A stretch of 64,000 bases of DNA. Source: Psychrobacter coccoides (lineage in GTDB: Bacteria; Pseudomonadota; Gammaproteobacteria; Pseudomonadales; Moraxellaceae). The DNA is taken from NCBI RefSeq assembly GCF_017498085.1, contig NZ_JAGBKM010000005.1, positions 62,001 through 126,000 of the forward strand. Reading direction: 5' to 3'. Made by a program: the position numbers and the translations under genes. Below are positions 1 to 64,000 of the stretch, piece by piece. Positions within the stretch are counted from its first letter, which is position 1. Every line of letters starts with the position of its first letter. Under the pieces are notes generated by a model. The model was not told where the DNA came from. It was given only the letters and a program-made list of their open reading frames with translations, and did no database searches.

Positions 1-1446
1 TCGGCTCGTATTCAGGCGCTGCTACAAGGGGCGATGGTCAATACCAGTGAGCAGCGTGCCGCCCTGCATACCGCCCTACGTCTGCCAGACACAGCAGCGC
101 TACAAGTGGACGGGCAAGACGTGGTCGCTGACGTGCATCACAGTCTGGCGCAGGTGGCCAGACTCTCTGAGCGGGTGCGCAACGGCACGTGGCGAGGCTT
201 CTCTGGTCAGGCCATCACTGACGTGGTCAATATCGGCGTCGGTGGTTCTGATCTGGGGCCATTGATGGCGACCACCGCCCTTGATGAGTGGGCAGATACC
301 GACATCGAAGTGCATTTTGTCTCTAACATGGACGGCACGCAGCTGGATAATTTGCTCAAGCACCTCAATCCTGAAACCACCTTGTTTATCATCTCCTCCA
401 AGTCGTTTGGCACCGTCGATACCTTGTCCAATGCTAGGACCGCCTTGTCATGGCTACTGGCCACCGCCGAGCGGCGAGCAGGGACGGAGGACAGCGTGCT
501 GCGTCGGCACTTCATCGGCATCTCGGCCAATAGCGCTAAGATGAGCGCATGGGGCATTCACCCAGAGCATCAGCTGCAGCTGTGGGACTGGGTCGGTGGC
601 CGCTTCTCGATGTGGTCAGCGATCGGCCTTGCGCTTGCCATTCGTATCGGTATGCCCAGGTTTAAAGAACTGCTGGCTGGAGCGCACAGTATGGACACCC
701 ATTTTGCGCAAGCCGACTTTAGGGATAACTTACCGGTGCTATTGGGGCTGCTGGCGGTTTGGAACAGTACCTTTTTGCAGGTCAATGCCCATACCGTCTT
801 GCCGTATGATGGTCGTCTCAGTTATTTGCCCAGCTACTTGACCCAGTTGGAGATGGAGAGTAACGGTAAGTCCGTGACTTTGCATGGTGACCATATCGAT
901 TACGATACCTGTCCGATTCTATGGGGTGAGATTGGCTCCAACGCTCAGCATGCGTTTTATCAGCTGCTGCATCAAGGCACGCAGCAGGTGTCTTGCGACT
1001 TTATCGCCTGTGTGCGCCGCTATAGTGATAAAGTACAGAATGCGCCACTGCAGCAGCAGCATGAGCTGTCGCTGGCCAACTGTCTGGCACAAAGCCGGGT
1101 GCTGGCCTTTGGTAATGCCGCTATTGCAGAAGCGGCTGACGCTGGCAGTCATGACACCAGCGCTTCTGAGGCCGATAGGTATAAATACTATCGGGGCAAT
1201 CAGCCCTCGACCACCTTGCTGCTTGATGAGCTGACCCCGCACAGCTTAGGGGCCTTAGTGGCATTGTATGAGCATAAGGTCTATGTCATGGCCAGCATCT
1301 GGGATATCAACCCGTTTGATCAGTGGGGCGTGGAGATGGGCAAGCAGATGGCAGAGTCGGTACATCAGGCCATGCAGCACGAAGTGGCTGGTCAGTTTGA
1401 CAGCTCTACCGATCAGCTATTACAGCATATCAAACAGCTGTCGTAG
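1..1446 (+). CDS. pgi: Glucose-6-phosphate isomerase, 5' end cut by the window
   Basis: Interconverts glucose 6-phosphate and fructose 6-phosphate in the cytoplasm. The frame is open from base 1, so the gene begins upstream; 481 codons are present against about 550 for the family, so roughly 70 N-terminal residues are missing. Visible family motifs are VGGSDLGP, SSKSFGTVDTLSNA (phosphate binding), QLEMESNGKS (catalytic Glu), SNAQHAFYQLLHQG (catalytic His) and DQWGVEMGKQMA (catalytic Lys near the C-terminus). It is followed by a UDP-glucose dehydrogenase-like gene and a convergent pgm. That grouping is the one seen at the galU-ugd-gpi-pgm end of Acinetobacter capsule loci, so its product may also feed nucleotide-sugar synthesis (inference). 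Confidence 0.97.
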   Translation, partial: SARIQALLQGAMVNTSEQRAALHTALRLPDTAALQVDGQDVVADVHHSLAQVARLSERVRNGTWRGFSGQAITDVVNIGVGGSDLGPLMATTALDEWADTDIEVHFVSNMDGTQLDNLLKHLNPETTLFIISSKSFGTVDTLSNARTALSWLLATAERRAGTEDSVLRRHFIGISANSAKMSAWGIHPEHQLQLWDWVGGRFSMWSAIGLALAIRIGMPRFKELLAGAHSMDTHFAQADFRDNLPVLLGLLAVWNSTFLQVNAHTVLPYDGRLSYLPSYLTQLEMESNGKSVTLHGDHIDYDTCPILWGEIGSNAQHAFYQLLHQGTQQVSCDFIACVRRYSDKVQNAPLQQQHELSLANCLAQSRVLAFGNAAIAEAADAGSHDTSASEADRYKYYRGNQPSTTLLLDELTPHSLGALVALYEHKVYVMASIWDINPFDQWGVEMGKQMAESVHQAMQHEVAGQFDSSTDQLLQHIKQLS

Positions 1447-1608
1447 GGCGCATTCCATGCACCATCATAACAACGTTTGACAGGTACTGAGTTATCGTAG
1501 GCTGTGGCTTTAGCCCAGCATTTTGCTCTTGCGAAGGTTTGATTTGTAGGGCGCATTCCATGCACCATTATTGCAATGCTTGAACGATGCTTAGAAAGCA
1601 CCCTACAC
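1443..1608. repeat. Short direct repeat pair downstream of pgi
   Basis: A 23-bp sequence beginning gtagggcgcattccatgc occurs identically at 1443-1465 (overlapping the pgi stop codon) and 1546-1568. A near-inverted match, gcaccctaca, closes the unit at 1599-1608. The arrangement resembles a REP-type palindromic unit with a partial duplication. No coding role is apparent. Confidence 0.6.
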
Positions 1609-1670
1609 AAAAACTTAGTCTACGCTGTAGCGTTTGTAAAGTAAGCCGACCGTATTAAAAAGGATATAAG

Positions 1671-3032
1671 ATGTCTGTTCATCCAAGCCATGCTAATAAT
1701 AGTCATAATAAAATAAAAGCCTGCGTGATTATCGGACATAGTATCGAGGCCATTACTAGCGCCGTGGTGCTCGCCAGCCTCGGTCAGCTCGTGCATCTGT
1801 ATGCTGATCGTGAGCGGTTAGCGCAGCAGCTACAGCAATATGGTTTTGAGCATCATTTGCAGGCGCTGTGGCAGATGTATGAGCAGCAGCAGCAAATCGT
1901 CCCTCGGGCGCTGCCAGACAGCGCTGCGACCCTAATACAGGGCTATGACAGGGCACAACGCCTAGATTCGCGCCATGAGCAGCAGCCCACCGCAGCGCTT
2001 TATTGGTTGTTTCTCGACAGTATCAAGTCTGTCTGGTCGGAGGACAGCTGGCTTACCGCCTTTAATCACAGTCATCAGCAGGTACTGCCTGTGATCATGA
2101 GCGGTATTGAGCAGCCTGGCCATATCGCTGGATTGGCGCAGCGCCTGCAGCGGGCGTGGGTGTATTATGTGCCCTTTGTGTTTTTACAAGACGGTGATGC
2201 TTATAGCTCGATGCTCAACCCGTCACTGTGGCTGCTGGGTGAAAAGACCGCCGACAGTCGTCAGCATCTGGGCCTGTTAGCGCCCTTGATGCAGCATGCC
2301 CGTGCCGCCCATTATGCGGACATCGCCACCATAGAGTTTGCCCGCAGCAGCATCATGGCCATGCTGGCGACGCGGGTCAGCTTTATGAATGAGATGTCAC
2401 GCTTGGCAGACAGTCAGCAGGTCGATATCAAGCACGTCAGCCGTATCATGGGCTTGGATGAGCGGGTCGGTGGCAGTTACTTACAGGCTGGCTGGGGCTT
2501 TGGAGGTAATACCTTGCCGACAGAGCTGGTCAAGCTGCAGCAGTCGAGCCAAGCGCATAGCCTAGAGATGCCGCTATTGCAGTCGGTGCTGCACATCAAC
2601 GAAGATCAAAAAGAGCTGATATTCCGTAAGTTTTGGCAGTATTTTGATGGCTTTATTGACCATAAAACGGTCATGATTTGGGGCGGCAGTTATAAGGCTG
2701 GCTCGGGACGTACGGCCGACTCTGCCATTCATCCTTTGTTGGCATTATTGTGGTCGTATAATATTCGCACCTTGGTCTATAGTGACAAAGCCCAGTCTGA
2801 GCTTGCCGCACTGTATGGGCAGCAGCCATTGCTTGAGCTGATCGGCAGTCCGTATCAGCAGTTGGACAAAGCACAGGCGGTGTTTATCATCAGCTGGTCG
2901 CCACGTGATCAGCTTGATATGACTCAGCTTAACCAGCAAGCCATGCCTATCTTTGATGCCCAGAATGCGCTGACACGAGCACAGATCAATGGTTTGGTGG
3001 GTGACTATATGGGCATTGGGCGTGCTAAATAA
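1671..3032 (+). CDS. UDP-glucose 6-dehydrogenase homologue with degenerate active site
   Basis: The 453-residue protein keeps the overall UDP-glucose/GDP-mannose dehydrogenase plan: an N-terminal Rossmann region, a central region with MLATRVSFMNEMSRLAD that matches the family's substrate-binding helix, and a C-terminal domain ending in GDYMGIGR. The catalytic features are gone. The N-terminal GxGxxG reads IIGHSIEA. The conserved GGSCFPKD reads GGNTLPTE, so the nucleophilic Cys is Thr. By alignment the catalytic Lys and Asn are Arg and Met, and the SPEFLREG Glu is Val. Full length with no frameshift argues against ordinary decay. A non-catalytic or altered role in polysaccharide synthesis is inferred from its place between pgi and pgm. 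A ribosome site (aaaaaggat) precedes the ATG. Confidence 0.75.
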   Translation: MSVHPSHANNSHNKIKACVIIGHSIEAITSAVVLASLGQLVHLYADRERLAQQLQQYGFEHHLQALWQMYEQQQQIVPRALPDSAATLIQGYDRAQRLDSRHEQQPTAALYWLFLDSIKSVWSEDSWLTAFNHSHQQVLPVIMSGIEQPGHIAGLAQRLQRAWVYYVPFVFLQDGDAYSSMLNPSLWLLGEKTADSRQHLGLLAPLMQHARAAHYADIATIEFARSSIMAMLATRVSFMNEMSRLADSQQVDIKHVSRIMGLDERVGGSYLQAGWGFGGNTLPTELVKLQQSSQAHSLEMPLLQSVLHINEDQKELIFRKFWQYFDGFIDHKTVMIWGGSYKAGSGRTADSAIHPLLALLWSYNIRTLVYSDKAQSELAALYGQQPLLELIGSPYQQLDKAQAVFIISWSPRDQLDMTQLNQQAMPIFDAQNALTRAQINGLVGDYMGIGRAK

Positions 3033-3043
3033 TAAACCCTGAC

Positions 3044-4537
3044 TTACGCTGGCACCGCACCTTGTGCCGCTAACCACTGCTCAATCTCATGAACCTTATC
3101 GGCCAATAACGTCTGATCACCTTGAGTTTCAATATTGAGCCGGATAAGCGGCTCGGTGTTTGAGGCACGCAAATTAAAGCGCCACGCACCAAAATTCAAG
3201 CTTAAACCATCAAGCATGGATTTGCTTGGCTGCTGGCTGCGATACTGGTCTTCAATAGCGCTGATAATGGTCGGCGCATCATGGGTGGTGAGGCGAAAGT
3301 TCATCTCCCCTGAGCTCGGATAGGCTTGGATGTAACCGGTGACCAACTCGGACAGCGTCTTGCCGGTGATTGAGAGTAGCTCTATGGTCAGTAGCCACGG
3401 AATCATCCCACTGTCGCAGTAGAAAAAGTCACGGAAGTAGTGATGGGCTGACATCTCACCGCCATAGACAGCGCCTGACGCACGCATCACCTGCTTGATA
3501 AATGAGTGCCCAGACTTACTGATGACCGCCTTGCCGTTATGTTCTTCGATGACTGCTTCGGTGTTGTATATCACTCGTGGATCATAGACGATGGACTCGT
3601 TTGGATATTTGTTTAAAAACGCCTGCGCCAGCATACCCACCACATAGCTGCCATCGATAAACTCGCCTGTCTCATCGAATAAAAAACAACGGTCAAAATC
3701 ACCATCAAAGGCAATGCCCAGATCGGCTTTGTTTTCCAAAACGGCTTGCTGGGTCGCCACTCTGTTGGCCTCGATCATGGGGTTGGGGATACCATTAGGG
3801 AAGCTGCCATCAGGGGTATGATGCAGTGTGATTACCTCGATTGGTGCGCCTGCCTGCGTGAGCTTGGCGACCAATAAATCAACCACGGGGCCAGCACTGC
3901 CATTACCTGAGTTGATCACCAGCTTTAGCGGTTTGAGTTTATCGATATCGATAAAGCCCATCACATGCTCGATATAGGCAGTTTTGTCGGTTAACCGCTG
4001 CAATGCTGCTGCTCTGTCACTGCTTGCGAACTGTCCAGACTCTGCCAAGGCCTGAATCTCTGCCAGACCATCATCGGCGCTGATGGGCTTTGAGTACTCT
4101 TTGACCAGTTTTAGGCCGTTATAATTGATCGGATTGTGACTGGCGGTGACTTCGATGCCGCCCAGCGCCTGATAGTGACTGGTGGCAAAGTACACCTCTT
4201 CTGTACCCGTCATGCCCAAATCGATGACATCGACGCCAGCATCTAGTATGCCTTTGAGGGTCGCTTGTTTTAGCAGCTCGCTTGAATGGCGTATATCGCT
4301 ACCGATGACGATGGCGGGTTTTAGCGTTGCCAACTCACTCTCTGGTTTGACATTAACTTCGGCGTTATAGCGCTGCCATAAAATCTGCGCAAAGGCCCGT
4401 CCGATACGGTAAGCGATGGCCTCATCAAGGTTTACCCCAAGCTCACCGCGAATATCATAAGCTTTAAATGAATCAATCGTCATGGGGTGAAATTCGGTCG
4501 CTGGCTGATAGCTGGGGGTCGCAGAAGTAGACATCAT
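3044..4537 (-). CDS. pgm: Phosphomannomutase/phosphoglucomutase
   Basis: Alpha-D-phosphohexomutase (AlgC/ManB type) that moves phosphate between C1 and C6 of glucose or mannose phosphates. Motifs: VTASHNP with the phosphoserine, FDGDFDRCF (Mg2+ loop), GGEMSAHHYF (sugar-specificity loop) and RASNTEPLIRLNIE (phosphate-binding domain 4). Start chosen at 4537 because AAGGA lies 8 bases upstream of a double ATG. The frame extends to 4615 but without a ribosome site. A later ATG at 4483 would place the phosphoserine nearer its usual position (115 rather than 133), so the N-terminus is uncertain. It converges on the Ugd-like gene, with 11 bases between the stop codons. Whether glucose or mannose is preferred cannot be read from sequence. 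Confidence 0.93.
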   Translation of the reverse strand: MMSTSATPSYQPATEFHPMTIDSFKAYDIRGELGVNLDEAIAYRIGRAFAQILWQRYNAEVNVKPESELATLKPAIVIGSDIRHSSELLKQATLKGILDAGVDVIDLGMTGTEEVYFATSHYQALGGIEVTASHNPINYNGLKLVKEYSKPISADDGLAEIQALAESGQFASSDRAAALQRLTDKTAYIEHVMGFIDIDKLKPLKLVINSGNGSAGPVVDLLVAKLTQAGAPIEVITLHHTPDGSFPNGIPNPMIEANRVATQQAVLENKADLGIAFDGDFDRCFLFDETGEFIDGSYVVGMLAQAFLNKYPNESIVYDPRVIYNTEAVIEEHNGKAVISKSGHSFIKQVMRASGAVYGGEMSAHHYFRDFFYCDSGMIPWLLTIELLSITGKTLSELVTGYIQAYPSSGEMNFRLTTHDAPTIISAIEDQYRSQQPSKSMLDGLSLNFGAWRFNLRASNTEPLIRLNIETQGDQTLLADKVHEIEQWLAAQGAVPA

Positions 4538-4704
4538 GACAAGATTCCTTGCGCTTGAGCAGTGAGGTGAGAGAATAGAGCGTGTTAAATGTTTGGCCAT
4601 ACAATTATAAGCCAATTGGCGTTCAATGCTACACTAACAACAAAATCGCTATAAATTTAACGTGATTCTAATCAGCAAACACTAAAAGTATAAGAGTATT
4701 CTTT

Positions 4705-5565
4705 ATGACCACTGTAAAAAATAAAATCTCAGCACCCAAACCCGTACAAGGCACGCCAGAAGCCAGCGGTCAGCTCGATGATCTGCTCGCCTTGATGGCA
4801 CGGCTGCGTGCCGACTGTCCGTGGGACAAAAAACAGACCAATCATAGTCTGATTCCTTATGCGATTGAGGAAGCCTACGAGCTTGGCGAAGCGGTACAAG
4901 CGGATGATGACGAAGACATCAAGGGCGAGCTGGGTGATGTGCTGTTGCAAGTGGTCTTTCATTGCCAGATGTATGCTGAGCAGGGGCGCTTCGATATCAG
5001 TGACGTCATGACCACCTTGCAAGAAAAGCTAATACGTCGTCATCCGCACGTCTTTGAAGCAGAAACGCTGGCGGATGAAGCAGCCGTCAAAGCCCGCTGG
5101 GATGAGATCAAAGCCGAAGAGGCGCTTGAGCGTCAACGCCGAGGGAAGCCCAAAGGTCGTCTCGATAGAGTAAAGGCCGGTAGTGCTCTTATGCAAGCGC
5201 AAAGCTTACAGCAGGCGGCCAGTGAGTTGGGGTTTGACTGGCAAGGAGTTGAGGGCGCTATCGAAAAGCTAGAAGAAGAAATCGCTGAGCTCAAAGACAT
5301 CATGCCGCAAACAGGCGAGACCGTGAGCCCTCGCCAGCGTGATGAGCTAGAAAAAGAGCTGGGTGATTGTCTGTTTGGTTTGGTCAATGTCGCTCGTAAA
5401 CTAAACCTCGATGCTGAAACAGCCGCCCTGACTTGTGTGCATAAATTTAAATCACGTTTTGCTTATATCGAGGCGCAACTGGCCGCTGCTGGCAAGCGGG
5501 TCGAGGACAGTGATATCACAGAAATGGATGCCCTATGGGAAGCGGCCAAACAAGAAGAGCGCTGA
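4705..5565 (+). CDS. mazG: Nucleoside triphosphate pyrophosphohydrolase MazG
   Basis: Hydrolyses (d)NTPs, including damaged ones, to NMP and pyrophosphate; in E. coli it also lowers ppGpp. The protein has 286 residues, close to the two-domain bacterial MazG. The first domain shows RLRADCPWDKKQTNHSL, the metal-binding EEAYELGEA and the ELGDVLLQVVFH helix. The second domain repeats the pattern with EEIAELKD and EKELGDCLFGLVNVAR. Upstream is a TGcTACACT extended -10-like element (4627-4635). The comEA-like gene starts 3 bases after the stop codon, so the two are probably co-transcribed and translationally coupled. Confidence 0.95.
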   Translation: MTTVKNKISAPKPVQGTPEASGQLDDLLALMARLRADCPWDKKQTNHSLIPYAIEEAYELGEAVQADDDEDIKGELGDVLLQVVFHCQMYAEQGRFDISDVMTTLQEKLIRRHPHVFEAETLADEAAVKARWDEIKAEEALERQRRGKPKGRLDRVKAGSALMQAQSLQQAASELGFDWQGVEGAIEKLEEEIAELKDIMPQTGETVSPRQRDELEKELGDCLFGLVNVARKLNLDAETAALTCVHKFKSRFAYIEAQLAAAGKRVEDSDITEMDALWEAAKQEER

Positions 5566-5568
5566 TAG

Positions 5569-5946
5569 ATGAGTGCTACCTATAAAGGCGTGTCCATCTC
5601 TTGGCTTATGACCATCGCTTGCTGGGTAGTGATGGCGAGCAGTGCTTGGCCTTATTATGCCCAAGCTGCGCCGTGTTTTGACGATCCGCAAGCGGCTTAT
5701 GATTATTTAATCGCGCAAGAGGCCGCCGTCACCCAAGCCCGTGATCAGGCCACCGTCAATATCAATCGGGCGACGGAAGGTGAGCTGGTCTCATTGCATG
5801 GTATCGGCAGCAGTAAGGCGCAAGCCATCATCCTCTACCGTGATATGTTTGGCGAGTTTCAAACCGTGGAGGAGTTGGCCAGAGTGAAAGGCATCGGGGC
5901 GGCGACCATAGACAAGAACCGAGCCCGCCTAACGGTAGGTGAGTAG
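5569..5946 (+). CDS. ComEA-like helix-hairpin-helix DNA-binding protein
   Basis: A 125-residue protein with a hydrophobic N-terminal segment (about residues 8-33, ending AQAA; signal peptide or anchor) and a C-terminal double helix-hairpin-helix unit: VNINRATEGELVSLHGIGSSKA followed further on by LARVKGIGAATID. This matches the periplasmic DNA receptor domain of ComEA used in natural transformation. Similar short secreted HhH proteins of unknown role exist, so competence is likely rather than certain. It lies 3 bases after mazG; no other competence gene is nearby. Confidence 0.85.
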   Translation: MSATYKGVSISWLMTIACWVVMASSAWPYYAQAAPCFDDPQAAYDYLIAQEAAVTQARDQATVNINRATEGELVSLHGIGSSKAQAIILYRDMFGEFQTVEELARVKGIGAATIDKNRARLTVGE

Positions 5947-6130
5947 GTTTTTTGTGGTAAAAAACGGCATAACCCTTGATATTGACAAAATAGCGCACAA
6001 CTAAAGCGCATAATACACCTAGCAAGCCTAAAGTTTGTTAGAATAGCGAATACATCCGCCTGATAAATGCTAAGCTCGTTAAAAGCGAAGCTCATCGAGA
6101 GCGGTTAAGATACCGGCGAGGAGTAGATGC

Positions 6131-8335
6131 ATGGCCGAGCGTGCCGCCAAGCAGTTAGAACTGAACAAATCTGAATTACCCAATTCCATTACTGAAGTCA
6201 TTGCCACTTTGTCTCGGGCTGGGTTTGATGCCTATATCGTGGGTGGCGGGGTGCGTGATACCTTATTAGGTCTGCAGCCCAAAGACTTTGATGCGGTTAC
6301 TGATGCCAAGCCGCACGAAATCAAAGACGTCTTTGGTAAACGCTGCCGCATCATCGGTCGCCGCTTTCAGTTGGCGCATGTATACTCTGGTCGTGATTTG
6401 ATCGAAGTGGCGACGTTTCGAGGACCACCGACCAGTGCTGCCAACACCAATCAAGAGGGCATGATCCTACGGGACAATGTCTGGGGTGATATCAAACAAG
6501 ACTTTGCCCGTCGTGATTTTTCTATCAATGCGCTGTATTATCAGCCGCTCAAAGGCGTGGTGCACGACTTCTGCGGGGCGCTAGAGGACATCGAAAACAA
6601 GACCATTCGCCTCTTAGGCCATGCGCCCAAACGGATAGAGGAAGACCCCGTGCGCCTATTACGGGCGCTGCGTTTTAAGGCGAAGTTGGGGTTTGAGTTT
6701 GATACAGAGCTCTCCGAGCAGTTTCATGATGATAACTGGGCGCTACTCGAGCAAATATCGCCGCATCGCCTCTATGATGAGACGCAAAAGATGTTTACCG
6801 GTGGTTATCTGGTGCCGCTCTTGCCGCTGTTGTTTGAATCGGGGGCGATAGATAGCCTGCTCATCTATCCACCGTCTGAGCCCAGCGCTTTGGTGACTCA
6901 AGTGGCGATCAACACGGACAAGCGTATCGCTGCTGGCAAAAGCATCAATCCAGCATTTTTCTATGCGGCTTTGTTGTGGGAAAACTACCTGCATCAGTTA
7001 GAAAAAGCCAAAAAACGCAATATGCCCTTTCATGACGCCCAGCTGCATGCCGCCAGTAAGGTCATCGACCGTCAGCGTATCAAGACCGCCATTCCAAAGT
7101 TTGCGGAGCAGTTTATCCGTGATATCTGGCTATTGCAGCCAAAGCTGTCAGCACCTCGCAGCAAGCAGATTGTACCGCTCTCTGAGCACCCACGCTTCCG
7201 AGCAGGTTTTGACTTTTTATTATTACGTGAGCAGTGCGGGGACGCCAAACACCCGCTGTCAGAGTCGACCAATGGCATGGGTGAGTGGTGGCAGACCTAT
7301 CAAACCCTATCAGAAAAAGAGCAGCAGCAGGCCATCGAAGACTTCGATGAAAACCTGCGCCGCGGCGCTCACAAAAAAGGCCAACGTGGGCGAGGCCGCA
7401 GTCGGCAAAAAAAACCAGCAAGTGCCGCCAATGAGCTGGTGGTGAATCAAAGCGACTCACCGCACGGCAGCGCAGATAGCGCTCATAGTGACAAGTCAGA
7501 TGCGAGTACTGCCTCACGTCGTCGCCGGAGAGAGAGTATGCCGTCTACTGCTGATACGCCGTCCACCGCACACAAATCGCCTAAACGCCAAGGCACCCAG
7601 CAGACCAAACAAGACAGCAAAGAGCTGGCACAGCTGCAGCAGTTGTCGCTTGCCAGTACGTCATCAAGCCAACGTCAGCAATCACAGCCTGAGCCTTTGT
7701 TTGTCATCGAGCACGAAAGAGTAGTGCCGCCATTATCAAGCCAGCCAACGGGTGAGCAGCAAAAAGACAGTCAAACGTCTGCGCAAAAACAGCCGCCACA
7801 AAAACAGCCAGCGCCTCATAAAAAAACCAGTGTGAAGGACGAAAAGGCTCAGCCAACACAGGGTGCACAGTCGGATACGCAGAGTGATGACTCGAACATC
7901 ACGCCACCAAAGCCAGTAAAGCAGCCTGAGGACAAATCGCCATCGGCTGCGCCAAAAAAGGCCGTGCGCAGCATAGCCAAAACGCCTGCACTCGTGAGCT
8001 TAAATAACGAGCCGATACCGTACAAGCGTCGCCGCCGTCAGCCCAGCACAGATACTGCCCAGGCATCGCAGACACCACAGGCATCGCAGACACCATCTGG
8101 CAGTAAGCCCACTACTGAGTATAAGAAAAAAGCGCCCAAGCCAGCGCCGCAGGCTGCACCAGCTCAGGCAGCAAATAAGGCAGCAACCAAGACATCAGCC
8201 AATAAGACCTCGGTCAAGGTGGCTACTACAGCGGCCGCCACCGTCAGTCTAGATATTGCCAGTAAGCTAAACGGCAGCAAAGAACCGATACCGCATAAGC
8301 GCCGCCGCCGTCAGCCCAGCTCTGAGACTGATTAG
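6131..8335 (+). CDS. pcnB: Poly(A) polymerase with long disordered basic tail
   Basis: Adds 3' poly(A) tails to RNA to promote decay. The nucleotidyltransferase core lies at about residues 25-170: YIVGGGVRDTLLG, then the catalytic KDFDAVTDA, then RDFSINALYY. The tRNA-nucleotidyltransferase/PAP RNA-binding region follows (EDPVRLLRALRFKAKLGF). The family usually has 450-500 residues; this protein has 734. The extra C-terminal ~310 residues are low in complexity, rich in Gln, Ser, Lys, Pro and Ala, and carry repeated basic clusters, two of them near-identical: EPIPYKRRRRQPS and EPIPHKRRRRQPS. The start at 6131 follows a GAGGAG ribosome site. It heads a pcnB-folK-panB-panC block. Confidence 0.93.
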   Translation: MAERAAKQLELNKSELPNSITEVIATLSRAGFDAYIVGGGVRDTLLGLQPKDFDAVTDAKPHEIKDVFGKRCRIIGRRFQLAHVYSGRDLIEVATFRGPPTSAANTNQEGMILRDNVWGDIKQDFARRDFSINALYYQPLKGVVHDFCGALEDIENKTIRLLGHAPKRIEEDPVRLLRALRFKAKLGFEFDTELSEQFHDDNWALLEQISPHRLYDETQKMFTGGYLVPLLPLLFESGAIDSLLIYPPSEPSALVTQVAINTDKRIAAGKSINPAFFYAALLWENYLHQLEKAKKRNMPFHDAQLHAASKVIDRQRIKTAIPKFAEQFIRDIWLLQPKLSAPRSKQIVPLSEHPRFRAGFDFLLLREQCGDAKHPLSESTNGMGEWWQTYQTLSEKEQQQAIEDFDENLRRGAHKKGQRGRGRSRQKKPASAANELVVNQSDSPHGSADSAHSDKSDASTASRRRRRESMPSTADTPSTAHKSPKRQGTQQTKQDSKELAQLQQLSLASTSSSQRQQSQPEPLFVIEHERVVPPLSSQPTGEQQKDSQTSAQKQPPQKQPAPHKKTSVKDEKAQPTQGAQSDTQSDDSNITPPKPVKQPEDKSPSAAPKKAVRSIAKTPALVSLNNEPIPYKRRRRQPSTDTAQASQTPQASQTPSGSKPTTEYKKKAPKPAPQAAPAQAANKAATKTSANKTSVKVATTAAATVSLDIASKLNGSKEPIPHKRRRRQPSSETD

Positions 8336-8387
8336 GCATGGCCGCTCTAAGATAACCACTCTACCTAAGAGTCAGTGATAAAAGTAA

Positions 8388-8909
8388 ATGGATACTATGG
8401 ACAACGCCAACTGGGTGACCTGCTATGTCGGTTTGGGCAGCAATCTGGCCAATGAGCTGGGTTCGCCCGTAGAGCATTTACAGCACGCACTTGCAGCCAT
8501 GCAGGCACATGAGCAGATACGCAATGTTGTGGTGTCTTCGTTTTATGCTTCGGCGCCGATGGGACCACAAGATCAGCCCGACTTTATCAATGCAGTGGCA
8601 GGGTTTGAGACCACACTATCGCCTTTTGCGCTGCTGGCTTTTTGTCAGCAGCTGGAGGCGCAGGCAAAGCGGGCACGTATCCGCCGCTGGGGAGAGCGTA
8701 GCCTTGATGTCGATATCTTATTGTATGGGGCCGTACAGATGACAGAGCCGCAGCTGACCATACCGCATGCTGGACTACTTGAGCGCAATTTTGTCCTGAT
8801 ACCGCTACGTGAGCTGGCAGCAGATATTAAGATTTCTGAGCAACCAATAAGCAGCTATGCCGCCAGCCATGACTGGACAGGCTTAAAGTTATTAGCAAAT
8901 GATAGCTAG
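8388..8909 (+). CDS. folK: HPPK, 6-hydroxymethyl-7,8-dihydropterin pyrophosphokinase
   Basis: Transfers pyrophosphate from ATP to 6-hydroxymethyl-7,8-dihydropterin in folate synthesis. Of 173 residues, the diagnostic ones are YVGLGSNLANE at the N-terminus, SSFYASAPMGPQDQPDFINAV, and the signature RRWGERSLDVDILLYG with the Mg2+-binding DxD. An in-frame ATG at 8397 is an alternative start, since neither has a strong ribosome site. It lies between pcnB and panB in the order common to gammaproteobacteria. pabC at 35.6 kb serves the same pathway. Confidence 0.95.
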   Translation: MDTMDNANWVTCYVGLGSNLANELGSPVEHLQHALAAMQAHEQIRNVVVSSFYASAPMGPQDQPDFINAVAGFETTLSPFALLAFCQQLEAQAKRARIRRWGERSLDVDILLYGAVQMTEPQLTIPHAGLLERNFVLIPLRELAADIKISEQPISSYAASHDWTGLKLLANDS

Positions 8910-8978
8910 GTTTTTTGAGCATAAGCAAAACAATCGCTAAAGGCACTATAAAGGCATTGCAGATTAATTGAGGGTGAT

Positions 8979-9779
8979 ATGACGACGTTATCTACTTTAA
9001 ATAAGTTTAAAAAAGAAGGCACTAAGTTTACTTGTTTGACTTGTTATGATGCGATGTTTGCACGGATGATGGACAAGGCGCAGATTGATACCATCTTGAT
9101 CGGTGACAGTCTGGGCATGGTGGTACAAGGGCATGACTCGACCTTGCCCGTGACCGTCGATGACATGGCGTATCACACGGCCAATATTGCCCGTAGTAAC
9201 GACAGCGCCCTGATTTTGGCAGACCTGCCATTTATGAGCTATGTCACCTTACCAGAAGCCGTGGCCAACAGTCGCAAACTGATGCAAGCCGGTGCGCATG
9301 TGATCAAGATAGAAGGCGGTAGCGAGCTGTGTGACCTGGTCACGACGCTCGCCCAAGCGGGTACGCCTACGTGCGTTCACCTCGGTCTGACCCCGCAGCT
9401 GGTCAACGTGTTTGGCGGCTATAAGATTCAAGGCCGAGGGGATGCGGCGGCGGACAAGCTGCTTGCTGATGCCAAGGCCGTCGTCGAAGCTGGTGCGGCA
9501 CTACTGGTATTAGAGTGTGTGCCCGCTGAGCTGGCCAAAACCATCACCGAGTCAGTGGCCGTGCCGGTGATTGGCATTGGTGCTGGTGCTGATACCGACG
9601 GTCAGGTACTGGTGATGCATGACATGCTGGGCATGGCACATGGGCGGGTGCCTCGCTTTGTCCATGACTTTTTGACCGATGAGCGCAATACTGCCGGCAG
9701 TATTGAGGGTGCTTTTGCCCTGTATCAGCAGTCCGTGCGTGCAGGCAGCTTTCCGAGTGAGCAGCATCAATTTAGCTAG
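8979..9779 (+). CDS. panB: 3-methyl-2-oxobutanoate hydroxymethyltransferase
   Basis: Makes ketopantoate from alpha-ketoisovalerate and methylene-tetrahydrofolate, the first committed step of pantothenate synthesis. At 266 residues it is full length. Motifs: LTCYDAMFARMMD, IGDSLGMVVQGHDSTLPVT (Mg2+-binding Asp), ADLPFMSY, VIKIEGG, the active-site stretch LVLECVPAELA, and IGIGAGADTDGQVLVMHDM. The ribosome site GAGGGTGAT precedes the ATG. panC follows 46 bases later; both are probably one transcript. Confidence 0.97.
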   Translation: MTTLSTLNKFKKEGTKFTCLTCYDAMFARMMDKAQIDTILIGDSLGMVVQGHDSTLPVTVDDMAYHTANIARSNDSALILADLPFMSYVTLPEAVANSRKLMQAGAHVIKIEGGSELCDLVTTLAQAGTPTCVHLGLTPQLVNVFGGYKIQGRGDAAADKLLADAKAVVEAGAALLVLECVPAELAKTITESVAVPVIGIGAGADTDGQVLVMHDMLGMAHGRVPRFVHDFLTDERNTAGSIEGAFALYQQSVRAGSFPSEQHQFS

Positions 9780-9825
9780 TTTTATGTGATTTGTTTTACG
9801 ATTTAAAATAGAAGAAAGTGACATC

Positions 9826-10698
9826 ATGCCGACCATTCATCATCATATTACTGAGTTACAAGCCACGCTAAAACCGCTGCGCAGCGAGCAACGCATTGCG
9901 TTGGTGCCGACGATGGGTAACCTACACGCTGGTCATCTTGAGCTGGTCAAGATAGCCAAGCAACACGCTGATATCGTGGTGGTGAGTGTCTTTGTCAATC
10001 CTACTCAGTTTGGTGCCGGTGAAGACTTCGACAGTTATCCACGCACGCTAGAGGATGACGTGAGCAAGTTGGCCACTGTGGCTGCCGACTATGTGTTTGC
10101 GCCCAGTATCGAGGAGATGTATCCGGTATTGCCACCAGACACAAGGGTGCTCGCTGGCGCTATCAGTACTCAGCTGTGTGGCCAGTCACGGCCGGGTCAT
10201 TTTGATGGTGTGGGGATTGTGGTCTCTAAGCTGTTTAATATAGTGCAGCCTGATGTGGCCGTCTTTGGCCAAAAAGACTATCAGCAGCTGGCCATTATCA
10301 AGCAGCTTGTCCGTGATTTAAGCTATCCGATTCAGATCGTTGCGGCGCCTATCGTTCGTGCTACGGATGGCCTAGCGCTTTCTTCACGCAATCAGTACTT
10401 AACGACCTCTGAGCGCCAAACAGCACCGGTCCTGCATCAGGAGCTACAGCGTTTGGCGCAGCAGATGAGCAGCGGGTTAGAGGATCAAAAACAGCTGGCC
10501 TCATTACTGGCTGAGACCAGGGCACACCTCACCACCGCCGGCTTTGATATCGACTATCTGCAAGTAAAAACAGAGGCGTTACAGGCACTGACTGATGGGC
10601 AAAGTCTCAGAGACAATACGCAAAATCTAGTCATCTTGGTGGCGGCCTGGCTTGGACGGGCACGGCTGTTAGATAACCAAGTGGTCATTTTTGAATAA
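9826..10698 (+). CDS. panC: Pantothenate synthetase
   Basis: Ligates pantoate and beta-alanine with ATP. It has 290 residues and the nucleotidyltransferase-fold motifs VPTMGNLHAGHLELV (HxGH), VSVFVNPTQFG, CGQSRPGHFDGVGIVVSKLFN, VFGQKDYQQL and LSSRNQYL. The start is preceded by AGAAAG and stands 46 bases behind panB, the usual pairing. rapZ begins 54 bases downstream and may be co-transcribed. Confidence 0.97.
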   Translation: MPTIHHHITELQATLKPLRSEQRIALVPTMGNLHAGHLELVKIAKQHADIVVVSVFVNPTQFGAGEDFDSYPRTLEDDVSKLATVAADYVFAPSIEEMYPVLPPDTRVLAGAISTQLCGQSRPGHFDGVGIVVSKLFNIVQPDVAVFGQKDYQQLAIIKQLVRDLSYPIQIVAAPIVRATDGLALSSRNQYLTTSERQTAPVLHQELQRLAQQMSSGLEDQKQLASLLAETRAHLTTAGFDIDYLQVKTEALQALTDGQSLRDNTQNLVILVAAWLGRARLLDNQVVIFE

Positions 10699-10752
10699 CA
10701 CGCTCAACACACTCTAAGTAAAAGTCACTGCAACAACCTAGGATGGTCAATC

Positions 10753-11703
10753 ATGAAAGCGGCAGGTACGCAGCAACCACAGTCAGAGACAGACAAAGCC
10801 GACAGCCTAAGTATCTTAGTGGTATCCGGGCGCTCAGGCTCAGGCAAGACCTCAGTACTCAATATCTTAGAGGATTTGGGATATTACTCGATAGACAACT
10901 TGCCTTTATCCTTGGTTCCCAATGCGGCTCATAAGCTGGTCGCTGAAAGTAATATTCGCCGTATCGCCTTAGGGGTTGATATTCGTACACCACGAGCCGA
11001 CCTGTCTAACTTTGTCACGATTTATAGCACGTTAAAGCAAACCTATGGCGCACAAGCGCTAAAGATTGTCTATGTGACGGCGCAAGAGAGCACCTTGGTC
11101 GCACGCTTTAATGCCACCCGCCGTGTCCATCCGCTGATGGCGCAAGATGCCGATAGCGACATTGCCAAGCACAGTGTCTCCAATCTGCCTGCGGCGATCA
11201 AAAAAGAAGTTGAGCTGTTAGAACCCATTGCCAGCCACGCTGATATAAAAATTGACACCAGCAATCTAAACATTCATCAGCTAAAAGACACGCTGCGTGA
11301 GCACGTAGGGATGGACAATCAAATCGTCATCAACATCCTGTCTTTTGGCTTTAAATATGGCAGTCCTATCGATGCCGACTTTATATTTGATGTGAGGATT
11401 TTGCCCAACCCGCATTGGAACCCTGAGCTGCGTGCCTCCACAGGTCTGGACTCCGAAGTTGGTGAGTTCTTCGCTGATTATCCGGAAGTGGCAGAGATGA
11501 CCGATGATATCGCTCGGTTTTTATCACGTTGGCTGCCAGAGTTTTTGCACAACAACCGTCATACTGTGACGGTAGCGATAGGCTGCACCGGCGGCAAACA
11601 CCGCTCAGTATTTATTACGGATAGCCTGTACCACCGACTGGCCAACAGTATGCCGCCAGGCCTAAAAGTAGTGGCCAAACACCGTGAAAAGCGGCGCTGG
11701 TAG
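10753..11703 (+). CDS. rapZ: RNase adapter protein RapZ (YvcJ family)
   Basis: P-loop protein. In enterobacteria it senses glucosamine 6-phosphate and delivers the sRNA GlmZ to RNase E; elsewhere the role is less clear. Its 316 residues include Walker A VSGRSGSGKTSVLN near residue 27, DNLPLSLVP, VDIRTPR, the Walker B-like KIVYVTAQE, and the C-terminal IGCTGGKHRSVFITD. The first ~20 residues are polar and not conserved, so translation may begin further in, but the ATG at 10753 is the first usable one. It lies behind panC rather than in the rpoN cluster typical of enterobacteria. No glmZ-like RNA was recognised here. Confidence 0.93.
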   Translation: MKAAGTQQPQSETDKADSLSILVVSGRSGSGKTSVLNILEDLGYYSIDNLPLSLVPNAAHKLVAESNIRRIALGVDIRTPRADLSNFVTIYSTLKQTYGAQALKIVYVTAQESTLVARFNATRRVHPLMAQDADSDIAKHSVSNLPAAIKKEVELLEPIASHADIKIDTSNLNIHQLKDTLREHVGMDNQIVINILSFGFKYGSPIDADFIFDVRILPNPHWNPELRASTGLDSEVGEFFADYPEVAEMTDDIARFLSRWLPEFLHNNRHTVTVAIGCTGGKHRSVFITDSLYHRLANSMPPGLKVVAKHREKRRW

Positions 11704-11826
11704 CATATTAGCGTGATGGTACTGTGATGTAAGTAGGCAATACGCATGAAAAATTTATACCAGTAGCACACGGGCCTAGCTGTATTCTTTTTATTTAGCA
11801 TTAACTATATTATTGGGAAAGTTTGT

Positions 11827-12339
11827 ATGATTGATTGGTCAGAGCAGGATATGCGTGTGTCACGCACCGAACTAAAAAAGGCCCACGAGCGCTTGCAGCA
11901 GTTGTCGATACCGTTGGCGGGCTTGTCAAAAAAGCAGCTCAAAAAACTGCCAGCCAGTGACTATTTTATGGCAGAGTTGATGGCGCTTGCTGATATCACC
12001 AACGCCAATGCTCGTAATCGACAGACCAAGCGGGTCGGTAAACTGATCGGTGAAGAAGATCGTCATGCGCTAGTCAAGGCGCTGTTTGATGCGCAATTTC
12101 CCAACGAGCAGATCGTCAAAATAGAAGGCTGGTATGATAGGCTCAATATTAATGATGAGGGCACGCTCAAGCAGTTTGTAAAACAATACAAGGCTGCCGA
12201 ACGTCATAGCCTATATCAGCTACTACTATGGATTGAGTACGCTAAGCATATACAAGACGATGAGCTGTTAGCAGAGTCAGAAGAAGATCTGGCCAGTTAC
12301 ATCCGAGAAGTGGCGATACTCTCGCAGCTGAAGAAATGA
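11827..12339 (+). CDS. darP: Ribosome-associated protein DarP/YjgA (DUF615)
   Basis: A 170-residue, highly charged helical protein matching DarP (YjgA), which binds maturing 50S subunits. Matching features: SRTELKKAHERLQQL, LPASDYFMAELMAL, the basic helix RNRQTKRVGKLIGEED, and FVKQYKAAERHSLYQLL. Its length fits the family. TGGGAAAGTTTGT precedes the ATG. It is followed by a strong hairpin at 12457-12493 that separates it from the convergent dsbA. Confidence 0.92.
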   Translation: MIDWSEQDMRVSRTELKKAHERLQQLSIPLAGLSKKQLKKLPASDYFMAELMALADITNANARNRQTKRVGKLIGEEDRHALVKALFDAQFPNEQIVKIEGWYDRLNINDEGTLKQFVKQYKAAERHSLYQLLLWIEYAKHIQDDELLAESEEDLASYIREVAILSQLKK

Positions 12340-12456
12340 CGCTATCGTTAATACATTTTAAAAATGACATGGCGTTACTGGGATGCTGTCTTAACCTACA
12401 GTTGCACAGCATCGAACGGATACAGCACAAGTATGGCTTAACGCTAAAAAAACACC

Positions 12457-12493
12457 AAAAAAAAGGTCAATCAGTGTCTGATTGACCTTTTTT
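12457..12493. terminator. Bidirectional rho-independent terminator (darP / dsbA)
   Basis: Perfect 10-bp stem ggtcaatcag / ctgattgacc with a 3-base loop, flanked by an A run on the left and a T run on the right. It can stop transcription from both sides and lies between convergent darP and dsbA. Confidence 0.9.
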
Positions 12494-12511
12494 AACCAGC
12501 GTCTGGTAGGA

Positions 12512-13132
12512 CTAGTTTTTTTCAGTACGGGCTTTATCGACCAAGTAATCGACTACTTTAGGTACTTTAGCACTTTCACCCGTCACCACATACTTACCAT
12601 CTACCACCACAGCAGGGACGCCTGAGAGCTGATAACGTTTTGCGCCTGCTTGTGAGCGCCCAACCTTAGTACCCACTGCAAATGAGTTATACAAGCTATT
12701 AAATTTCTTTTTGTCAACGCCCTTTGAAGCATACCAGTTGGCCAGTGACGCTTGATCAAACAGCTGTTTGCCGTCTTTATGGATGGCATCAAACAAGGCA
12801 TCGTGGGTTTGTTTTTCATAGCCTAAGAGCTGAGCGGCATAAAAACCACGGGCGCTGGCTTCCCATACTGGGTTAAGTGCGGCTGGGGTTTTAAAAAACG
12901 CCACATCTTTATCTTTGGTTTTGGCCCATTTTTGCATATGTGGATTTAGTGAGTAGCAATGCGGGCAGCCATACCAAAAAAATTCACGAACAATAATAGC
13001 GTCGCCGCTGATGTTCTCTGGGTTTTCGAGGACACGATAGTCTTTTCCAGCGACATAATCGGCCGCTTGGGCGCCCATGTTGGCCAGTCCAATAGCCATA
13101 GCCAAGCCAGTCAAAGTGATGACACGTTTCAT
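12512..13132 (-). CDS. dsbA: Thiol:disulfide interchange protein DsbA
   Basis: Periplasmic oxidase that introduces disulfide bonds into secreted proteins. A signal peptide is visible (MKRVITLTGLAMAIGL..., cleavage likely after AQA), then the thioredoxin fold with active site C56-P-H-C59 in FFWYGCPHCYS and the cis-proline loop SGVPAVVVDG. The start at 13132 was chosen over one 12 codons upstream because AAGGA sits just before it and the signal peptide then begins with MKR. It has 206 residues, typical for DsbA. No dsbB is nearby. Confidence 0.95.
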   Translation of the reverse strand: MKRVITLTGLAMAIGLANMGAQAADYVAGKDYRVLENPENISGDAIIVREFFWYGCPHCYSLNPHMQKWAKTKDKDVAFFKTPAALNPVWEASARGFYAAQLLGYEKQTHDALFDAIHKDGKQLFDQASLANWYASKGVDKKKFNSLYNSFAVGTKVGRSQAGAKRYQLSGVPAVVVDGKYVVTGESAKVPKVVDYLVDKARTEKN

Positions 13133-13425
13133 ATCTTTTCCTTGGGAGTGAATATTTAAGGTTATCAAAATAAATATCGAAGCGATAAATGCTAAGGCAT
13201 TAAGCGTCTGTCTAACTTAGCAGAATGCGCCTATGATAACGTAAAAGCACGATACTTGTGAACCAGATTCTTACGCAAGCGTTGTAAAGCGGTGAGGCTA
13301 TATTTAGGACATATTACTTATCAGTTCACAAGATCAGTCATAAATGCTCACGATGTCGTCACGGCAATTCTCTGCTACCCATGTTAATATTGGACTGATA
13401 AAACAATATGACAAAGAGGCACGCT

Positions 13426-14241
13426 ATGAGCGCTACCGTATCTTCTCAATCTACTCAGCTGGATCCTGACATGAAGACGACCATTAATGTGGACCTAAGT
13501 GAAGTCGACAAATTTAATAAGCTTGCCAGTGAATGGTGGGACAAAACAGGTGCCTTTGCGACCTTACATCATATCAATCCACTGCGCCTAAACTGGGTTG
13601 AAGAAAACATCAAACGTGGCTATAACAGCAGTGCTCAGGATGCTGACCATACTGCCGAGTCAGGACTTGCGGGCAAAAAGGTGCTGGATGTGGGCTGTGG
13701 CGGCGGTATATTGGCTGAGTCGATGGCACGCCGCGGTGCTGACGTGACGGGTATTGACTTGGGAGATGAGAACCTGAAGGCGGCGAGCCTGCATGCAGAG
13801 CAAAGCGGCTTAAGTGATACTTTGCGCTATCAAAACATCCCGGTGGAGGACTTAGCCCAAGCGCAAGCAGGGCAGTTCGATGTGGTGACCTGTATGGAGA
13901 TGCTAGAGCATGTGCCAGACCCAAGTGCCATCGTACAGGCTTGCTTTGACTTACTGGCGCCAGGGGGTGTCTGTGTGCTCTCTACCATCAACCGCAATCC
14001 AAAGTCATATTTGTTTGCCATTATCGGGGCTGAGTATGTGCTAGGCCTACTCGATCGTGGCACTCACGACTATGACAAGTTTATCACGCCAGCAGAGCTT
14101 GATAAGATGGCAATGCGTGCCGGATTTACCCGTCAAGATATCATTGGCCTGCATTATAACCCGATCACCAAGCGCTATTGGTTGGCACAAAATGTCGACG
14201 TGAACTATCTGATGGCGGTCCAAAAACCACTGGATGCATAA
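13426..14241 (+). CDS. ubiG: Ubiquinone biosynthesis O-methyltransferase
   Basis: SAM-dependent enzyme for both O-methylations of ubiquinone synthesis. Motifs: EVDKFNKLASEWWD at the N-terminus, HHINPLRLNWV, SAM motif I VLDVGCGGGILAESMA, VTGIDLGDENLKAA, VTCMEMLEHVPDP, and a C-terminal region with NRNPKSYLFAIIGAEYVL. The start at 13426 was chosen because AGAGG lies 6 bases upstream; an in-frame ATG at 13408 has nothing comparable. It heads a ubiG-mupP-yciK group as in Pseudomonas. Confidence 0.95.
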   Translation: MSATVSSQSTQLDPDMKTTINVDLSEVDKFNKLASEWWDKTGAFATLHHINPLRLNWVEENIKRGYNSSAQDADHTAESGLAGKKVLDVGCGGGILAESMARRGADVTGIDLGDENLKAASLHAEQSGLSDTLRYQNIPVEDLAQAQAGQFDVVTCMEMLEHVPDPSAIVQACFDLLAPGGVCVLSTINRNPKSYLFAIIGAEYVLGLLDRGTHDYDKFITPAELDKMAMRAGFTRQDIIGLHYNPITKRYWLAQNVDVNYLMAVQKPLDA

Positions 14242-14279
14242 AGTCTTTAACCTAAGTATTTAAAATAAGAGCATGTGAT

Positions 14280-14990
14280 ATGAGTCGATTTGTAAAAGCT
14301 GTTTTGTTTGACCTTGATGGCACGCTTATCGATACGGCAGCAGATTTTGTACGTATCATCAGTAAAATGAGCACGCAAAATGATTGGCAAGCGCCGCCAG
14401 CGGCAGCCATTCGAGAGCAAGTCTCTGCAGGTGCCTCAGCGATGGTTAAGCTGATGCTAGACCATAATGATCACTCAAACGTCAGTGAAGATGAGCTGTT
14501 GCAGTTTCGCCAACAGTTTTTGGATGATTATGAGGCCGATATCTGTGTCGATAGCTGCTTGTTTGAAGCGCTTGATGAGGTATTGTTAGCCCTTGAAGAC
14601 CAAGGTGTGCCTTGGGGCATCGTCACCAATAAACCCCGCTATCTCTCTGAGCAGCTGCTGACAGCGATGCAGCTGCATGAGCGCTGTTCAGTACTGGTCT
14701 GTCCTGATGACGTCTCGCGCAATAAGCCCGACCCAGAGCCTATGTATATGGCGTTAGAAAAGCTTGCGATACCTCGTGGCGCTGCTGGTAGTGTCATCTA
14801 TATCGGTGACCATGTGCGTGATATCGATGCGGGTAATGCCGCCGGAATGCTGACGATTTTAGCCGCTTATGGCTATATACCGCCAGAGGATCAGGATAAG
14901 TTAGCGCATTTTGGCGCAGATTATATCGTTGAGACGCCCAAACAGCTCAATAAGCTGCTGTTGTCTGCAGGCAAGTTTGAATATCTGTAG
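14280..14990 (+). CDS. mupP: HAD phosphatase, probably MurNAc-6-phosphate phosphatase MupP
   Basis: HAD-superfamily hydrolase of 236 residues: LFDLDGTLIDTAADF (nucleophile Asp, motif I), GIVTNKPR (motif II), a Lys in SRNKPDPEPM (motif III) and YIGDHVRDIDAGNAAGM (motif IV). By sequence alone it would be called phosphoglycolate phosphatase (Gph). In Pseudomonas the gene in the identical ubiG-X-yciK position is mupP, whose product dephosphorylates N-acetylmuramate 6-phosphate in cell-wall recycling; that assignment is preferred here on context. Substrate cannot be read from the sequence. It is separated from yciK by a MITE-like element. Confidence 0.75.
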   Translation: MSRFVKAVLFDLDGTLIDTAADFVRIISKMSTQNDWQAPPAAAIREQVSAGASAMVKLMLDHNDHSNVSEDELLQFRQQFLDDYEADICVDSCLFEALDEVLLALEDQGVPWGIVTNKPRYLSEQLLTAMQLHERCSVLVCPDDVSRNKPDPEPMYMALEKLAIPRGAAGSVIYIGDHVRDIDAGNAAGMLTILAAYGYIPPEDQDKLAHFGADYIVETPKQLNKLLLSAGKFEYL

Positions 14991-15014
14991 AGATTAGAGG
15001 CACAACAAACCCTA

Positions 15015-15183
15015 GGGCGTGTCCTCATTTTGAAAATGATGATAAAAATGAGATAAATTGAAGTCAAACAAGGAAAATAACGCAGATAATATCGGGATAT
15101 TAACCAGTTATTTGACGCCGTTTGGCAAAATTTAGCCATTTTTAGTCCATTTAGATGCAATCGTTCAGATTGAGGACACGCCC
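15015..15183. mobile_element. MITE-like element, copy 1 (169 bp)
   Basis: Perfect 13-bp terminal inverted repeats, gggcgtgtcctca at 15015-15027 and tgaggacacgccc at 15171-15183, flanked on both sides by TA (15013-15014 and 15184-15185). There is no coding capacity. A central hairpin, taatat-cggg-atatta, is present. The whole unit matches 37674-37843 in reverse orientation with scattered substitutions, well over 80% identity by eye. It lies between mupP and yciK. The TA flanks suggest a TA-targeting transposase supplied elsewhere (inference). Confidence 0.85.
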
Positions 15184-15241
15184 TAATCATTAACCAAGCC
15201 TTTATTAACAAGCATTTATTAATTAAGTAGTGAGTAACATC

Positions 15242-16066
15242 ATGAGTGACCATGCCAAGCAGGATTCTAATCAACCCGTTTCATCTGCGCCCAGTCAAGC
15301 TTTAAACCATGAAGCCATTCGTCATTATGCGCCCTCTGAGGACTGTCTAGCAGGCAAGACCATCTTAGTGACCGGTGCCGGCGCTGGTATTGGGCGCATA
15401 GCCGCTTTAACTTATGCTCGCTATGGGGCTACCGTGCTATTGCTTGGCCGTACGAGCAGTAAGCTTGAACAAGTCTATGATGAGATTGAGCGTGCAGGCG
15501 GGCCGCAGCCAGCGATACTGCCTATGGACTTAGAGCATGCACCCTATGATGAGATGCAGCAGCTGCACAATCTAATCTATAAAGAGTTTGGTCATCTCGA
15601 TGGGATACTGCATAATGCTGGGATCTTAGGAGATCTGACCCCGCTTGAGATGTATGATGTCACTACCTTTACCAAAGTCATGCATGTCAATGCCACAGCG
15701 ACCTTTATGCTCACTCAAGCCCTGCTGCCACTGCTGAAAGCGGCCGATCATGGCTCGATTGTGTTTACCTCAAGCTCAGTCGGCACCCATCCCCGTGCGT
15801 TTTGGGGGGCGTATGCGTTGTCAAAGCAAGCCGTAGAAGGTATGAGCGATATCTTTACTCAAGAGACCCAAAATACGACCAGCTTACGTTTTAACTGTAT
15901 CAATCCTGGCGGCACTCGTACCAACATGCGTGCTCACGCCTTTCCGGGCGAAGACCCCATGAGCCTAAAGACCCCAGAGGACATTATGTCAGGCTATGTC
16001 TGTTTGATGAGTGATGACAGTATCAACGTGCGCGGGCAGGTTGTGGCATTACAGCCAAAAGACTAG
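15242..16066 (+). CDS. yciK: SDR-family oxidoreductase, YciK-like
   Basis: Short-chain dehydrogenase of 274 residues; the substrate is unknown. NAD(P)-binding VTGAGAGIGRIAALTYARYG, NAG motif LHNAGILG, catalytic Ser in FTSSSVGTH and YALSK (Tyr and Lys of the triad). The N-terminal ~35 residues are polar. The start is taken at ATG 15242; an in-frame GTG at 15230 is possible. The position behind ubiG-mupP matches Pseudomonas yciK. The 251-base gap to mupP is mostly the MITE-like element, so expression may have been uncoupled from ubiG-mupP. Confidence 0.88.
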   Translation: MSDHAKQDSNQPVSSAPSQALNHEAIRHYAPSEDCLAGKTILVTGAGAGIGRIAALTYARYGATVLLLGRTSSKLEQVYDEIERAGGPQPAILPMDLEHAPYDEMQQLHNLIYKEFGHLDGILHNAGILGDLTPLEMYDVTTFTKVMHVNATATFMLTQALLPLLKAADHGSIVFTSSSVGTHPRAFWGAYALSKQAVEGMSDIFTQETQNTTSLRFNCINPGGTRTNMRAHAFPGEDPMSLKTPEDIMSGYVCLMSDDSINVRGQVVALQPKD

Positions 16067-16186
16067 CTACTGTCAGTATCCTATTTGTCTGCTCAATACA
16101 GCTTTATGACCTATTGAAAGCAAGCACCGACAACCCCATCTAGTTGTTATTAAAGCATTTAATGATAAATAACAAAGGATAAGACT

Positions 16187-16453
16187 ATGGCAGGTGGTTG
16201 GGCAAGAGATGGCGCCGAACATGAGCAAATGGATGCGACCATCAATGATGCGCTGGATAGATTGAGACGTACGCTACCCTCAGGTGAGAGTGCTGAGTAT
16301 TGTGATGAATGCGGTGAGCCTATACCGCAAGCAAGGCGAGAAGCCATGCCAGGGGTGCAGCACTGCGTAGGCTGTCAAACAGAGCTAGAACAACAGACCA
16401 AGGCGACTGAGCTGTTTAATCGCCGTGGCAGTAAAGACAGTCAGTTGCGCTAA
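16187..16453 (+). CDS. ybiI: DksA/TraR-type C4 zinc-finger protein, YbiI-like
   Basis: An 88-residue protein nearly collinear with E. coli YbiI, including the ending NRRGSKDSQLR. The zinc finger is CDECGEPIPQARREAMPGV followed by HCVGC, giving two CxxC pairs. Such short DksA relatives lack the long coiled coil that enters the RNA polymerase secondary channel; their role is not established. AAAGGATAAGACT precedes the ATG. A strong terminator follows. Confidence 0.92.
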   Translation: MAGGWARDGAEHEQMDATINDALDRLRRTLPSGESAEYCDECGEPIPQARREAMPGVQHCVGCQTELEQQTKATELFNRRGSKDSQLR

Positions 16454-16492
16454 TAAATGCGTACGAGCGAATTATCTTAACCATAGATCGAT

Positions 16493-16524
16493 AAAAAAAC
16501 CCTGCACGTGTGCAGGGTTTTTTG
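16493..16524. terminator. Rho-independent terminator after ybiI
   Basis: Stem ccctgcac / gtgcaggg bounded by an A run and a T run. It serves ybiI on the plus strand and possibly the convergent ompR. Confidence 0.9.
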
Positions 16525-16558
16525 TGCTGTCATTTATATCAAATGACTGCTATATCAG

Positions 16559-17314
16559 CTATTCAGCGTCTTCTTCTGGCTCAGCTTCATCTGGTACGAA
16601 GACATAGCCCACGCCCCAGACCGTTTGGATATAACGTGCTTGCGAGGGGTTGTCTTCGATCAGACGGCGCAAGCGTGAGACTTGCACATCGATAGAGCGC
16701 TCCATCGCTCCCCACTCTCGGCCTCGAGCCAGATTCATCAGCTTATCACGAGTCAGTGGCTCACGAGGATGCTGTACCAGAGCTTTGAGGACAGAAAACT
16801 CGCCCGTCGTCAGGGTCACGACATTACCATCACGTTTGAGGGTGCGAGTGGACAAATCAAGCGTCCAAGGGCCGAACTCGACCACTTCGAGCTGATGACT
16901 TGGGGCACCGGGCAGCTCACGGTTTTGGCGACGTAGTACTGCTTTGATACGGGCCAGTAGCTCTTTTGGGTTAAATGGCTTGGGCAAATAGTCATCAGCG
17001 CCCGCCTCAAGACCTGCAATACGATCGGCGTCACCGCCTTTTGCTGTCAACATAATGATGGGGATGTCCCCTTTATCTTCACGTAGACGCTTGCAAATGC
17101 TGATACCATCCTCACCTGGTAGCATCAAATCTAATACCACCAAAGAAAACAGTTCACGTTGCATCAGCTTGTCCATTTGACTGGCATCATGCGCCGTACG
17201 CACGACAAAACCATCATCTTCTAGAAAGCGCTGCAGCAAAGAGCGTAAGCGTGCATCGTCATCAACGACTAAAATACGCTGGGTCATCATATCGGGGTTG
17301 GTATTATCAGTCAT
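16559..17314 (-). CDS. ompR: OmpR-family response regulator without adjacent kinase
   Basis: A 251-residue two-domain regulator. Receiver: ILVVDDDARLRSLLQRFL, phosphoacceptor Asp in VVLDLMLPGEDG, IIMLTAKG and a Lys in YLPKPFNPKELLARI. DNA-binding winged helix: LTTGEFSVLKALV, RSIDVQVSRLRRLIE and IQTVWGVGYVFVPD, the OmpR-type ending. The close match to OmpR predicts response to envelope or osmotic stress. The gene downstream on its own strand is not envZ: the next gene, ybiI, is on the opposite strand 105 bases away, so the kinase must be elsewhere or absent. The start at 17314 follows AAGGAAT. Confidence 0.9.
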   Translation of the reverse strand: MTDNTNPDMMTQRILVVDDDARLRSLLQRFLEDDGFVVRTAHDASQMDKLMQRELFSLVVLDLMLPGEDGISICKRLREDKGDIPIIMLTAKGGDADRIAGLEAGADDYLPKPFNPKELLARIKAVLRRQNRELPGAPSHQLEVVEFGPWTLDLSTRTLKRDGNVVTLTTGEFSVLKALVQHPREPLTRDKLMNLARGREWGAMERSIDVQVSRLRRLIEDNPSQARYIQTVWGVGYVFVPDEAEPEEDAE

Positions 17315-17616
17315 GCAGAATTCCTTGTAATAAACATTATTATTGTCAGAGATGCTTTACGTTATTTGGTTTATAAGCAATCATTTATATATATGAGGCA
17401 ATCACAACTTTTGTGCAATAGCTAAATGGTGGTCATTATTTATAATATTACTGCTTTAGTGTATAAGATTGCATCACTAATTGCATCACTGATAGGCATA
17501 AATGCTGTATGGGTTTGTTTAACATAGACATAGAATGACTGATATAAGGTGATTTGCGCCCCAAAAACCGTAATAAACAATGAAAATATAAAAAGGATTT
17601 TTATTCATGCAGCTTT
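17315..17616. other. ompR-tex divergent intergenic region
   Basis: AT-rich spacer upstream of both genes. It holds a 12-bp tandem direct repeat, attgcatcacta then attgcatcactg, at 17468-17491, a possible regulator site. No gene was seen. Confidence 0.5.
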
Positions 17617-17625
17617 TGCTATAAT
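17617..17625 (+). promoter_or_regulatory. Extended -10 promoter of tex
   Basis: TGcTATAAT, a perfect extended -10 element, lies 33 bases before the tex ATG. The -35 region is a weak T-rich stretch. Predicted transcription start is near 17632. Confidence 0.65.
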
Positions 17626-17658
17626 GCAAAACTACATTTCTCAACGATTGATACGGAT

Positions 17659-20175
17659 ATGAGTAGCACTGATACCCAAATGCCTTCTCAGGCCTCGACA
17701 AAAGCTCAGAGCCTAGATGCAACCACCCACGCGAATATTCACGACAAGCTTGCTCGCGCGCTTGGCATTAAGACTGCTCAAGTCAATGCGTTTGTCAAAC
17801 TATACGATGAAGGGGCAACAGTCCCATTTATTGCGCGTTATCGCAAAGAAAAAACCCAAAATCTTGACGATGCCCAATTGCGAGCGTTAGAAAAATCGCT
17901 CAATTACGAACGTGATATGGCCACCCGTCGCCTCAAAATTACTGAGCTGCTCAGCACGCAAGGCAATTTGACCGACGAGCTGCAGGCACGTATTGATAAT
18001 GCAACGTCCAAACTTGAGCTTGAAGATATTTATTTGCCCTATCGTCCACGCCGCCGCTCACCGGCTGCTAAAGCCCGTGCGGCAGGTCTCGATGTGGCAG
18101 CGCAAGCAATACTGACCCAAGAGATTACGCCAATAGAGGCGCTGGCTGACTATCAAGCACCAACGAGCATCACTGATGATAATGACAACGAGATAGAGGT
18201 TGACTTTAGCGATGTCGACAAGCAGCTTGCTGGCGTACAAGCCATTATTATTGATGAGTGGACGCAAGCGCTTGACCTGCTTGACGGCTTACGCAGTGGC
18301 TTTGCCAAAACGGCCAGTATCGTCTCGAGCGTCGCCAGTGAAGAGAAGCGTGAAGTCGGCGAGAAGTTTAAAGACTACTTCGAGCACAGCGAAAGCCTCA
18401 CCCGTCTGCCCAATCATCGCTTGCTTGCGATGCTCCGCGGCCGTCAAGAAAACGTATTGACCTTAAAGGTCGAAGGTGAAGATGCGCCTTTTGTCGAAAA
18501 AATCATCAGTCATTTTAAAGTGGATGCCAAAGCCCCTGCCGAGCGTCGTGAGTTTTTGACCCAAGCGGCCAATAGCTTGTGGAAAGACAAATGGCGTCCG
18601 CATATCGAGCATCGCTTGTTGACAGAAAAACGTCTGACAGCAGAAGCCGATGCGATTGAGGTGTTTGCCAACAACTTACAGCATTTATTGATGGCAGCGC
18701 CTGCTGGTCGCAAAGTCATCTTAGGCGTCGATCCTGGTATTCGTCATGGTGTTAAGATGGCGATTGTCGATGCTCAAGGCCATGTTATGTTGGATAGTGA
18801 AGATAAGCCTGTGGTCGCTACTGTCTATCCGTTTGCGCCTGATAATAAAATGGCTGAAGCCAAAAAGATCATCGATGAGCTACTAAGTACTTATCATGTC
18901 GACTTGGTCGCCATTGGTAATGGTACGGCCAGTCGTGAAACCGATGCGATGATCAAAGAGATTTTGGCAGCCAACACTGACTTAAAAGCCAAAGCCGTCA
19001 TCGTCAATGAGTCTGGGGCTTCTGTCTACTCTGCCAGTGAGCTGGCCGGTGATGAGCTGGCTGACTTAGATGTCTCGGTACGCGGGGCAGTGTCTATCGC
19101 ACGTCGCTTACAAGATCCCCTCTCAGAGCTGGTAAAGGTCGACCCCAAAGCCATTGGCGTAGGGCAGTATCAACACGATGTCAATCAGAATCAACTGGCA
19201 GATAGCCTAGATAAGGTGACGCAAGATAGTGTTAACGCTGTTGGTGTAGATGTCAACACCGCCAGCCCTGCTATCTTAGCGCACATCGCCGGGCTCAACC
19301 GCAATGTGGCGCAGCAAATCGTCACTTATCGTAAAGAGCACGGAGCATTTGATAACCGTGAAGCCCTAAAAAACGTGCCACGTCTAGGTGCTAAGACTTT
19401 TGAGCAAGCAGCAGGGTTTTTGCGTATCCATGATGGCAGCAACCCACTAGATGCGACTGGCGTACATCCAGAGAGCTATGAGTTAGTCGATCGCTTACTG
19501 GCGCAAACAGGCAAAGCCCTACCAGAAGTACTGGGTAACGATGGTGTACTAAAAACTATCGATACCACTGCACTTGCGGCCAACGACGACAATATCAGTG
19601 TCAAAGCCATCGTTGATGAGCTGGCCAAACCAGCACGTGATCCACGCCCTGAGTTCAAAACCGCCAACTTCCGTGAAGATGTCAATAGCATTAAAGATTT
19701 AGAAGAAGGCATGCAGCTTGAAGGCGTCGTCACCAATGTGACTGCCTTTGGCTGTTTCGTCGATGTCGGCGTGCATCAAGACGGCCTAGTGCATATCTCG
19801 CAGATGGCCAATGACTTTGTCGCTGATCCGATGAACCGTGTCAAACCAGGTGATATCGTTTCGGTACGAGTCATCTCTATCGATGAGCAACGTGGCCGTA
19901 TTGGTTTTAGTATGAAACCAGAAAGCGAGAAGCCAGCCCGTAATACGGATAAGAAACCCACTCGCCCACGCAGCAATCCAGCAGCGACTGAGGGTGATAA
20001 GCGTCCTACCAAGCCGCGTGGCAAGCGTCCTCAAGGTAGAAGTGATAAAGGAAGCAAGCCGGCAAGTCATCGCAGCAATAATGCGCCAAAATCTAGCAAG
20101 GCAGAAGCGCCTAGTAAGATTGGTACTCTAGGGGCGCTATTACAAGAAGCGGGCGTCACAAAAAATAAAAAATAA
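17659..20175 (+). CDS. tex: Tex-family S1 RNA-binding transcription accessory protein
   Basis: An 838-residue nucleic-acid-binding protein. The Tex N-terminal helical region is at the front (VPFIARYRKEKTQNLDD). A YqgF/RNase H-like domain begins near residue 350 (VILGVDPGIRHGVKMAIVDA), a helix-hairpin-helix pair near 530-610 (VNTASPAILAHIAGLN) and an S1 domain near 684-752 (LEGVVTNVTAFGCFVDVG). A basic low-complexity tail follows. Tex affects toxin gene expression in Bordetella; its general function is poorly defined. It is a monocistronic unit between its own promoter and a strong terminator. Confidence 0.95.
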   Translation: MSSTDTQMPSQASTKAQSLDATTHANIHDKLARALGIKTAQVNAFVKLYDEGATVPFIARYRKEKTQNLDDAQLRALEKSLNYERDMATRRLKITELLSTQGNLTDELQARIDNATSKLELEDIYLPYRPRRRSPAAKARAAGLDVAAQAILTQEITPIEALADYQAPTSITDDNDNEIEVDFSDVDKQLAGVQAIIIDEWTQALDLLDGLRSGFAKTASIVSSVASEEKREVGEKFKDYFEHSESLTRLPNHRLLAMLRGRQENVLTLKVEGEDAPFVEKIISHFKVDAKAPAERREFLTQAANSLWKDKWRPHIEHRLLTEKRLTAEADAIEVFANNLQHLLMAAPAGRKVILGVDPGIRHGVKMAIVDAQGHVMLDSEDKPVVATVYPFAPDNKMAEAKKIIDELLSTYHVDLVAIGNGTASRETDAMIKEILAANTDLKAKAVIVNESGASVYSASELAGDELADLDVSVRGAVSIARRLQDPLSELVKVDPKAIGVGQYQHDVNQNQLADSLDKVTQDSVNAVGVDVNTASPAILAHIAGLNRNVAQQIVTYRKEHGAFDNREALKNVPRLGAKTFEQAAGFLRIHDGSNPLDATGVHPESYELVDRLLAQTGKALPEVLGNDGVLKTIDTTALAANDDNISVKAIVDELAKPARDPRPEFKTANFREDVNSIKDLEEGMQLEGVVTNVTAFGCFVDVGVHQDGLVHISQMANDFVADPMNRVKPGDIVSVRVISIDEQRGRIGFSMKPESEKPARNTDKKPTRPRSNPAATEGDKRPTKPRGKRPQGRSDKGSKPASHRSNNAPKSSKAEAPSKIGTLGALLQEAGVTKNKK

Positions 20176-20204
20176 GTGCGCTGAGTTCATCAGTGCGTCA
20201 GTCT

Positions 20205-20232
20205 AAAAAGGCAGCCAATTGGCTGCCTTTTT
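20205..20232. terminator. Terminator after tex
   Basis: 9-bp perfect stem ggcagccaa / ttggctgcc, extended by A5 and T5 arms, just after the tex stop codon. It can act in both directions. Confidence 0.9.
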
Positions 20233-20293
20233 AGGTCATGATAGTTATATCCACTTGGTTTGCATCACATTGTTATGTGTGTAGCAATGCCTT

Positions 20294-20824
20294 TTAGCGC
20301 ACGCTAATACGGCGGCTTTCGCTGGCTTCGATGTCAGCAGGTTGGGTAGCCAGCAGCTCACCACGTGAGTCCTTTTCTTTTTCTTGTAAGGTAATGGCGG
20401 TATCAGCTGCTTGCTCACCAGTAGCGTTTTCACCACTGAGTAATGGCTGATAATCAGGGTTGCTGTGCTGCATGTTTAAAGCTTGCGAGGTCTGTGCTGG
20501 TTGCAAAGCTTCTGCTTGTACTACGTTAGCATCAGAATCTATGTCAACATCATCAGCCATGTCTTCACTGACCTCTACTTCATCACCCATATCAGCCATA
20601 GCAACTGCTTCAGCTTCATTGGTTTCGATAGCGCCAGGTTGGGTAGCCAGTAGCTCACCATCAGGACCTTCCACTTCAGCTTGTAATGTATTATCGACTG
20701 GTGTGGTGCGCATGTCGGCTGGTGTGACGTTCGTCATCTCATCAGCGTCAGCAGCCATGGCCAGACTTGGTATCGCCAAAGCGGCGCTCATTAGCAACGA
20801 TAGAGATAAAGTGCGGTTTTGCAT
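20294..20824 (-). CDS. Secreted acidic protein with internal repeat, unknown function
   Basis: Not recognised as a known family. The 176 residues start with a clear signal peptide (MQNRTLSLSLLMSAALAIPSLAMAA, cleavage likely after AMA). The mature part is strongly acidic (many Asp and Glu around residues 75-100), with little predicted globular structure. An internal repeat is visible: GPDGELLATQPGAIET near residue 52 and SRGELLATQPADIEAS near the C-terminus, which then becomes basic (ESRRISVR). The ribosome site AAGGAA stands 8 bases before the ATG, which supports translation. It is flanked by the tex terminator and a long empty region. Confidence 0.75.
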   Translation of the reverse strand: MQNRTLSLSLLMSAALAIPSLAMAADADEMTNVTPADMRTTPVDNTLQAEVEGPDGELLATQPGAIETNEAEAVAMADMGDEVEVSEDMADDVDIDSDANVVQAEALQPAQTSQALNMQHSNPDYQPLLSGENATGEQAADTAITLQEKEKDSRGELLATQPADIEASESRRISVR

Positions 20825-21302
20825 GATTTGATTCCTTAAGTTGATTGTCTATAAAAACGATTTTAAGACCTGTTTTTATAGCAGACCGAGTACATCGGCA
20901 TCGCTAAAAGTTTATTTATACTCAGATAAATGCGGTTGATGCTAAGATAATATTCAAGCGTGAAAATAACAGCTAAGTGACAGGGGGTTCAGTAGCAAGC
21001 TGTTTAACAAAGTCACAGCTTGATGTTTACATGTGACATTGTGCAAATTTTGAACAGGTCTTTAATACAAACAGTCAGTACTGCGATCAGTAAGCAATCG
21101 ATGCTTTTAGGAAGGCAGCTTTGTGAGTGGGCGACGATATAGAGCAGATTATTAGTCACCAAAAGTGACAAATGAACAGCCTGCGCTGAGCATTTATGTT
21201 TACCTGACTTATACAATAGGCTTGTCAGTTTATATGGGCATAATGGACGGTGGGGTCTGTATTTGTTTGCCGAACGATATGAAAATAAAACCGTATCAAA
21301 TT
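20825..21302. other. Gene-free region upstream of the secreted acidic protein
   Basis: About 480 bases of AT-rich sequence. One weak minus-strand frame (21013-21216) has no ribosome site or recognisable composition. No RNA gene or repeat was identified; it presumably contains the promoter of the minus-strand gene. Confidence 0.4.
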
Positions 21303-21338
21303 AAATAAAAGGCCTTACTCTAAGTGTAGAGCAAGGCC
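21303..21338 (-). terminator. Terminator of the saccharopine dehydrogenase-family gene
   Basis: Stem ggccttactcta / tagagcaaggcc with one mismatch and a 4-base loop; read on the minus strand it is followed by TTTTATTTAATTT. Confidence 0.8.
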
Positions 21339-21372
21339 GTTAATAATGGTCTTTAACTGACTATATCCTTGA

Positions 21373-22668
21373 TTAAACGACTTCAAAGCTCAGACCAGCA
21401 TGTTGCTCTAAACGAGTTAAGAGCTTGTCACCCATGGCTGACGCCGGTGTCCAAAAACCGCCTGCAACTTCCTGCTTTGAGACATCCTGTGCCAAGCATA
21501 AGGCGGACTGTGCCAACATGCGTGAGGTGCTGCCATAGCCTGGGTCTTTGTCACCTGTGACCTTGGTACTAATCGTATCTTTGTTGGATGTCTCCCCAAA
21601 GAAACGTATATCAAAATAGCCATTTTCTTGTTCAGACTTGCTAGGGCCCGAGCCTGACTTGGGTAGCACATGTTTTGATAGCAGCTCACGACTTGGTTTA
21701 AACACCATGGCTGTCGCAAAACCAACTAAGCCCAAACTCATGCCATAGCTCATCAGCTGACCTTTGACCCCATCTTTCATCCACATGGCTTCATCGTATT
21801 TGAAATTGCGGCCATAGTCATAATCGAGCAGCTGATTACTGCGATGGACGATGCGGGTGTTGATACTGGCCATGACAAAGGGGGCTAACCAGCGCTCATG
21901 CTGCTCATCGTACTCAGGTTTACTGATATTATCTTGACGCACATTCGGCGCGTCTTGATCGTCATTTAATAAATAAGGATTGGCCACTTGCTTACGGCGT
22001 GATTTATCTGTACCGACCTCTTCAAAGATGGTTGCCATAGAAGCGATCGTACCACCAGATAACCCACCTTTGGCTGCTTTGACACGCATATGGATGACAT
22101 CACAAGACTGATCAAACTGACTTTCGGCTTGCTGCTGGGTGAAGTAAACCCCTAGATCTGAAGGGATAGAGTCAAAGCCGCAAGAGTTGACGATGCGGGC
22201 ACCGCTTTGTTTGGCCTCGTCTTGATATTTATCGAGCATGTCTTTGATAAATATGGCTTCACCAGTAAGGTCGACATAGTCCGTGCCGTTATTGGCGCAT
22301 GATTTGATCAAGGGTTCGCCATATTTAAGATAGGGGCCGACCGTTGAGATAATAACTTGAGTTTGCTTGGTCATCGCATCAAGGCTGGCGTCATCATTAC
22401 TGTTAGCGATGATGATGTCGACCTTATTGTCAGTGGTTTTTTCAAGCTCAGCCTGCAAAGCCTTTAGCTTGTCCTCGTCACGACCTGCGATGGCCCAATC
22501 GATATCCGCTACTGCAGCGGCATTATTTGTATCAGATAAAAATTGGGCAAGATAGTGGGCGGTGATTTGTCCGACAAAGCTGGTCGCACCATAGAGCACC
22601 ACTGCATAAGTACGATCTGAAGAGGTCGTGCTTTGCTGAGTGGTTGCTGTCTCTGTATTGTTTTCCAT
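21373..22668 (-). CDS. Saccharopine dehydrogenase-family / trans-acting enoyl reductase-like protein
   Basis: A 431-residue protein with an N-terminal Rossmann fold (VVLYGATSFVGQITAHYL), WAIAGRDEDKLKAL, VISTVGPYLKYGEPLIKSC, DYVDLTGEAIFIKDML and CGFDSIPSDLGVYF, features of the saccharopine dehydrogenase family that includes mycobacterial trans-acting enoyl reductases. A role in lipid modification is possible but only by analogy; lysine metabolism is unlikely. It stands alone, with a good ribosome site (AAAGGAAG) and its own terminator. Confidence 0.85.
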   Translation of the reverse strand: MENNTETATTQQSTTSSDRTYAVVLYGATSFVGQITAHYLAQFLSDTNNAAAVADIDWAIAGRDEDKLKALQAELEKTTDNKVDIIIANSNDDASLDAMTKQTQVIISTVGPYLKYGEPLIKSCANNGTDYVDLTGEAIFIKDMLDKYQDEAKQSGARIVNSCGFDSIPSDLGVYFTQQQAESQFDQSCDVIHMRVKAAKGGLSGGTIASMATIFEEVGTDKSRRKQVANPYLLNDDQDAPNVRQDNISKPEYDEQHERWLAPFVMASINTRIVHRSNQLLDYDYGRNFKYDEAMWMKDGVKGQLMSYGMSLGLVGFATAMVFKPSRELLSKHVLPKSGSGPSKSEQENGYFDIRFFGETSNKDTISTKVTGDKDPGYGSTSRMLAQSALCLAQDVSKQEVAGGFWTPASAMGDKLLTRLEQHAGLSFEVV

Positions 22669-23080
22669 AACGGTCTTCCTTTAATTGATTTTTGTAATGA
22701 GAATAGAATGTCACGAACGGATTATTAATAAATAGCAGTATTAAAAATAACAGAATGAAAAAAGATGTAAACACCTAAGCATATGGCTTGGGTTCACTAA
22801 TACCAAGTATAAAAACGCAGTCACGTCTAAAAACGCCCAAACTTGATACAAATAAGGCAATGTGACTACATAAATTACACAACCTAGTCTGATGATTACC
22901 AAAATGAACGTATTATCCCAAAAACAATTGCTACTCTAGTATCACGACCTAATAGGTCCTACTAACAAAAACAATAGGCATTATTAATACGTAAACGCAG
23001 CACAGCTGGTAACACAGCTCTCAAAAGAAGATGAGCGCCAGTTGTTGTTTGACGTTTTACCATCAAGTGCTTTGATGATT
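22669..23080. other. Divergent intergenic region upstream of the DUF1328 gene
   Basis: About 410 bases of AT-rich sequence between divergent genes. No gene was seen. An imperfect palindrome, gacctaataggtc, lies at 22946-22958. Promoters for both flanking genes are expected here. Confidence 0.4.
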
Positions 23081-23093
23081 AAGGAGAATCATT

Positions 23094-23249
23094 ATGTTTC
23101 GCTGGGCAATTATTTTTGCAGTCATTGCGTTATTGGCAAGTTTTTTAGGATTCGGCGGTGTCGCTGGATTGTCTTCTAACTTGGCTTATATCTTCTTAGT
23201 GGTTGCTGTTATTTTATTTATCGTGGCATTCGTTGGCCGCAAAATGTAA
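23094..23249 (+). CDS. Small membrane protein of the DUF1328 (YtjA) family
   Basis: A 51-residue protein starting [20 protein letters not shown] and ending [10 protein letters not shown]. It contains two hydrophobic segments separated by [11 protein letters not shown], the typical DUF1328/YtjA pattern. A perfect AAGGAG lies 7 bases before the ATG. Members are often induced by stress; the function is unknown. A strong terminator follows 38 bases later, so it is a compact single-gene unit. Confidence 0.93.
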
Positions 23250-23287
23250 ATATCAATCGATAGAGTTGATGCAAGACTGACTATAAT

Positions 23288-23317
23288 AAAAAACGTCCTA
23301 TAAAAGGACGTTTTTTT
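23288..23317. terminator. Terminator after the DUF1328 gene
   Basis: Stem aaaaaacgtcc / ggacgttttttt with a 7-base loop and a T run. Confidence 0.9.
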
Positions 23318-23353
23318 GTTGATAGGTTGATAGAAAGATACGCTGCATAGCGT

Positions 23354-23647
23354 CTAAAACGTCTTGGGCTGGATAATATGCTCCATACGCTTAGCCAAAC
23401 GAATATCATGGCTGGTAATACCGCCGGTATCGCTTGTGCTCAGACGCACTTCAACGATATTATAAGTATTACGCCACTCTGGATGGTGCTCAAGCGCTTC
23501 AGCATAAAAGGCCGCTTGATTCATAAAGCTCATGGCTTCAATAAAGTCGCTAAAGTGATACGTCTTTACGATACTATTGCCATCACGCTGCCACCCTGCC
23601 AAGGCTTCCAATTGTAAATCTATTTGTTTGTCAGATAAGCTGCTCAT
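23354..23647 (-). CDS. phhB: Pterin-4a-carbinolamine dehydratase
   Basis: Dehydrates 4a-hydroxytetrahydrobiopterin to recycle the pterin cofactor of aromatic amino acid hydroxylases. The 97-residue protein shows the family signature [17 protein letters not shown] and a C-terminal [15 protein letters not shown]. The start was set at 23647 because AAGGG lies 8 bases upstream; an ATG two codons earlier is only 2 bases from it. No phenylalanine hydroxylase gene is nearby, so in this organism the target is unclear. Confidence 0.92.
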
Positions 23648-23775
23648 ATCCATATCCCTTATTATTGTGTCAAAATCATATGAGTATCATATAGGTATTA
23701 TATGAAAGCCTTTAGGGCATAAAACTGCTTTTTAGCTTTTATAGGGTTTGTGTTGCCTTTATAAAGCCGACCCCT

Positions 23776-24069
23776 TTATAACAAGCTTTGGTATTCAGGA
23801 TGTCTGTCAATATAGGCCGAGACAAACGAGCACTGTGATACCACTTTTTTGTCATTGTGCTGTGCGTAGTCAAGCGCATGTTTGACCAACTTTGAGCCGA
23901 TGCCACGACCGCCCAGTGCTTGTGGGACGAGAGTATGATCATAGATCAAGGTGTCGCCACGCTCTTGGTAGCTGATATAACCCGTATGATCTTCAACTGT
24001 GGTTTCAAAACGCTTGGCCTCTGTATTATGAGTGATGTTTAAGTCTTGCGAGTCGGCTTGATTATTCAT
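23776..24069 (-). CDS. Small GNAT-like N-acetyltransferase (YidJ/NATD1 type)
   Basis: A 97-residue minimal GNAT-fold protein. It keeps the acetyl-CoA-binding loop PQALGGRGIGSKLVKHALDYA and ends CSFVSAYIDRHPEYQSLL, a signature of the small NATD1-like group. Substrate unknown. The phhB gene follows on the same strand about 130 bases later, so co-transcription is possible. Confidence 0.88.
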   Translation of the reverse strand: MNNQADSQDLNITHNTEAKRFETTVEDHTGYISYQERGDTLIYDHTLVPQALGGRGIGSKLVKHALDYAQHNDKKVVSQCSFVSAYIDRHPEYQSLL

Positions 24070-24356
24070 ATAAAAACTCCATCTCTATTGTTATCAGTGG
24101 TTTATCGTTATTTGTGAACGTTCAATACGCCCTAAAGTTTTGAGTGATTACTCGTCTTATTATGAACCCTTATCGGTCTGCTTGCCAGTGGTCTACGATT
24201 GTTTCCAGTAAGCATAGATAGGCAAAATGTTACTATACAACAGAAGTCATTTAGAAGAATAGCGCTTAAGCATTATTGGCATAGCCATACTGACATTGCG
24301 ATAAATAGTATAGTGCTGATAAACAATCCAAACAAAATGTTAATCTGTCGCACAGC

Positions 24357-24385
24357 TTGCAGGGCGTGTGTCACAATGCGATAAT
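24357..24385 (+). promoter_or_regulatory. Sigma-70-type promoter of ettA
   Basis: TTGCAG at 24357-24362 and GATAAT at 24380-24385, separated by 17 bases. The leader before the ettA ATG would be about 125 bases. No gene was seen between 24070 and this site. Confidence 0.65.
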
Positions 24386-24518
24386 GGCAGATAATGTATA
24401 GGATGCTGGATACTCAGCAGGCCCTAATTTTTATTTTGAGATCGAGCAACATCAGCAGCACTACTGCAATATCTGCGTGGTGGCTGACTGGTGGCTCATG
24501 TCGTCTATCGGAGTGTCA

Positions 24519-26180
24519 ATGGCACAATATATTTATACCATGAACAAGGTATCAAAACTTGTTCCTCCCAAGCGTGAAATCCTCAAAGATATCAGCTTGT
24601 CTTTTTTTCCTGGTGCAAAAATCGGGGTTTTGGGCATCAATGGTGCGGGAAAATCCACCTTACTGCGCATTATGGCAGGTGTAGACACTGAGTACAGTGG
24701 CGAAGCACGTGCCCAACCAGGTACCAAGATTGGTTACTTGCCACAAGAGCCACAGCTCGATGATAGCAAGGACGTGCGTGGCAACGTCGAAGACGGTATG
24801 CGTGAGGCGTTAGATGCGCTCGCTCGCCTTGATCAGATCTATGCCGAATACGCTGAGCCTGATGCTGACTTTGATAAGTTGGCTGAAGAGCAGGGTAAGA
24901 TGGAAGACATCATTCAGTCATGGGATGCGCATAACCTAGAGACACAATTAGAAAAAGCCGCTGATGCCCTGCGTCTGCCGCCTTGGGATGCTGATGTCAG
25001 CAAGCTGTCTGGTGGTGAAAAACGCCGTGTGGCCCTGTGTCGTTTGTTGTTATCACGTCCTGATATGCTACTGCTTGACGAACCGACCAACCACTTGGAC
25101 GCTGAGTCCGTGGCATGGCTTGAGCAGTTCTTGAAGAACTTTAGCGGTACCATCGTTGCCATTACGCATGATAGGTACTTCTTGGATAATGTCGCTGAGT
25201 GGATCTTGGAGCTTGACCGTGGTTATGGTTATCCTTATGAAGGTAACTATACTGAGTGGCTAGAGCAGAAAAACAGACGTTTAGAAGATCAAAACAAGCA
25301 AGAAGAGTCCTTTGCCAAAGCCCTGAAAAAAGAGCTTGAGTGGGTTCGTAAGAATCAAAAGGGTCAGCAAGCCAAGTCGAAGTCACGTATCCAGCGCTTC
25401 GAAGAGTTGAACTCAAAAGAGTTCCAGCAGCGTAATGAGACCTCAGAGATTTATATTCCGCCAGGTCCACGTTTGGGTAACAAGGTCATTGAGGTGAACA
25501 ATATCTCCAAATCCTTTGGTGATCGTCTGCTCTATGAAAACCTCAGCTTCAATGTACCGCCTGCTGCCATCGTCGGTATTATCGGTCCAAACGGCGCTGG
25601 TAAAACCACGCTGTTTAATATGATGACAGGCAAAGACACGCCAGATACTGGTTCAGTTGACTTGGGTGAAAGTGTCAGTGTCGCTTATGTCGGTCAGGTA
25701 CGTGATAACCTAGATGACGACAAAACGGTCTGGGAAGAGGTGTCTGATGGCCTAGACATTATCAAGGTCGGTGACTACGAAACCCCAAGCCGTGCTTATA
25801 TCGGTCGTTTTAACTTTAAAGGTTCCGATCAGCAAAAATTAGTCGGTAATCTGTCAGGTGGTGAGCGTAACCGTTTGCAATTGGCAAAAACACTGAAGCA
25901 AGGTGCGAACGTCATCTTACTAGATGAGCCATCAAACGACCTAGATGTAGAGACGTTGCGTGCGCTGGAAGATGCCATTCAGGTATTCCCAGGTACGGTG
26001 CTAGTAGTCTCGCACGATCGATGGTTCCTTGACCGTATCGCCACGCACATCCTGGCCTTTGAACCGGAAGGCCCTGTATGGTACGACGGTAACTACTCAG
26101 AGTATGAGGCGTATCGTAAAAAGACCATGGGTGATGACGCCGGTCCTAAGCGCATGAAGTATAAAAAAATTGCCGGTTAA
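24519..26180 (+). CDS. ettA: Energy-dependent translational throttle protein EttA (ABC-F)
   Basis: Ribosome-binding ABC-F ATPase that controls entry into elongation according to energy state. The start at 24519 gives MAQYIYTMNKVSKLVPPKRE, matching E. coli EttA; the longer frame from 24477 lacks this. It has 553 residues. First ATPase: GINGAGKST (about 40-48), LSGGEKRR (about 162) and MLLLDEPTNHLD. The charged linker follows (EKKNRRLEDQ-like helix and NSKEFQQRNETSEIYIP). Second ATPase: GPNGAGKTT, LSGGERNR and ILLDEPSNDLD. There are no membrane segments. Confidence 0.96.
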   Translation: MAQYIYTMNKVSKLVPPKREILKDISLSFFPGAKIGVLGINGAGKSTLLRIMAGVDTEYSGEARAQPGTKIGYLPQEPQLDDSKDVRGNVEDGMREALDALARLDQIYAEYAEPDADFDKLAEEQGKMEDIIQSWDAHNLETQLEKAADALRLPPWDADVSKLSGGEKRRVALCRLLLSRPDMLLLDEPTNHLDAESVAWLEQFLKNFSGTIVAITHDRYFLDNVAEWILELDRGYGYPYEGNYTEWLEQKNRRLEDQNKQEESFAKALKKELEWVRKNQKGQQAKSKSRIQRFEELNSKEFQQRNETSEIYIPPGPRLGNKVIEVNNISKSFGDRLLYENLSFNVPPAAIVGIIGPNGAGKTTLFNMMTGKDTPDTGSVDLGESVSVAYVGQVRDNLDDDKTVWEEVSDGLDIIKVGDYETPSRAYIGRFNFKGSDQQKLVGNLSGGERNRLQLAKTLKQGANVILLDEPSNDLDVETLRALEDAIQVFPGTVLVVSHDRWFLDRIATHILAFEPEGPVWYDGNYSEYEAYRKKTMGDDAGPKRMKYKKIAG

Positions 26181-26208
26181 TGCCACTACGACATTGGCTT
26201 GATTCAAC

Positions 26209-26244
26209 AAAAAAGACCTCTAAATACTTTAGAGGTCTTTTTTT
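26209..26244. terminator. Terminator after ettA
   Basis: Stem agacctctaaa / tttagaggtct with a 3-base loop, flanked by A and T runs. Confidence 0.92.
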
Positions 26245-26353
26245 GCTCGCTATATAGTGAGTCCTAAATAAAAAGAGTACAGCTATAAACTCATCTCAGT
26301 AGCCCTTTATCTACTTCATAGTGGACTGACTATAAGTTATAAGTATTTATAAA

Positions 26354-29092
26354 CTAACGCTTACGGCCAAATTTACGCTGTTTTTTGTTACTGATTTCAG
26401 TAATGGCATGAGCGATTTCTTTTTCATCCAAGCTGGCCACCTGCTGTAAGGTCTGCATCATATCAGGATTCAGAACGTATTTGGCATGACGGGCGATATC
26501 ATTGATACGCTGATCAAACGAAAGCTCGCCAGTGTCTTGGTCTTTTTTTAGATAATCGAGACGGATAAGCGCATTGACAAAGCTGGTAAACAAGGAGCGA
26601 TCAAAAAAGTCCGGAATGTCATCAGCATATAAGACAGAGAGACGTTGACCGAGTAAATGACACAGATCGACCACTTCATCTTCAGTTAAATTACCAGAGC
26701 CCTGCTGCGCCAGTAGCGCAAGCGTCATAAAGTAACGCTCAAGGCTTTGCTCGACTGGTGTGGCTAGTACTTGCAGCTGTTGGTAGCTGTTGCTATTAGC
26801 ATCAGGTGCACTAAGCACACCGTCGCCCAAATCAACAATCAAATCATGAGCAATCAAGTTATCGATTTTTTGATCCAACACCGCCATCAAGCCGTGAGCG
26901 GGATAGTATAAAAACAGCTCACTTTGCAAAAACGGATACATCTGCGTGACGATCTCATCAAGGCGGCTGCGCTTGATACGGCCATTACGTGCAATTAAAG
27001 CCGCTATAAATGACAATAAAATAAAGACGTGGAGAATATTGTTACGGAAATAACTGAGCAGTGCTTCTTGCTTACCAGCCACCTGAATGATATCACCTAA
27101 AATATGCGGCGTACGCTCGATAAGCTTGAGTTTGATACCATAATTAATGATTTGCTGTGGGTTCATCTTGGTAATCACCGTATCATCCGAGTAAGGCATG
27201 TTACGAGCGATACCCTGATACAAGGCGATTTGCTCACGGCAGATGTCTTCATCAAGCGCCGCTTTTGGGGCAGACAATAACACCAGTGACAGTAATGAGA
27301 CAGGGTTGATGACTGCTGCTTTATTGATATGCTGCATGATTTTTACGCCGATATTATCGACCATAGCAGTGGCGTTTGCACCGAGTGGGGTATCAGTGCG
27401 ATCAGCAGGGAGACTATCGGCTGGCACATCAAACTTCGTCATAAAGTCGCTAAGGTGTAGTGGCGTCCCAAAGCTTAAATGCACGTTACCAAAGATGCGC
27501 TCTATCTTGCGCCCAACTTTAAGCAGGCCCAGTAGCGACTCTGACTCTTTTGGTTTGCCCTTGAGCTCACCAATATAAGTCCCTCCTTCCATAATACGCT
27601 CATAACCGATATAAGTCGGAATAAACACCACAGGCTTATTGCTCTGGCGCAGCTGACTGTGTACCGTCATGGCCAACATGCCCATTTTTGGGGGCAATAA
27701 ACGTCCTGAGCGGGAGCGACCACCTTCTATAAAGTACTCAATCGGTGTGTTGCGAGTGATAAGCGTGTGCATATACTCACGTAAGACGGCAGTATAGAGC
27801 GCATTGCCACGAAAGCTGCGACGAATAAAAAACGCCACCGCTCCGCGTAATAGTGGCCCCAACACCGGCACATCCAGGTTGTCACCAGCAGCGACATAAG
27901 GAATGCTTAAACCACGCTTATAGATGACATAGGACAGCAGCATGTAATCAATATGACTGCGGTGGCAAGGCACATAAATGATCTCGTGATCAGTCGCCAG
28001 CTCACGCACACGCTCAAAATGATGCACATCGACGCCATCATAGAGCTGTGTCCATAGCCAAGTCAAAAACCGATCAAACACCCGAATAATGGCATGTGAA
28101 TAATCATTGACCATCTCATTGGCATAGCCACGAGCGAGGTTGCGTGCTTCCCGCACAGAGATGCCTTTTTCTTGAGCTTCGATCTCTGTAGCATGCTTGA
28201 TCGCTGGCGAGTAGATCAGCTTGTCTACTAGGTTGCGCCGATCGGATAAATCAGGGCCCAGCATCGTCGTACGCTGCTTATCCAGATAAGTGTTGAGCTG
28301 TTGCTGCATCGCTCGTACCAGCTCACGATTGGCGTCTTTGGTGGCGACTAAGGCATGGCTTGATGTCGAGCTGTGGCTGATATCAGCAGTCGCAGGTCTC
28401 TCTACATTATCTCCATCATCGTTCTTATCTGCATTGAGGGTTTCATCAATGAGAGTGCGTAGATCTTGCGGCGTATGGAACTGGACGAATGTATCACGCC
28501 CCATTACTCCGATATTAAACAACTGCTTGGTGATGCTTGGGTCTTCCCAGTTGTCGCTCATCAGTAGTTTGAGCAAAGAATCTTCTTTTTCGGGGGCACG
28601 TCCCCAAAGAATAGAGACAGGTATCAGACGTATCTTTAGGTTTGGGTGCTGTAAACTGGCAGCCACCAAGCGAGATAAGCGTGGCGAGACTTTGCGCTCT
28701 TTGGCTCTAGGGTGATGCAAAAATATAATGGCGGCGTTTTCATCGATGTCATGCGGGCTGTCTTTGACACTGACTAGAGCAGGAGGGAGCTGATACTCTT
28801 GTGTTTGCAGATCTATCAAGATACTGTTGGAGCGTGAGTAGTCTTGTAGGACATAAAAGGTCAGTGTCTGATCCTCTGCATCCAATACAGGCAGCTCACC
28901 CAATAGCTTGGCTTTGACCGCTACGTTGAGTGTCTGCCCTGAGACCTTCCGGTACAACTGATTGATAGGCGTGCTGCTATAAGAAGGTGGCACTGACGGA
29001 TTGGTCGTGGTCGTTTTTTTAGCATCAGAAATCACTGATGTCTTAAGTTTGCGCTTTTTTTGAAGTTTGTTTTTTAATAGATTGGGTATCAT
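26354..29092 (-). CDS. plsB: Glycerol-3-phosphate 1-O-acyltransferase
   Basis: First acylation step of phospholipid synthesis, at the inner membrane. The acyltransferase motifs lie around residues 370-460: CHRSHIDYM (HX4D), GAVAFFIRRSFRG, IEYFIEGGRSRSGR and VVFIPTYIGYE. At 912 residues it is about 100 longer than the E. coli enzyme, mostly in a basic N-terminal extension (NKLQKKRKLKT) and in loops. The ATG at 29092 lacks a clear ribosome site, so the true start may be slightly further in. It stands alone, divergent from ybaK. Confidence 0.95.
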   Translation of the reverse strand: MIPNLLKNKLQKKRKLKTSVISDAKKTTTTNPSVPPSYSSTPINQLYRKVSGQTLNVAVKAKLLGELPVLDAEDQTLTFYVLQDYSRSNSILIDLQTQEYQLPPALVSVKDSPHDIDENAAIIFLHHPRAKERKVSPRLSRLVAASLQHPNLKIRLIPVSILWGRAPEKEDSLLKLLMSDNWEDPSITKQLFNIGVMGRDTFVQFHTPQDLRTLIDETLNADKNDDGDNVERPATADISHSSTSSHALVATKDANRELVRAMQQQLNTYLDKQRTTMLGPDLSDRRNLVDKLIYSPAIKHATEIEAQEKGISVREARNLARGYANEMVNDYSHAIIRVFDRFLTWLWTQLYDGVDVHHFERVRELATDHEIIYVPCHRSHIDYMLLSYVIYKRGLSIPYVAAGDNLDVPVLGPLLRGAVAFFIRRSFRGNALYTAVLREYMHTLITRNTPIEYFIEGGRSRSGRLLPPKMGMLAMTVHSQLRQSNKPVVFIPTYIGYERIMEGGTYIGELKGKPKESESLLGLLKVGRKIERIFGNVHLSFGTPLHLSDFMTKFDVPADSLPADRTDTPLGANATAMVDNIGVKIMQHINKAAVINPVSLLSLVLLSAPKAALDEDICREQIALYQGIARNMPYSDDTVITKMNPQQIINYGIKLKLIERTPHILGDIIQVAGKQEALLSYFRNNILHVFILLSFIAALIARNGRIKRSRLDEIVTQMYPFLQSELFLYYPAHGLMAVLDQKIDNLIAHDLIVDLGDGVLSAPDANSNSYQQLQVLATPVEQSLERYFMTLALLAQQGSGNLTEDEVVDLCHLLGQRLSVLYADDIPDFFDRSLFTSFVNALIRLDYLKKDQDTGELSFDQRINDIARHAKYVLNPDMMQTLQQVASLDEKEIAHAITEISNKKQRKFGRKR

Positions 29093-29222
29093 AATAAAGA
29101 GTCATGCTATATTTATGTAATGTCCTTATAATGCCATAAAAGCACGTAAAGCGATATATGGTGTCTGTATCTCTGCTAGATTATAGAGCCTATATTTTTT
29201 ACTTATCTGACCGTGAGGATTT

Positions 29223-29711
29223 ATGACGCCTGCGATTAATATTGCCAAACAGTGCCGACTTGATTACCAGCTGCATGAATACACGCACGATAGCAATGCG
29301 GCTTCTTTTGGGCTCGAAGCCGCTGATAAGCTGGGGGTTACACCAGCGCAAGTCTTTAAAACCTTGGTCGTAGAGACGGATACTGGCAAACTTGCCGTAG
29401 CGGTTTTACCTGTCGATAAAACACTCAATCTAAAAAAAATGGCCAAAGCACTATCTGCCAATCCCCAACTGTCTTGTAAAAAAGTACATATGGCAGATCC
29501 CAAAAAAGTCGAGCGCAGCACAGGTTACGTACTGGGCGGTGTCAGTCCGTTGGGACAAAAAAAGCAGTTAACGACCGTAATCGACAGCTTGGCCCAGGCG
29601 CAGCAGCGCATCTATGTCAGTGCTGGACGCCGTGGACTAGAGATTGAGCTGCCTGTGAGTGCACTGGCAGAAACCTTGAAGGCTGGTTTTGCAGATATTG
29701 TCGATGGCTGA
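29223..29711 (+). CDS. ybaK: Cys-tRNA(Pro)/Cys-tRNA(Cys) deacylase YbaK
   Basis: Trans-editing protein of the YbaK/ProX family that hydrolyses Cys-tRNA(Pro) made in error by ProRS. The 162 residues include VFKTLVVETDTGKLAVAVLPVD with the catalytic Lys, TGYVLGGVSPLGQKKQL and VSAGRRGLEIELPV. CCGTGAGGATTT precedes the ATG. It is followed 71 bases later by a small isomerase gene in the same direction. Confidence 0.93.
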   Translation: MTPAINIAKQCRLDYQLHEYTHDSNAASFGLEAADKLGVTPAQVFKTLVVETDTGKLAVAVLPVDKTLNLKKMAKALSANPQLSCKKVHMADPKKVERSTGYVLGGVSPLGQKKQLTTVIDSLAQAQQRIYVSAGRRGLEIELPVSALAETLKAGFADIVDG

Positions 29712-29782
29712 GTCTATACTAAGCGTGTGTTTTTATTTTCGTTATTCACCTCTTATTTTATCGATAACAAAAGGATGTCCAA

Positions 29783-30181
29783 ATGCCGCATTTAACCATT
29801 CAAGCCACCCCAAATGTCAGTATCGCTCATGAAGAGTCCTTGCTCAAAGCTGTCAACAAAGCGCTGTGGGAGACTGGTCATTTTGGTAAGCCGACAGATA
29901 TTAAATCACGTATCTTGCCAATAGATACTTTTTTGGTCGGTGTTGAGGATGATGAGCAAGAATATGGCTTTATTTATGCACATCTAAAGCTTATGACAGG
30001 ACGAGACATGATGGCTCGTAGCCAATTGGCTGAGCTGCTGGTAGCCACGATAGAGGCGGCGTTGGCTGAAGAGCAGTCAGGACGTGCTGCACTACAAGTA
30101 TGTGCTGAAGTTGAAGAGATTAGCGCCGCTTACAAAAAGAAAATGCTTGATATACCAAGCTCAGAGCAAGAACAAGAGTAA
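29783..30181 (+). CDS. 5-carboxymethyl-2-hydroxymuconate isomerase-family protein
   Basis: A 132-residue tautomerase-superfamily protein of the CHMI (HpaF) group. Pro2 after the initiator Met is the catalytic base (MPHLTIQATPNV), with the conserved RSQLAELLVATIEA helix. The usual role is homoprotocatechuate degradation, but no such pathway genes are nearby and the protein continues past the usual end with a polar tail (SSEQEQE). The substrate is therefore open. AAAAGGATGTCC is the ribosome site. Confidence 0.83.
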   Translation: MPHLTIQATPNVSIAHEESLLKAVNKALWETGHFGKPTDIKSRILPIDTFLVGVEDDEQEYGFIYAHLKLMTGRDMMARSQLAELLVATIEAALAEEQSGRAALQVCAEVEEISAAYKKKMLDIPSSEQEQE

Positions 30182-30250
30182 CGGCTTGCTACACTACATA
30201 TAGTCAAGGAATTTTAAAATCGCTACTGGCCGGCAAATCTTGATCACATA

Positions 30251-30288
30251 AAAACACCCCATAAGCTGTATCCAACTTATGGGGTGTG
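30251..30288 (-). terminator. Terminator of the acyl-CoA dehydrogenase gene
   Basis: 12-bp perfect stem acaccccataag / cttatggggtgt with a 10-base loop. On the minus strand it is followed by TTTTATG; the plus strand has no T run. Confidence 0.75.
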
Positions 30289-30326
30289 GCTGACACTAAG
30301 TGCTTTGTATTTTTACCTTGCCTAAA

Positions 30327-32147
30327 TCAGTCTAAAAAAGCAAAGCTATCAATAGGCATGTCCATCATGCTTTCGCTTGGAGCGACCATTGCTTCAGCAT
30401 GGCCCGAGGTGCGTGGCAACAGTTTATCAAAGTAAAACTCAGCGGTCTGAATTTTGGCTTCATAAAACTCTGGTGACTCTACGCCGCCTTTTTCTAGCTT
30501 CTTGTGTGCGACTGCAGCCATACGTGCCCAGTGGTATCCCATCATGATATAACCTGAGTACATCAAGAAGTCATCTGAAGCTGCTGAGATGATTTCACGG
30601 TCTTTACGTGCCATCAACATCAGGCGTACTGTCAATGTATTCCACTCAGCGCATAGTTTGGTGAGTGCCCAGACAAATTTACGCATTTCTTTATCAAGCG
30701 CATACTCACCGCACCATTTCATGATGCTTGATGTATAGTCGCGGATGATCTTGCCTTTAGACTGTAAGATAACCTTACGACCCAATAAATCCAGCGCTTG
30801 AATACCAGTCGTCCCTTCGTACATGGTGGCGATACGAGCATCACGAGCGATCAGCTCCATGCCCCACTCTTTGATATAGCCGTGGCCACCGTAGACCTGC
30901 TGGCCGTGCTTAGCTGCTTCGATACCTATCTCAGTCAAAAAACCTTTGAGGATAGGGGTATAAAACCCAAGTTTGTCATCCCATTTTTCAAACGCTTCAT
31001 CATCACCCTTGGCGATACCTTGGGACATTTTGTCCGCATAGCGCGCTGCGTGATAAATCATCGAACGCCCGCCTTCTGCAAAGGCTTTTTGTGTCAATAA
31101 CATACGACGTACGTCAGCGTGATGAATAATAGCATCAGCTACTTTTTCAGGGTCTTTGGTGCCTGATAGCGCACGCATAGAACGGCGCTCTTTGGCATAG
31201 GGCAGGGCATTTTGGAACGCCAACTCAGTGTGAGCCAAGCCCTGAATACCTGTACCGAGACGGGCGGTATTCATAAAGGTAAACATTGCTTTTAGACCAC
31301 GGTTTGGTTCACCAATCAAGTAAGCAGTGGCTTCATCAAAGTTTAGGACACATGTCGATGATGAGCTGATGCCCATTTTGTGTTCGATAGAACCACAGCT
31401 GACCCCATTACGTTCGCCAACTTCACCTTCTGCGTTAGGTAAAAACTTTGGTACGATAAATAGTGAGATACCACGCGTGCCCCCTGGTGCGTCAGGTAGA
31501 CGAGCAAGCACGATATGAATGATGTTTTCTGTTAAGTCATGCTCACCACTTGAGATAAAGATTTTGGTACCACTAAGCTTATAACTGCCGTCCTCTTGAG
31601 GAATGGCTTTTGATTTAACCTGACCCAGATCCGTACCACACTGCGGCTCGGTGAGACACATGGTACCGGACCAAGAGCCTTCGACCAGCTTATGCAGGTA
31701 GGTTTCTTTTTGTTCCTCAGTGCCGTATTGCATCATGGTGTTGATACACCCTGTCGATAGGCCAGGATACATTGACCAAGGCCAGTTGGCTGTGCCGATG
31801 ATCTCAGCCTTGATTAGGTTGAGCGACATGGGCAGGTTCATTCCACCATACTCTTCAGGGTAGGAGATGCCTTGCCAGCCACCTTCTACAAACTGCTCAT
31901 ACGCTTCCTTAAAGCCTTTCGGGGTAGTAACCACGCCATCTTCAAAATGACAGCCTTCTTCATCAGCAGGTTGATAAATAGGCGCTAAAACGTTTTCTGC
32001 AAAGTCAGCCATGCCCTGTAAGATCATATCGATCGTTTCGGGGTCGGCGTTTTCACCATTGTCTAAGTCTTTATAGTGACTTTGATAGTCAAACACATCA
32101 TTTATTAAAAATTTTATATCACGTAAAGGGGCTTTGTAAGTTAACAT
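30327..32147 (-). CDS. Acyl-CoA dehydrogenase
   Basis: FAD-dependent first step of fatty acid beta-oxidation. A 606-residue protein of the longer bacterial type with an extra C-terminal domain. Visible motifs: GWQGISYPEEYGGM, MCLTEPQCGTDLG (FAD and substrate contact), KIFISSGEHD, EHKMGISSSSTCVLNFD and the catalytic-Glu motif MYEGTTGIQALDLLGRK near residue 444. The start follows AAAGAGAAC. Chain-length preference cannot be told. It is monocistronic as far as seen, divergent from the FUSC gene. Confidence 0.94.
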   Translation of the reverse strand: MLTYKAPLRDIKFLINDVFDYQSHYKDLDNGENADPETIDMILQGMADFAENVLAPIYQPADEEGCHFEDGVVTTPKGFKEAYEQFVEGGWQGISYPEEYGGMNLPMSLNLIKAEIIGTANWPWSMYPGLSTGCINTMMQYGTEEQKETYLHKLVEGSWSGTMCLTEPQCGTDLGQVKSKAIPQEDGSYKLSGTKIFISSGEHDLTENIIHIVLARLPDAPGGTRGISLFIVPKFLPNAEGEVGERNGVSCGSIEHKMGISSSSTCVLNFDEATAYLIGEPNRGLKAMFTFMNTARLGTGIQGLAHTELAFQNALPYAKERRSMRALSGTKDPEKVADAIIHHADVRRMLLTQKAFAEGGRSMIYHAARYADKMSQGIAKGDDEAFEKWDDKLGFYTPILKGFLTEIGIEAAKHGQQVYGGHGYIKEWGMELIARDARIATMYEGTTGIQALDLLGRKVILQSKGKIIRDYTSSIMKWCGEYALDKEMRKFVWALTKLCAEWNTLTVRLMLMARKDREIISAASDDFLMYSGYIMMGYHWARMAAVAHKKLEKGGVESPEFYEAKIQTAEFYFDKLLPRTSGHAEAMVAPSESMMDMPIDSFAFLD

Positions 32148-32527
32148 AGTTGTTCTCTTTAATTGATTTGTATTGCTTGTTTAGAGGCCAGAGTTTATGC
32201 AGTACTGGGATAGTAAGCACGACAGCTTAAGGGGTGTTATCAATTGAAGCTGTTTAACACTGTTTATCCATCTAATCGTATCATTTAGCACTACTTAATT
32301 AACAGGGTAGGTATATAAGTATATTCTTAGTATAGTGCTTATATACAGACAAATACACTCTTCATAAATAAAATTCATGACTTGATTGTTAATTTATTAC
32401 TTATAATTATTAATGACAAGTCGATTCAATGACTATACGGCCTACAAATGATGATTTATTTTACGCCGATGAAGCGTTATGGCTTTATCGAGATGTCTCT
32501 TAGAGCCAAGCCAAAGGATAACCAAGG
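32148..32527. other. AT-rich divergent promoter region
   Basis: About 380 bases between the acyl-CoA dehydrogenase and FUSC genes. It is very AT-rich, with several TATA-like stretches (about 32305-32420) and no open frame of note. No fatty-acid regulator site could be assigned with confidence. Confidence 0.4.
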
Positions 32528-33607
32528 GTGCTGAATTATATAAAGCATTTGATTGATGGTGAGCTGAATCACCTATTGACGGTCAATAAAAGCCGCCGGC
32601 CCTGGCATCTGCCTATCGTGGCAGCGGTTGCTATCAGCTTTCCGGTGTTTGTCGGTGCTTATTTTGATGCGCTCTCTGCTGGCATCAAAGCCTCACTAGG
32701 TGCGATGGTGATTTTAAACTTGCCTTTGGTTGGCTCATTGCCTTATCGATTGGTGACCGTGATGGCATGGGGGTTTGCGATGATCCTATGCTTTGCGCTA
32801 GGCCTGATCGCTCAGCAAGTCCCTAGCATTCGGTTGCCAGTATTTGCATTGATGGCATTTGGGGTGATTGTATTTGGTCGTTATTATCGGCAGCCGCCGC
32901 CTGCTGGGCTATTTATAATGATGGCAGGGGCTATTGCGTTATTTATGCCTGTGGCGCTGGATCAGGTGCTGTCATCGATAGGTATTGTGATGCTAGGCAG
33001 TGTGTTTGCGATAGTGATGGCGCTGCTATATACGCTGCTTTTGGCAGTAACCCGTCCCTCCAGCGTTACGCCGAGCTATCACTATCAACCTGAAACCATC
33101 ACAGAGAGTGTCATCGTCGCTGGGTTTGTCAGCTTGGCTTTGTTGGTTGCTATGCTGCTACAGATGCCTTACCCGTACTGGGCGGCGGTCAGTTGCTTTA
33201 TTATCATTCAAGGGATGCAGATGCGGACGATTTGGATCAAGCAGCTGCATCGTCTGCTGGGTACTTTGATCGGGATGGGACTGGCCGGCTGGATGATGTC
33301 TTGGCATCTATCGATGTGGCAGGTGGCGTTATCGATATTGGTATTGATGCTGTGTATTGAGGCCTTGGTCGATCGCCATTATGGATTGGCGGTTATATTT
33401 ATCACGCCATTAACGATATTTATTGCCGAGTATGGCAGTACGGTGATGCCTACCCAGATTGGGGCGCAGGAGATCATTCGTGTACGTATGCTCGACACGA
33501 CTATCGGCTGTTTGGTCGGTCTGAGCGGCGGGCTAGTGATGCATTCTGCGACCTTGCGTGCGCCACTACAGCGGTTTGAACAATGGCTGCTTGTCCGCCT
33601 GAGTTAG
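32528..33607 (+). CDS. FUSC/aromatic acid exporter-family inner membrane protein
   Basis: A 359-residue polytopic membrane protein with two blocks of about five to six hydrophobic helices (roughly residues 25-180 and 195-345) and no large cytoplasmic domain. The duplicated FUSC-like layout includes YWAAVSCFIIIQGMQMRTIW before the second block and HRLLGTLIGMGLAG, a hallmark of the family. Such proteins are linked to efflux of organic acids; the substrate is unknown. The start is GTG 32528, with AAAGGA about 10 bases upstream; no ATG fits better. Confidence 0.82.
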   Translation: MLNYIKHLIDGELNHLLTVNKSRRPWHLPIVAAVAISFPVFVGAYFDALSAGIKASLGAMVILNLPLVGSLPYRLVTVMAWGFAMILCFALGLIAQQVPSIRLPVFALMAFGVIVFGRYYRQPPPAGLFIMMAGAIALFMPVALDQVLSSIGIVMLGSVFAIVMALLYTLLLAVTRPSSVTPSYHYQPETITESVIVAGFVSLALLVAMLLQMPYPYWAAVSCFIIIQGMQMRTIWIKQLHRLLGTLIGMGLAGWMMSWHLSMWQVALSILVLMLCIEALVDRHYGLAVIFITPLTIFIAEYGSTVMPTQIGAQEIIRVRMLDTTIGCLVGLSGGLVMHSATLRAPLQRFEQWLLVRLS

Positions 33608-33634
33608 CTTAATAAGTCAATGCAATGAGTTGAC

Positions 33635-34498
33635 TCAAGGTTTTTGTTGTAACGCCTCGGTCGCTTGTGCGACGTCGATAGTGTAACCCGTCCAACGCTC
33701 AAAGCTTAATGCCGCTTGGCCAATCAGCATACCATAACCATCTGAGATCTGTGCTGTACGTGCCTTGAAATGCTGCAAAAATGGCAGCGTGCGTCCGTAC
33801 ATCATGTCATAGGCATACTGGCAGTTTAGGTCCTCAGCCAGTGGTAAGGTATCGCCTGACAGCCCGATAGAGGTGGCATTGATAATCAGATCGTACTGCC
33901 CTGTCAGGTCGTGCATTGAGCAGGTCTGAATGTCATGTGCGCCAATGTGTGGACTGGCAGCGCTTAACTCTGTCACCAAGGTTTGCGCTTTGCTTAAGGT
34001 TCGATTGGCAATGGTTAATTGCTGTACCCCTGCTTCAATCAAGGGCAAGACTGCACCACGGGCCGCACCGCCTGCCCCAATGATGGCTACCCGAGCCTGC
34101 TTCAGTGGCCAGCCTAAGCTGACGATATGATTGACTAAGCCTTGACCGTCGGTGTTGTCACCGTATAGCGCTTCGGTCATCGGTACGCCACGCTCGAGTA
34201 GCGCTTTATTTAATAGCAGGGTGTTGACGGCACCAGCGACTTTGGCGTGCTCAGACAAGCCGCCACGAGCGACACAGCAGTCATAAGCCACTTGTTTGAA
34301 TGGTACAGTCACATTAGCGCCCACACCGCCGCCGTGAAAGAAAGCCTCAACCACTGAGGTAAAGCTGTCACTATCGTCTGGACAGTACTGACGCTCATAG
34401 TGAATATCAAGACCTACTTGCGTCGCAAACACTTGATGAATCTCAGGAGATTTGCTGTGAGCAATCGGATTGCCAATAACGATAAAGTGCTGGGTCAT
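33635..34498 (-). CDS. aroE: Shikimate dehydrogenase
   Basis: NADPH-dependent reduction of 3-dehydroshikimate in the aromatic pathway. The start at 34498 (MTQHFIVIGNPIAHSKSPEIH) has TGGAG 6 bases upstream and gives the canonical N-terminus. Shikimate-binding SKSPEIH, catalytic Lys68 in NVTVPFK, the Asp of NTDGQGL, the nucleotide-binding loop GAGGAARGA, and GQAALSFERWTG at the C-terminus. 287 residues, typical. Confidence 0.96.
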   Translation of the reverse strand: MTQHFIVIGNPIAHSKSPEIHQVFATQVGLDIHYERQYCPDDSDSFTSVVEAFFHGGGVGANVTVPFKQVAYDCCVARGGLSEHAKVAGAVNTLLLNKALLERGVPMTEALYGDNTDGQGLVNHIVSLGWPLKQARVAIIGAGGAARGAVLPLIEAGVQQLTIANRTLSKAQTLVTELSAASPHIGAHDIQTCSMHDLTGQYDLIINATSIGLSGDTLPLAEDLNCQYAYDMMYGRTLPFLQHFKARTAQISDGYGMLIGQAALSFERWTGYTIDVAQATEALQQKP

Positions 34499-34943
34499 AA
34501 TTACTCCATTGACGATAACGACTAAAACCACGATAGGGATGACAGAAAGAAAGGGTAGGGAAAACCAACCAAAACTTACTTATAATAGGGGATAATAAGG
34601 TCTTTAACAAATTTATGCTTTTGACGTCTCTTACGTGTAACCTAAGGGCTAGTCAAGCGCTGGGCAGTTGGGTACACTGTGGTTTTGGCTATATCATAAA
34701 GCAGTTGGTATGGGTGTCTTTTGTTTGCGCTTTTAGCTGCTATCAGAACAAAGCCACCATACATCCTAGTTAATCATCCTGAGCAGTGCAAGGTTTGGCA
34801 TTGGCGCAATTATTGCAACATCTGTTTATATGACCCAGTGGTAGAGCGATCGCCTACATAGACTACTTTGTTAGCCTGCACATACGCTTGAGTTTGGTTG
34901 CTGATTAGGGCAACCGTCAACAGAACGCCAAGACCCTAAAAAT
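34499..34943. other. Intergenic region between aroE and a lipoprotein gene
   Basis: About 445 bases with no credible gene and no clear hairpin. It must hold the aroE and lipoprotein promoters; several TATAAT-like stretches occur near 34578-34590 but none has a convincing -35. Confidence 0.4.
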
Positions 34944-35621
34944 ATGAGTGAATTGCCCATGTGGAATAATACCCTACAGACCTTTGTGATCAGTATAATG
35001 ACAGCAGTTGGCTTGTCATTGAGTGCTTGTAATGGTGCCCAACAAGATATCGAGCCTGATACCAGTAGTGACGACACTACTGCAACGGAGACTGTACAAT
35101 CAAGTCCGACGCCAGAGCAGGATATGGATGGCGCCACTGTGGCGCAGAGCTCGCCTGTCAAATACGATGTGGCTTCTTGGGACAGTAGTAGCGAGAGGTC
35201 TGTGAGCATCAATGAGCTTGATAAGATTCAAGCGGTTTATGGCAAAGTGGTGAACAGTGATGAAAATAGCTTGGACTATGCCAGCAACCCTGCTACCAAG
35301 TATCGCTTTATGGATACGGATGCGCCTTATTTGGACTTAATTGATTCTGAAAAATACCTTGAGCTTGGGTGGTACTATGCCAACCCTACGGACTCTGATG
35401 CAGAAAAAGCACTGAGCAAAGCCCACGCTAAAAAGTCTCATCAGCTTGCCCAGCAGCTCATGGGTGCTGACGGTGCTAAAGTGGTCACTGAGATGCTCAA
35501 TGGTCAAATCATCAAAAACAAAACCATCGGCGGCCAAAAAATAGAATTGGCCAAATGTGAGTTTTATAGCTGTATGCTGGTGTTTAATAAATCAGGTGAG
35601 CAGCAAGTGGACGCCAGCTGA
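34944..35621 (+). CDS. Putative lipoprotein, unknown function
   Basis: A 225-residue protein with a lipoprotein signal: a hydrophobic segment and the lipobox LSLSAC (Cys near residue 29). A Thr/Ser/Asp/Gln-rich low-complexity linker follows (about 30-75), then a folded-looking domain containing ELDKIQAVYGKVVNSDE, YLELGWYYANP and CEFYSCMLVF with two Cys that may pair. No family was recognised. A second ATG at 34959 would give an equally good signal. The pabC start codon lies one base after its stop codon, so the two are translated from one message. Confidence 0.75.
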   Translation: MSELPMWNNTLQTFVISIMTAVGLSLSACNGAQQDIEPDTSSDDTTATETVQSSPTPEQDMDGATVAQSSPVKYDVASWDSSSERSVSINELDKIQAVYGKVVNSDENSLDYASNPATKYRFMDTDAPYLDLIDSEKYLELGWYYANPTDSDAEKALSKAHAKKSHQLAQQLMGADGAKVVTEMLNGQIIKNKTIGGQKIELAKCEFYSCMLVFNKSGEQQVDAS

Positions 35622-35622
35622 T

Positions 35623-36534
35623 ATGACCGCAGCGGCGAGCACTTGGCAGCGACTACATCCTCATACGCTAGAGCAAACAGCGCTCACGCCTGACAACCGT
35701 GGTCTGGCTTATGGTGACGGGTTTTTTAGTACCCTGGGTGTCATTGAGGGGATGATAGTGTGGCAAGACTATCACTATCAGCGCCTGATCTCGCACGCCG
35801 CAGCCCTGCAGTTAGCGCTTGATAGCCAAGCCCTCATGGCAACGCTACAAGCATGTGCTCAGCAGCTCGAGCAAGGCATGATGAAGGTGGTCGTCACTCG
35901 AGCAGTGCAGCCTGTACGAGGTTATGGCTTTACGCCTGGTGCGGCAGGCAGCGCCTCTGAAGTCTGGCTCAAATCAGTCGCCATGCCCATCGATACGGTG
36001 AACAAATTACTTCTGCCAGATGGGCGCACTCTCTTGATGCAGCCTGCGATGACAGTCAGTTGTTTGCAGGCGCAGCTGGCTTGTTTGCCGCCACCTTTGT
36101 CTGGGCTAAAAAGTCTCAATCGCCTCGATAGTGTACTCGCCAGTGGTGAGCTACAAGCGCTGAAAGTCACCGAGCCAAATATCGGCGAAGGGCTGGTGCG
36201 GGATATGAGTGGTAGCTGGGTCGAGGGCACGATGAGCAATGTGTTTTATCAGCTATCATCACGGTCTGCTGCAGGTGAGACGCAAACCGATAGCGAGTAT
36301 CTGCTGTCAGGGCAGTGGTATACACCACCGTTGACAAGCTCTGGTGTCGCTGGGGTGATGCGTCAAGTCATCATTGATGCACTTGCTAATACAGATCGAC
36401 CAGTAGTCATGCGTTCATTACATGATGAGGATTTGCCCAATTTAACCCAGATGTTTTTTTGTAATGCTTTGCGTGGGGTGATGCCCGTATCTGCTCTAGT
36501 TTTGCTGTCTGGGCAGGCAGTTGAGTTTAACTAG
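35623..36534 (+). CDS. pabC: Aminodeoxychorismate lyase
   Basis: PLP enzyme of fold type IV that releases pyruvate from 4-amino-4-deoxychorismate to give p-aminobenzoate for folate. Motifs: DNRGLAYGDGFFSTLGV, KVVVTRAVQPVRGYGF, the PLP-Lys region SGLKSLNRLDSVLASGE, and GSWVEGTMSNVFYQL. The start at 35623 gives 303 residues and is coupled to the preceding lipoprotein gene; an upstream in-frame start at 35557 would overlap that gene. In related bacteria mltG follows directly; here a DpnI-like cassette stands between. Confidence 0.93.
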   Translation: MTAAASTWQRLHPHTLEQTALTPDNRGLAYGDGFFSTLGVIEGMIVWQDYHYQRLISHAAALQLALDSQALMATLQACAQQLEQGMMKVVVTRAVQPVRGYGFTPGAAGSASEVWLKSVAMPIDTVNKLLLPDGRTLLMQPAMTVSCLQAQLACLPPPLSGLKSLNRLDSVLASGELQALKVTEPNIGEGLVRDMSGSWVEGTMSNVFYQLSSRSAAGETQTDSEYLLSGQWYTPPLTSSGVAGVMRQVIIDALANTDRPVVMRSLHDEDLPNLTQMFFCNALRGVMPVSALVLLSGQAVEFN

Positions 36535-36538
36535 TCGC

Positions 36539-36730
36539 TTATTTCACATCAAAGATATTAAATTTAGTCTCGATTAAATCATCATAATTCAACTCAATAT
36601 CTTCGTTCCTATATCTCTCTTGTGCTTGCATAATCGCTGAAGAATCGTCCTCAGCTTTTATTTCTATAATAGCGCTCATCGTTTCAACTATTTCTATTTC
36701 ATAGGTACTCAAAATTTTATCATTACTCAT
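36539..36730 (-). CDS. dpnD: DpnD/PcfM-like small protein, partner of the DpnI-like gene
   Basis: A 63-residue protein with YEIEIVETMSAIIEIKAEDD, then AIMQAQERYRNEDIELNYDDL, matching the short DpnD/PcfM pattern (xEVxIxETLxRxVExxA ... Y.N.EIxLDxxDF). In Streptococcus pneumoniae dpnD lies next to dpnC (DpnI); its function is unknown. Start taken at ATG 36730; a GTG four codons earlier also fits. It is 96 bases downstream of the DpnI-like gene on the same strand, and its stop codon lies 4 bases from the pabC stop codon, so it converges tightly on the host operon. Family assignment is from memory of the motif, hence moderate confidence. Confidence 0.72.
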   Translation of the reverse strand: MSNDKILSTYEIEIVETMSAIIEIKAEDDSSAIMQAQERYRNEDIELNYDDLIETKFNIFDVK

Positions 36731-36826
36731 GCTTACTCTCACTTTTTTACGAATGGTGCTGCTGATCCTAGCAAAAAGACTTTAAAGAAGTGATCGTCTT
36801 TTGTTAACTAAGCTTAGGTAAAGCAG

Positions 36827-37591
36827 TTACAGGACCTTTCGATATTGACCACGCCCCACAAACTCAATAATACCCTTATCTCGTAACACTTGTAGCTGTT
36901 GGCGAATTTTGTCCTTAACATGATTATTATCAGGGTGCTTAAGCTGTAGGTCGTCTGCAAAAGCATAAACTTGTTGCAGGCTAAATTTATCACCCAATCT
37001 GTCAATGCACTGCCAAACATCAAGTGTCCAGCCACGTGCCTGCTGTGATTGTTGGCGTAAAAATAGCGTTTTTTGATATTGTTGTTGGACGCTGTCTTTT
37101 GGAATAATTTGTTGGCTTTTGACCAAAAACACTTTGCCTGAATCAGGCACTCGGCGCAGGTCAATATTGCAGCCGACCCAACCTGCACGCCTTGCGGTTG
37201 CTGGTAGCGGCTTACGTTTGATAATCATGTCAGGTTTGAAAAAATGCTTAGGAATGATTAAGAAGTTGTTAACGCTTAGTTGTGCTGAATAAGTCAAAAA
37301 GAAAAAGCTTGGATTATCCTCACTATTAATACGTTTAAGCATAGTGTCGTAAGCGCCATCATTGATAATATTACTTAATTTGGCTTTTTTACTTTTTAGC
37401 TCGTATTGCTCGGCACAAGTTGCACAATAAAAGTCAGCGACAGGTTGATTGTTGCTAAATTCAGCTAACGGTTGAATACCACAGTTGGGACAGTAGCCAT
37501 TGTCTTTTACCCATGCTTCACTTAATACACGAATGATTTGTGACGGTGAGCGATAATTGGCAGCGAGTGCTTGATTAAAGTTTAAGTTCAT
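36827..37591 (-). CDS. dpnC: DpnI-like methyl-directed type IIM restriction endonuclease
   Basis: The 254-residue protein is collinear with DpnI, which cuts GATC only when the adenine is methylated. Zinc-finger Cys34, Cys37, Cys56 and Cys59 (CPNC, CATC) and catalytic PD-(D/E)xK residues Asp53 (PVADFYC), Glu64 and Lys66 (YELKSKKA) are all present at the DpnI positions. Long conserved stretches follow: INDGAYDTMLKRI, PTARRAGWVGCNIDL, LFLRQQSQQARGWTLD, and the C-terminal winged-helix reader with KDKIRQQLQVLRDKGIIEF and GRGQYRKVL. Expected role: destruction of Dam-methylated phage or plasmid DNA. No methyltransferase is adjacent, as expected for this class. The gene looks AT-richer than its neighbours. 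The ribosome site is weak. Confidence 0.95.
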   Translation of the reverse strand: MNLNFNQALAANYRSPSQIIRVLSEAWVKDNGYCPNCGIQPLAEFSNNQPVADFYCATCAEQYELKSKKAKLSNIINDGAYDTMLKRINSEDNPSFFFLTYSAQLSVNNFLIIPKHFFKPDMIIKRKPLPATARRAGWVGCNIDLRRVPDSGKVFLVKSQQIIPKDSVQQQYQKTLFLRQQSQQARGWTLDVWQCIDRLGDKFSLQQVYAFADDLQLKHPDNNHVKDKIRQQLQVLRDKGIIEFVGRGQYRKVL

Positions 37592-37673
37592 AAGAGTCTG
37601 TTATTTTGGTGATGGATGAGAGAGGGGTAAACGGATGGCTGGGATGTTGTAAAAATCATAGTTATCAATACTA

Positions 37674-37843
37674 GGGCGTGTCCTCAATTCAATCGAAGGA
37701 TACCTAAATGGGCTAAAAATGGCTAAATCTTGCCAAACAGCGTTAAATAGCTAGGTAATATCCCGATATTATCTGCGCTATTTTCCTTGTTTGGCGGCAA
37801 TTTATCTCATTTTTATCTCCATTTTTAAAATGAGGACACGCCC
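37674..37843. mobile_element. MITE-like element, copy 2 (170 bp)
   Basis: Same 13-bp terminal inverted repeats as copy 1 (gggcgtgtcctca at 37674-37686, tgaggacacgccc at 37831-37843) and the same TA on both flanks (37672-37673 and 37844-37845). It is inserted in the opposite orientation to 15015-15183. It is non-coding and lies in the 355-base gap between the DpnI-like gene and mltG. The rest of that gap holds the presumed promoters of both genes. Confidence 0.87.
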
Positions 37844-37946
37844 TAGCACGCCTTTTATAGACTAATTAGAGACGACTAAACAAATCCCATTGAAAAGCGT
37901 CCAGTTCAATGCTAAATTCTAGCAAACCTCTGCCCTGTGAGCTGTC

Positions 37947-39263
37947 ATGAGTATGCCAACCCCCGACACCCCTTCTGATGATCCTAATAATAAGCGGACT
38001 GATGATAATGCCAATGCCGCTAAGGGCTCGACTGATGGCCTAGACTCAGCGCCTGTAGCAGCTGATGAGCAAGCACCAGTAGCGACTGACGAGAGCGAAG
38101 CGGACAAAGCACCAGCGACTGACATCTCCTTGATCAGCAGCCAAACCAAGCCTCGTAAGTACAAAAAAGACAACCCATCGTTTTTTATGCAGCGTGGCTA
38201 TCAGATATTATTGGTACTGGGCTTGATAGCGGCGTTTTTGTTGGTCATGGTCTATCAAACGTTATTTGGACGCATCGAGCAGCCAGAGCAGAAGGTGACC
38301 ATCGAACAGGGGGATACCTATTATGGCTTGCTGCCACAGTGGCAGCAGAAAATCCCGCTGTTTTCGAGTACCGTGGCCAAGGTCTATATCAAGTCGCAAA
38401 TCGATGCGCCCTTGCATGCCGGTATTTATCAGCTGCCTGCCAACCCAACCATCGCAGAAGTGCTGCATATCCTAGGGCAGGGTGCAAAAGTTGCCATGGT
38501 CAAAGTACAAATCATCGAGGGGAGAACTGCAAGTGAGCTTTATCAAAACCTACGTGACAACCCCGGCATCAAAAAAGAAGTCCTGGTCACAGATGGCGGC
38601 GATGCCAGTAATGCCAGTATCGCACAGGCGCTAGACTTGGTGGATATCTTGCCAGATTCGGTGACCTCTCATAGCGATCCTATCGTACAGTATAATCTAG
38701 AAGGCTGGTTCGCGCCTGATACTTATTATTATGGCGAAGGGGCCAGTGACAAACAGGTCTTGACCGATCTGTATAAACGTCAGCAGCAAACGCTAACTGA
38801 GGCATGGGAAAACCGAGCGCCAGATCTGCCGTACAAAACCCCGTATGAAGCGCTGATCATGGCGTCCATCATCGAAAAAGAAACCAGTATCGCCGAAGAG
38901 CGCCCCTTGGTATCCGCAGTATTTAATAATCGCTTTGCTCAAGGCATGCGCATGCAGACTGACCCGACCATCATCTATGGGATGGGCGAGCGCTATGACG
39001 GTAATATTCGCCGTGCCGATATCGACGAAAAAACGTCTTATAACACTTATCAAATCGATGGCCTACCGCCGACACCGATTGCACTACCGTCAGCAGCTTC
39101 TATCGAAGCCACACTGCATCCCGCTGACAGTGAGGCATTATACTTCGTAGCGACCGGTCATGGCGGGCACAAATTCACCAATAACTTAGCGGATCACAAT
39201 CGAGCGGTACAAGAGTACCTCAAGGTGATGCGTGAAAAAAAATCACAAACCCCGCCAGAGTAA
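37947..39263 (+). CDS. mltG: Endolytic murein transglycosylase MltG
   Basis: Inner-membrane enzyme that cuts nascent glycan strands and ends their elongation. The cytoplasmic N-terminus (about 1-70) is acidic and disordered. A single membrane helix follows at about 88-108 (ILLVLGLIAAFLLVMVYQTL), then the periplasmic YceG domain with the catalytic-Glu motif LIMASIIEKETSIAEE, FNNRFAQGMRMQTDPTIIYG and a C-terminal YFVATGHGGHKFTNN. It has 438 residues, longer than the usual 340 owing to the N-terminal extension. tmk starts 16 bases after it, the standard order. Confidence 0.95.
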   Translation: MSMPTPDTPSDDPNNKRTDDNANAAKGSTDGLDSAPVAADEQAPVATDESEADKAPATDISLISSQTKPRKYKKDNPSFFMQRGYQILLVLGLIAAFLLVMVYQTLFGRIEQPEQKVTIEQGDTYYGLLPQWQQKIPLFSSTVAKVYIKSQIDAPLHAGIYQLPANPTIAEVLHILGQGAKVAMVKVQIIEGRTASELYQNLRDNPGIKKEVLVTDGGDASNASIAQALDLVDILPDSVTSHSDPIVQYNLEGWFAPDTYYYGEGASDKQVLTDLYKRQQQTLTEAWENRAPDLPYKTPYEALIMASIIEKETSIAEERPLVSAVFNNRFAQGMRMQTDPTIIYGMGERYDGNIRRADIDEKTSYNTYQIDGLPPTPIALPSAASIEATLHPADSEALYFVATGHGGHKFTNNLADHNRAVQEYLKVMREKKSQTPPE

Positions 39264-39279
39264 CAGGTTAGGTAATCAT

Positions 39280-39936
39280 ATGAGTAACCCCCCAAGCATT
39301 GGGCGTTTTATTAGTTTTGAAGGCACTGAGGGCGTAGGCAAGACTACTGCTATCGAGCAGTTGTGTGTACGCCTACAAGCCGCTGGCATCGATTGCCTAC
39401 GTACTCGTGAGCCAGGCGGCAGCCCTTTTGCAGAGCGCCTACGCAAGATACTGTTAGATCCAGCTACCGACATCAATGACGACACTGAGCTATTGTTGAT
39501 GTTTGCCGCTCGCTGCGATCATATGCAACAAGTTATCTTGCCAGCATTGCAGCGTGGGTCTTGGGTGATATGTGACCGCTTTACGGACTCGACCATCGCT
39601 TATCAAGGCTTTGCTCGAGCACATGGTGATAGCGTGGCATTGACAAAGATAGAGTCACTCATTGAGCAGTTTATCCCGCAGCTGCCAGAGCTGACATTAT
39701 GGCTTGACTTGCCAGTCCTAGAAGGAATGGCGCGTGCTGGTAAGCGTAGCGCTGCCGATCGCTTTGAGCAGCAGGCGACGGACTTTTTTAATCGGGTTTA
39801 TGCAGGGTTTAGCGCACTGGCCGCTGAGCATCCTGAGCGCATTCAGCGTATTGATGCCTCAGGCACTGCCGATGAGGTCAGTGCCCGAATATGGCAGGTC
39901 GTGACCACGCAGTTTGAGATGACCAACAGCCAATAA
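39280..39936 (+). CDS. tmk: Thymidylate kinase
   Basis: Phosphorylates dTMP to dTDP. P-loop FEGTEGVGKTTAIEQL, TREPGGSPFAERLRKILL, DRFTDSTIAYQGFAR and the lid-like segment RAGKRSAADRFEQQ. The start at 39280 (MSNPPSIGRFISFEG) has an AGG-type ribosome site and follows mltG by 16 bases; the frame also extends back into mltG to 39232. 218 residues. holB, often next, is not here; a convergent DUF2058 gene follows. Confidence 0.95.
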   Translation: MSNPPSIGRFISFEGTEGVGKTTAIEQLCVRLQAAGIDCLRTREPGGSPFAERLRKILLDPATDINDDTELLLMFAARCDHMQQVILPALQRGSWVICDRFTDSTIAYQGFARAHGDSVALTKIESLIEQFIPQLPELTLWLDLPVLEGMARAGKRSAADRFEQQATDFFNRVYAGFSALAAEHPERIQRIDASGTADEVSARIWQVVTTQFEMTNSQ

Positions 39937-39949
39937 CCAGCGTCATCAG

Positions 39950-40483
39950 TTACCACATCAAGTCATCTGGAATCACATAAGCGGCGTAAGGGTCATCCTC
40001 TGCCAGCTCACTGTCTGAGGTGTCATTGGCCACTACTACAAAGCCTTCTTGCTTTTCGTTAATACGATCAGCCAAGGGGCGAGGCAGGAGTGCATAGCTG
40101 TCTTCTAGTCGAGCAATCACCACATGACCGGCCACGACCTGATCATATAGTTTTTGAGTGATATGAATCTTTTTGATTTTAGTATCATCAACGAACTGAT
40201 AAGTGACCTCACCTTGAGTATCCGTAATTTGATGCTGCTTAATCATTTGAATGATATTGGCGGTAAGCGTTTTTTCTTCTAAAGCACGTTGCTTTTCTTG
40301 ATTGAGCAGCTGGTCTTTTTCTCTTTGCTTGGCTTGTGCGGCTGCTAGGGCTTTTTTGGCTTCTATGCTTTTTGTATCGCCAGTACGCTTAGCATGCTGT
40401 GACTGCTTGTTAAGTTTTTTGGCTTTTTTGCTATCGACCAATCCTGCTTTTAGCAGCTGCGCTTGTAGGGCATTTTTTGCCAT
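39950..40483 (-). CDS. DUF2058 (YaiL-like) nucleoprotein/polynucleotide-associated protein
   Basis: A 177-residue protein: N-terminal MAKNALQAQLLKAGLVDSKK, a Lys/Ala/Gln-rich helical stretch (about 20-75, probable coiled coil), then VTYQFVDDTKIKKIHIT and VIARLEDSYALLPRPLADRI, typical of DUF2058/YaiL. The family is annotated as nucleic-acid-associated in E. coli, with no defined role. The start at 40483 was chosen over 40525 because the family begins MAKNALQ. Confidence 0.88.
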   Translation of the reverse strand: MAKNALQAQLLKAGLVDSKKAKKLNKQSQHAKRTGDTKSIEAKKALAAAQAKQREKDQLLNQEKQRALEEKTLTANIIQMIKQHQITDTQGEVTYQFVDDTKIKKIHITQKLYDQVVAGHVVIARLEDSYALLPRPLADRINEKQEGFVVVANDTSDSELAEDDPYAAYVIPDDLMW

Positions 40484-40542
40484 AATTCCATCACCTAAAT
40501 AACGATATTTGACTATAGTTAACACACTTTAAACTAGGTACA

Positions 40543-40618
40543 GTGCTGCTGGTATTAACTTCTCGCAGCCTCTGTTGGCGTAGGCACAGCACGCAAGGGA
40601 AATTAATACCAACAGCAC
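40543..40618. repeat. Inverted repeat gtgctgctggtattaa / ttaataccaacagcac
   Basis: 16-base arms (40543-40558 and 40603-40618) matching at 15 positions, about 44 bases apart. The core gtgctgctggtat recurs at 45258-45270 upstream of another gene, which points to a dispersed palindromic repeat of this genome. The gap 40484-40809 otherwise holds only a terminator. Confidence 0.55.
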
Positions 40619-40746
40619 GTGGCATAGAGTGTGCCAGTTTTATGATTTAGAATTGACTAATCAAATCTAAATCATAAAACCTAAAAAATACATGGTAGCA
40701 AATTTTGCTAGAGCGTGTTATCAAATCAGCCAAACGTCCTAACGAT

Positions 40747-40781
40747 AAAAAACCCCAGCTCAAATTTGAACTGGGGTTTTT
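40747..40781 (-). terminator. Terminator of the antiporter gene
   Basis: Stem accccag / ctggggt with extra pairing in the caaatttg interior; flanked by A and T runs. It lies just beyond the antiporter stop codon. Confidence 0.85.
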
Positions 40782-40809
40782 GCTATTAAATTAGAATAAA
40801 AAGCGGCTA

Positions 40810-43050
40810 CTACTTATCTGCCTTATCTGCTGACTTTGTCTCAGTGGTATCGGTATCCGCCGTAGCTTTGCTGTTATCGATACTTTTATCTGAGTCTGGT
40901 AGACGACTGGGGTCCAATGTGCCTTTTTTGGTTTTTGGCGCACTGCCACTGCCTTGAGCATTGGCTTTGATCTGAGCGACAGAGGACGACGCTTTCTCAG
41001 GCTTTTTTGTAGCAGGTTTGCTGTTAGGAGCAGTGGCTTTAGGAGCGTCATTTGACTTGGTTTGCTCTGGCACCTGCTCTGCAGTACGGCTCTCTGCTTT
41101 GGTTTCTGCGCCTTCTGCTTTTTGTGTATCACTTTGCGACAGCTCATTAGGTATCGTCTCGCTCAGCTCTTTTTGCTTGCGTTTTTCTGGCGCTTTGGAT
41201 TTGGCCTCAAAGTCAGCATCTGCAATCGCTCGTGCTTGTTCTTGCTTGGCGGTGACATCTACTGTCTTTGGTTGTACCTCATCTTCTACGACTAGCGCTA
41301 CCAATTTACGATCACGGGGCACAGAGCCATCAAACTTGTCGGTAAAGACTTTGAGATGGCCTTCTTTATCTAGAGTGTACAGTGGCACGAACTGCTTGTT
41401 GTCTGCCTTATATTGCTCAAAGCTATAGCTGTCGGTGATATTGGTAACCTTAATCTTGGCCTTTTTAGAGAGCATGCTGGCAAGCTTGGTATACGTGACG
41501 TCTTTACCAAACAGCCACTGCGATTGAAAGTGCGCTTGCTTAGTGTCACGCTCACTTTTGCTCTTCTCGTCACTGAACTTGAGGCGAAATATCTTTTGTT
41601 CACCGAACTCATGACGGTAATGAATCTCGGATAAAGTATTCAGCTCTTTATCGATACTCATGGCAAACAGATGACCGATACCAATAAGGTCTAGATGGTG
41701 ATCGGCATGATCAGAGACAGGGTTACCAAAGTAGGTACGTAGTCCGCTCATACGTGCCTTTGCGATATTGGTGTAGTTGTTGTGGGCGACGACCACATCG
41801 AAGCCATGATCTTTTAAGGAGCTCGCCACCATAAGGGCGACAGGGTTTGAGCCGACCACTAAGATACCATTGGTCTCAGGCTCACGCACGCCAAGTAAGT
41901 TGGCCACCATTTTTGCGCCCAAGCCCTGAATCATCACTGTACCAATGATTACCATAAACACCAAAGGCACCAGTAGCTCAACGCCTTGGATGTCATACTC
42001 TTGCAAGCGAATGGCAAACAGAGAGGAGATGGCGGCGGCAACGATACCACGTGGCCCGATCCAACTGATCATGAGCTTTTCATTGGTCTTTAAGTTCGAA
42101 CCAATAGCCGACACCCACACGGACAGTGGACGCGCGACAAACATGACGATAGCGAGTAATACCAGACCTGCAATGCCGACGCTCATTAAGTCAACCAACT
42201 CTACGCGAGCTGCAAGCATGATAAACAATACTGAGATCAGTAAAATAGTGAGCGACTCATTGAACTCTAAGATGGTATCACGAGGGAATTTGGGCCAGTT
42301 GGCTAAGGCAACGCCCATTACCGTCACGGTCAGTAGGCCTGACTCATGCTCCAAGTGGTTTGATATCGAAAACAGCAATAAAACAAAGGCTAAGGTAAAG
42401 ACATTACGCAAAAACTCAGGAATCATATTGCGGCGAATTAAGAATGCCAACGCCCAAGCACCCGCCATACCGATAGCCGTTGCCAAGACCACAATTTTGG
42501 AGAACAGAAGTAAGCTACTGGCTTCACCACCAGAGATAATGTACTCATAGATCAATACCACCGCAATCGCACCGATGGGATCAATGATGATGCCTTCCCA
42601 CTTCAAAATGTTAGAAATGGTCTTGTTAGGACGCACACTGCGCAGTAGCGGCATAATCACCGTTGGCCCTGTCACACAAACCAAAGCACCAAACAATAGC
42701 GCAATCAAGGGGTCGACATCAAACAGTAAATAAGTCGACAGTGCCACAACGGCAATGGTGATTACGACACCGACAGACACCAGCATCTGAACGACAGTAC
42801 CGTGCTGTTTGATTTCATCAAACTCTAGCGTCAGTGACCCTTCAAATAAGATAATAGCGACGCCCAAGGAGATAAAAGGGAACATCAGCTCGCCTAAAAC
42901 CAAGTCAGGGTCAAAATATCCTAAGATCGGTCCAACAATGATACCGATGAGTAATAAAAATAAAATGGACGGCTGCTTTAAATACCAAGCCAACCATTGG
43001 GCGGCAATGCCAAGCCCAACCACGCCGGATAGCAAGAGGGCGGTATCCAT
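40810..43050 (-). CDS. CPA1-family sodium/proton antiporter with RCK domain and disordered tail
   Basis: A 746-residue inner-membrane protein. About 12-13 transmembrane helices occupy residues 1-385, with FEGSLTLEFDEI, VTGPTVIMPLL and EGIIIDPIGAIAVV (the acidic ion-binding helix) and the SWIGPRGIVAAAISSLFA segment. A TrkA/RCK-type nucleotide-binding domain begins near residue 394 (ILVVGSNPVALMVASSL). The last ~140 residues are Lys/Glu/Ala/Thr-rich and disordered. The layout resembles NhaP2/YjbQ-like CPA1 exchangers. Cation choice (Na+ or K+) is unknown. AAAGGA precedes the ATG. Confidence 0.88.
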   Translation of the reverse strand: MDTALLLSGVVGLGIAAQWLAWYLKQPSILFLLLIGIIVGPILGYFDPDLVLGELMFPFISLGVAIILFEGSLTLEFDEIKQHGTVVQMLVSVGVVITIAVVALSTYLLFDVDPLIALLFGALVCVTGPTVIMPLLRSVRPNKTISNILKWEGIIIDPIGAIAVVLIYEYIISGGEASSLLLFSKIVVLATAIGMAGAWALAFLIRRNMIPEFLRNVFTLAFVLLLFSISNHLEHESGLLTVTVMGVALANWPKFPRDTILEFNESLTILLISVLFIMLAARVELVDLMSVGIAGLVLLAIVMFVARPLSVWVSAIGSNLKTNEKLMISWIGPRGIVAAAISSLFAIRLQEYDIQGVELLVPLVFMVIIGTVMIQGLGAKMVANLLGVREPETNGILVVGSNPVALMVASSLKDHGFDVVVAHNNYTNIAKARMSGLRTYFGNPVSDHADHHLDLIGIGHLFAMSIDKELNTLSEIHYRHEFGEQKIFRLKFSDEKSKSERDTKQAHFQSQWLFGKDVTYTKLASMLSKKAKIKVTNITDSYSFEQYKADNKQFVPLYTLDKEGHLKVFTDKFDGSVPRDRKLVALVVEDEVQPKTVDVTAKQEQARAIADADFEAKSKAPEKRKQKELSETIPNELSQSDTQKAEGAETKAESRTAEQVPEQTKSNDAPKATAPNSKPATKKPEKASSSVAQIKANAQGSGSAPKTKKGTLDPSRLPDSDKSIDNSKATADTDTTETKSADKADK

Positions 43051-43647
43051 AAATCAATCCTTTTATAAGCTTGTCATACTTTACGTACAGTAGAATCTAA
43101 GGGAAGTTTACGATGCCAGTCAGTGCACAAAAATAAACGCTAAATAGTGCTATAGTAAATGGTCATTACCAACCGTTATCACAGCCTCTTATCAGTCACT
43201 GCAGAGGATATTCGAGCCATATGATCATGGGCAAAAACCACAGTAGGCAAACCTCTTTTTAGTGAACTTTTGTCTACTATAGATAGTATTTGGTTTGTTA
43301 TCATAGCATGATTTTATTTTTCTTGTATGTAACGAGGCAGGTCAAGATGTGAACCAAAAGGGTATAGGTCAGCTGGTTTACGTTAGCGTTTATCGAGATA
43401 TAATGACAGGGTTATCGGCCCTAATCATGACAGGCGTCATCCTACATACTACAATAGCAGTAAACTAAACACTGAATTTGTTATACAGTAGGGTCATGAT
43501 AAATAGGCTAAGATTAAAGAAGTATCGCTAAAAACAACATGACTAAAAACAGCAGCTGATCAGCAGTGATGATGACGGTACCTATTTAAACAATTAAAAA
43601 ATCAGCCCTAATATCGTTGAACAAATAAAGACAATTAAGAGGATATT
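43051..43647. other. Long divergent spacer upstream of the HtrA gene
   Basis: About 600 bases with no credible gene. A palindrome, gctgatcagc, lies at 43555-43564, and AT-rich stretches near 43290-43330 could be promoters. No clear sigma-E-type promoter was found. Confidence 0.4.
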
Positions 43648-45096
43648 ATGCAGAGTCAACCAATCGCTTATCATTTACAACGTATACTACAGCGTGGCTT
43701 GCTGGCGATAGCTGTAAGCACAACGATGATGGCGGGCATGAGTGTAGCGACCACTCAAACTGCCCATGCGGCTGTCGCTACTACAGACTTTTCTAACTTG
43801 GTACAGCAGGTGACGCCAGGAGTGGCACGAGTCAACGTAACCAAGACCGTAAGCGAGGCGGAGTTGGCGCAAGCCCAAACAGCAGAGCTACTGCGCCAGT
43901 TTTTTGGTGATCGTTTGCGTATCCCTAATCGAGCAGCGACCCCAGCGATTGAACACGCCTATGGCACGGCGTTTTTTATTACTCCAAATGGCTATATGCT
44001 GACCAATCACCATGTGGTTGAAGGGGCGGATAAAATCACGGTGACCTTAAATGACCGTACAGAGTTGGACGCAACTTTGGTCGGTAGCGATGAGCGCTCG
44101 GATGTGGCGGTGCTAAAAGTTGCAGGTAATCAGCTGCCAGCATTGCCTATTGGCGACTCCAATAGTATCAAAGTCGGAGAGCCAGTATTGGCTATCGGTT
44201 CACCATTTGGGTTTGACTACTCAGCATCTGCCGGCATCGTCAGTGCCAAGTCACGGAGCTTCTCCCGTGAGACCAGTGTGCCTTTTATTCAAACCGATGT
44301 GGCGCTCAACCCAGGCAACTCGGGTGGGCCATTATTTAATCAGCGTGGTGAAGTCATCGGTATCAACTCACGTATCTTTAGTGGTACTGGCGGTTATATG
44401 GGATTGTCGTTCTCTATTCCTATCGATGCCGCCATGGATATCTACGAGCAGTTAAAGACCAATGGCAAAGTGATGCGTGCGTATTTGGGCGTCTACCCAC
44501 AAGACATAGATCGTAATTTGGCAGAGGTCTATAAGCTGGCGAGACCACAAGGGGCGCTATTGACCCGTGTCTCACCCGATTCACCGGCTCATAAAGCCGG
44601 TCTAAAGTCGGGTGATATCATCCTACAATACAATAATAGCAATATTATGCGTGCTTCTGATCTGTTAAACCTCATCAACCGAGCCAAACCTAATGAGAAG
44701 TTTCGTGCGCAAATACAGCGAGATGGCAAGCGCTTTACGGTCTCAGGTACGCTCAGTCAGGCACCAAGCGACGTTCAAGCTCAAGGTCAAAACCAACAAG
44801 ACAATGAGGTGCGTCTAGGGTTACGCTTACGCAATCTCACCCCTGATGAGCAAGTCGAGCTTGCGACAGATGGCAAGACTGGCGTGTTGGTGACGGCAGT
44901 TGAGCCAACGGGGCTTGCTGCTCGCTCTGGCATACTCGCAGGCGACGTCATCACCAACTTACACCAAAAGCCGATAAGAGAAGCGGCGGATGTTGCTGAT
45001 GCAATCTCATCACTGCCCAAAAAAGGCGTGGTGACTATCGAGATCATGCGTCAAGGTATCCCCGCTATTATCGGGCTACGCATTGATAAATCATAG
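43648..45096 (+). CDS. Periplasmic serine protease, DegP/HtrA (MucD) family
   Basis: Quality-control protease for misfolded envelope proteins. Signal peptide with cleavage near AHA (residues 38-41). Trypsin-like domain with the triad His122 (TNHHVVEG), Asp152 (ERSDVAVLK) and Ser225 (NPGNSGGP). Two PDZ domains: YLGVYPQ through SPAHKAGLKSGDIIL, and LGLRLRNL through GLAARSGILAGDVI. 482 residues. The usual SGSGF before the His is AYGTAFFI here, a small change in the first strand. Promoter control is not evident. Confidence 0.93.
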   Translation: MQSQPIAYHLQRILQRGLLAIAVSTTMMAGMSVATTQTAHAAVATTDFSNLVQQVTPGVARVNVTKTVSEAELAQAQTAELLRQFFGDRLRIPNRAATPAIEHAYGTAFFITPNGYMLTNHHVVEGADKITVTLNDRTELDATLVGSDERSDVAVLKVAGNQLPALPIGDSNSIKVGEPVLAIGSPFGFDYSASAGIVSAKSRSFSRETSVPFIQTDVALNPGNSGGPLFNQRGEVIGINSRIFSGTGGYMGLSFSIPIDAAMDIYEQLKTNGKVMRAYLGVYPQDIDRNLAEVYKLARPQGALLTRVSPDSPAHKAGLKSGDIILQYNNSNIMRASDLLNLINRAKPNEKFRAQIQRDGKRFTVSGTLSQAPSDVQAQGQNQQDNEVRLGLRLRNLTPDEQVELATDGKTGVLVTAVEPTGLAARSGILAGDVITNLHQKPIREAADVADAISSLPKKGVVTIEIMRQGIPAIIGLRIDKS

Positions 45097-45257
45097 CGTG
45101 CGGATGCGTATTTGATAATAAGCACCAGATTGGGTTTTGACTTGTGGGTACTGAGCTTTATAATGACTGGTTTTTTCAGCCTATCGTTCTAAGTCTGCTC
45201 GATACCCACATGTGCGTATTAATGGTATATCGTTGACTCAACTTAAAACCGATACCG

Positions 45258-45270
45258 TGCTGCTGGTATA
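45258..45270. repeat. Copy of the dispersed core gtgctgctggtat
   Basis: Identical 13-base core to the left arm of the inverted repeat at 40543-40618. It lies between the HtrA and phosphoesterase-like genes. Confidence 0.45.
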
Positions 45271-45387
45271 AACGCCCTTGCTCGCTGGGCGACGTCGTCA
45301 CTGTTTGATACTGCACAAACTGCATCTCAGCAGCCCCAATACTTCATGGTCGACAGACCCTATATCCGACACAACAGCCAGGTGTTC

Positions 45388-46683
45388 ATGACTAACCACG
45401 CTATTTATACATTATGTATCATTATGGCGACAGCACTGCTGGCGTACGTGGTGCTGTGGTCATGCCTACAGACATTCAATGCCAACCCTAGTACCCGCTT
45501 TATGCGTATCTGGCCAAAGCTTGGCTTGTATTACGCTGCTTATACCATGCCATTTTGGGCGTTATTACTGCTGGTTGGCTGGACACAAGACTTAACGCCG
45601 CTGCTAAGCGGGCTGTCGGTGTCCGTTGTGTTGATGGCGCTGATAGCCATGGGGTTGTATTTTTATGCCGTCATTGTGCAGCCAAATCGCTTGCGATTGC
45701 ACCATCAAACCATTGATATCAGTCTACAATCACCACTTAGCATAGCGGTGTTGGCTGATTTACGTATTGGCTTATATAGCGGTAAACCCAGACATATCAG
45801 AAAGCTTGTCACGACCATTAACGAGCTGTCTGTAGATGCGGTATTGATTACCGGTGATTGGCTGTATTATCCAGGCGCTGACTTAGTAGGGCAGTTGATG
45901 CTATTTAAAGGCGTTAATAAGCCTGTTTATACCGTCATGAGCACCTCGGATTTGCGCTATCAGTCTCTCAATACCACCAAGCAAGGGCAACCACTACTAG
46001 AAGATACTTTGGCGGCAGCGTTTGATGTGCTTGATATCACCTATATCGGTCAGCAGTATCGATTACTACCACAATCAGCTCAGCGACACAAAAATAACAC
46101 GCTCAGACCACAAGTACAGAGTAACGACAGCCCGTCGCATGTGGCGATGCTGTGTGGTTGGCAAGATCTACCACAACCAAGCGCTCAAGGCGCTCATCTG
46201 TCTGCTAAAAACGCCGTGCACTCTGCAAAACAAATGACTACTCACGCTAACGGCGTAACTTCAGAATGCATGACGAATCAGCAACAGGCTAACCAAGCAA
46301 ACCATGCGAAGCGTGGTGTGAGCATTGTCGCTGATAAGGCGGCGCTCTGTACGGAGATTGGAAACGCCACCCTACCCGTGATTATTCTGGCCTCAAGGTT
46401 TGATAGTATTACCGACTTGCCGAGCACGTTACAGCCAAGACCACTGCTGATCACCGGTGCAGCCAAGCCAGTGTCGCCAAGCCATTTGCCCAGACAAGCT
46501 GAAGGGGCAGCTAACGATAAAGCCCGTGCAGCCGTGACGCTTATGTCCAAGACCGCTTTCGATAATAAATGCGGCGTCTATCAGCACAGTAATGCACAGG
46601 TCTTTATCAGTAGCGGTATTGGTACTCGAGGGCTGCCGTTTCGTATTCGTAGGCCTACTATTGATGTGTTGACGATTCGTTAA
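45388..46683 (+). CDS. Membrane-anchored metallophosphoesterase homologue lacking metal ligands
   Basis: A 431-residue protein with three N-terminal membrane helices (about residues 5-115), then a domain that tracks the YkuE/YaeI-type phosphoesterases: AVLADLRIG where DLHxG is expected, VLITGDWLYYPG (GD kept), VYTVMSTSDLRY where GNHD is expected, LLITGAAKP where the GHTH motif is expected, and the family ending ISSGIGTRGLPFRIRRP. Four of the five ligand motifs are altered. A long Gln/Asn/Ala/His-rich insertion (about 225-305) breaks the middle. It is probably inactive as a phosphoesterase. Start taken at 45388; a start 14 codons earlier is possible. Confidence 0.7.
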   Translation: MTNHAIYTLCIIMATALLAYVVLWSCLQTFNANPSTRFMRIWPKLGLYYAAYTMPFWALLLLVGWTQDLTPLLSGLSVSVVLMALIAMGLYFYAVIVQPNRLRLHHQTIDISLQSPLSIAVLADLRIGLYSGKPRHIRKLVTTINELSVDAVLITGDWLYYPGADLVGQLMLFKGVNKPVYTVMSTSDLRYQSLNTTKQGQPLLEDTLAAAFDVLDITYIGQQYRLLPQSAQRHKNNTLRPQVQSNDSPSHVAMLCGWQDLPQPSAQGAHLSAKNAVHSAKQMTTHANGVTSECMTNQQQANQANHAKRGVSIVADKAALCTEIGNATLPVIILASRFDSITDLPSTLQPRPLLITGAAKPVSPSHLPRQAEGAANDKARAAVTLMSKTAFDNKCGVYQHSNAQVFISSGIGTRGLPFRIRRPTIDVLTIR

Positions 46684-47050
46684 TAGGGCATAAATTTTTT
46701 TATTAACATACCCTAAGTAGGCTAAACTGAGCCATAAAGCGGGTACCAAAATAAAATCCATACCCCAGTGAAAGTTGTTAGTGAGCCTACAAATCAAAAT
46801 ATGCTACACTAACGGTCATTTATTGCAGTGAACCTTATCCTCTGCTGTGGCGATATTTATTTATGCCTATCAAGACTTATTTTTGTAAAACCTATAAAAA
46901 TAAGTACAAGGCTCAAATCAATGTTCGGTCAGCAGTATGAATATAAAGCAAGCGTATCCTATAGTACTGTAAAATGAACGATAGCGCTTGCAAACGACCT
47001 ATCATGTGATAGCTTTAATAAAAGCTAGAATAATCCAGTAAGGCAAAGTT
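46684..47050. other. Spacer upstream of dapA
   Basis: About 365 bases without a gene. TGCTACACTAAC at 46802 matches the same string upstream of mazG (4627) and could be an extended -10. No riboswitch of the lysine type was recognised. Confidence 0.4.
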
Positions 47051-47956
47051 ATGAGTACAGCATACGACGATATCAAAACCCGACTACAAGGCTCTATGGT
47101 GGCCTTGGTAACGCCCATGCATCCTGACGGAGCGGTCGATTATAAACGTCTGGCAGACCTCATAGACTGGCAAATCGAGCAAGGCACTCATTGTCTCGTA
47201 GCGGTTGGTACGACTGGTGAGTCGGCCACCTTATCGATGCAAGAGCACAGCGAGGTGATTCGCTATTTTGTGCAGCATGTCAAAGGCCGTGTGCCTGTCA
47301 TTGCAGGTACTGGCGCAAACAACACCCTTGAGGCCATTAAGTTGACTCAAGATGCTAAAGACGCTGGCGCTGATTGTGCGCTGCTGGTAGCACCTTATTA
47401 TAATAAGCCACCACAAGAAGGCTTATTTCAGCATTATAAAGCTGTCGCTGAAGCCGTTGATATGCCACAAATGCTCTACAACGTACCAGGCCGTACCGTG
47501 GTGGATATCGCCCAAGAAACTGTCGAGCGCTTGGCTGATATCGAGAACATCGTCGCCATCAAAGATGCCACAGGTTCTGTCGGCCGCGGCGAGCAGTTGA
47601 TCAAAGCCGTTGGCGATAGAATCGTGGTGTTGTCTGGCGATGATGGGACAGCGCTTGACCTGATGAAAGTCGGTGGTAGCGGTAATATTTCAGTCACAGC
47701 CAACGTAGCACCTAAAGCCATGAGTGAGACCTTTACGGCGGCTTTACGTGGTGACTTTGCAGCTGCTGATAGCGCTCATGATGTGGTTAAGCATTTGCAC
47801 CGTGATTTGTTTATCGAATCCAGCCCAATTCCTGCTAAATATGCCTTATATAAGATGGGCATGATAGACAAGGGCATTCGTTTACCCTTGGTATGGCTTG
47901 CAGACAAACATCATGACACCATCGACCAAGCATTGGTACGGGCAAATTTACTATAA
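47051..47956 (+). CDS. dapA: 4-hydroxy-tetrahydrodipicolinate synthase
   Basis: Condenses pyruvate with aspartate semialdehyde, the first step of the lysine/diaminopimelate branch. It has 301 residues. Motifs: GSMVALVTPMHPDGAVDY, GTTGESATLSMQEH, APYYNKPPQEGLFQHY, the catalytic Tyr of YNVPGRT and the Schiff-base Lys171 in VAIKDATGS, then SGDDGTALDLM. It heads a dapA-lipoprotein-purC trio, the same order as dapA-bamC-purC in E. coli. Confidence 0.97.
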   Translation: MSTAYDDIKTRLQGSMVALVTPMHPDGAVDYKRLADLIDWQIEQGTHCLVAVGTTGESATLSMQEHSEVIRYFVQHVKGRVPVIAGTGANNTLEAIKLTQDAKDAGADCALLVAPYYNKPPQEGLFQHYKAVAEAVDMPQMLYNVPGRTVVDIAQETVERLADIENIVAIKDATGSVGRGEQLIKAVGDRIVVLSGDDGTALDLMKVGGSGNISVTANVAPKAMSETFTAALRGDFAAADSAHDVVKHLHRDLFIESSPIPAKYALYKMGMIDKGIRLPLVWLADKHHDTIDQALVRANLL

Positions 47957-48049
47957 AATCTGGCTAGAAGACGCCCTTATAGATGCTGACTTGATTCATC
48001 GTTAGCGCAGTATCTATATAGGCACCGATTGCTAACTCTGAGAGAGCAT

Positions 48050-48373
48050 ATGATGAAGACATCATTAATGACATCAAAAACTTTTACTGCGTTATTTGCC
48101 TTGGCTCTAGGCAGTACCTTAGTACTGAGCGGTTGCCAAACGGCCAAAGGCGTACTGGGTAAACGTGATAATGGGAGCCTGACATATCAACAAAGTAAAA
48201 AGTTGCCACCATTAGAGTTGCCTGCATCACAACAGGCCGCTCCGTTTGTACCCTTGTATCCCACCCCAAATCTGGGCGAAAATACTTTACAGCTACAAAA
48301 TGAGTCAGGTAAGCAGTACCGACTGCCAAAACCTGAACGAGCGGTGCCAGTGACGTCATCGTCAGCTCAATAA
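48050..48373 (+). CDS. Short BamC-like lipoprotein between dapA and purC
   Basis: A 107-residue protein with a lipoprotein signal peptide and lipobox VLSGC (Cys near residue 29). The mature 80 residues are Pro-, Gln- and Leu-rich and look extended ([21 protein letters not shown]). In E. coli the gene at this place is bamC, whose N-terminal unstructured region lies along BamD and is followed by two helix-grip domains; those domains are absent here. Assignment rests on position and the style of the N-terminal segment, not on strong similarity. Start at 48050 after GAGAG; the next codon is also ATG. Confidence 0.65.
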
Positions 48374-48473
48374 GTTTTACATTCCATCCAGACCGCTTGT
48401 TAAGCGGTCTTTGCTGCTTATTTATTACATAAGCTTGAACGACATCAGCCTTGAACGAACAGGAACTCCCATA

Positions 48474-49187
48474 ATGCAAAAGCAACAACTGCTGTATAAA
48501 GGCAAAGCCAAGTCTGTTTATGAAACAGAGGATAACGATCTTTTAATCTTACATTTCCGTGACGATACCTCAGCGCTTGATGGTAAGCGTATTGAGCAAT
48601 TGGCACGCAAGGGTGTGGTTAACAACCGTTTTAACGCTTTTATCATGCAAAAGCTGGCCGACGCTGGCATCGAGACCCATTTTGAAAAGCAGCTGTCTGA
48701 TGATGAAGTATTGGTTAAGCGTTTGGATATGATTCCTGTAGAGTGTGTGATACGTAACTTTGCAGCGGGGAGTTTGGTTCGCCGTCTAGGGCTAGAAGAA
48801 GGCCAAGCATTAACGCCGCCGACCTATGAGCTGTTTTATAAGGACGATGCGCTGGGTGATCCTATGGTCAATGAGTCTCTATCCGTCACTTTGGGCTGGG
48901 CAACCGAAGCACAGCTGACCAAAATGCAAGAGCTGACTTATCAAGTCAACGATGTCTTGAAAGCGCTGTTTGATGCGGGCGACTTAATCTTAGTAGACTT
49001 TAAGCTCGAGTTTGGTGTGTTCCATGATCGTATCGTCTTGGGTGATGAGTTCTCACCAGATGGCTGCCGTATTTGGGACAAAACCACGAAGAAAAAACTG
49101 GATAAAGACCGCTTCCGTCAGTCGCTTGGTGATGTGATTGAAGGGTATGAAGAAGTCGCTCAGCGTATTGGGGTTCCTCTGAGCTAA
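48474..49187 (+). CDS. purC: SAICAR synthase
   Basis: Purine pathway enzyme joining CAIR and aspartate with ATP. The start at 48474 ([20 protein letters not shown]) has AGGAA 8 bases upstream and gives 237 residues, the normal length; the frame back to 48411 is not used. Motifs: [44 protein letters not shown] and [15 protein letters not shown] strong terminator follows. Confidence 0.97.
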
Positions 49188-49211
49188 TCTATATCTTAAG
49201 TTTTATTCGAT

Positions 49212-49240
49212 AAAACTGAGCTTTAAGCTCAGTTTTTTTT
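49212..49240 (+). terminator. Terminator after purC
   Basis: Stem aaactgagct / agctcagttt with a 3-base loop and a run of T. Confidence 0.92.
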
Positions 49241-49328
49241 ATAAAATGTGCACGATACAATCAATCTATTGTTTCTACAATAAGGCTTGTTTGTCCCATC
49301 AGGCTAACGAGAACCCAGGTCTAAACTT

Positions 49329-49952
49329 ATGCCAAATACTGTGCTAGCGCCAATATGGTTTACTCGTCCAACTTGTGTGGTCGCTGCTGACTTGATCGGT
49401 AAAGTGCTGTGTAGTACGGTGACAGATAGTGATGGTCAACAAAAAACCTTACGCATGCGTATCTCTGAAACCGAAAGCTATATCGGTGCGGCCGATGGCT
49501 CGGTGCAGGTGCACCTTGGACGCAAAAAAGACAAATCTGAGATTATGTATCAGCCCGGTGGGGTGTTTTATATCTACCTAACCTATGGCGTACACCATAT
49601 GCTCAACTTAGTGAGCGGGCCCGCAGAGTCACCTGAATCAGTGCTAATACGTGCAGGGTTTTTGACCGCTGATAGTGAGCGTTTGATTGACGAGCAGTCG
49701 CTTGAAGCAGCTAAGCAGTTTACCCATCCTAAGCAGTTTTCAGGTCCTGGTAAGCTGAGCAAGCGTTTACAGATTGATCGCCGGTTATATGGTCAGCCTA
49801 TCGCACCAGAGTCAGGCGTTTGGATCGAAGATGATGGCTGTCAGCCTCCTGTATCACTGCGCCCACGTATCGGTATTGACTCTGCAGGTGAAGCTGCAGA
49901 CTGGCTGCTACGCTATGTATGGACGGGGCATCCTTCTTTATCGAAAAAATAG
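49329..49952 (+). CDS. 3-methyladenine DNA glycosylase (AAG/MPG family)
   Basis: Base-excision repair enzyme removing alkylated and deaminated purines. 207 residues of the vertebrate AAG-type fold: AADLIGKVLC, the catalytic-Glu strand ISETESYIGAADGS, MYQPGGVFYIYLTYGVHHMLNLV, SVLIRAGF and SGPGKLSKRLQID. The AxxHxxxGR segment is present in altered form (VQVHLGRKKDKSEIM). Free-standing between the purC terminator and the NIF3-like gene 53 bases on. Confidence 0.92.
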   Translation: MPNTVLAPIWFTRPTCVVAADLIGKVLCSTVTDSDGQQKTLRMRISETESYIGAADGSVQVHLGRKKDKSEIMYQPGGVFYIYLTYGVHHMLNLVSGPAESPESVLIRAGFLTADSERLIDEQSLEAAKQFTHPKQFSGPGKLSKRLQIDRRLYGQPIAPESGVWIEDDGCQPPVSLRPRIGIDSAGEAADWLLRYVWTGHPSLSKK

Positions 49953-50005
49953 CAGTTTCTATCATTTTTCGATCTTATGCTAACGGTATGATATGAGGGC
50001 AATCT

Positions 50006-50317
50006 ATGTATAAACTGACTGTTTTTATTCCTGAAGAAGCCTTAGAGCAAGTTAAGTCGGCACTGTTTGCCGCAGGTGCTGGCACGATTGGTAACTATGA
50101 GGCCTGCTGCTGGCAAGTGCAGGGCGTGGGCCAGTTTAAACCACTGGCAGGTAGCAATCCGCACATTGGTGCGCAAGATAAATTAGAAAAAGTGCCTGAA
50201 TGGCGAGTGGAGATGGTGGTAGCACAAAAAAACATGGCTCAGGTCGTTGAAGCACTAAAGCAAGCGCATCCTTACGAGACGCCTGCCTACGATATTATCG
50301 AAGTGCTAGATTTTTAG
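50006..50317 (+). CDS. YqfO/NIF3-associated small domain protein
   Basis: A 103-residue stand-alone copy of the CutA-like domain found inside YqfO/NIF3 proteins: MYKLTVFIPEEALEQVKSAL, GAGTIGNYEACCWQVQGVGQF, KVPEWRVEMVV and HPYETPAYDIIEV, which are the family's hallmarks. The function is unknown. TATGAGGGCAATCT carries its ribosome site. It converges on the next gene with 12 bases between stop codons. Confidence 0.9.
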   Translation: MYKLTVFIPEEALEQVKSALFAAGAGTIGNYEACCWQVQGVGQFKPLAGSNPHIGAQDKLEKVPEWRVEMVVAQKNMAQVVEALKQAHPYETPAYDIIEVLDF

Positions 50318-50329
50318 AAGGCTGTCGTT

Positions 50330-50701
50330 TTAGTCTTCTTTTATCTTGATGACCTGATAGCTTGGATAGTCTAGATCGATTTTGTAGTCCTCACCACCTC
50401 GAGTGGCTTTGACTTTAATCTTGCTATCGCCCCTTTTGAATTTCACGCTTTTGACACGGTAACCCATGTTACTGACTCTATTGGCGGCTTGCTGTTTGAT
50501 GGCCGGTTGATAGAAGTCTTTATCAATGGTTTTGATGGTTTTTTTGTGCTTTTTGTAGACCTTGCTGTCTTTATAGATGTCTTCATACAGGTCATCGTAA
50601 GCGTTGTAGCCTGGTGCAGTGACACAGCCTGTCGTTATGGTTAATAGTGCTGCTATCACACTGACAGCCGCAGTAGGTTTCAATAAAGTCTTACTTGTCA
50701 T
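50330..50701 (-). CDS. Putative lipoprotein with small PepSY-like domain
   Basis: A 123-residue protein with a lipoprotein signal (lipobox TTGC, Cys near residue 26), a Tyr/Lys/Asp-rich linker, and a C-terminal alpha-beta unit (AANRVSNMGYRVKSVKF, then two strands ending YPSYQVIKIKED) that looks like a single PepSY-like repeat. Function unknown. The ribosome site GGAGAGG is strong, 4 bases before the ATG. Confidence 0.72.
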   Translation of the reverse strand: MTSKTLLKPTAAVSVIAALLTITTGCVTAPGYNAYDDLYEDIYKDSKVYKKHKKTIKTIDKDFYQPAIKQQAANRVSNMGYRVKSVKFKRGDSKIKVKATRGGEDYKIDLDYPSYQVIKIKED

Positions 50702-51533
50702 AAACCTCTCCGATTAGATTAAAAACTGCCTCATAATACTATAAAAAATGGTCAAATAAGCCAGGGTAGGCTTATTTGACCATAGGCATCAAAGGTTTGC
50801 GATGCCAAAAGCTTGATCTCATGTCTGGTTGTGATTAAAGCGTTTGAAATATTTACTTACAAGTACATGATAGAGGTCAAAACTTGATAGTAAGTGTCGT
50901 GAGCGTTAATAAGATGTAAGCAAGGCGGTGGATTGCGTAATCATCCTATACTGTACTGACGTAGTCTTACTGTTTGGTTCTAATAAAGAAAACTTACAGT
51001 CGTTTAGAAGTAAACCTGTTATAAGTTCAAAAGCGCTACGGGTATTTATTTGTCTGGCGTGCTGTACCACCACCGCTCGGTGCTGCGTATAATCAATGCC
51101 AGTGGCAATGGCATAGGGTATGCTGTTTTTATTGAGGACTAACTGTATTTGGTGCGGCATAAAACGGCTATTAACACACTATAAATGCTCTTATATCGAT
51201 AATAAATGTCTCATAATAAAAGATGTGTAAGCATATGCTTACATGCATTGACGTTTATGCGACTTAACAACACAGAGATATATTGGCATTATAGTCACAC
51301 GGCATCAGGGAATGTGACTCAAGGATTGAGTTAACCGTATTAAGGATAATGATTCATTTATTAGCATCAGGATGATAACAATAAATGAAGTAAGGACACA
51401 GACCCTTTGCTGATAACAGCAGTGAATGCTGATAGTCGTAGCAAAAAGAGCAGGATGCTCAATATCACAATATGTTGTCACTTGTGCAAGGATGCATAAA
51501 AAACAATTGTGGTAACTAACATGGACCGTTAAT
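50702..51533. other. Gene-poor region with a perfect 18-bp palindrome
   Basis: About 830 bases between a lipoprotein gene and a free-standing hairpin. One minus-strand frame (50906-51160, 84 codons) has no ribosome site or family resemblance. A perfect 18-bp palindrome lies at 51226-51243, and an imperfect one (gactcaaggattgagtt) near 51314. No protein or RNA gene can be supported. Confidence 0.45.
51226..51243. promoter_or_regulatory. Perfect 18-bp palindrome, possible operator
   Basis: tgtaagcatatgcttaca reads the same on both strands and stands in otherwise non-coding sequence. It could bind a dimeric regulator. The target gene is not apparent. Confidence 0.45.
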
Positions 51534-51573
51534 AATAAAACCGCATAACAATTATTTGCTATGCGGTTTTATT
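51534..51573. terminator. Free-standing terminator-like hairpin
   Basis: 14-bp perfect stem aataaaaccgcata / tatgcggttttatt with a 12-base loop. No plus-strand gene lies immediately upstream, so it may end an unannotated transcript from 51.2-51.5 kb. Confidence 0.6.
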
Positions 51574-51613
51574 GTGTCTGAGTTTTGAAAAATTAAAATG
51601 TAAAAAGACCCAT

Positions 51614-51644
51614 AAAAAAGCCGCATGACTCGCATGCGGCTTTT
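51614..51644 (-). terminator. Terminator of the CsbD-like gene
   Basis: Stem agccgcatg / catgcggct flanked by A and T runs, just downstream of the csbD-like gene on the minus strand. Confidence 0.88.
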
Positions 51645-51679
51645 ATGTTTAAGCTGTCAGGGCTTATTACGAGTGATTC

Positions 51680-51883
51680 TTAGTAGTTGTTTTCACGACG
51701 CCACTCATCCACACGGCGCTCTGCCTCATCTTTAGAGTGACCATAGCGCTCTTGTACTTTACCGACTAGCTTGTCACGGCTACCTTGAATGTGTAATAAA
51801 TCATCATCAGTAAGATCGGCCCACTTTTGTTTGACTGAACCTTTGAGCTGATTCCAATCACCTTTTAGAGTATGTTCATTCAT
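51680..51883 (-). CDS. CsbD-family stress protein
   Basis: A 67-residue highly charged protein: MNEHTLKGDWNQLKGSVKQKW, DLTDDDLLHIQGSRDKLVGK and RYGHSKDEAERRVDEW, the CsbD/YjbJ pattern. Usually induced by general stress; molecular function unknown. AAGGAG stands 7 bases before the ATG. Single gene with its own terminator. Confidence 0.95.
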   Translation of the reverse strand: MNEHTLKGDWNQLKGSVKQKWADLTDDDLLHIQGSRDKLVGKVQERYGHSKDEAERRVDEWRRENNY

Positions 51884-52176
51884 GATTAAACTCCTTCTTT
51901 TAATTATTGCACTTATTATTAATTATCGAGGCAATCTAACAGACTGCCTTTTTGTGTCTTCTTTATACTTCAGTTAAAAGCTATCAATGACAGATAACCA
52001 ACTGATGATTTCTAATATAAAGATAGGGGCTAATAATGTCTGTATGAGCAATGTTTAGAGTGTTGCGCTTTTATAGAGTTCAGCATTTCTATGGTATAAA
52101 GATAAGAGTTATGTATGATGGCGTGTTGGTTTTATCTAGACTAAGTAACCAAAATAAAAGCAACCAAAACAAAAAA

Positions 52177-53499
52177 CTAAACCACGCCAGTAAAATCAAA
52201 ATCAACTGCCGGCCGATCTCCTTGTACAAGTAAACTGAGCGCTTTTGCTGAACCACAAGCATGGGTCCAGCCCAGTGTGCCATGGCCAGTATTGAGCCAC
52301 AGATTATCGAAGCTGGCATCGATATTGGTACTGCCATGACGGACGTGCCCCTGATGCGCACGCCCTATTAAGGGTACGTTTGAAGGCGTCATTGGGCGTA
52401 GCCCTGTCCAGTATTCGACAGAGTTAGCAATGATGCCTTTAGGGAATAACTGCTGCACACGGCGAGTAATGGCCTCACAGCGTACGCTGTTTAGGTCTAG
52501 ATTGTAACCATTAAACTCAGCGGTACCAGCGACTCGTAGCTTATCTCCTAAACGAGAGGTTACCAGCTTAAACTCATCGTCAATAAGGCTCACAAAGGGC
52601 GCCAGATGCGGTGCACGAGGGTTGACTTGATAAGTGGCTGAGTAGCCTTTGGCGGGGAAGATAGGCAGATGAACAGCCAATGGCTTGGTTAAGGCGGCGC
52701 TATAGCTGCCCAATGCCAAGACATAACTGTCTGCGCTAAAGGTTTGCGCATTTTCGCCAGCAGGACGGATAGTCATGCTATGGATATGTGGGTGAGTAGA
52801 ATGGGCGTCAGCGTTTAATGCCAACACCTCGGTATCATATAAAAACTGTACGCCAGCATCAGCGCAGCGCTCAGCTAAGCGCTGGGTAAACAAATGAGCA
52901 TTACCTGACTCATCTTGGCTGGTATAGGTTGCGCCTTTAAGCTTGTGAGCCACAGGGTAGAGGGCTGGTTCAAGACTGACGGCGTTATCAATATCTATAA
53001 TATGACGCTCACAGCCGAGCGCTTGCATACGCTGTGTGGGCACAATGGCAGCATCAAACTCCGCTTGATCGGTGTAAAGGTGCATGATACCACGAGTTTG
53101 TTGCTGGTAATCGATACCAATATCAGCCCGCAGCTGCTGCAAAGCATCTCTAGAATACAGACCGAGACGTACCATTTGCACCAGATTGGCATCGGCTCTG
53201 TCTGTGCGGCACTCTTGCAAAAACTGTAGCGCCCATCTGAGCTGAGCCTTGTCCGCTCGCAGACGATATAGCAGCGGGGCGTCTTCTTTAAACAGCCATT
53301 TCAGCGCTTTTTTCGGTGTCGCCGGGTTGGCCCAAGGGGTCGCATGTGAGACGGATATCTGCCCGCCATTGGCAAATGAGGTTTGCATTCCTGCTGCGGG
53401 CTCACGCTCAATGACAGTCACATCATAGCCTGCTTGCCGAAGATACCAGGCGCTGGTCACGCCCACCACGCCTGCTCCGAGTACCGCAATATGTGTCAT
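52177..53499 (-). CDS. dadA: D-amino acid dehydrogenase
   Basis: FAD-dependent oxidase of D-amino acids (D-alanine first), peripheral to the inner membrane and linked to the respiratory chain. 440 residues: FAD-binding VLGAGVVGVTSAWYL, SFANGGQISVSHATPWA, LALGSYSAALTKPLAV, and the C-terminal YWTGLRPMTPSNVPLIGR and LNTGHGTLGWTHACGSA. No alanine racemase (dadX) or Lrp-type regulator is adjacent in this window. ygfZ lies 64 bases upstream on the same strand. Confidence 0.96.
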   Translation of the reverse strand: MTHIAVLGAGVVGVTSAWYLRQAGYDVTVIEREPAAGMQTSFANGGQISVSHATPWANPATPKKALKWLFKEDAPLLYRLRADKAQLRWALQFLQECRTDRADANLVQMVRLGLYSRDALQQLRADIGIDYQQQTRGIMHLYTDQAEFDAAIVPTQRMQALGCERHIIDIDNAVSLEPALYPVAHKLKGATYTSQDESGNAHLFTQRLAERCADAGVQFLYDTEVLALNADAHSTHPHIHSMTIRPAGENAQTFSADSYVLALGSYSAALTKPLAVHLPIFPAKGYSATYQVNPRAPHLAPFVSLIDDEFKLVTSRLGDKLRVAGTAEFNGYNLDLNSVRCEAITRRVQQLFPKGIIANSVEYWTGLRPMTPSNVPLIGRAHQGHVRHGSTNIDASFDNLWLNTGHGTLGWTHACGSAKALSLLVQGDRPAVDFDFTGVV

Positions 53500-53563
53500 G
53501 AGTAAAATCTCTTAGTGACTGTATGAGCTGCTTATCTGACGCTTCGCTGTAGATTGAGCACAG

Positions 53564-54304
53564 TTATTGAGGGCGTGCCACATCAGCCTGCAACGCTTCT
53601 GGTAACTCTAATAGCGTCAGGTCGCTATCATCGAGATGTGCTGGGCGTGCGACGACTAAAGCCTCAAACCCTTCGTCAGTTTCAATGGCATTGACCACTT
53701 GGATTTTATCAAGTTTATCACCTGCAGCTGGGACCTCACCTGTGCCTTTTACGTAATGTAAAAACGCTTTCGGTGCCGCTTTAAAGTAGATGCGAGCGAT
53801 GACCTCTTGGCCCAAATAGCAGCCTTTGTCATAGTCCATACCGCCACGCTGATGCAACCGCAGCTCTTGCGGCTGAAACTGACCTTGAGTGTCGGCGACA
53901 ATCCAGTAATTACCGATGGCAATACTACGCTGCGTCCAAGCTTGAGTATCCTCTGCCGTATTGTGCTCATCTTTATGACTGAAGGTCGGTTCATCGCCGA
54001 TGACACAAGGATAAATCGGTATTGGAGCACTGGTTTCAAACTTGGAAAATGCGCCGAATTTCTTTAAATGGGCGTGTAAAGAGTCTGCACAGTCAGCACT
54101 GATGACAACCTCAAAGTGGTTTTCGTCCTGTTTTTTTATCCAAAGTCCAAACTCAATACGGCCTTTTAGATTGCTTAGTGCCGTTGCTTGATAGCTAAGC
54201 CCGAGTTTGGTGACGTCGACGGTGAGCTGACCTTGTAAAAACTTTTCGGCATCTTCGCCTTCGATGGTGACTTGTGCAAACTGCGGCAGTACTGCATGGC
54301 TCAT
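53564..54304 (-). CDS. ygfZ: YgfZ-type folate-binding protein
   Basis: GcvT-like protein that supports maturation or repair of some iron-sulfur enzymes with tetrahydrofolate. 246 residues; N-terminal QVTIEGEDAEKFLQGQLTVDV and LKGRIEFGLWI, and the signature with the conserved Cys, DYDKGCYLGQEVIAR, followed by KAFLHYVKG. ATG at 54304 after AAGGACAAT. Same direction as dadA, so the pair may be co-transcribed. Confidence 0.93.
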   Translation of the reverse strand: MSHAVLPQFAQVTIEGEDAEKFLQGQLTVDVTKLGLSYQATALSNLKGRIEFGLWIKKQDENHFEVVISADCADSLHAHLKKFGAFSKFETSAPIPIYPCVIGDEPTFSHKDEHNTAEDTQAWTQRSIAIGNYWIVADTQGQFQPQELRLHQRGGMDYDKGCYLGQEVIARIYFKAAPKAFLHYVKGTGEVPAAGDKLDKIQVVNAIETDEGFEALVVARPAHLDDSDLTLLELPEALQADVARPQ

Positions 54305-54436
54305 GATTATTGTCCTTAAACTTGTTATATCGAAGATTAAATCCTACAAAGCAGGGTAACACAAAAAACAAGCGCATAAAAAACGCTATACCTGTGCTGT
54401 AGATTGGGCGCAGCGCCTACATTTCAAGCGTGTAGA

Positions 54437-54466
54437 TTGGTTAAAGTCAGTGACTTGGGGTACAAT
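54437..54466 (+). promoter_or_regulatory. Candidate sigma-70 promoter of yjdM
   Basis: TTGGTT (54437-54442) and TACAAT (54461-54466), spacing 18, ending 44 bases before the ATG. Just upstream is a small palindrome gggcgcagcgcc. Confidence 0.5.
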
Positions 54467-54510
54467 GAGGATCTATTACCCCCTTTATTTTAACGGCTGC
54501 CGAGGAAATC

Positions 54511-54867
54511 ATGAGTTTACCCAATTGTCCAAAATGTGATGCTGAATATACTTACGAAGATGGTGCCTTACTGGTATGCCCGATGTGTGCGCATGAATGG
54601 ACGGCCGCTGAAGCGGATGCTGCTGAGGCTCGAGCTGAAGAGGATAGCATCATTCGTGATGCAGTCGGTAATGAGCTGCAGGATGGTGATGCGGTGACAG
54701 TCATCCGTGACTTAAAGGTAAAGGGTTCATCGACTCCTATTAAGGTTGGCACTAAAGTTCGTAGTATTCGGCTGCTTGACGATCCTGTAGATGGACATGA
54801 TATCGACTGCAAGGTTGATGGTTTTGGACAGATGAAACTTAAATCTTCTGTGGTAAAAAAGGCTTAA
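54511..54867 (+). CDS. yjdM: YjdM (PhnA-like) zinc-ribbon protein
   Basis: A 118-residue protein with an N-terminal zinc ribbon (CPKC and CPMC pairs), an Ala/Glu-rich helix, and the C-terminal beta domain [20 protein letters not shown] and [20 protein letters not shown] typical of YjdM. The old name PhnA is misleading, since the protein is not linked to phosphonate use. Function unknown. GAGGAAATC precedes the ATG. Confidence 0.95.
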
Positions 54868-54941
54868 GTCACCAGCTTGTTGACAAGGTGATATGAGAGC
54901 CTAAAAAACACCTCAACATTTTTAATAGAGGTGATAAGTAT

Positions 54942-54973
54942 AAAAGCCACCTAAGCGATTTAGGTGGCTTTTG
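54942..54973. terminator. Bidirectional terminator between yjdM and cydC
   Basis: Stem agccacctaa / ttaggtggct with a 5-base loop, flanked by A and T runs; convergent genes on both sides. Confidence 0.9.
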
Positions 54974-55008
54974 TTTACCAGCGACAGTTAGCAGTTATGA
55001 GTCATGAG

Positions 55009-56829
55009 TCATAACGTATCATTGGTAAACACCTGCTCCTTCAGCGTGAGTAATTGACAGTGGCCCATATCCCACTCGTGATGACTGACAACGATCAACA
55101 AGTCGTTCTTTTGCTGTTCGCGTACATGATGCCAAACCTGTGCGCGAGTTTGAGCGTCAAGGCCTGCAAAAGGCTCATCGAGTAATAATACTCGCCGAGG
55201 CTTGAGCAATAGTCTTGCCAATGCTATGCGTCTTGCTTGCCCGCCAGAGACGGCAGCGCCGTATTCGCCAAGTGGTGTCGCAAGTCCTTGTGGCTGCGCT
55301 TGCAACCACTTTGACAAACCGACCTTATCCAAAGCAGCAAGCAGCTCAGCGTCGCTGGCGTTAGGTTTACCCAAGCGTAGATTCGCCGCCAAGCTTTGAT
55401 CAAAGATATCGAGCTGCTGACCTAAGTAGCCCAGCTGATCACGCCAGTCGTAATCATGCCAAGCGGCATCATTTAGCGTCACTTCCCCTTTTAATAGTGA
55501 CAACTCACCGGCGAGCATCTGCAATAACGTTGATTTGCCGCAGCCCGAAGCGCCTCTGATGATAAGCGGTGTCCCCGAGGTTATAATGACGCTCACATCT
55601 TGAGCACCTACTAGCGCCTTGGGTATTTTTGCATAGACCCTATCAAGCGTTGCCGTCATCTCGCCTGTGGGTAATGGCAAGTCAGCAGCGGCTAACTCTG
55701 ATTTTTCAATATTGTCTTTGGTTTTTGGAGAGCGTTCAGTAGCTGTAGAGTGGGTGGTTAACAATGCGTTTAGGCGCTGTTTGGCGGCGATACTATTACC
55801 AAGCGCCAAATAGTGCTGACCTAAAGGTACGATGATTTCTTGAATACCGATCAAGCCTAAAACGACAGCCAACACTAAGGGGACACTGACCACATGCATG
55901 ATACTGCTATCAAATGCTGCACCTTGTGATAACTGAGTAATAGCAAACAATACCACCAACACGCCCGCATAAAACAACCATTGAATACCCAGCATATACG
56001 CAGAGCGGCGCTTTTGTGCTCGCCATTCCAAGTCCTGCAAGAGGTTGTCTTGTTCGATGTAATCGGCCGTCTGCGCCCGCCATTGTTGCCACAATAGCAG
56101 CTGAGTAATGATAGCTAAGGGAGCGAGTAGTTTTTGCCGGCGTGCTTCAGAAACCTCGGCCAGCTGTCTTGCTTGTTGGATACCCAGATATGTACCTAGC
56201 AGCGGCACCAGCAGCGCCAAAGCCAGTAAGCCATAAATCATCCGCTTTAGAGTGGGGTCGATAGGTAAAGCAAACCCAATAAACAGCGCTAAGAGTGTGA
56301 CGACGATGGTACCGATCAGCCAAGGCGAGACCACCCGCAAAATAAACTCATCAAGCCTATCGATGTCGTTGACCAATCTATGCATATATTGTGAAGCGTG
56401 TAAGGCGTTGCGCTGCTGTACTAAAGGCAGCGTAGACAAGCGCTCAAAAAACCTAAGCCTGAGTGTTTTTAACAAATCAAAGACAGCGTTGTGTGAGACC
56501 ATCAGCTCACCGTAGCGGCTGGCGGTACGGGCTATGGCCAACATACGAATGATACCTGCAGGCATCATATAGTTAAAAGCATGGGAGCCAACAGCGAGCA
56601 TACCTGCCAGAGCAGCAGCACTGATAAACCAACCTGAGATCATCAAAAGTGCGATGATAGAGATGGCGAATATCAGCCCTAGCAGCCAAGAAATAACCCA
56701 CAAATCAAATGAAGGCTTGAACATATCACGCAAACGAAAAGCAGGGTCACGGCTGTCTGCTGCCTGGTTATCGACAGAGTGTGTTATTGCAGTATGGTTG
56801 GGCTGATGTTGTGAGGTATGTTTACTCAT
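55009..56829 (-). CDS. cydC: Heterodimeric ABC exporter subunit CydC
   Basis: Half of the CydDC inner-membrane ABC transporter needed to assemble cytochrome bd; thiol and haem transport have both been proposed. 606 residues: six membrane helices (about 45-320), Walker A IRGASGCGKSTLLQ, signature VSGGQARRIALARLL and Walker B RVLLLDEPFAGLD, with His in VVSHHEWD. The start overlaps the cydD stop codon by 4 bases (ATGA), so translation is coupled. It lies downstream of cydD. Confidence 0.94.
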   Translation of the reverse strand: MSKHTSQHQPNHTAITHSVDNQAADSRDPAFRLRDMFKPSFDLWVISWLLGLIFAISIIALLMISGWFISAAALAGMLAVGSHAFNYMMPAGIIRMLAIARTASRYGELMVSHNAVFDLLKTLRLRFFERLSTLPLVQQRNALHASQYMHRLVNDIDRLDEFILRVVSPWLIGTIVVTLLALFIGFALPIDPTLKRMIYGLLALALLVPLLGTYLGIQQARQLAEVSEARRQKLLAPLAIITQLLLWQQWRAQTADYIEQDNLLQDLEWRAQKRRSAYMLGIQWLFYAGVLVVLFAITQLSQGAAFDSSIMHVVSVPLVLAVVLGLIGIQEIIVPLGQHYLALGNSIAAKQRLNALLTTHSTATERSPKTKDNIEKSELAAADLPLPTGEMTATLDRVYAKIPKALVGAQDVSVIITSGTPLIIRGASGCGKSTLLQMLAGELSLLKGEVTLNDAAWHDYDWRDQLGYLGQQLDIFDQSLAANLRLGKPNASDAELLAALDKVGLSKWLQAQPQGLATPLGEYGAAVSGGQARRIALARLLLKPRRVLLLDEPFAGLDAQTRAQVWHHVREQQKNDLLIVVSHHEWDMGHCQLLTLKEQVFTNDTL

Positions 56830-58838
56830 GGCTTAGCCCTCGAAGTATCAGTTGTTGTCTCCAGCTCTGTGTTAGGTGTGTTATCAAGCTGTGCATCCAG
56901 TTTTGTATCTGCCTGTAAGTGGTTTTGACCATCAAGTCGTATCACACCATCTAACCACGTAAGCTGCTCATGGGCATGCGTTACCCACAAGACAGTTTTG
57001 TCACGGCTGACCTCTGCAAGTAGCGTATGAATACGTTGGGCAGTATCTGGATCTAAATGCTCAGTGGGCTCATCGAGCAGCCATAAACTGTCCTCACGTA
57101 GGAGCAATTGTGCGATACCCAAACGCTGCTGTTGCCCCCCTGAGAGACCTTGACCACGATCGCCAAGCTGTGTATGTAGACCATCGGGTAAGCGCTGGAT
57201 CAGATCCCAAAGCTCGACCACCTCGAGCACAGCGATCAGCTCAGCCTCAGTGGCACTAGGGTTGGCAAGGCGAAGGTTTTGGGCGATACTCAGCGGCATG
57301 AGCGCCACTTGTTGGGCAAGGTAGCCGATGTTTTGACGCAAGGTATCCAGATTGGTGTCGTTAAGTTCGACTTGTTGTCGTCCATCTTTGCTGACCAGTC
57401 TGATACTGCCATCATAACTGACAAAGCCCATTAAGGCTTGGAGCAGGCTTGATTTACCACTGCCGCTAGCACCAATCAGTGCCATGCGCGCGCCTGCTGG
57501 CAGCTCGACACTAATGGGCGCCAAGCGGGTACGATAACGCCTATGATGAGCGGGCGGGCGGGCTGAAATCACGTTGCCTGCTTGCTGAGAGTGTTGATGA
57601 TCAGTGTTTTTAGGCTCACTGTTTTGATAGCTGTTGTTTTGATCAACACTGTCTGTAGGCTCTGCTATCGGACTACGAATACTTAGATTGGATAGCACGA
57701 TGCCAAAGGCTTTTGAGACATCTGGCTGCGCTGTGCAAGCCTCCATAGCAGAAGTGTGGGTTAGACTTTGATCGGCATGAGACCCAGAGACGGTATTGTT
57801 AAGAGGCTCAGAGTCGCTATCAGCAATATGGTCAGCAGCATTGATAATAGGTAGCAGGCTTTGTACAGCGCCTTCTGCCTCTGCTTTGGCGTGATAGTCA
57901 GCACCCAGCTGGCGCAGTGGTAAATAAAACTCAGGTGCTAATAGTAAGATAAATAACGCACCAAAATAGGGGACGGGCACCTCGCCCTTTGCCCATGGCA
58001 AGATACCAATCAGACCAAAACCAAGATAAACCGCCACTAAAGCGATACTCAAAGCCGCCAGTAACTCGAGCACCGCTCCATTTAAAAAGGCGATTTTGAG
58101 CACATCCATGGTTCGGCGGCGATAGTCCTCACTACTGATTGCCAAGTCATGAGCGGCTATGTCAGTCGCTTGTAGACGCTTTAATGTTGGCATACCACGT
58201 ACCCAGTCCAAAAACCGTCCGCTAAGCTGTGCCAAAGCACTGAACTGCTCAGCACTTTTGCGGGCAGTTAAGTGGCCAATCAATATCATAAAAATAGGCA
58301 CTAAAGGTGCGGTGAGTAGCAGTAGTGCGGCGGCGACCCAGCTTTGCCAAGCAACAGCAATCAGCAAAATAATGGGAGTACTAGCAGCCACCTTGCTCTG
58401 CACACTAAAACTACTGATATAGCCATCTAAAGCATCGGTTTGATCGATAACTTGGCTAGATAAACTGCCATCACTACCAAAATAACGCAAGTTTGGCCCA
58501 AGTCTTGCCATGCTAGAGAGTAGTGATTCACGCAGCTCACTACGCACCTTTAGACTGGCACGTTGGCTGATGAGCTCACGGCCGCTATGTAGTAGCGGTC
58601 GTAAAACAAAGCAAACGACCAAACCCGCCAACCAGTCATTAGACACAGCCGTAGATAGCGGCAACTCGTTGAAGTAATTACTCAGCCAAGTACCAAACAA
58701 ACTGGCAAGTAGCCACGCTTGCCAGACAAACAGTAGCGCACTAATGACAGTGAGTACCCAAGCCAGATTGAGTGGGCGTTTTACCGATGCAATAAGTTGC
58801 TTTAAAAAACGCTTTTCAGTATTGGAGAGGGTTGCCAT
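56826..58838 (-). CDS. cydD: Heterodimeric ABC exporter subunit CydD
   Basis: Partner of CydC. 670 residues against about 590 in E. coli. Six membrane helices (about 18-310) and a nucleotide-binding domain with Walker A IGASGSGKSSLLQ, signature LSGGQQQRLGIAQLL and Walker B SLWLLDEPTEHLD. The extra length is a poorly conserved polar linker (about residues 335-430, rich in Ser, Asn, Gln and His) between the membrane and ATPase domains. It is the first gene of the cydDC pair and faces cydABX across about 0.7 kb. Confidence 0.94.
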   Translation of the reverse strand: MATLSNTEKRFLKQLIASVKRPLNLAWVLTVISALLFVWQAWLLASLFGTWLSNYFNELPLSTAVSNDWLAGLVVCFVLRPLLHSGRELISQRASLKVRSELRESLLSSMARLGPNLRYFGSDGSLSSQVIDQTDALDGYISSFSVQSKVAASTPIILLIAVAWQSWVAAALLLLTAPLVPIFMILIGHLTARKSAEQFSALAQLSGRFLDWVRGMPTLKRLQATDIAAHDLAISSEDYRRRTMDVLKIAFLNGAVLELLAALSIALVAVYLGFGLIGILPWAKGEVPVPYFGALFILLLAPEFYLPLRQLGADYHAKAEAEGAVQSLLPIINAADHIADSDSEPLNNTVSGSHADQSLTHTSAMEACTAQPDVSKAFGIVLSNLSIRSPIAEPTDSVDQNNSYQNSEPKNTDHQHSQQAGNVISARPPAHHRRYRTRLAPISVELPAGARMALIGASGSGKSSLLQALMGFVSYDGSIRLVSKDGRQQVELNDTNLDTLRQNIGYLAQQVALMPLSIAQNLRLANPSATEAELIAVLEVVELWDLIQRLPDGLHTQLGDRGQGLSGGQQQRLGIAQLLLREDSLWLLDEPTEHLDPDTAQRIHTLLAEVSRDKTVLWVTHAHEQLTWLDGVIRLDGQNHLQADTKLDAQLDNTPNTELETTTDTSRAKP

Positions 58839-59533
58839 AGTGCTGTCTACCGCAAGAAATAAGTGGTTTTTGATGTAGGTTTATAGACATCTAAAGTGAT
58901 TGTAGGCGCTGTTATAGTGAAAAGCCAATGAAGAGGCTGGCTTAGTCGTGCGCTGCTCTACAAGTATAACCATGAATATCAGCACTCTATAATGCCATTG
59001 AATAGATATGATAAAGTGACTGGTAAGTAAAGGTTGGTTATTATATTCCGGAGCCTGTACTTGATTTGCTTGATAGAGGCGAGTAGCCTGATAACTTCAG
59101 TGTCTGTCACAACCGCAATATGTATTTGTTGCTACGCTGTGTAATAATGTTGGTTTAATTCCATATTTTTTTTGTGACTTTAACTGTTGTGTTGTATTAA
59201 TACAGATATTATACTAATAAATATATTATATTTGTTAGTGGTTTGTTTTCAGTCGCTTATTGTCAGCAATGGGATGATTGACTGTTGTTTTTTATGGGCT
59301 TCTATGATGCCGATATGAACGTACTTAAGATATCAATCGGTCGCAGCTATTCATATAAAGGGATGTATATCAATAAAGAAGCAAAATCCTATGAGTAATA
59401 TAGGGTGAGCTGTCAGGTTTTTGATGGATCGTATAGAGAAACGTTACACCAACAAGGAGGTAACAGGGTTTTTCTATGTGATTTTTTTGTGATGAGATCT
59501 GCTCGGTGAGCCCGTATCGTTAGGGAGTTTAGT
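58839..59533. promoter_or_regulatory. Divergent regulatory region between cydDC and cydABX
   Basis: Almost 700 bases without a gene, strongly AT-rich around 59155-59240. It must hold both promoters. A weak ANR/FNR-like string gggatgtatatcaa (59360-59373) matches the consensus TTGAT-N4-ATCAA at 8 of 10 positions. A perfect Shine-Dalgarno string aaggaggt at 59454-59461 has no usable start codon behind it. The cydA ribosome site itself is agggag. Confidence 0.5.
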
Positions 59534-61132
59534 ATGATTACTGAACATCTAGTAGATATGTCACGTTTACAGTTTGCGGTGGTGGCACTTTACCACTTCT
59601 TATTTGTACCGCTGACGCTAGGTTTGGTTTGGTTTTTGGTCATCATGGAAGCCGTCTATGTGACCACTGGCAAGCAGATTTGGAAAGACATGACCCGTTA
59701 TTGGGGCAAGTTATTTGGTATTAACTTTGCACTTGGGGTGACCACTGGTATCACCATGGAGTTTCAGTTTGGTACTAACTGGTCTTATTATTCACAGTAT
59801 GTGGGTGATATCTTTGGTGCCCCGCTTGCCATTGAAGGTTTGATGGCGTTCTTTTTAGAGTCTACCATGGTAGGCTTGTTCTTCTTTGGCTGGAATCGGT
59901 TGTCCCGAGTTCAGCATTTAGTGGTGACCTTTTTGATGGCAGTCGCCACCAACTTTTCGGCGCTCTGGATTTTGATTGCCAACGGCTGGATGCAAAGTCC
60001 CGTCGGTGCAGAGTTCAACTATCAGACCATGCGTATGGAGATGACCGACTTTGCTGCGGTACTCTTAAACCCAGATGCACAAAACAAGTTCGTACATACG
60101 GTGTCAGCGGGCTACGTGGTCGGCTCGGTGTTTGTCCTCTCAATCTCAGCACTATATTTGCTACGTAAGCGAGATGTTGAATTTGCTAAGCGCAGCTTTC
60201 AAGTCGCTGCAGCCTTTGGATTTGCCTCCATCTGTAGTGTTATCGTGCTAGGCGATGAGTCAGGTTATTCGATAGGTAAGGCTCAGCAGACCAAACTGGC
60301 CACCATGGAGGCGATGTGGCACACCGAGCCTGCTCCGGCCCCCTTTAATTTGATCGCCAGTATTAATGAAGAAGAGCAAAAAAACAACTGGGAGCTACAA
60401 ATACCGTATGCGATGGGTATCATCGGCACCCGCTCTTTTGATAAAGAGATACCAGGTATCCTTGAGATTAAGGAGCTTAATAAAGAGCGCATCATCACAG
60501 GCGTGACGGCAGTAACCCTGCTTGAGCAGCTACGAAAAACCCCAGATGATATGGCACTAAGAGCGCAGTTTGATGAGGTAAAAGATGATTTAGGCTTTGG
60601 TCTACTGCTAAGAAAGTATACTGATGATGTCTCACAAGCCACGCCTGAGATGATTCAAAAAGCCACGGATGACACCATTCCTAAAGTGGCACCGATGTTT
60701 TGGTCATTTCGTATTATGGTGGGGCTGGGCTTTTTGATGTTGGCGCTGTTTGCGGTCAGCTTATGGTATAGCCTAAAAGGGACCTTTACCCAAAAGACAT
60801 GGCTTCTTAAGTGGGCCGTCATTATGTTGCCAGCACCTTGGATAGCCGCTGAGCTTGGTTGGTTTGTCGCTGAGTATGGTCGTCAACCTTGGACCATCTA
60901 TGGCGTGTTGCCGACGCATATCTCAACATCAAATATTGGCGTGGCCAATGTGTACTGGTCGCTTGCTGGGTTTGTCGCATTCTATACAGTACTGCTGATT
61001 ATCGAGATGTATCTGATGATTAAGTATGTCAAGTTAGGGCCAGGCAGTTTGGGCACAGGACGTTACTATGGTGAGACACCTCGTAATGTAACGCCGTCTG
61101 CCGCAGATCAGGAGGTGAACCATGTTGTTTGA
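59534..61132 (+). CDS. cydA: Cytochrome bd ubiquinol oxidase subunit I
   Basis: Haem-bearing subunit of the high-affinity quinol oxidase in the inner membrane. 532 residues. His21 in ALYHFLFVPLTLG is the expected haem b595 ligand; GITMEFQFGTNW and FFLESTMVGLFFFGW follow. There is a long Q-loop (about 245-385) as in the E. coli-type long form, and the late signature EYGRQPWTIYGVLPT. The stop codon lies 11 bases inside cydB. Confidence 0.97.
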   Translation: MITEHLVDMSRLQFAVVALYHFLFVPLTLGLVWFLVIMEAVYVTTGKQIWKDMTRYWGKLFGINFALGVTTGITMEFQFGTNWSYYSQYVGDIFGAPLAIEGLMAFFLESTMVGLFFFGWNRLSRVQHLVVTFLMAVATNFSALWILIANGWMQSPVGAEFNYQTMRMEMTDFAAVLLNPDAQNKFVHTVSAGYVVGSVFVLSISALYLLRKRDVEFAKRSFQVAAAFGFASICSVIVLGDESGYSIGKAQQTKLATMEAMWHTEPAPAPFNLIASINEEEQKNNWELQIPYAMGIIGTRSFDKEIPGILEIKELNKERIITGVTAVTLLEQLRKTPDDMALRAQFDEVKDDLGFGLLLRKYTDDVSQATPEMIQKATDDTIPKVAPMFWSFRIMVGLGFLMLALFAVSLWYSLKGTFTQKTWLLKWAVIMLPAPWIAAELGWFVAEYGRQPWTIYGVLPTHISTSNIGVANVYWSLAGFVAFYTVLLIIEMYLMIKYVKLGPGSLGTGRYYGETPRNVTPSAADQEVNHVV

Positions 61133-62261
61133 TTATGAAACCCTAAAAATCATCTGGTGGCTGTTGGTTGGCGTGCTGCTGATAGGCTTTGCTATCATGG
61201 ATGGTCACGATATCGGCGTGTGTACGCTTTTGCCCTTTGTCGGCAAAAACGACGAAGAGCGTCGTATTATTGTCACGACCGTTGGCGCTCATTGGGAGGG
61301 CAACCAAGTATGGTTTATCACCGCAGGTGGTGCTTTGTTCGCCGCTTGGCCTATGGTCTATGCCACTGCTTTTAGTGGCTTTTACTGGGCGATGATGGCC
61401 GTACTGTGGGCGATGTTTTTCCGTCCGGTGGGCTTTAAGTACCGTAATATGATCAAAGACCAACGTTGGCGCAACTCATGGGACTGGGGGCTGTTTATCG
61501 GCTCATTTGTCCCTGCAGTGGTGTTTGGTGTGGCCTTTGGTAACTTATTCTTAGGCGTACCTTTTAGTTTTGATAGCAATCTACTATCCACTTATACTGG
61601 TACTTTTTGGCAATTGCTAAACCCATTTGCGATTCTTTGTGGTCTAGTCAGCGCTGCACTATTGACGATGCAAGGCGGCACTTTTTTAGCCCACCGTACT
61701 TTAGGCATTATCCAAGAGCGCACCATTCGCTATACCACGCTCTCTGCAATCGCCCTTGTGATTATGTTTGTGGGTGCAGGCTTTTGGATACAAGCGATGG
61801 ATGGCTACGTCATTACCTCAGCAGTTGATAAAGGCGGCTTTCCAAACGTACTGGGTAAAGAAGTGGCGCTACAAAGTGGTGGCTGGATGACCAACTTTGC
61901 CACCTACCCATGGGCATGGGCATTTCCAGTATTAGGGGTGGTCATGCCACTGATTACTGTCGTGCTATTGAGAATGGGTCAAACTCTAGCCTCATTTATC
62001 ACCTCGAGTATCACGGTGTTAAGTGTGATTATGACTGCTGGTGTGGCGCTGTTCCCATTTGTCATACCTTCATCAACGCATCCAAATGCCAGTCTGACGG
62101 CTTGGGACAGTGTTTCAAGTCACTTAACACTGATGGTTATGCTGTATGCTGTGGTGATCTTTATACCGCTTATCGTCATGTATACCAGCTGGGCTTATAG
62201 CATCATGCGCGGTAAGGTGACGGCCGCTTATATGCGTGAAAACAGTGAGTCAGGTTACTGA
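61122..62261 (+). CDS. cydB: Cytochrome bd ubiquinol oxidase subunit II
   Basis: Second subunit of the bd oxidase, 379 residues with eight to nine membrane helices. Motifs: GFAIMDGHDIGVCTLLPFVG, HWEGNQVWFITAGGALFAAWP, MFFRPVGFKYRN and LQSGGWMTNFATYPW. It overlaps cydA by 11 bases, so translation is coupled. cydX follows 42 bases later. Confidence 0.97.
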   Translation: MLFDYETLKIIWWLLVGVLLIGFAIMDGHDIGVCTLLPFVGKNDEERRIIVTTVGAHWEGNQVWFITAGGALFAAWPMVYATAFSGFYWAMMAVLWAMFFRPVGFKYRNMIKDQRWRNSWDWGLFIGSFVPAVVFGVAFGNLFLGVPFSFDSNLLSTYTGTFWQLLNPFAILCGLVSAALLTMQGGTFLAHRTLGIIQERTIRYTTLSAIALVIMFVGAGFWIQAMDGYVITSAVDKGGFPNVLGKEVALQSGGWMTNFATYPWAWAFPVLGVVMPLITVVLLRMGQTLASFITSSITVLSVIMTAGVALFPFVIPSSTHPNASLTAWDSVSSHLTLMVMLYAVVIFIPLIVMYTSWAYSIMRGKVTAAYMRENSESGY

Positions 62262-62303
62262 TCCATAAAGCGCTTTGATGACAATATAGATAGGAGAATC
62301 AAT

Positions 62304-62456
62304 ATGTGGTATTTTGCTTGGGTATTAGGACTTGGATTTGCCGTCTTACTGTCCATTGTCAATGCCGTTTGGCTAGAGCATGAACAAGGTCGTTTAGATG
62401 CGTTTGCCCCAAAAAAGAATAAGTCCGAGACATCTGATGATAATGAGCTGTCTTAA
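62304..62456 (+). CDS. cydX: Cytochrome bd oxidase small subunit CydX
   Basis: A 50-residue single-pass membrane protein: MWYFAWVLGLGFAVLLSIVN with the conserved MWYFAWxLG start and Glu/His region WLEHEQ, then a polar tail (KKNKSETSDDNELS) longer than in E. coli CydX (37 residues). It stabilises the haems of the bd oxidase. A strong ribosome site (TAGGAGAATCA) precedes the ATG. Confidence 0.96.
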   Translation: MWYFAWVLGLGFAVLLSIVNAVWLEHEQGRLDAFAPKKNKSETSDDNELS

Positions 62457-62522
62457 GTCAATCGCTTATCACCGTCACAATGCTGACAACTGCATCAGAT
62501 AAATACAAAATAATATAGATAC

Positions 62523-62553
62523 AAAGTGAGCTCAGATGAGCTCACTTTTTTTT
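62523..62553 (+). terminator. Terminator of cydABX
   Basis: Stem aaagtgagctc / gagctcacttt with a 4-base loop and a T run. Confidence 0.92.
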
Positions 62554-62620
62554 GGTAAGATAGGCAACATACATTCAATGCCTAAAATAAAGACCAACAA
62601 TACTACTAAGAGTGATGATT

Positions 62621-63922
62621 ATGAGTACTAAAAACGAACAGCTTTTTGCCCAAGCCCGCAAACATATTCCGGGTGGTGTTAACTCACCAGTCCGGGCCTT
62701 TGCTGGGGTCGGGGGCACGCCGATTTTTATGCACCGTGCCAATGGCAGCAAAATCTATGACACCGAAGACAATGCCTATATCGATTATGTCGGCTCTTGG
62801 GGCCCTATGATTTTGGGCCATGCCCATCCAAAAGTAATCGATGCGGTCAAAAAAGCGGCTGATGATGGTTTGAGCTTTGGTACCCCTACGCCATTTGAAA
62901 CCACAGTTGCTGACAAAATTTGCGAGATTGTCCCTAGTGTTGAGATGATTCGTATGACCAGCTCAGGCACCGAAGCGACCATGAGCGCCATCCGTTTGGC
63001 CCGTGGTTATACGGAACGTGACAAAATCGTCAAATTTGAAGGTTGTTACCATGGCCATTCAGACAGCTTATTGGTCAAAGCGGGCTCAGGCATGCTCGAC
63101 ATCGGTGAGCCAACTTCAAAAGGCGTGCCAGCGGATTTTGCTAAGCATACCATTACTATCCCTTATAACGATCCGCAAGCGATTAAGGATTGTTTTGAGA
63201 AGTGGGGTGAAGAGATTGCTTGTGTGATCTTGGAGCCTATCGCTGGCAACATGAATATGGTCATTCCCACGCAAGCGTTCCATGACACGCTGCGTGAGCA
63301 GTGTACAGCTCATGGCGCTGTGCTCATCTTTGATGAAGTCATGACGGGATTTCGTGTCGGCCTTGGCGGTGCGCAAGCACACTTCGGCATCGACCCTGAC
63401 TTGACTTGCTTTGGTAAAATCATCGGTGCAGGTCTGCCAGTTGGTGCCTTTGGTGGTAAAGAAGACATCATGTCTTGCATTGCGCCACTGGGCGGTGTTT
63501 ATCAAGCCGGTACACTGTCAGGTAACCCATTGGCGATGCGCGCTGGTATTGCCATGTTTGAAGACTTAACGGCAGACGGTTTCTATGATGAATTATCAGC
63601 GAAAGTAGATAAGCTGGTTGATGGTTTTCAAGCTGCTGCTGACAAGCATGGTATCAATCTGCGTACCAATAAACTGGGCGGTATGTTTGGTATGTTCTTT
63701 GTCAAAGACAGTGAAACGACTGTCCCTCAAAACTTTGATGACGTGACAGAATGCGATATGGACGTGTTTAATACGTTCTTTCATGGCATGTTAGATCGTG
63801 GTATTTATCTAGCGCCATCAGCTTATGAGGCCGGCTTTATGTCTATCAAGCATAGCGATGCAGACATCGAAGCATCGATCAAAGCTGCTGACGAAATCTT
63901 TGCAGAAATGGCAAAAGCGTAA
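62621..63922 (+). CDS. hemL: Glutamate-1-semialdehyde 2,1-aminomutase
   Basis: PLP enzyme forming 5-aminolevulinate in the C5 haem pathway. Start at 62621 ([14 protein letters not shown]) because AAGAG lies 8 bases upstream; GTG 62612 and ATG 62615 are less likely. 433 residues. Motifs: [75 protein letters not shown] and PLP-Lys266 in [17 protein letters not shown]. Placed after cydABX with its own terminator. Confidence 0.97.
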
Positions 63923-63951
63923 CGAAATCAGTTGTCGTCTTAATTGCATCA

Positions 63952-63980
63952 AAAAAACCAGCCGCTGTGCTGGTTTTTTT
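63952..63980 (+). terminator. Terminator after hemL
   Basis: Stem aaaaccagc / gctggtttt with a 6-base loop, A run before and T run after. Confidence 0.88.
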
Positions 63981-64000
63981 GTGCTTATGTATCCTTGGGA

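What the first reader, a model, noticed from the sequence alone, without database searches (positions are those of the whole stretch)
36539..37591. DpnI-like methyl-directed restriction cassette inserted between pabC and mltG
Seen: a 254-residue protein with zinc ligands Cys34/37/56/59 and catalytic Asp53, Glu64 and Lys66 at the same positions as DpnI, plus the C-terminal winged-helix region, together with a DpnD/PcfM-like small gene. Both are on the minus strand inside a plus-strand pabC...mltG-tmk run that is normally continuous in gammaproteobacteria. Known: DpnI cuts GATC only when adenine is N6-methylated, so a carrier must lack Dam methylation. Inference: this is an acquired defence island that destroys Dam-methylated invading DNA and keeps this lineage Dam-free. 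The gene looks AT-richer than its surroundings.
Basis: partly seen in the sequence, partly recalled or inferred. Interest (0 to 1): 0.82.

Follow-up and report, generated by a model that had tools for sequence, protein, structure and literature searches.

The report
DpnI allele of a swapping locus
This is a genuine DpnI-type enzyme gene pair, a system that cuts adenine-methylated DNA, and it sits at a spot where related bacteria repeatedly exchange it for restriction systems of the opposite kind; a conserved, GATC-centred DNA element next to it may sense which state the cell is in.

Summary
Confirmed: window 36827-37591 (-) encodes a DpnI orthologue (54% identical to pneumococcal DpnI; all zinc, catalytic and methyl-pocket residues kept) and 36539-36742 (-) a DpnD-family protein. 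The Psychrobacter genome has no Dam-family methyltransferase. A Psychrobacter homologue (Psp4BI) has already been shown to cut Dam-methylated DNA, so the enzyme is not new. It is not a recent insertion: 84 of 105 congeneric genomes have DpnI, intact or decayed, at this pabC-mltG junction. Twelve others carry, at exactly this site, a Dam-family methyltransferase, a DpnA-like methyltransferase and one of four nucleases; seven have neither. On an aroE tree, all 11 placeable R-M alleles are separate switches; near-identical relatives differ only in the cassette, with an import footprint in pabC. This resembles the pneumococcal DpnI/DpnII locus. Two points look new. First, a 21-nt element (TAACAAAAGACGATCACTTCT) precedes dpnD; it is near-invariant in dpnD-bearing alleles, absent from R-M alleles and unique in the genome, although the cassette genes almost lack GATC. 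Second, three cultured DpnI strains also carry an intact-looking DpnII system off-site, on small contigs related to known plasmids, which the simple model forbids. The methylation-sensor reading of the element is a hypothesis.

The parts
36827..37591 (-). dpnI-like gene (254 aa, methyl-directed GATC endonuclease; PD-(D/E)XK + zinc site + winged helix)
   Evidence: Pfam DpnI + DpnI_C, PADLOC mREase_II, PDB 4esj/4kyw, residue checks
36539..36742 (-). dpnD-like gene (DpnD-PcfM family; likely ATG start at 36730, 63 aa, predicted beta-beta-alpha-beta fold)
   Evidence: PF14207 E=1.9e-8; AF2 model pLDDT 78.5, no fold match with E<=0.001
36786..36806 (-). conserved 21-nt element TAACAAAAGACGATCACTTCT upstream of dpnD, GATC at 36792-36795, inside the 17-nt spacer of a promoter-like pair (36807-36779)
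   Evidence: near-invariant in 64 alleles, unique in the genome with up to 3 mismatches, expected 0.00 by chance in the window, promoter-like scan match 9/12 which on its own is no evidence of function
36764..36767 (.). second GATC of the dpnD upstream cluster (TTTTGCTAGGATC), 28 bp from the first
   Evidence: the 28-bp spacing recurs in part of the relatives
37671..37846 (.). MITE with 22-nt terminal inverted repeats (CTAGGGCGTGTCCTCA...), about 40 copies in the genome, inserted in the dpnI-mltG divergent intergenic region
   Evidence: the spacer in the closest relative G016 is about 173 bp shorter
35557..36534 (+). pabC (aminotransferase class IV), left border of the exchange site
   Evidence: PF01063; import footprint in its 3' end in other genomes
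37947..39263 (+). mltG/yceG, right border of the exchange site
   Evidence: PF02618

Best explanation
The two genes are the DpnI-type allele of a genus-wide, two-polarity GATC restriction locus between pabC and mltG in Psychrobacter. The DpnI protein cuts GATC when the adenine is methylated. The host makes no such mark, so its own DNA is safe and Dam-methylated incoming DNA is destroyed. Sister lineages carry the opposite allele at the same site: a Dam-family methyltransferase, a DpnA-like methyltransferase and a nuclease, read as systems that mark GATC and destroy unmarked DNA. The alleles change places by homologous recombination in the flanking core genes, so a switch reverses which DNA counts as foreign. 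Shown here by sequence: gene identity, residue conservation, absence of Dam-family genes, site identity, switching, and the recombination footprint in pabC of other genomes. Inferred: cleavage by this particular protein, GATC specificity of the R174 and R430 R-M types, natural transformation as the route, and any role of DpnD.
For: Enzyme identity and residues. No Dam-type gene in the own genome. DpnI at the same site in 84/105 genomes: 70 intact, 14 broken, truncated or split by contig ends. Twelve genomes have at this site D12 + DpnA-like + one of four nucleases: MutH-like (6), R430 type (3), R174 type (2), DpnII (1). D12 proteins pass the Dam-family cut-off and match DpnM best in the PDB; the MutH-like nuclease matches MutH over its length, below the curated cut-offs; R430 matches a PADLOC type II REase at 335 bits. 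On the aroE tree the 11 placeable R-M genomes need 11 changes. G019 (R-M) and G009 (DpnI) are 98.8% identical up to inside pabC, then 86% over about 260 bp, then unrelated cassettes, then 98.6% again from 81 bp before mltG. Truncated dpnA next to pabC in four DpnI alleles (G056, G063, G041, G069). Psp4BI, a DpnI homologue from a psychrophile, digests Dam-methylated DNA (PMC11037411); its source is taken here to be Psychrobacter sp. 4Bb (L175) from the enzyme's name. GATC is the second most avoided tetramer in the window, observed/expected 0.55.
Against: A MAG, G073, has DpnI with D12b/R430. The tree rests on one gene near the site, and one genome per species was used. There are no methylome or cleavage data for this strain.
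Confidence: 0.87

Rival explanations
1. A recently acquired stand-alone defence island: DpnI/DpnD jumped in between pabC and mltG and has since kept this lineage Dam-free.
For: Lower GC than the flanks, minus strand within a plus-strand run, empty sites in some relatives.
Against: Present at the same site in 84/105 genomes; the window DpnI is sister to that of G016, as aroE is. Low GC is also seen for drg in Neisseria, judged a relatively old event there (PMC516771).
Confidence: 0.08
2. The conserved GATC-centred element upstream of dpnD is an ordinary promoter or regulator site in which GATC is incidental; it says nothing about methylation sensing.
For: GATC lies in the spacer of a promoter-like pair; other words of the core are more over-represented than GATC once trinucleotide content is allowed for (GATC ranks 24th by observed/expected).
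Against: Two to four GATCs at repeated spacings (7, 41, 28 bp) in a stretch with about 12-15 GATC per kb, while cassette genes have 0.1-0.4 and control intergenic DNA 1.1; the element tracks dpnD (64/5/2/9, Fisher 4e-7).
Confidence: 0.6
3. The cassette is kept mainly for something other than restriction, for example effects on gene expression or biofilm as proposed for the gonococcal DpnI homologue Drg.
For: Drg is reported to enhance viability and biofilm formation (PMC4269198 title and abstract).
Against: Repeated exchange with R-M systems of the opposite polarity and conserved catalytic residues point to restriction as the selected function.
Confidence: 0.07
4. In the strains that have both systems the paradox is technical: the small DpnII contigs come from mixed cultures, or the DpnI there is silent.
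For: G073 is a MAG; several congeneric DpnI genes are broken or split.
Against: Three independent cultured isolates; their DpnI genes have no internal stop and keep all key residues; near-identical or similar plasmids are known from Psychrobacter.
Confidence: 0.5

Closest known systems
DpnI/DpnII(/DpnIII) alternative cassettes of Streptococcus pneumoniae
   Same: One chromosomal site, either a DpnI + DpnD cassette or a GATC R-M cassette with Dam-type MTase and the single-strand MTase DpnA (PMC3573125, PMC12707154).
   Different: Different genus and site (pabC-mltG); four nuclease types found in the R-M alleles; an extra plus-strand gene (X188 or X166) between dpnD and dpnI in most DpnI alleles; a conserved GATC element upstream of dpnD.
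Psp4BI and FcyTI (characterised DpnI homologues, PMC11037411)
   Same: Same PD-(D/E)XK-winged helix family. Psp4BI is from Psychrobacter by the paper's description of its source as psychrophilic and the enzyme's name; the DpnI of Psychrobacter sp. 4Bb (L175) is 79% identical to the window protein.
   Different: Only the enzymes were studied there; Psp4BI was only partly active in vitro. Locus exchange in Psychrobacter was not described in the passages read.
drg / dam exclusion in Neisseria (NmeBII, Drg)
   Same: A DpnI-type nuclease replaces dam; dam+ and drg+ genotypes exclude each other (84 isolates, PMC516771).
   Different: There drg is inserted in dam itself; here whole cassettes are exchanged between two unrelated core genes.
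CfrBI promoter-methylation control
   Same: A recognition site in a promoter region of a restriction locus changes transcription when methylated (PMC12707154).
   Different: Proposed here only by analogy, for a system without its own methyltransferase.

Membership tests
DpnI (Dam-replacing, methyl-directed endonuclease) | Catalytic D53, E64, K66 and zinc ligands C34, C37, C56, C59 | tested here: met
DpnI (Dam-replacing, methyl-directed endonuclease) | Methyl-binding pocket L129, R135, W138, G140 | tested here: met
   positions from PMC4117772; invariant in the alignment with pneumococcal DpnI
DpnI (Dam-replacing, methyl-directed endonuclease) | C-terminal winged-helix domain | tested here: met
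   PF17726 DpnI_C, 112 bits
DpnI (Dam-replacing, methyl-directed endonuclease) | Cuts Gm6ATC and not GATC | not testable with these tools
   Shown for Psp4BI on Dam-methylated DNA (partial digestion) and for FcyTI on both substrates (PMC11037411)
DpnI (Dam-replacing, methyl-directed endonuclease) | Host free of GATC adenine methyltransferase | tested here: met
   no PF02086, no PF05869 in the own genome; the one PF01555 hit is a type III Mod-like protein. Type I and type IIG MTases were not searched.
DpnD-PcfM | Match above the curated cut-off and position next to dpnI | tested here: met
   34.6 bits against 25; adjacent to dpnI; dpnD found in 59 of 68 intact DpnI alleles with pabC in view
Alternative Dpn-type cassette locus (pneumococcal kind) | Mutually exclusive DpnI and GATC R-M cassettes at one site | tested here: met
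   84 DpnI, 12 R-M, 7 with neither, 1 cut by a contig end, 1 without an mltG hit among 105 genomes; no site has both a DpnI and a complete R-M set
Alternative Dpn-type cassette locus (pneumococcal kind) | DpnA-type methyltransferase in the R-M allele | tested here: met
   12 of 12 at-site R-M alleles; not detected on the off-site DpnII contigs. Single-strand specificity is not testable here.
Alternative Dpn-type cassette locus (pneumococcal kind) | R-M alleles specific for GATC | tested here: inconclusive
   DpnII above the Pfam cut-off and Dam-family MTases above the NCBIfam cut-off; MutH-like nuclease below curated cut-offs; R174 and R430 specificity inferred

The most novel reading that the evidence does not exclude
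The conserved GATC cluster upstream of dpnD is a methylation sensor. When the cell becomes GATC-methylated, through an incoming MTase allele or plasmid, the element changes dpnD expression, and DpnD restrains DpnI. That would let the locus change polarity without suicide and would explain strains that hold DpnI together with a DpnII system.
Probability: 0.2. Interest if true: 0.8.

Novelty: new variant of a known kind. Interest (0 to 1): 0.55.

Why it matters
Two opposite restriction polarities exchanged many times at one site make reciprocal DNA barriers between close relatives, and give a natural comparison series of species that differ mainly in this cassette. How a cell survives the switch, and what DpnD does, are open questions; the GATC element and the strains with both systems make them testable.

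Tried and rejected
Recent-insertion reading: rejected on genus-wide occupancy. R-M scar inside the window itself: not examined base by base; dpnA scars were detected in four relatives only. X188 (plus-strand gene between dpnD and dpnI in most relatives, absent from the window's genome): no Pfam, PADLOC or NCBIfam match, AF2 model pLDDT 76 without a fold match at E<=0.001 in PDB or BFVD. DpnD model: no fold match at E<=0.001. RNA structure in the dpnD upstream region: z -0.22, none. PDB profiles of the MutH-like and R430 nucleases: nothing relevant. D12 genes in front of DpnI in Bacteroidota first looked like intact MTases beside active DpnI; they lack the conserved C-terminal end and run into a partly shared tail, so they may be inactive.

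Full report
What is there. The ORF at 36827-37591 on the minus strand is a full-length DpnI: Pfam DpnI and DpnI_C, PADLOC methyl-directed REase, PDB DpnI with E=1.4e-95 over residues 1-253, 54% identity. The small gene at 36539-36742 is a DpnD-PcfM protein above the Pfam cut-off. GC content is lower than in the flanks, as stated.

Host state. The window lies in a 3.05-Mb genome whose relatives named are Psychrobacter. The genome is 99.99% complete and has no D12/Dam gene, no phage-type Dam and no MutH. Its one N6_N4 methylase belongs to a type III Mod-like protein. Type I and IIG methylases were not searched. So the host is predicted not to methylate GATC, as a DpnI host must not.

Age and site. 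DpnI occurs in 84 of 105 genomes of the genus. I fetched the pabC-mltG junction from all genomes in which mltG was found and read the alleles: 70 intact DpnI, 14 broken, truncated or split across contigs, 12 R-M, 7 without DpnI or R-M genes, 1 cut off by a contig end, and 1 genome without an mltG hit. Two of the seven (G104, G046) have other genes in the gap. DpnI is thus an old resident of this site. The window's DpnI and aroE share the same nearest relative, G016.

The opposite allele. The 12 R-M alleles have a Dam-family MTase, a DpnA-like MTase and one of four nucleases: MutH-like (6 genomes), R430 with DUF6996/6997/7226 domains (3), a small PD-(D/E)XK-like protein R174 (2) and DpnII (1). 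The MTases pass the Dam-family cut-off and are closest to DpnM in the PDB. GATC specificity is well supported for DpnII, plausible for the MutH-like type, which matches MutH below the curated cut-offs, and only inferred for the other two.

Switching. On an aroE tree of 94 genomes the 11 R-M genomes that could be placed need 11 changes, and shuffled labels need about as many (10.6), so R-M alleles show no clustering by descent. Close pairs show what happens: G019 (R-M) and G009 (DpnI) are 98.8% identical up to inside pabC, 86% over the last 260 bp of pabC, unrelated across the cassette and 98.6% identical again from 81 bp before mltG; G026 and G027 show the same pattern. That is the footprint expected of allele replacement by homologous recombination. 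Four DpnI alleles keep a truncated dpnA beside pabC. The tree uses a single gene about 3 kb from the site, a quick method and one genome per species, so the number of switches is approximate.

What is known. Alternative DpnI, DpnII and DpnIII cassettes at one site are known in the pneumococcus (PMC3573125, PMC12707154), and exclusion of dam by a DpnI homologue in Neisseria (PMC516771). A Psychrobacter DpnI homologue, Psp4BI, was partially purified and cut Dam-methylated DNA partially (PMC11037411); I take its source to be Psychrobacter sp. 4Bb (L175) from the enzyme name. The cassette in the window is therefore a member of a known family. The Psychrobacter locus as a switching site was not found in the papers searched; the searches were few and the library is partial.

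A GATC-centred element. GATC is rare in the cassette genes: 1 in 11.4 kb of pooled dpnD, 0.35 per kb in dpnI, with 61 of 76 dpnI sequences having none, against about 3.2 per kb in the D12 genes. In the stretch just upstream of dpnD it is common: 15.2 per kb between dpnD and X188, 11.6 per kb between dpnD and dpnI, against 1.1 in a control intergenic region and 0 in 5.4 kb of dpnI-mltG spacer. The cause is a conserved element with core TAACAAAAGACGATCACTTCT, near-invariant over about 20 nt in 64 alleles with 51 distinct 70-mers, and further GATCs at repeated spacings of 7, 41 and 28 bp. In the window it lies at 36786-36806 (-), is unique in the genome and falls in the spacer of a promoter-like pair. 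It is absent from all 12 R-M alleles and tracks dpnD rather than X188. Five dpnD-bearing alleles lack it. It does not fold as RNA. GATC itself is not the most over-represented word there once trinucleotide content is allowed for, so an ordinary promoter that happens to contain GATC is not excluded. A methylation-sensing operator would have a precedent in CfrBI (PMC12707154).

Exceptions. Either one partner is silent, or the contigs do not come from the same cells, or exclusion is not absolute. Genome-wide, Dam-family genes and DpnI avoid each other (4 of 84 against 12 of 21, Fisher p=1.9e-7), without correction for kinship.

Wider pattern. In Bacteroidota and relatives DpnI often follows a D12 gene directly and is followed by DpnD and a DpnA-like gene. 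These D12s lack the conserved C-terminal end. In one pair (L228, L229) the DpnI part and the tail are nearly identical while the D12 bodies differ, as if the DpnI module had been joined to different D12 genes. Some such neighbours were already reported as frame-shifted (PMC11037411). In several other Moraxellaceae only D12 and DpnA fragments flank DpnI. This suggests, without proof, that DpnI modules repeatedly landed in GATC R-M loci and disabled the methyltransferase.

Verdict.

Noticed in passing
window 37671-37846: MITE with 22-nt inverted repeats in the dpnI-mltG divergent spacer; about 40 copies in the genome.
   Followed up: partly
L058, L060, L107 and other DpnI loci, between dpnD and dpnI: X188: orphan protein of about 160-190 aa on the plus strand, one or two copies, found almost only at this site (65 genomes); in some genomes replaced by an unrelated 164-166 aa protein.
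   Followed up: partly
L157, L158, L159, L168, L169: Small contigs and plasmids with a D12 + DpnII pair and no dpnA detected; three of them in genomes with intact DpnI.
   Followed up: partly
L226-L230, L234, L239, L246-L248: D12-DpnI-DpnD-DpnA gene order in Bacteroidota and relatives, the D12 without its conserved C-terminal end.
   Followed up: partly
window 1-64000: CGCG is strongly avoided (observed/expected 0.16), CCGG too (0.58); not explained here.
   Followed up: no
L149, L148, L154: In G046, G038 and G073 about 5 kb with a roughly 1020-aa protein and further genes lies between the cassette site and mltG.
   Followed up: no
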